Origin: Clostridia bacterium
GTDB lineage: Bacteria; Bacillota; Clostridia; Christensenellales; UBA1242
Assembly: GCA_017553065.1 (NCBI GenBank)
Contig: JAFZND010000109.1
Span: 1-11,457, forward strand
Length of the DNA: 11,457 nucleotides
Reading direction: 5' to 3'
Positions 1 to 11,457 of the stretch are shown in pieces. The position numbers were made by a program, and so were the translations under genes. How positions within the stretch are numbered: the first letter of the stretch is position 1; every line of letters starts with the position of its first letter. The notes under the pieces were generated by a model. That model saw nothing but the letters and a program-made list of their open reading frames with translations. It made no database searches and had not been told where the DNA came from.

Positions 1-1
1 C

Positions 2-676
2 CCACATAGTGAAGAAAATGGATACAAAGTTGCTACAATAATATACAATAGTAAATTTGTGGATGGCGTTGGTGGCGGAATATGTCAAGCAAGCACCACA
101 CTATACAATGCATTATTATTGGCAGGTCAAAAAATTGACGAAGTGCATAAGCACACCTTACCTGTAAAATACGTCCCCCTTGCCCTAGATGCAATGGTTA
201 GTGAATATGTAAGTGATTTAAAGTGGACTAATACTACCGACTATCCAATATATATTCACACTTGGCATGACGAAAGTAGTGTGCACTGCGAAATATATTC
301 ACATACATTACCTGTAACATACAAAACTCGAGCCGAAGTGGTTAAAAAACTTGCATCAAGTGGTGATGTGGTGCAAAAAGATGTGAAAAAAGAATATACT
401 GACAAAGTGCTATTTGAAGGTGAATATTATAGAATAAGCTATCCGCGTGATGGATACGAGGCAATAGCATATTTGCAAACTTATGAAGATAATAAATTGG
501 TGCAAGAAGAAGAAATTCGTCACGAAATATATCAACCACAAAATGGTGTGGTGATAGAAGGTGTCGAAAAACCAAGTGAAGGTATCAATCCTATAAATGA
601 TGTAAGCATAATTTCATCTTCTACGCATAATATGAATAATGAAATTTGCACTGTTCCAACTAGTGTTTGCCCATAA
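2..676 (+). CDS. VanW-family protein, 3' end (5' truncated by the window)
   Basis: This is the C-terminal 224 residues of a VanW-family protein, open in frame from the window edge to a TAA. Residues 20-35 hold the family's most conserved block, VDGVGGGICQASTTLY, and the in-frame residues just before it (NGYKVATIIYNSKF) continue the domain. The GTG at 59 is therefore internal and not the start. Residues 36-80 complete the VanW domain (HTLPVKYVP, then a stretch ending PIYIHTW). From about residue 100 to 190 the chain resembles a degenerate G5-type module (RDGYEA, YEDNKLV, YQPQNGVVIEG). In known proteins G5 modules sit outside the membrane and are linked to cell-wall binding. The last 25 residues are low-complexity and rich in Ser and Asn. 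VanW itself has no established biochemical activity; its name comes from an accessory gene of vanB-type vancomycin clusters, and nothing here suggests a resistance cluster. The signal peptide, if any, lies outside the window. Confidence 0.9.
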   Translation, partial: PHSEENGYKVATIIYNSKFVDGVGGGICQASTTLYNALLLAGQKIDEVHKHTLPVKYVPLALDAMVSEYVSDLKWTNTTDYPIYIHTWHDESSVHCEIYSHTLPVTYKTRAEVVKKLASSGDVVQKDVKKEYTDKVLFEGEYYRISYPRDGYEAIAYLQTYEDNKLVQEEEIRHEIYQPQNGVVIEGVEKPSEGINPINDVSIISSSTHNMNNEICTVPTSVCP

Positions 677-715
677 ATAGTAAATATGTTGTGGACAACA
701 TTGTGGACAAGTGGC

Positions 716-744
716 ATTGTTAACACTTTTTAGTAACAATTTTT
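716..744 (+). terminator. Weak candidate terminator after the VanW gene
   Basis: The arms ATTGTTA (716-722) and TAACAAT (734-740) can pair around an 11-nt loop, and the right arm runs into TTTTT (740-744). It sits 40 bases past the VanW stop, where a terminator would be expected. The stem has only one G-C pair, so it would be marginal as an intrinsic terminator. Confidence 0.3.
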
Positions 745-837
745 CACAAAGTGCAAAAATTTTATAGAAATATTTGTGGATAAATGGGTGTATAATTGTG
801 GATAAGTGGATAACTATGGTTAATAACCGGGTTATTT

Positions 838-866
838 ATGCAAAAAAATGCAAAAAAATACAAAAA
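838..866. repeat. Phased A-tracts (10-base period)
   Basis: ATGCAAAAAA occurs at 838-847 and again at 848-857, followed by a variant with TAC in place of TGC. The A-runs at 842-848, 852-858 and 862-866 therefore begin exactly 10 bases apart. A-tracts in helical phase bend DNA. The run lies between the two groups of exact DnaA boxes (775-805 and 911-932). Confidence 0.6.
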
Positions 867-936
867 TTCATAATTATGCATTAAAATTTATGAAAATACA
901 ATTGTGCAAATGTGGATAACTCATGTGTATAAACAC

Positions 937-970
937 AAATGGCGGGTATAAATATAAATACCCGTCATTT
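937..970 (+). terminator. Strong hairpin, possible intrinsic terminator
   Basis: AAATGGCGGGTAT (937-949) pairs with ATACCCGTCATTT (958-970) over 13 base pairs including one G-U, with an 8-nt AT loop. It contains the only run of G-C pairs in the intergenic region. The following ATTTATTTATAC is U-rich but interrupted, so terminator activity is possible rather than clear. If it is a terminator it lies about 260 bases past the VanW stop and might end an uncharacterised transcript. It could instead be a structural part of the DnaA-box region. Confidence 0.4.
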
Positions 971-1010
971 ATTTATACAGAATGCCGTAAGCACACTGGG
1001 AACTAAAGTG

Positions 1011-1046
1011 TGTATATTCTTTGGTTTTTATGGTAAAGAATATACA
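1011..1046. repeat. 12-bp perfect inverted repeat
   Basis: TGTATATTCTTT (1011-1022) and AAAGAATATACA (1035-1046) are exact reverse complements around a 12-base spacer. A second, overlapping hairpin can form from CACACT (992-997) and AGTGTG (1007-1012), so the two would compete for bases 1011-1012. No gene overlaps it. It could be an operator, an RNA structure upstream of the dehydrogenase gene, or part of an origin. There is no strong T-run, so a terminator is unlikely. Confidence 0.5.
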
Positions 1047-1049
1047 TTT

Positions 1050-1156
1050 TATATTATGCATAATTGAAAAATTTTGTGTATAATTCGTAATGTATATTAT
1101 GCATAAAATATTTGCATAAGTTTGTTATTTATATTACACTATAAATACTTATGCAA
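1050..1156. repeat. TTATGCATAA palindromes and related repeats upstream of the dehydrogenase gene
   Basis: The 14-mer TATATTATGCATAA is present exactly at 1050-1063 and 1093-1106, and each copy contains the 10-base palindrome TTATGCATAA. A related inverted pair, TTGCATAAGT (1112-1121) and ACTTATGCAA (1147-1156), follows. A looser TTATGCATTAA occurs near 874-884. The repeated motif between 1050 and 1156, directly before the gene at 1193, could be a set of protein-binding sites or AT-rich origin repeats. The binding protein is unknown. Confidence 0.5.
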
Positions 1157-1192
1157 GGCAATAGTTGCTTTGTGTGATTTTAGGAGACAATA

Positions 1193-1969
1193 ATGAGTAA
1201 AATTGTAGTTATCACAGGTGGGTCTAGCGGTATTGGATTGGATACAACCAAGTTACTAAGAGCGCAAGGGCATATTGTAATTGTGTTAGATAGGTCAAGC
1301 GAGGGCTCAGATTATTGTGTGGATGTCACAAGCGACGAGCAAGTGAAAAATGCATTTAATGAGATTGGCAAAAAATATGGTAAAATAGATGTGTTAATCA
1401 ATAATGCTGGCTATGGATTAAATGGTGTATTGGAACTAATTCCAATGGAACAAGTGATTCGTCAATATGATGTAAATGTTTTTGGCGTGGTGCGTTGTAT
1501 TCAAAACGCGTTGCCATATATGCAAAAAGGTGCGCGCATTATCAATATTGGTAGTTCTATGGCATTTTTGCCTATGCCATATCGTAGTATGTATGCTTCT
1601 AGCAAAAGTGCTGTGGTAGCTATGTCATATAGTTTGCGTAATGAATTGAAGGGTGCTGGCATTGATGTGGTGGTGGTAAATCCTGCAAATATTCGCACTA
1701 ATTTTACTAAAAATAAGCAAGTAGTGTCAGACACAAACGAGCGCTATGGTAATCGTCCTAATAAGGCGCAAGAGCGTTTTGACAATGCAAAGGCAGAAGC
1801 AAAGCGTATTCCATCTATTAAGGTGGCCAAGGCCTTATGCAAGATTGCCAACAAAAAGCGAACAAAACCCATGTACATTCTGGGCGCAAATATGAAATTG
1901 GCACACTTTGCAATGCGCTTTTTATCCACAAAATGTGCTGTGGATATTGAGGGCAAAGTTTGTAATTAG
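1193..1969 (+). CDS. Short-chain dehydrogenase/reductase (SDR family), substrate unknown
   Basis: A complete classical SDR of 258 residues, the usual size of the family. The cofactor-binding glycine motif TGGSSGIG is at residues 8-15. Asp33, at the end of the second strand (VLDRS), suggests NAD(H) rather than NADP(H). NNAG is at 70-73. The catalytic tetrad can be placed as Asn95, Ser121 or Ser122, Tyr134 and Lys138 (YASSK). PANIRTNF at 164-171 matches the region after the active site that closes over the cofactor. The cytosolic enzyme would oxidise or reduce an alcohol, ketone or similar group, but the substrate cannot be read from sequence. AGGAG at 1182-1186, seven bases before ATG, supports the start. 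A weak promoter (TTGCAT at 1112, TACACT at 1135, 17-base spacer) may serve it. The gene stands alone, since the next promoter begins four bases after its stop. A DnaA-box match at 1922-1930 lies in its 3' end and is probably incidental. Confidence 0.92.
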   Translation: MSKIVVITGGSSGIGLDTTKLLRAQGHIVIVLDRSSEGSDYCVDVTSDEQVKNAFNEIGKKYGKIDVLINNAGYGLNGVLELIPMEQVIRQYDVNVFGVVRCIQNALPYMQKGARIINIGSSMAFLPMPYRSMYASSKSAVVAMSYSLRNELKGAGIDVVVVNPANIRTNFTKNKQVVSDTNERYGNRPNKAQERFDNAKAEAKRIPSIKVAKALCKIANKKRTKPMYILGANMKLAHFAMRFLSTKCAVDIEGKVCN

Positions 1970-1972
1970 TGT

Positions 1973-2001
1973 TTGACATAGTAATGTTATAGTTATATAA
2001 T
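1973..2001 (+). promoter_or_regulatory. Consensus sigma-A promoter of the aspS-asnS operon
   Basis: TTGACA (1973-1978) and TATAAT (1996-2001) are exact consensus hexamers separated by the optimal 17 bases. Transcription should begin near 2008, giving an aspS leader of about 155 nt. A maximal promoter suits an operon whose control is exerted after initiation. Confidence 0.9.
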
Positions 2002-2025
2002 AATTGTGTTATATAGGTAATATAT

Positions 2026-2064
2026 ATGAAATTCATCTTAAACGACGACAATAATAATATCTAA
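2026..2064 (+). CDS. Asp/Asn-rich leader peptide MKFILNDDNNNI
   Basis: This 12-codon frame reads M-K-F-I-L-N-D-D-N-N-N-I and stops at TAA. Six consecutive codons, AAC GAC GAC AAT AAT AAT (2041-2058), specify Asn or Asp, the two amino acids attached to tRNA by the enzymes encoded downstream. A short AGG (2015-2017), eight bases before ATG, can serve as ribosome site. The frame begins about 18 nt after the predicted transcription start and ends 45 nt before the terminator stem. The peptide is unlikely to have a function of its own; its translation speed would report charged Asp-tRNA and Asn-tRNA levels, as leader peptides do in the trp, his and pheST operons. The reading rests on codon content, position and the downstream terminator, and translation is not shown. 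Confidence 0.78.
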   Translation: MKFILNDDNNNI

Positions 2065-2109
2065 TTTTATACACGCATGCAGTCGGGTAGTTTTTGAGAT
2101 TGTTTTATC

Positions 2110-2143
2110 AGGGTACTCGAAATAAAAGAGTACCTTTTATTTT
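2110..2143 (+). terminator. Intrinsic terminator in the aspS leader (attenuator)
   Basis: GGTACTC (2112-2118) pairs perfectly with GAGTACC (2128-2134) around the loop GAAATAAAA. A G-U and an A-U pair can extend the stem to 2110 and 2136. The stem is followed by TTTTATTTT (2135-2143). It lies after the leader peptide and before the aspS ribosome site, so it would stop transcription before the operon unless the 5' arm is captured by upstream sequence. Confidence 0.82.
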
Positions 2144-2162
2144 ACCAAATAGGAGAATAATA

Positions 2163-3914
2163 ATGACAAGAGAAAATATTTACAAAACTCATAATTGTGG
2201 TGAGTTGCGCATTGGCGACAAGGGTAAAGAGGTTCGTCTTGCTGGCTGGGTAAACAGCATAAGAAAACTTGGCGGATTGAACTTTGTAACACTTCGCGAC
2301 CATTTTGGTATCACTCAGTTGCTTGTACGCAATGAGGAATTATTAAAAGGTGTAGTAAAAGAATGTACAGTTACAGTTAGTGGCGCTGTGTTAGAGCGTG
2401 AAAGCAAAAACCCAAAAATGCCTACTGGCGACATTGAAGTAGAAATTTCAAAATTGCAAATACTTGGCAAATGCCAAAGTGTACTTCCATTTGAAATTAG
2501 CGATGCTCCAAACACCAAAGAAGAGTTGCGTCTAAAATATCGTTATTTGGATTTGAGAAATCCAGAAACACACGAAATGGTTGTAAAACGTGCAAAAATG
2601 TTGCAATTTGTGCGCAATAAAATGACAGATATGGGATTTGTGGAAGTTCAAACACCTATCCTTACATCTTCATCCCCAGAAGGTGCACGCGACTATATTG
2701 TGCCTACAATCAATGCTCCTGGCGAATTTTATGCATTGCCACAAGCACCACAACAATTCAAACAATTACTTATGGTGTCTGGCTATGATAAATATTTCCA
2801 AGTAGCACCATGCTTTAGAAATGAAGCTGCACGTGCTGACCGCACTCCTGGTGAGTTTTATCAAATAGATATGGAAATGAGTTTTGCCACACAAGAAGAT
2901 GTGTTTGCAGTGTGCGAAGAGTTTGCTACAAGTTTGTTTAAAGAATTTACAACAAAAGAAATTAACAGCGCTCCATTTGTGCGCTTGCCATACAAAGAAG
3001 CAATGGCAAAATATTGTTCAGATAAGCCAGACCTTCGCAATCCACTTATTGTGCATGACTTAAGTGAATTATTTGCAAATAGCAGTTTTAATGCGTTTAA
3101 GGGTAAAACAGTAAAATGTATTGCAGCAGCTGCTGGCGAACAATCACGCAAATGGTATGATAGCTTAGGTGATTTTATTGTAAGTTACGAAGGTAAAGGC
3201 CTTGCATGGCTTAAATATAACGATGGTGAATTTACCGGCTCTATTGTAAAATTCCTTAGTGATGATGATAAAAAGTATTTGGTAAAAGAATTTAACCTTA
3301 AAGGTGGCGAAAGCTTATTTATGGTGGCAGATAGCGAAACAATGGCACCAAAACTTGCAAATGTGCTACGTAATGAATTAGGCGAAAGATTAAATCTTAT
3401 TGATAAAAACAAAGTTGCATTCTGTTGGATAGTAGATTTCCCATTCTTTGAGAAAAATGAAGAAACAGGGGCAGTAGATTTTGCACACAATCCATTTAGT
3501 ATGCCACAAGGTGGTATGGAAGCACTTACAACCAAAAATCCATTTGATGTGCTAGCATATCAATTTGACCTAGTAATAAATGGCTACGAATCATTGTCTG
3601 GTGCAGTGCGTAACCACGACCAAGATTTGATGGTAAAAGCATTTGAACTTGCAGGATATAATGCCGATACAGTAAAAGAGAAGTTTGGTGCATTATATAC
3701 AGCATTTACATATGGCGCACCTCCACATGCAGGATGTGCATTTGGATTTGATAGATTGCTAATGCTTGTTACAGACAAAGATATTATTAGAGAAGTTATT
3801 GCATTCCCTATGAACAAAAATGCACGCGACCTTATGATGGGCGCTCCAAGCTTTGTAAGTGAAGAGCAATTGCGCGATGTTGGTTTGCAACTATTACACA
3901 AGGAGAATAAATAA
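2163..3914 (+). CDS. aspS: Aspartyl-tRNA synthetase (bacterial type)
   Basis: The cytosolic class II enzyme charges tRNA(Asp) with aspartate. It has 583 residues, close to the usual bacterial length of about 590. The N-terminal OB-fold anticodon domain covers about residues 1-105 (AGWVNSIRKLGGLNFVTLRD). Class II motif 2 is FRNEAARADRTPGEFYQID (218-236), and motif 3 (GCAFGFDRLLML) lies near 524-535. Between them, about 280-400, is the bacterial GAD insertion. Leu36 in RKLGG occupies the position where, as I recall, discriminating AspRSs carry Leu and non-discriminating ones His; this fits the presence of a separate AsnRS. The frame is open back to 2094, but ATG at 2163 is chosen because AGGAG (2151-2155) precedes it and the terminator lies inside the longer version. 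It is the first structural gene after the attenuator and overlaps asnS by one base. Confidence 0.97.
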   Translation: MTRENIYKTHNCGELRIGDKGKEVRLAGWVNSIRKLGGLNFVTLRDHFGITQLLVRNEELLKGVVKECTVTVSGAVLERESKNPKMPTGDIEVEISKLQILGKCQSVLPFEISDAPNTKEELRLKYRYLDLRNPETHEMVVKRAKMLQFVRNKMTDMGFVEVQTPILTSSSPEGARDYIVPTINAPGEFYALPQAPQQFKQLLMVSGYDKYFQVAPCFRNEAARADRTPGEFYQIDMEMSFATQEDVFAVCEEFATSLFKEFTTKEINSAPFVRLPYKEAMAKYCSDKPDLRNPLIVHDLSELFANSSFNAFKGKTVKCIAAAAGEQSRKWYDSLGDFIVSYEGKGLAWLKYNDGEFTGSIVKFLSDDDKKYLVKEFNLKGGESLFMVADSETMAPKLANVLRNELGERLNLIDKNKVAFCWIVDFPFFEKNEETGAVDFAHNPFSMPQGGMEALTTKNPFDVLAYQFDLVINGYESLSGAVRNHDQDLMVKAFELAGYNADTVKEKFGALYTAFTYGAPPHAGCAFGFDRLLMLVTDKDIIREVIAFPMNKNARDLMMGAPSFVSEEQLRDVGLQLLHKENK

Positions 3915-5305
3915 TGAATACAATTGAAATAAGGCAAATGTACAAAGACCCACAACAATTTAGAAGTAAAGAAATTACAATTTCTGGTTGGGTAAAGTCA
4001 GTGCGTAGCAATGGTGCATTTGGATTTATTGATTTTACTGATGGCACTTATTTTAAAACATTGCAAATAGTGTACACCAAAGAAAAATTAAAAAACTTTG
4101 ATGAAGTGGCAAAGCTTAATGCTGGCTCCACACTTATTGTTACCGGTGACTTTGTGCTTACTCCAGACAATAAGCAACCATTTGAGTTGCATGCAACAGG
4201 TGTAGAGATTTTCTGTGCAACAGATGCAGATTATCCTTTGCAAAAAAAGCGTCATAGTGTAGAGTTTTTGCGTGAAATTGCATATTTGCGCCCACGCACA
4301 AACTTATTCCAAGCAGTATTTCGCATTCGTTCTGTTGCTGCAATGGCTATTCATGAATATTTCCAAACTAACGACTATGTGTATGTGCAAACTCCAATAA
4401 TAACAACTACAGATTGTGAAGGGTCTGACCAAATGTTTAAATTGACCACATTAAACTTTGACAAATTGCCATTAGACAAAGCAGGCAAAGTAGATTTTAG
4501 TGAAGATTTGTTTGGTAAAAAAGCATACATTACAGGTTCAGGCCAACTTCATGGCGAAGCATTTGCACTTGCATTTAGCAAAATTTATACTTTTGGTCCA
4601 ACACTTAGAACAGAAAATAGCAACACCAAAACACACGCAAACGAATTTTGGATGATTGAGCCCGAAATGGCATTTTGCGATTTGGAAGACCTAATGGATG
4701 TAGAAGAAGAAATGCTAATATTCGTAGTAAAATATGTGCTAGATAAATGCATGCCAGAATTGGAATTTTTAAATAGTTTTGTATCCCCAGGATTACTAGA
4801 GAAATTGCAAAAGTTGGTAACATCTAAATTTACTCGTATTGACCACAAAGAAGTGATTGATATTCTAAAAGCAGCAAAAGTAAAATGGGAATTTGAGCCA
4901 GAATATGGTGGAGACATTGCCAAAGAACATGAAAAATACATCACAGAATATTTTGGTGGCCCGGTGTTTATCAAAAACTGGCCAAAAGATATTAAAGCAT
5001 ATTATATGAAGCAAAATCCAGATGGCAAAACCGTGGCAGCTGTGGACCTAGAAGTTCCAGGTGCAGGCGAGCTAATGGGTGGTAGCCAACGCGAAGAGAA
5101 TTACGATAAAATTGTTGCGCGTTGCCATGAACTTGGTGTGGATACCGAAAAAATTGATTGGTATTTGAATCTTCGCAAATTTGGTAGTTGCATTCATTCC
5201 GGCTTTGGTATGGGATTTGAGCGCCTTATTATGTACCTAACTGGCATTGAGAATATTCGCGATAGTATTCCATTCCCACGCACACCAAAAAATTGCGATT
5301 ATTAA
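3914..5305 (+). CDS. asnS: Asparaginyl-tRNA synthetase
   Basis: The cytosolic class II enzyme charges tRNA(Asn) with asparagine. At 463 residues it is the normal bacterial length. The OB-fold anticodon domain covers about 1-105 (ITISGWVKSVRSNGAFGFID). Catalytic-core landmarks are YVQTPIITTTDCEGSDQMF (157-175), the motif 2 region FGPTLRTENSNTKTHANEFW (227-246) followed by MIEPE, and motif 3 GFGMGFERLIMY (430-441), with the C-terminal SIPFPRTPKNCDY typical of AsnRS. Its ATG shares one base with the aspS TAA, and its AGGAG (3901-3905) lies inside aspS, so the two are co-transcribed and probably translationally coupled. Having both enzymes in one transcript explains the mixed Asp/Asn leader peptide. 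Its presence means Asn-tRNA need not come from the Asp-tRNA amidotransferase route, although that route is not excluded elsewhere in the genome. Confidence 0.97.
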   Translation: MNTIEIRQMYKDPQQFRSKEITISGWVKSVRSNGAFGFIDFTDGTYFKTLQIVYTKEKLKNFDEVAKLNAGSTLIVTGDFVLTPDNKQPFELHATGVEIFCATDADYPLQKKRHSVEFLREIAYLRPRTNLFQAVFRIRSVAAMAIHEYFQTNDYVYVQTPIITTTDCEGSDQMFKLTTLNFDKLPLDKAGKVDFSEDLFGKKAYITGSGQLHGEAFALAFSKIYTFGPTLRTENSNTKTHANEFWMIEPEMAFCDLEDLMDVEEEMLIFVVKYVLDKCMPELEFLNSFVSPGLLEKLQKLVTSKFTRIDHKEVIDILKAAKVKWEFEPEYGGDIAKEHEKYITEYFGGPVFIKNWPKDIKAYYMKQNPDGKTVAAVDLEVPGAGELMGGSQREENYDKIVARCHELGVDTEKIDWYLNLRKFGSCIHSGFGMGFERLIMYLTGIENIRDSIPFPRTPKNCDY

Positions 5306-5307
5306 GG

Positions 5308-5378
5308 GAAGCTCGTATTATAATTTGCTCCCAGCTCTGCTAACGCTACATACGTCGCAAATTATAAATACTCGCTTC
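5308..5378 (+). repeat. Long imperfect inverted repeat downstream of asnS
   Basis: The left arm 5308-5328 (GAAGC, TC, GTATT, ATAATTTGC) pairs with the right arm 5357-5378 (GCAAATTAT, A, AATAC, TC, GCTTC). Nineteen pairs form, with one bulged A and one two-by-two internal loop, enclosing a 28-base loop that is richer in G and C than its surroundings. It begins three bases after the asnS stop and ends about 30 bases before the operon terminator. It may be an mRNA-stabilising 3' structure, a small palindromic repeat element, or a decayed mobile repeat. No flanking duplication was noticed. Confidence 0.6.
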
Positions 5379-5406
5379 TTATCTTAAAATAGGTTGAATA
5401 AATATG

Positions 5407-5436
5407 ACTAGTGGCAACAGCCACTAGTTTTTTTTG
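5407..5436 (+). terminator. Intrinsic terminator of the aspS-asnS operon
   Basis: ACTAGTGGC (5407-5415) and GCCACTAGT (5420-5428) form a perfect 9-bp stem with a tight AACA loop. The T-run spans 5428-5435. It lies 102 bases after the asnS stop. Confidence 0.92.
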
Positions 5437-5475
5437 TAATTTTAAAAATTATTATTAATTGATAGTTAAATAAAT

Positions 5476-5507
5476 AAAAAAATAGAGCGATTGTGCTCTA
5501 TTTTTTT
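5476..5507 (-). terminator. Bidirectional terminator between converging operons
   Basis: A perfect 13-bp inverted repeat, AAAAAAATAGAGC (5476-5488) and GCTCTATTTTTTT (5495-5507), has a 6-base loop and A/T runs on both sides, so it can end transcription from either strand. For the minus-strand dnaI gene the last codons AAA AAA TAG are themselves the 5' arm, so the stop codon is built into the hairpin. On the plus strand it backs up the terminator at 5407-5436. Confidence 0.88.
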
Positions 5508-6430
5508 ATTGTACGCAAATCTTTGCCATCCATTTTGATAAGCAAGCAATTATTTTGGTCGGCAATGCGACTGAAAATTCTTTCATCGTAAACATCCATA
5601 ATTTGTTGCATATCAAGGTTGGTGGTGATTATTGTGTTTTTATTTAATCTTGTGCGCTCAGACAATATTTGATATAGATATTCACATGTGACATTTTTCA
5701 AAACATTTTCTGTGCCAAGGTCATCTACAAACAATATGTCGCAATCAAAATATCTTTGCAATATATCGCCTTTTTCATCCATTGGGCTAGTGTGATATTT
5801 TAGCATGTCATTATTTAGTCCCACAGCAGTAGTGTATATTACATATTTATTACAATTTACTACGCATTCATTTAACATACATTCTATTAAGTGAGTTTTA
5901 CCAACTCCAACTTTGCCCGTAATGGTTACCACATGTTTTGTGGTGTTTGTGTTGGTATACTTTTGCAATGTGTCATATATTTTGCGAATCTCTTTTTCTT
6001 GTTCGCCAAATATTTTGAAATACACATCACTAAATGCTGGTAATTTATCTTTGTTTATGCCACTTTCTTTTAGTAATATTTCGCTCATCTCATGTTTTAG
6101 GCATTCACAATCTTTGCCATCTACTATGCCTTTGTCATGGCAAATAGGGCAATTATATTTTACTTTTAAACTATTTCTATCTATGCCATATTTATTGAGT
6201 AGCGCATACAATTCTTTTTTAGTGTCATTTAAAGATTTTTCTTTTTGTGTTGTGCTGCTGCCTGCATATTTTAGTTTTGCAATATCAAATTGCAAACTTT
6301 TGCATTTTTTGTATAGCTTTTCCACATCCTTGTGGGATAGGGCATTGTCTAGCATAAATTCTTGCAAACGCACTTGTGTTTCATGCTTTTTGGCAATGCT
6401 TGCTAGGGCTTGGTTTCTAATGTTACTCAT
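5498..6430 (-). CDS. dnaI: DnaI/DnaC-like helicase-loader ATPase
   Basis: A 310-residue AAA+ protein of the DnaC/DnaI family, the same length class as Bacillus DnaI. In that family the protein binds the replicative helicase and loads it on DNA at origins and restart sites. Residues 1-90 are helical and coiled-coil-like. C94, C97, C108 and C110 (CPIC, CEC) form a probable zinc site like that in the DnaI N-terminal domain. Walker A is GKVGVGKT (172-179), Walker B is ILFVDD (232-237), sensor 1 is TTN (269-271), and basic residues in DERIFSRI (282-289) lie where the arginine finger is expected. Its ATG overlaps the stop of the upstream DnaD-like gene as ATGA, so expression is coupled. This order matches the dnaB-dnaI pairing of Bacillus subtilis. 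An IstB-type transposition helper is the look-alike, but the zinc motif, the partner gene and the lack of a transposase argue against it. Confidence 0.9.
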   Translation of the reverse strand: MSNIRNQALASIAKKHETQVRLQEFMLDNALSHKDVEKLYKKCKSLQFDIAKLKYAGSSTTQKEKSLNDTKKELYALLNKYGIDRNSLKVKYNCPICHDKGIVDGKDCECLKHEMSEILLKESGINKDKLPAFSDVYFKIFGEQEKEIRKIYDTLQKYTNTNTTKHVVTITGKVGVGKTHLIECMLNECVVNCNKYVIYTTAVGLNNDMLKYHTSPMDEKGDILQRYFDCDILFVDDLGTENVLKNVTCEYLYQILSERTRLNKNTIITTNLDMQQIMDVYDERIFSRIADQNNCLLIKMDGKDLRTIKK

Positions 6431-7872
6431 AATTCCACCTCGTCCAAGTTGCTAAACAAACTATCAAGTTCGTCTTTGCTATATTCTCTTGCTTTTGGCT
6501 TTTTTGCATTTGCCACAGGTGCTGTAACGTTAGGCAATTCTACCTTTTTTGCATCTTCCACAGTTTTCACATTGTGTGTGTGATATGTGGCAAGAACTCT
6601 GTTTAGATATTGTAGTGGCAAGTATTGGCCAACACATTTTGTGCAGGCATAGTCAATTACATCTTTTGACATATTCCAATCATATACCCAAGTTTTAAGT
6701 AGCATTCTGTCGTTTGCATTTACGCCACGCACAAGACCAAGGGCAGATAAAACGCTAGCAATTTGCTCATCATTTTTTGTGAGTTCTTTCAAATGTGATT
6801 GAATTGAATCTAATGTAATTAGTCCACTTTTAAATAGGTTATTTACAACGCCATTCATACCTTGCAAAGTGCGAATAGTGGAAGTAAAGCAATAATTTGC
6901 AATTTTATTTAGAGTTTCAGTATCAAAACCAAGTGCAAACCAATTGGTGATATATGTATCTACAACTGTATCTAATCGTTCGTATCTTACACCCAAGTTT
7001 TTACATACACTTTTTGCTGTATCAAACAACATTTGTTCGCTAGCAAGGTAATCGTCAATTTCTTTTGTGCTATTTAGTTTTAGTGCATAACATTTATCGA
7101 TGTATGCATTTAATTTGTTCCATGCACCAGGCACCTTGCCAATGTGTTTTGCAATGTGCATAATTACATCTATGCTAATGCCAAGGTCGCGTGTCCATGT
7201 GATAAAATTGAAATATTCTTCATCAGTGGCACTGCGTTTGATGCCAATAGCATTAAGTACAAGTTTTACATCGCTACCGCTTTTTTCTAAGTCGCTAATG
7301 CGTGCGCGTGCTTCATCAAGTGTGTGTACACCACTGTATGCCCAGTTTTTGGCAGTGGCAACAATGTAATTTACTGATACGCTAGTTGTTTTTTTCTTGA
7401 TGCAATAGTTTGCAATAAGCAACATTGCATCTTCATCTATGTGCAAGCTTTCCATGGTGTAGTATAGCTCATTGTATTCGTGTGTGCTAATCATGCGAGA
7501 GCCATATATGTCCTGCATACTCATGTTAAAGCTTTTGTATTTGTCTTTGTTATATTTTTTCAAATGCATTGAACCATTTGAAATAGGTAAATATTTAATT
7601 TCAAAATGTTCTACATTTAGCACTTGCACAAGACCTAATTCTTGCCAATAGTAAAAACTACTGATTATATCTTCTGGCGATAGTCCTAGTGCATGCGAAA
7701 AAGAGTCTAGCGTGTTGTCAGATGCTTGAGGATTGTTACATTTGTATAGTCCCCATAGATACACTCTTATTGCATCTGGATTTGCGCTAGGCACAAAACT
7801 TTCGATAAAACTATTCTCTAGTTTTACAAAGTTTTCTTTTATTGATTCTGTAGAAAAAGTGCAAAAACTCAT
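6427..7872 (-). CDS. DnaD/DnaB-like primosome protein with four apparent C-terminal-type repeats
   Basis: This 481-residue protein is of the DnaD/DnaB replication-initiation group, which in Bacillota remodels origin DNA and recruits the helicase-DnaI complex. Residues 1-98 look like the DnaD N-terminal winged-helix domain (YLWGLYKC, LGLSPEDI, YYWQELGLVQV). About 118-445 appears to be four divergent repeats of the DnaB_2/DnaD C-terminal type. Each has a two-helix start, a central aromatic region, and a closing Thr-acidic helix: TLDEARARI (184-192), STKEIDDYL (268-276), TLDSIQSHL (353-361) and TVEDAKKV (437-444). Recurrent LNAIG, CKNLG and LSALG mark the starts of repeats 2-4. The C-terminus is a basic linker (KKPKAR) and an acidic tail (LDSLFSNLDEVEL). 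DnaD normally has one such domain and DnaB two, so four is unusual. The start has a modest AAAGG site (7882-7886) ten bases upstream. The closest identity, DnaD or DnaB, is unsettled. Confidence 0.85.
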   Translation of the reverse strand: MSFCTFSTESIKENFVKLENSFIESFVPSANPDAIRVYLWGLYKCNNPQASDNTLDSFSHALGLSPEDIISSFYYWQELGLVQVLNVEHFEIKYLPISNGSMHLKKYNKDKYKSFNMSMQDIYGSRMISTHEYNELYYTMESLHIDEDAMLLIANYCIKKKTTSVSVNYIVATAKNWAYSGVHTLDEARARISDLEKSGSDVKLVLNAIGIKRSATDEEYFNFITWTRDLGISIDVIMHIAKHIGKVPGAWNKLNAYIDKCYALKLNSTKEIDDYLASEQMLFDTAKSVCKNLGVRYERLDTVVDTYITNWFALGFDTETLNKIANYCFTSTIRTLQGMNGVVNNLFKSGLITLDSIQSHLKELTKNDEQIASVLSALGLVRGVNANDRMLLKTWVYDWNMSKDVIDYACTKCVGQYLPLQYLNRVLATYHTHNVKTVEDAKKVELPNVTAPVANAKKPKAREYSKDELDSLFSNLDEVEL

Positions 7873-7886
7873 TTTGTCTGACCTTT

Positions 7887-7903
7887 GTAAATCGCATATT
7901 TAC
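7887..7903 (-). promoter_or_regulatory. 17-base palindrome at the predicted start site of the DnaD-dnaI operon
   Basis: GTAAAT (7887-7892) and ATTTAC (7898-7903) are perfect inverted arms around CGCAT. With the -10 at 7910-7915, transcription would begin about 7903, so the palindrome occupies roughly +1 to +17 and stops next to the ribosome site. It could be a repressor operator or a small 5' hairpin. The AT content makes chance occurrence plausible. Confidence 0.35.
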
Positions 7904-7909
7904 AATTAT

Positions 7910-7938
7910 ATTATAATCTAAATATAACTTATTCACAA
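7910..7938 (-). promoter_or_regulatory. Promoter of the DnaD-dnaI operon, with a DnaA box over the -35
   Basis: Read on the minus strand, TTGTGA (7933-7938) and TATAAT (7910-7915) are 17 bases apart, with an exact -10 and a 4/6 -35. The plus strand at 7929-7937 reads TTATTCACA, an exact match to TTATNCACA, and covers most of the -35. DnaA bound here would be placed to block or tune transcription of the helicase-loading genes. Confidence 0.6.
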
Positions 7939-7990
7939 TTTATTTGCAAGCACTTTTTCTTTTTTATTTTTGTACATGTTATAAAATACT

Positions 7991-8019
7991 TTTATAAAAT
8001 TAGATATATATGTTATAAT
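7991..8019 (+). promoter_or_regulatory. Promoter of sbcD-sbcC, extended -10 type
   Basis: TATAAT (8014-8019) is preceded by TGT, giving the extended -10 form TGnTATAAT. The -35, TTTATA (7991-7996), is a 4/6 match at 17 bases, which an extended -10 tolerates. The 5' untranslated region would be about 20 nt. Confidence 0.7.
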
Positions 8020-8046
8020 ACGAATAGTAAAAAATGGAGAAATAAA

Positions 8047-9240
8047 ATGCGAATTTTACATACATCTGATTGGCATTTGGGCAAGAAAACTGACGACCTA
8101 GATAGGTTGGATGAGCAACGCCAAGTGCTAGAACAAATAGTAAATATTGCAAAAGAGCGCGAAGTGGATATGGTTCTTATATCTGGCGATATATATGACC
8201 AATTCATTCCTTCTGCAGATGCTGAGAATTTGTTTTACAAAACAATTAGCGAGCTTGCTAGAGGTGGCGAATGTGCAGTTGTGGCAATTGCGGGTAATCA
8301 CGATGAACCAAAGCGTATGAGCAATGCGCAAGTTTTTGCAAGCAGATTTGGTATTTATTTAATTGGATATTGGGATGAGATTACTAATTCTAATTTAAGC
8401 AAAGAACACAATATTTTTGCCACAAGTGTTGGCAAAGGTTATATAAAATTTGAAACAAAGTCAGGGGAAAAATGTACCGTGGCTACTCTTCCTTGGCCTA
8501 GTTTTTATCGTTACAGAGAGCAAAAAACAGAAGATAAAACTCTTATGGATAAATATGCCGAGTGGCTAAAAGAAGCTTGCAAAGAATTTAAAAAGGGCGA
8601 AAACAATATTCTCTGCACACATCTTAGCACTGCAGGTGTTCGTTTTGCTGAATTTGATGACGAAGTATCAGAGTATAGCCCATTTGCAACACTTACTCGC
8701 GATGTGCTTACAGGTGTTAAAAATATGACATACGGAGCACTTGGACATATTCACTATGCAACTAAGGTTACAGATAACACATATTATTGCGGTAGTTTGA
8801 TAAATACACACTTTACTAATGAAAAAGCAATAGAAAAGAGTGTGAATGTTGTGGAAGTAAAAGATGGCAAATTAGTGTCAGTAGATGTTGTGCCACTCAC
8901 ATGCAAAAAGATGCGTGTAATAAACACAAAAGATTTTGCACAAATTGAAGCATTCTGCAAGCAGTACCCACAAGATTATGTAAAAGCAGTTGTGGAAAAT
9001 GTGAAATTTGTAGATTTTGAAGATGTCAAAAAACTAAGAGCGGCAAATCCAAACTTGGTAACACTTTCCGTGATTACAGATGAAGCAAAAGAGCTTGCTC
9101 AAGTGGAAATCAAAAAAGATTTAACCACACAAGAAATATTTGATAAATATGTTCTAAACAAAACTGGTAAATTACCTGAAAAGGAAGTAAAAGAATTGTT
9201 CCTAGAACTTATGGGGGAGGCAGTGTATGAGGCCGATTAA
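8047..9240 (+). CDS. sbcD: Exonuclease SbcCD, nuclease subunit SbcD
   Basis: The Mre11-like metal-dependent nuclease subunit of SbcCD cuts DNA hairpins and protein-blocked or broken ends together with the SbcC ATPase. At 397 residues it is typical in length. Phosphoesterase motifs are in order: Asp8 and His10 in TSDWHLG, Asp48 in SGDIYD, Asn84-His85-Asp86 in AGNHDE, His192 in CTHLSTAG, and His234 and His236 in LGHIHYA. These are the two-metal ligands and catalytic histidine of the family. The C-terminal 120 residues form the capping and SbcC-binding part. GGAGA (8036-8040), seven bases before ATG, supports the start. GGGGGAGG inside its 3' end is the sbcC ribosome site, and the two genes overlap by 14 bases, so they are one transcription unit. 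Confidence 0.96.
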   Translation: MRILHTSDWHLGKKTDDLDRLDEQRQVLEQIVNIAKEREVDMVLISGDIYDQFIPSADAENLFYKTISELARGGECAVVAIAGNHDEPKRMSNAQVFASRFGIYLIGYWDEITNSNLSKEHNIFATSVGKGYIKFETKSGEKCTVATLPWPSFYRYREQKTEDKTLMDKYAEWLKEACKEFKKGENNILCTHLSTAGVRFAEFDDEVSEYSPFATLTRDVLTGVKNMTYGALGHIHYATKVTDNTYYCGSLINTHFTNEKAIEKSVNVVEVKDGKLVSVDVVPLTCKKMRVINTKDFAQIEAFCKQYPQDYVKAVVENVKFVDFEDVKKLRAANPNLVTLSVITDEAKELAQVEIKKDLTTQEIFDKYVLNKTGKLPEKEVKELFLELMGEAVYEAD

Positions 9241-11457
9241 CCTAAAAGTACAAGGTATCAATAGTTATGTTACCGAACAAGAAATAAAATTTGATAAGCT
9301 TGCCGAAAGTAAATTGTTTGGTATTTTTGGTGAGACAGGTAGTGGTAAAACTACCATATTGGATGCAATTGTGCTTGCACTATATGGAACTAGTGAACGT
9401 GAAACAATTGCCAATATGATAAATGTGAATAGCAAAAATGCCCATGTATATTTTGATTTTGTGGAAAATGTAAATGGCGAAGATGTGCTATATAGAGTAA
9501 AGCGTGATTACAAGTTGCGCGATAGTGGCGTCAAACAAGATGCGTTGCTTACCGAAGTTGTTACAGGCAAAGTGCTTGCCGATATGACAGAAAGCGTAAA
9601 TGATGAAGTGCTAAAAATTATTGGTGTAGGCAAAAAGGAATTCCTAAAATGTATTGCATTGCCACAAGGTGAATTTGATAGATTCCTAGTGGATACACCT
9701 GCAAATAGGAAGAAAACTATAGCAAAATTATTCAATTTAGAGCATTTTGGCGTAGTTTTGCAAGAAAAAATTAAAAATCGCAAAGATATTACCACATTAA
9801 AATTGGAAAATGTGAAAGATAAACTTGCACTATATGAAGGCGTAACACAAGAAGCGTTATATTCATCACATATCACATTAAAGACAAAACAAAAACGATT
9901 AAAAGAAATAGAAAAAGAAATTGCACTTACCGAAAAGAAGTACAATCAACTTTGTGCCGATTATGATTTGAGCTTAAAACTTGTAGATGCCATGGCACAA
10001 CTCACTGTGCGCGAAAGTGAAGAGAAAGAAGTGAATGCACTTCGTAGACAAGTTGAGCACACAGAAAAATTTGGTAACCTAATTGCATTCGTTACTCGCA
10101 AAAATGCATACCTTGGTGAAATTGCAGAATTAGAGCCAAAACTAAAAGCAGATAAAAAATTGTTGCAAAATACAAATAGTGAACTTTTAGGACTAGTGGA
10201 TGAGTTGACCAAATTACAAGAAGAAAAGCAGAAAATGGATGCTGAATATGCAGCCGCAAGTGTGGAATTTGCAAAATATACTCAAACTAAGAATGCAATT
10301 GAAGAGTTGCGTGCAGAATATACAAAAATTGCTAGCGAAGCAAAGGAACTTGAAAGTAGCGTAAAAGAACTCAGTGAAAAATTAAGTCAATTGCAAGCTA
10401 GCCATGACGAACAAGTAAAATCTAGATTAAGCATAAAAGAATTAGTAGAAAATAACAAAAAATTGCTTGAAAAAATAAGAGAAAGCAAAACTGTGGAAAC
10501 AGTAGATGGCTTTGTGGATTATTTGACGTACCTAAAGTCACTTATAGACCCAAATGCATTGCAAGAAATATATCAATTTGATGTATTTGAGCAAATAAAT
10601 GCAATGTTACTTTCTATGCAAAAATATGAACTTGATATACGCAAAAAAGTTGCTGGGATTAAGAGTGAATACAATGCATTGCTAAAGTATGGTAAAGATT
10701 TGAATACACTACAATCACAAATTGAGAAAAAGAATGAAGAATTAAATGCAACACTTGCCAAGATTGATACTTCAATAGAGAAATCTGGCAGTTTGATTGT
10801 TACAGTTCAAACGCAAATTTTGGAACGCAATAATCAAATTGAGCAAAAGAAACATGAGTTGCAAACATTAAAAGTAAAACATGCAGCACGCGAAGGCGAG
10901 CTAAAAGAATTTGAAGATGTAACTCGCGTGGAAAAACTAAAAGTCCAAGTGGACAAATTGCAAGCAAGTTTAGATGAGTTGTCTTCTAAAATTGGCTCAC
11001 TTACTGAGGCAAAGAATAATTTGGTTGTGTCAGTAGAAGTAGCTAGTGTAAATTTGGATAACTTAAATGCAAACCTCAAAGAAGTAAATGCAACAATTCG
11101 CACACTCAAAATTGATGAAAATGAGCATGTGGACGAAAAATATAATTTGTCACCAGAAGAATTGGCCGTAGCAAAAGAACGCGTTGCCGAATTTGATAAG
11201 GCAGTGGGTGTATTGGAGAACACAATTAAAGAAACAAAATCTAAGATTGTGAATAAAAATGTTACAAAAGTAGAGGTAGAAACATTTGAAAATTCGCTAA
11301 CATCTCTTCGTGAAGAACAAAATAGAATTAGTGTGGAAATTGGTGTGCTTACTGAAAAATTAGAAAAATTAAAATCTGATTTGGAAGTAGTAAAACAATT
11401 AACTAAAGAAAAAGATGATACACAAAAAGCATACGATACAGTGATGAAATTATCAGC
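9227..11457 (+). CDS. sbcC: Exonuclease SbcCD, ATPase subunit SbcC (3' end outside the window)
   Basis: The first 743 residues of the Rad50-like ATPase partner of SbcD, open to the window end. The ATG at 9227 lies inside sbcD, seven bases after GGGGGAGG (9213-9220). The N-terminal ATPase lobe includes GETGSGKT (Walker A, 35-42) and the LPQGEF block (145-150), whose Gln147 is the Q-loop residue. From about residue 175 the chain is a long coiled coil rich in Glu, Lys and Leu (KLQEEKQKMD, LEKLKSDLE), broken near 422-465 by a less charged stretch (VDGFVDYLTYLKSLIDP). The signature motif and Walker B would follow in the missing C-terminal lobe. The only cysteines I find are at residues 142 and 243, so no CxxC zinc hook is visible. 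A generic SMC protein is ruled out by the LPQGEF block and the sbcD partner. Confidence 0.94.
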   Translation, partial: MRPINLKVQGINSYVTEQEIKFDKLAESKLFGIFGETGSGKTTILDAIVLALYGTSERETIANMINVNSKNAHVYFDFVENVNGEDVLYRVKRDYKLRDSGVKQDALLTEVVTGKVLADMTESVNDEVLKIIGVGKKEFLKCIALPQGEFDRFLVDTPANRKKTIAKLFNLEHFGVVLQEKIKNRKDITTLKLENVKDKLALYEGVTQEALYSSHITLKTKQKRLKEIEKEIALTEKKYNQLCADYDLSLKLVDAMAQLTVRESEEKEVNALRRQVEHTEKFGNLIAFVTRKNAYLGEIAELEPKLKADKKLLQNTNSELLGLVDELTKLQEEKQKMDAEYAAASVEFAKYTQTKNAIEELRAEYTKIASEAKELESSVKELSEKLSQLQASHDEQVKSRLSIKELVENNKKLLEKIRESKTVETVDGFVDYLTYLKSLIDPNALQEIYQFDVFEQINAMLLSMQKYELDIRKKVAGIKSEYNALLKYGKDLNTLQSQIEKKNEELNATLAKIDTSIEKSGSLIVTVQTQILERNNQIEQKKHELQTLKVKHAAREGELKEFEDVTRVEKLKVQVDKLQASLDELSSKIGSLTEAKNNLVVSVEVASVNLDNLNANLKEVNATIRTLKIDENEHVDEKYNLSPEELAVAKERVAEFDKAVGVLENTIKETKSKIVNKNVTKVEVETFENSLTSLREEQNRISVEIGVLTEKLEKLKSDLEVVKQLTKEKDDTQKAYDTVMKLS

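Follow-up and report, generated by a model that had tools for sequence, protein, structure and literature searches.

Single leaders that carry codons for more than one amino acid are familiar from the thr and ilv systems. In the Bacillota, Rli60 of Listeria monocytogenes is a mutation-tested, ribosome-mediated attenuator of ilv-leu, with a 13-amino acid leader rich in the codons of several amino acids and an antiterminator of −10.3 kcal/mol versus −17.1 kcal/mol for the terminator (PMC5864092); BmrB of B. subtilis is another tested regulatory leader peptide (PMC4191407). In the passage cited, a 2005 study held no Firmicutes synthetase to be under classical attenuation, and named pheST, and Streptomyces trpS and leuS, as targets of classical leaders (PMC1262725). 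His leaders were predicted in 2010 for two hisS paralogs of bacilli, in a paper that describes leader peptides as replacing T-boxes (PMC2965389), and in 2022 for three Firmicutes lineages, one with C. difficile relatives (Peptostreptococcaceae) (PMC9413887). Among T-box systems, asnS is often second in the operon (PMC2494555), and a two-codon T-box of Clostridium acetobutylicum senses the tRNAs for Asn and Glu (Saad 2013, via PMC4052509). A Shewanella study gives aspS, in the portion cited, merely as a 'tRNA synthetase leader' (PMC2659441). Among the matches listed in the open-licence literature there was no Asp/Asn leader peptide, nor any leader peptide for aspS-asnS.

The window analyzed here is the whole 11,457-nucleotide stretch, which lies in contig C89 of the genome bin G000 (0.70 Mb, 63% complete). 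We consider it probable that positions 1973–2143 constitute a ribosome-mediated transcription attenuator, whose 12-codon frame would jointly sense charged tRNA-Asp and tRNA-Asn and so control aspS-asnS. Like Rli60, this leader is in the Bacillota, is short, has codons of several amino acids, and has a predicted antiterminator less stable than its predicted terminator; Rli60, however, concerns branched-chain amino acids and a biosynthesis operon, whereas the leader described here is predicted from sequence, for Asp and Asn and a two-synthetase operon. The Bacillota His leaders are likewise predicted peptides with a run of cognate codons before his genes or a synthetase (PMC2965389, PMC9413887), although they sense one amino acid, whereas this leader would sense two, for two synthetases in one operon. 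The predicted stalled-ribosome logic, the synthetase targets and, in the case of thr and ilv, the use of more than one amino acid are shared with the classical leaders of Proteobacteria and Actinobacteria, albeit in other phyla and with other amino acids. The C. acetobutylicum two-codon T-box also has one leader for two tRNAs, but it binds tRNA directly and serves another operon, whereas here translation of a peptide is predicted. The T-boxes found before aspS-asnS in related Clostridia (see below) share the operon, the presumed signal (tRNA charging), and transcription termination, but bind tRNA directly, and their core is absent here. What would be new is the Asp/Asn leader on aspS-asnS; leader-peptide attenuators of the Bacillota (His and Rli60) and the two-codon T-box were known already. 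The view of the first-pass annotation that such control has hardly been described in the group, if at all, is too wide, because the Bacillota His leaders (PMC2965389, PMC9413887) and the Listeria leader (PMC5864092) are published.

Reading from the oxidoreductase gene towards aspS, a consensus promoter comes first, then the 12-codon frame MKFILNDDNNNI and, beyond a spacer, a hairpin followed by a U-rich tail (Table 1). The two synthetases carry the NCBIfam product names aspartate--tRNA ligase (aspS) and asparagine--tRNA ligase (asnS), and the asnS start codon overlaps the aspS stop. These results bear out the first-pass annotation in its account of a perfect promoter, a 12-codon frame with six consecutive Asn/Asp codons, a terminator ahead of aspS, and an operon for the Asp and Asn synthetases. 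A scan of 1900–2200 yielded three promoter-like sites against a shuffle mean of 2.4, the other two matching at 9/12 positions. The codons of the frame are ATG AAA TTC ATC TTA AAC GAC GAC AAT AAT AAT ATC TAA.

Table 1. Features of the aspS-asnS leader and its surroundings, in window coordinates.
Feature	Position	Strand	Remarks
VanW-like frame with G5 domain	2–676		Truncated by contig start
SDR-type oxidoreductase gene	1193–1969		Upstream neighbor of the leader stretch
Sigma-70-type promoter match, TTGACA-17-TATAAT	1973–2001	+	12/12 consensus positions; TTGACA at 1973, spacer 17 nt, TATAAT ends at 2001
AGGT, possible weak Shine-Dalgarno	2015–2018	+	7 nt 5' of ATG; identical in G007
Leader frame MKFILNDDNNNI and stop	2026–2064	+	12 codons; 38/39 bases same in G007
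Segment 1 (protector)	2026–2047	+	Predicted from folds to pair with segment 2
Proposed regulatory codons AAC GAC GAC AAT AAT AAT	2041–2058	+	Codons 6–11, N D D N N N
Segment 2	2082–2108	+	UCGGGUA 2083–2089, predicted antiterminator 5' arm
Predicted intrinsic terminator	2110–2143	+	Stem 2112–2118/2128–2134, U tract 2135–2143; kept in G007
Segment 3, UACUCGA	2114–2120	+	Predicted antiterminator 3' arm, overlaps terminator 5' arm; −9.3 kcal/mol for 2083–2125
aspS	2163–3914	+	NF001750 and TIGR00459 above cut-off
asnS	3914–5305	+	NF003037 and TIGR00457 above cut-off

A TTG at 2094 could open a 606-amino acid frame with an AspRS N-terminal extension, which we rejected because the frame crosses the hairpin and a second genome, G007, has a 2-nt insertion there. 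Elsewhere in the window, the minus strand of 5498–7872 carries two adjoining genes, one like those of DnaC/IstB-type ATPases (all NCBIfam scores below cut-off) and one with a DnaD domain, which are perhaps a helicase-loader pair. Positions 8047–11455 hold an SbcD-like nuclease gene and then an AAA_23 (SMC-like) gene, perhaps sbcC, that runs off the contig.

The codon run comprises precisely the amino acids of the two downstream synthetases. Searched for in every frame and on both strands, six successive RAY codons turn up twice in the 0.70 Mb of G000, one of these places being the leader, and once in G007 (0.8 Mb), at the same leader site; this corresponds to about 1e-6 per base and strand with the leaders themselves included. 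The run alone is not peculiar to these two genomes, because each of the other 11 genus genomes has 1–23 matching positions (overlaps counted); the rarity lies in the location of the run. A sample of 396 genomes from the order, one that does not include G007, gave matches to the pattern ATGAA...RAYx6...TAA, which is not frame-bound, in 22 genomes (25 rows, 24 loci). By tblastn of about 3 kb at each of the 24 loci, aspS or asnS was found in the window's locus only, and neither gene in the ∼3-kb surroundings of the other 24 rows, which come from 21 other genomes.

The second species with the leader, G007, is represented among the related aspS loci by L062, a locus of yak-rumen bin RGIG10085 that lies within a G007 contig and has an AspRS sharing 98% identity across 523 residues; asnS also follows aspS in G007, on another contig that starts inside aspS. 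Positions 2013–2110 differ at one of 98 bases and the Asp/Asn run is untouched, the sole change in the frame being T2032A, which makes codon 3 Ile instead of Phe. All 46 bases of 2065–2110 are identical, segments 2 and 3 are unchanged, and the promoter has a single change, in its spacer. The oxidoreductase gene is 87.4% identical between the two species and aspS (2163–3700) 91.5%, with 116 of its 130 changes at third positions. The two changes in the 158 bases of 1966–2123 have a binomial probability of 1.6e-7 at the oxidoreductase divergence of 12.6%, and of 1e-4 at the aspS divergence of 8.5%. Changes reappear in the terminator loop (2124, 2126), its 3' arm (A2132G, which turns U-A into U-G and keeps the pairing), and the spacer before aspS (a 2-base insertion). 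The leader is known from two species, so covariation lends it no support at the sequence level.

This conservation would also suit a leader RNA that senses a ligand, AspRS, AsnRS, or another protein directly, the frame being incidental, inasmuch as the non-frame bases are as conserved as the frame and two species cannot separate coding from RNA constraint. We nevertheless regard direct sensing as unlikely. Conservation of segments 2 and 3 is expected under the attenuator too, and a direct sensor leaves as a coincidence the placing of a rare Asp/Asn run before just those synthetases. Moreover, none of the 4227 Rfam families matched the window at gathering score, the six weak matches in 1970–2200 being all far below it (best E 0.11), and a search of the window found no tRNA gene.

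The predicted terminator has arms GGUACUC and GAGUACC and a loop of 9 nt, followed by UUUUAUUUU, with an energy of −9.4 kcal/mol for 2110–2134 and −12.2 kcal/mol for 2104–2143. An automated terminator scan found none, its loop range of 3–8 excluding the 9-nt loop. The leader as a whole (2010–2165) folds only moderately better than its shuffles (z −1.82; 6 of 200 shuffles equal).

Segments 1, 2, and 3 together with the terminator have, in the folding models, the arrangement of a classical attenuator. Folded freely, segment 1 pairs with segment 2 (protector, 1:2); once segment 1 is covered, UCGGGUA pairs with UACUCGA (antiterminator, 2:3), and this predicted pairing is mutually exclusive with both 1:2 and the terminator (3:4). 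With the 3' end at 2122 and the A site at codons 6–11, 1:2 is lost and 2:3 near-complete at 8.8 expected pairs, under all four assumed footprints and in both species. With the same 3' end but no ribosome, the expected pairs of 2:3 still number 5.4 for the window and 6.1 for G007, and the unstalled leader RNA is, in these models, a mixture of folds; a ribosome on the stop codon lets the protector form under only two of the four footprints. The G007 change T2032A, in segment 1, reduces free 1:2 pairing from 8.4 to 6.6. On RNA extending to 2143 the terminator prevails even with a stalled ribosome or with segment 1 covered, and readthrough would therefore have to be kinetic. Folded alone, 2083–2143 of the window is most stable as the antiterminator (−13.4), and a slightly longer piece from G007 as the terminator (−13.6). 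The antiterminator and terminator energies (−9.3 and −12.2 kcal/mol) stand in a ratio no worse than that of the Listeria attenuator.

As a control, the spacer 2065–2110 was shuffled 1000 times. An equally good antiterminator arose in 10.0% of shuffles and an equally good free protector in 64.9% (37.1% at the stop codon); both pairings were equally good in 51 of the 1000 (5.1%; 2.7% with the stop-codon state), and the on/off difference was equally large in 28.1%. Given these frequencies, a switch by folding is plausible, not proven, in the models.

The attenuator would work as follows. Scarcity of charged tRNA-Asp or tRNA-Asn would stall the ribosome at codons 6–11, where it would cover segment 1 and leave segment 2 to pair with segment 3; this would occupy the 5' arm of the terminator, and transcription would continue into aspS and asnS. 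With both charged tRNAs ample, the ribosome would reach the stop codon and depart, 1:2 would pair, the terminator would form, and transcription would end. Shortage of either amino acid would thus suffice, making the leader an OR gate, with kinetics deciding between antiterminator and terminator.

The folds also suit another device, in which the hairpin either terminates partially and constitutively or senses translation in general, termination being blocked by a ribosome on the leader irrespective of the codon: segment 2 is freed with the A site at codons 3–12, so that ribosomes at the non-Asp/Asn codons 3–5 or 12 release it likewise. That the rare Asp/Asn run is kept in both species is left unexplained by such a device, which we think improbable. 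The codon run is explained by the attenuator better than by any rival.

Related aspS-asnS operons often have a T-box core. Among the best 80 of 311 related aspS loci (named species genomes), 22 have asnS behind aspS (tblastn; gaps of at most 289 bases). By pattern, aspS is preceded by a T-box core in 15 of these 22 loci, versus 2 of the 58 other loci, a number of which are cut off by the end of their contig; L074, which belongs to the 22, has no upstream sequence. Rfam scans covered 20 of the 80 loci, namely the 17 with a T-box core and L062, L073, and L133. The T-box reached gathering score upstream of aspS in seven of the 17 core loci (L069, L080, L085, L086, L091, L094, and L097) and fell below it in ten. 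A specifier-region pattern matched eight of the 17 (L069, L080, L081, L085, L086, L087, L091, and L092), and the triplets that we take to be their specifiers are GAC in six and AAC in two, three of them overlapping as GACAAC. With such an overlap, a single T-box might be able to read either Asp or Asn, or the two together. In L133, a T-box that passes the gathering score was located at 4933–5159, some 1 kb past asnS on its downstream side and ahead of another gene.

A diverged or minimal T-box that reads uncharged tRNA directly and involves no ribosome could thus be imagined in the window too, the more so as G000 has three T-box matches elsewhere in its genome, one of them above cut-off. At this leader, however, we rejected a T-box: the covariance model (RF00230) has no match in the window or, for this leader, in the genome-wide search, the GGTGGNACC antiterminator core is absent, and the distance from promoter to aspS is about 160 nt versus a model of 219 positions. 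We therefore give such a T-box very little credence; the first-pass annotation had seen none here, and the Rfam and core-pattern searches agree. Least credible of all is a random short frame next to an unrelated terminator, even though switch-like folding appears in 5.1% of shuffles and AAT runs arise easily in AT-rich DNA, since the run is found at just two places in 0.70 Mb and 97 of the 98 bases of 2013–2110 are kept between species whose neighboring gene is 87.4% identical.

The distribution of the leader is narrow. Ten of the 13 genomes in the genus sample have a well-matching aspS (at least 50% identity), while G005, G008, and G010 gave nothing better than weak matches of the kind expected from related class-II synthetases. 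The leader is ahead of aspS in two of these ten (G000 and G007) and absent from the other eight. When 202 bases of leader DNA were compared with 309 family genomes, G000 and G007 alone had full-length matches among the matches listed; the next best covered 34 bases at the promoter (E 4e-7), and others were weaker and short. That search scored two candidates per genome and would miss a diverged leader. The expectation of conservation across related Clostridia was thus not borne out. A 24-base leader core had no matches in a viral collection. Among the best 80 of 311 related aspS loci, L062 (G007) alone has the six-codon run, L074 and L120 having no upstream sequence; L102 and L132, with four RAY codons in succession, were rejected as leaders for want of an in-frame start codon. 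The region upstream of asnS was inspected at 16 loci, 14 of which have that gene; in these 14, no stretch of at least four successive RAY codons was seen in the 230 bases before asnS, and no T-box core in the 400 bases before it.

At 2930–2958 in the sister aspS-asnS operon L073, aspS is preceded by a promoter-like site and by a weak hairpin of 8 bp that has a T run (−4.6 kcal/mol), but by no Asp/Asn frame. The first-pass annotation had named a terminator kept without the Asp/Asn run as evidence against its proposal, and L073 is such a case in part, its hairpin being weak. This hairpin may represent a further attenuator, or one that has decayed. We favor the ribosome-mediated attenuator that the annotation proposed because it agrees with the anatomy, the lack of any T-box match, and the leader's conservation in G007; L073 and the presence of the leader in two species only count against it.

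An AspRS tree was built from 50 of 90 rows and drawn with a midpoint root; the 40 rows omitted were L062, which duplicates L003, matches under about 480 residues in length, and rows with less than 54% identity (except L011, which was kept). The two rows that carry the leader form a sister pair (100/100) and adjoin L073 (97/92). They lie in a starred clade of ten rows without a T-box core, and its sister clade of seven rows has three T-box rows. Because of this placement, loss of the T-box and gain of the leader are likely, the order of these events being inferred; judging from the distribution, the leader probably replaced a T-box lost in this lineage. The fuller proposition, that a single OR-gate leader peptide for two amino acids replaced a T-box in a Clostridia lineage that uses T-boxes elsewhere, as a recent swap in which a second input was gained, we hold to have an even chance of being right.

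T-boxes and leader peptides ask the same question, whether a tRNA is charged, by different routes. A peptide leader for both amino acids where relatives often have a T-box would make the swap testable among close relatives and, if the attenuator is real, Asp/Asn and aspS-asnS join the short list of leader-peptide attenuators in the Bacillota.
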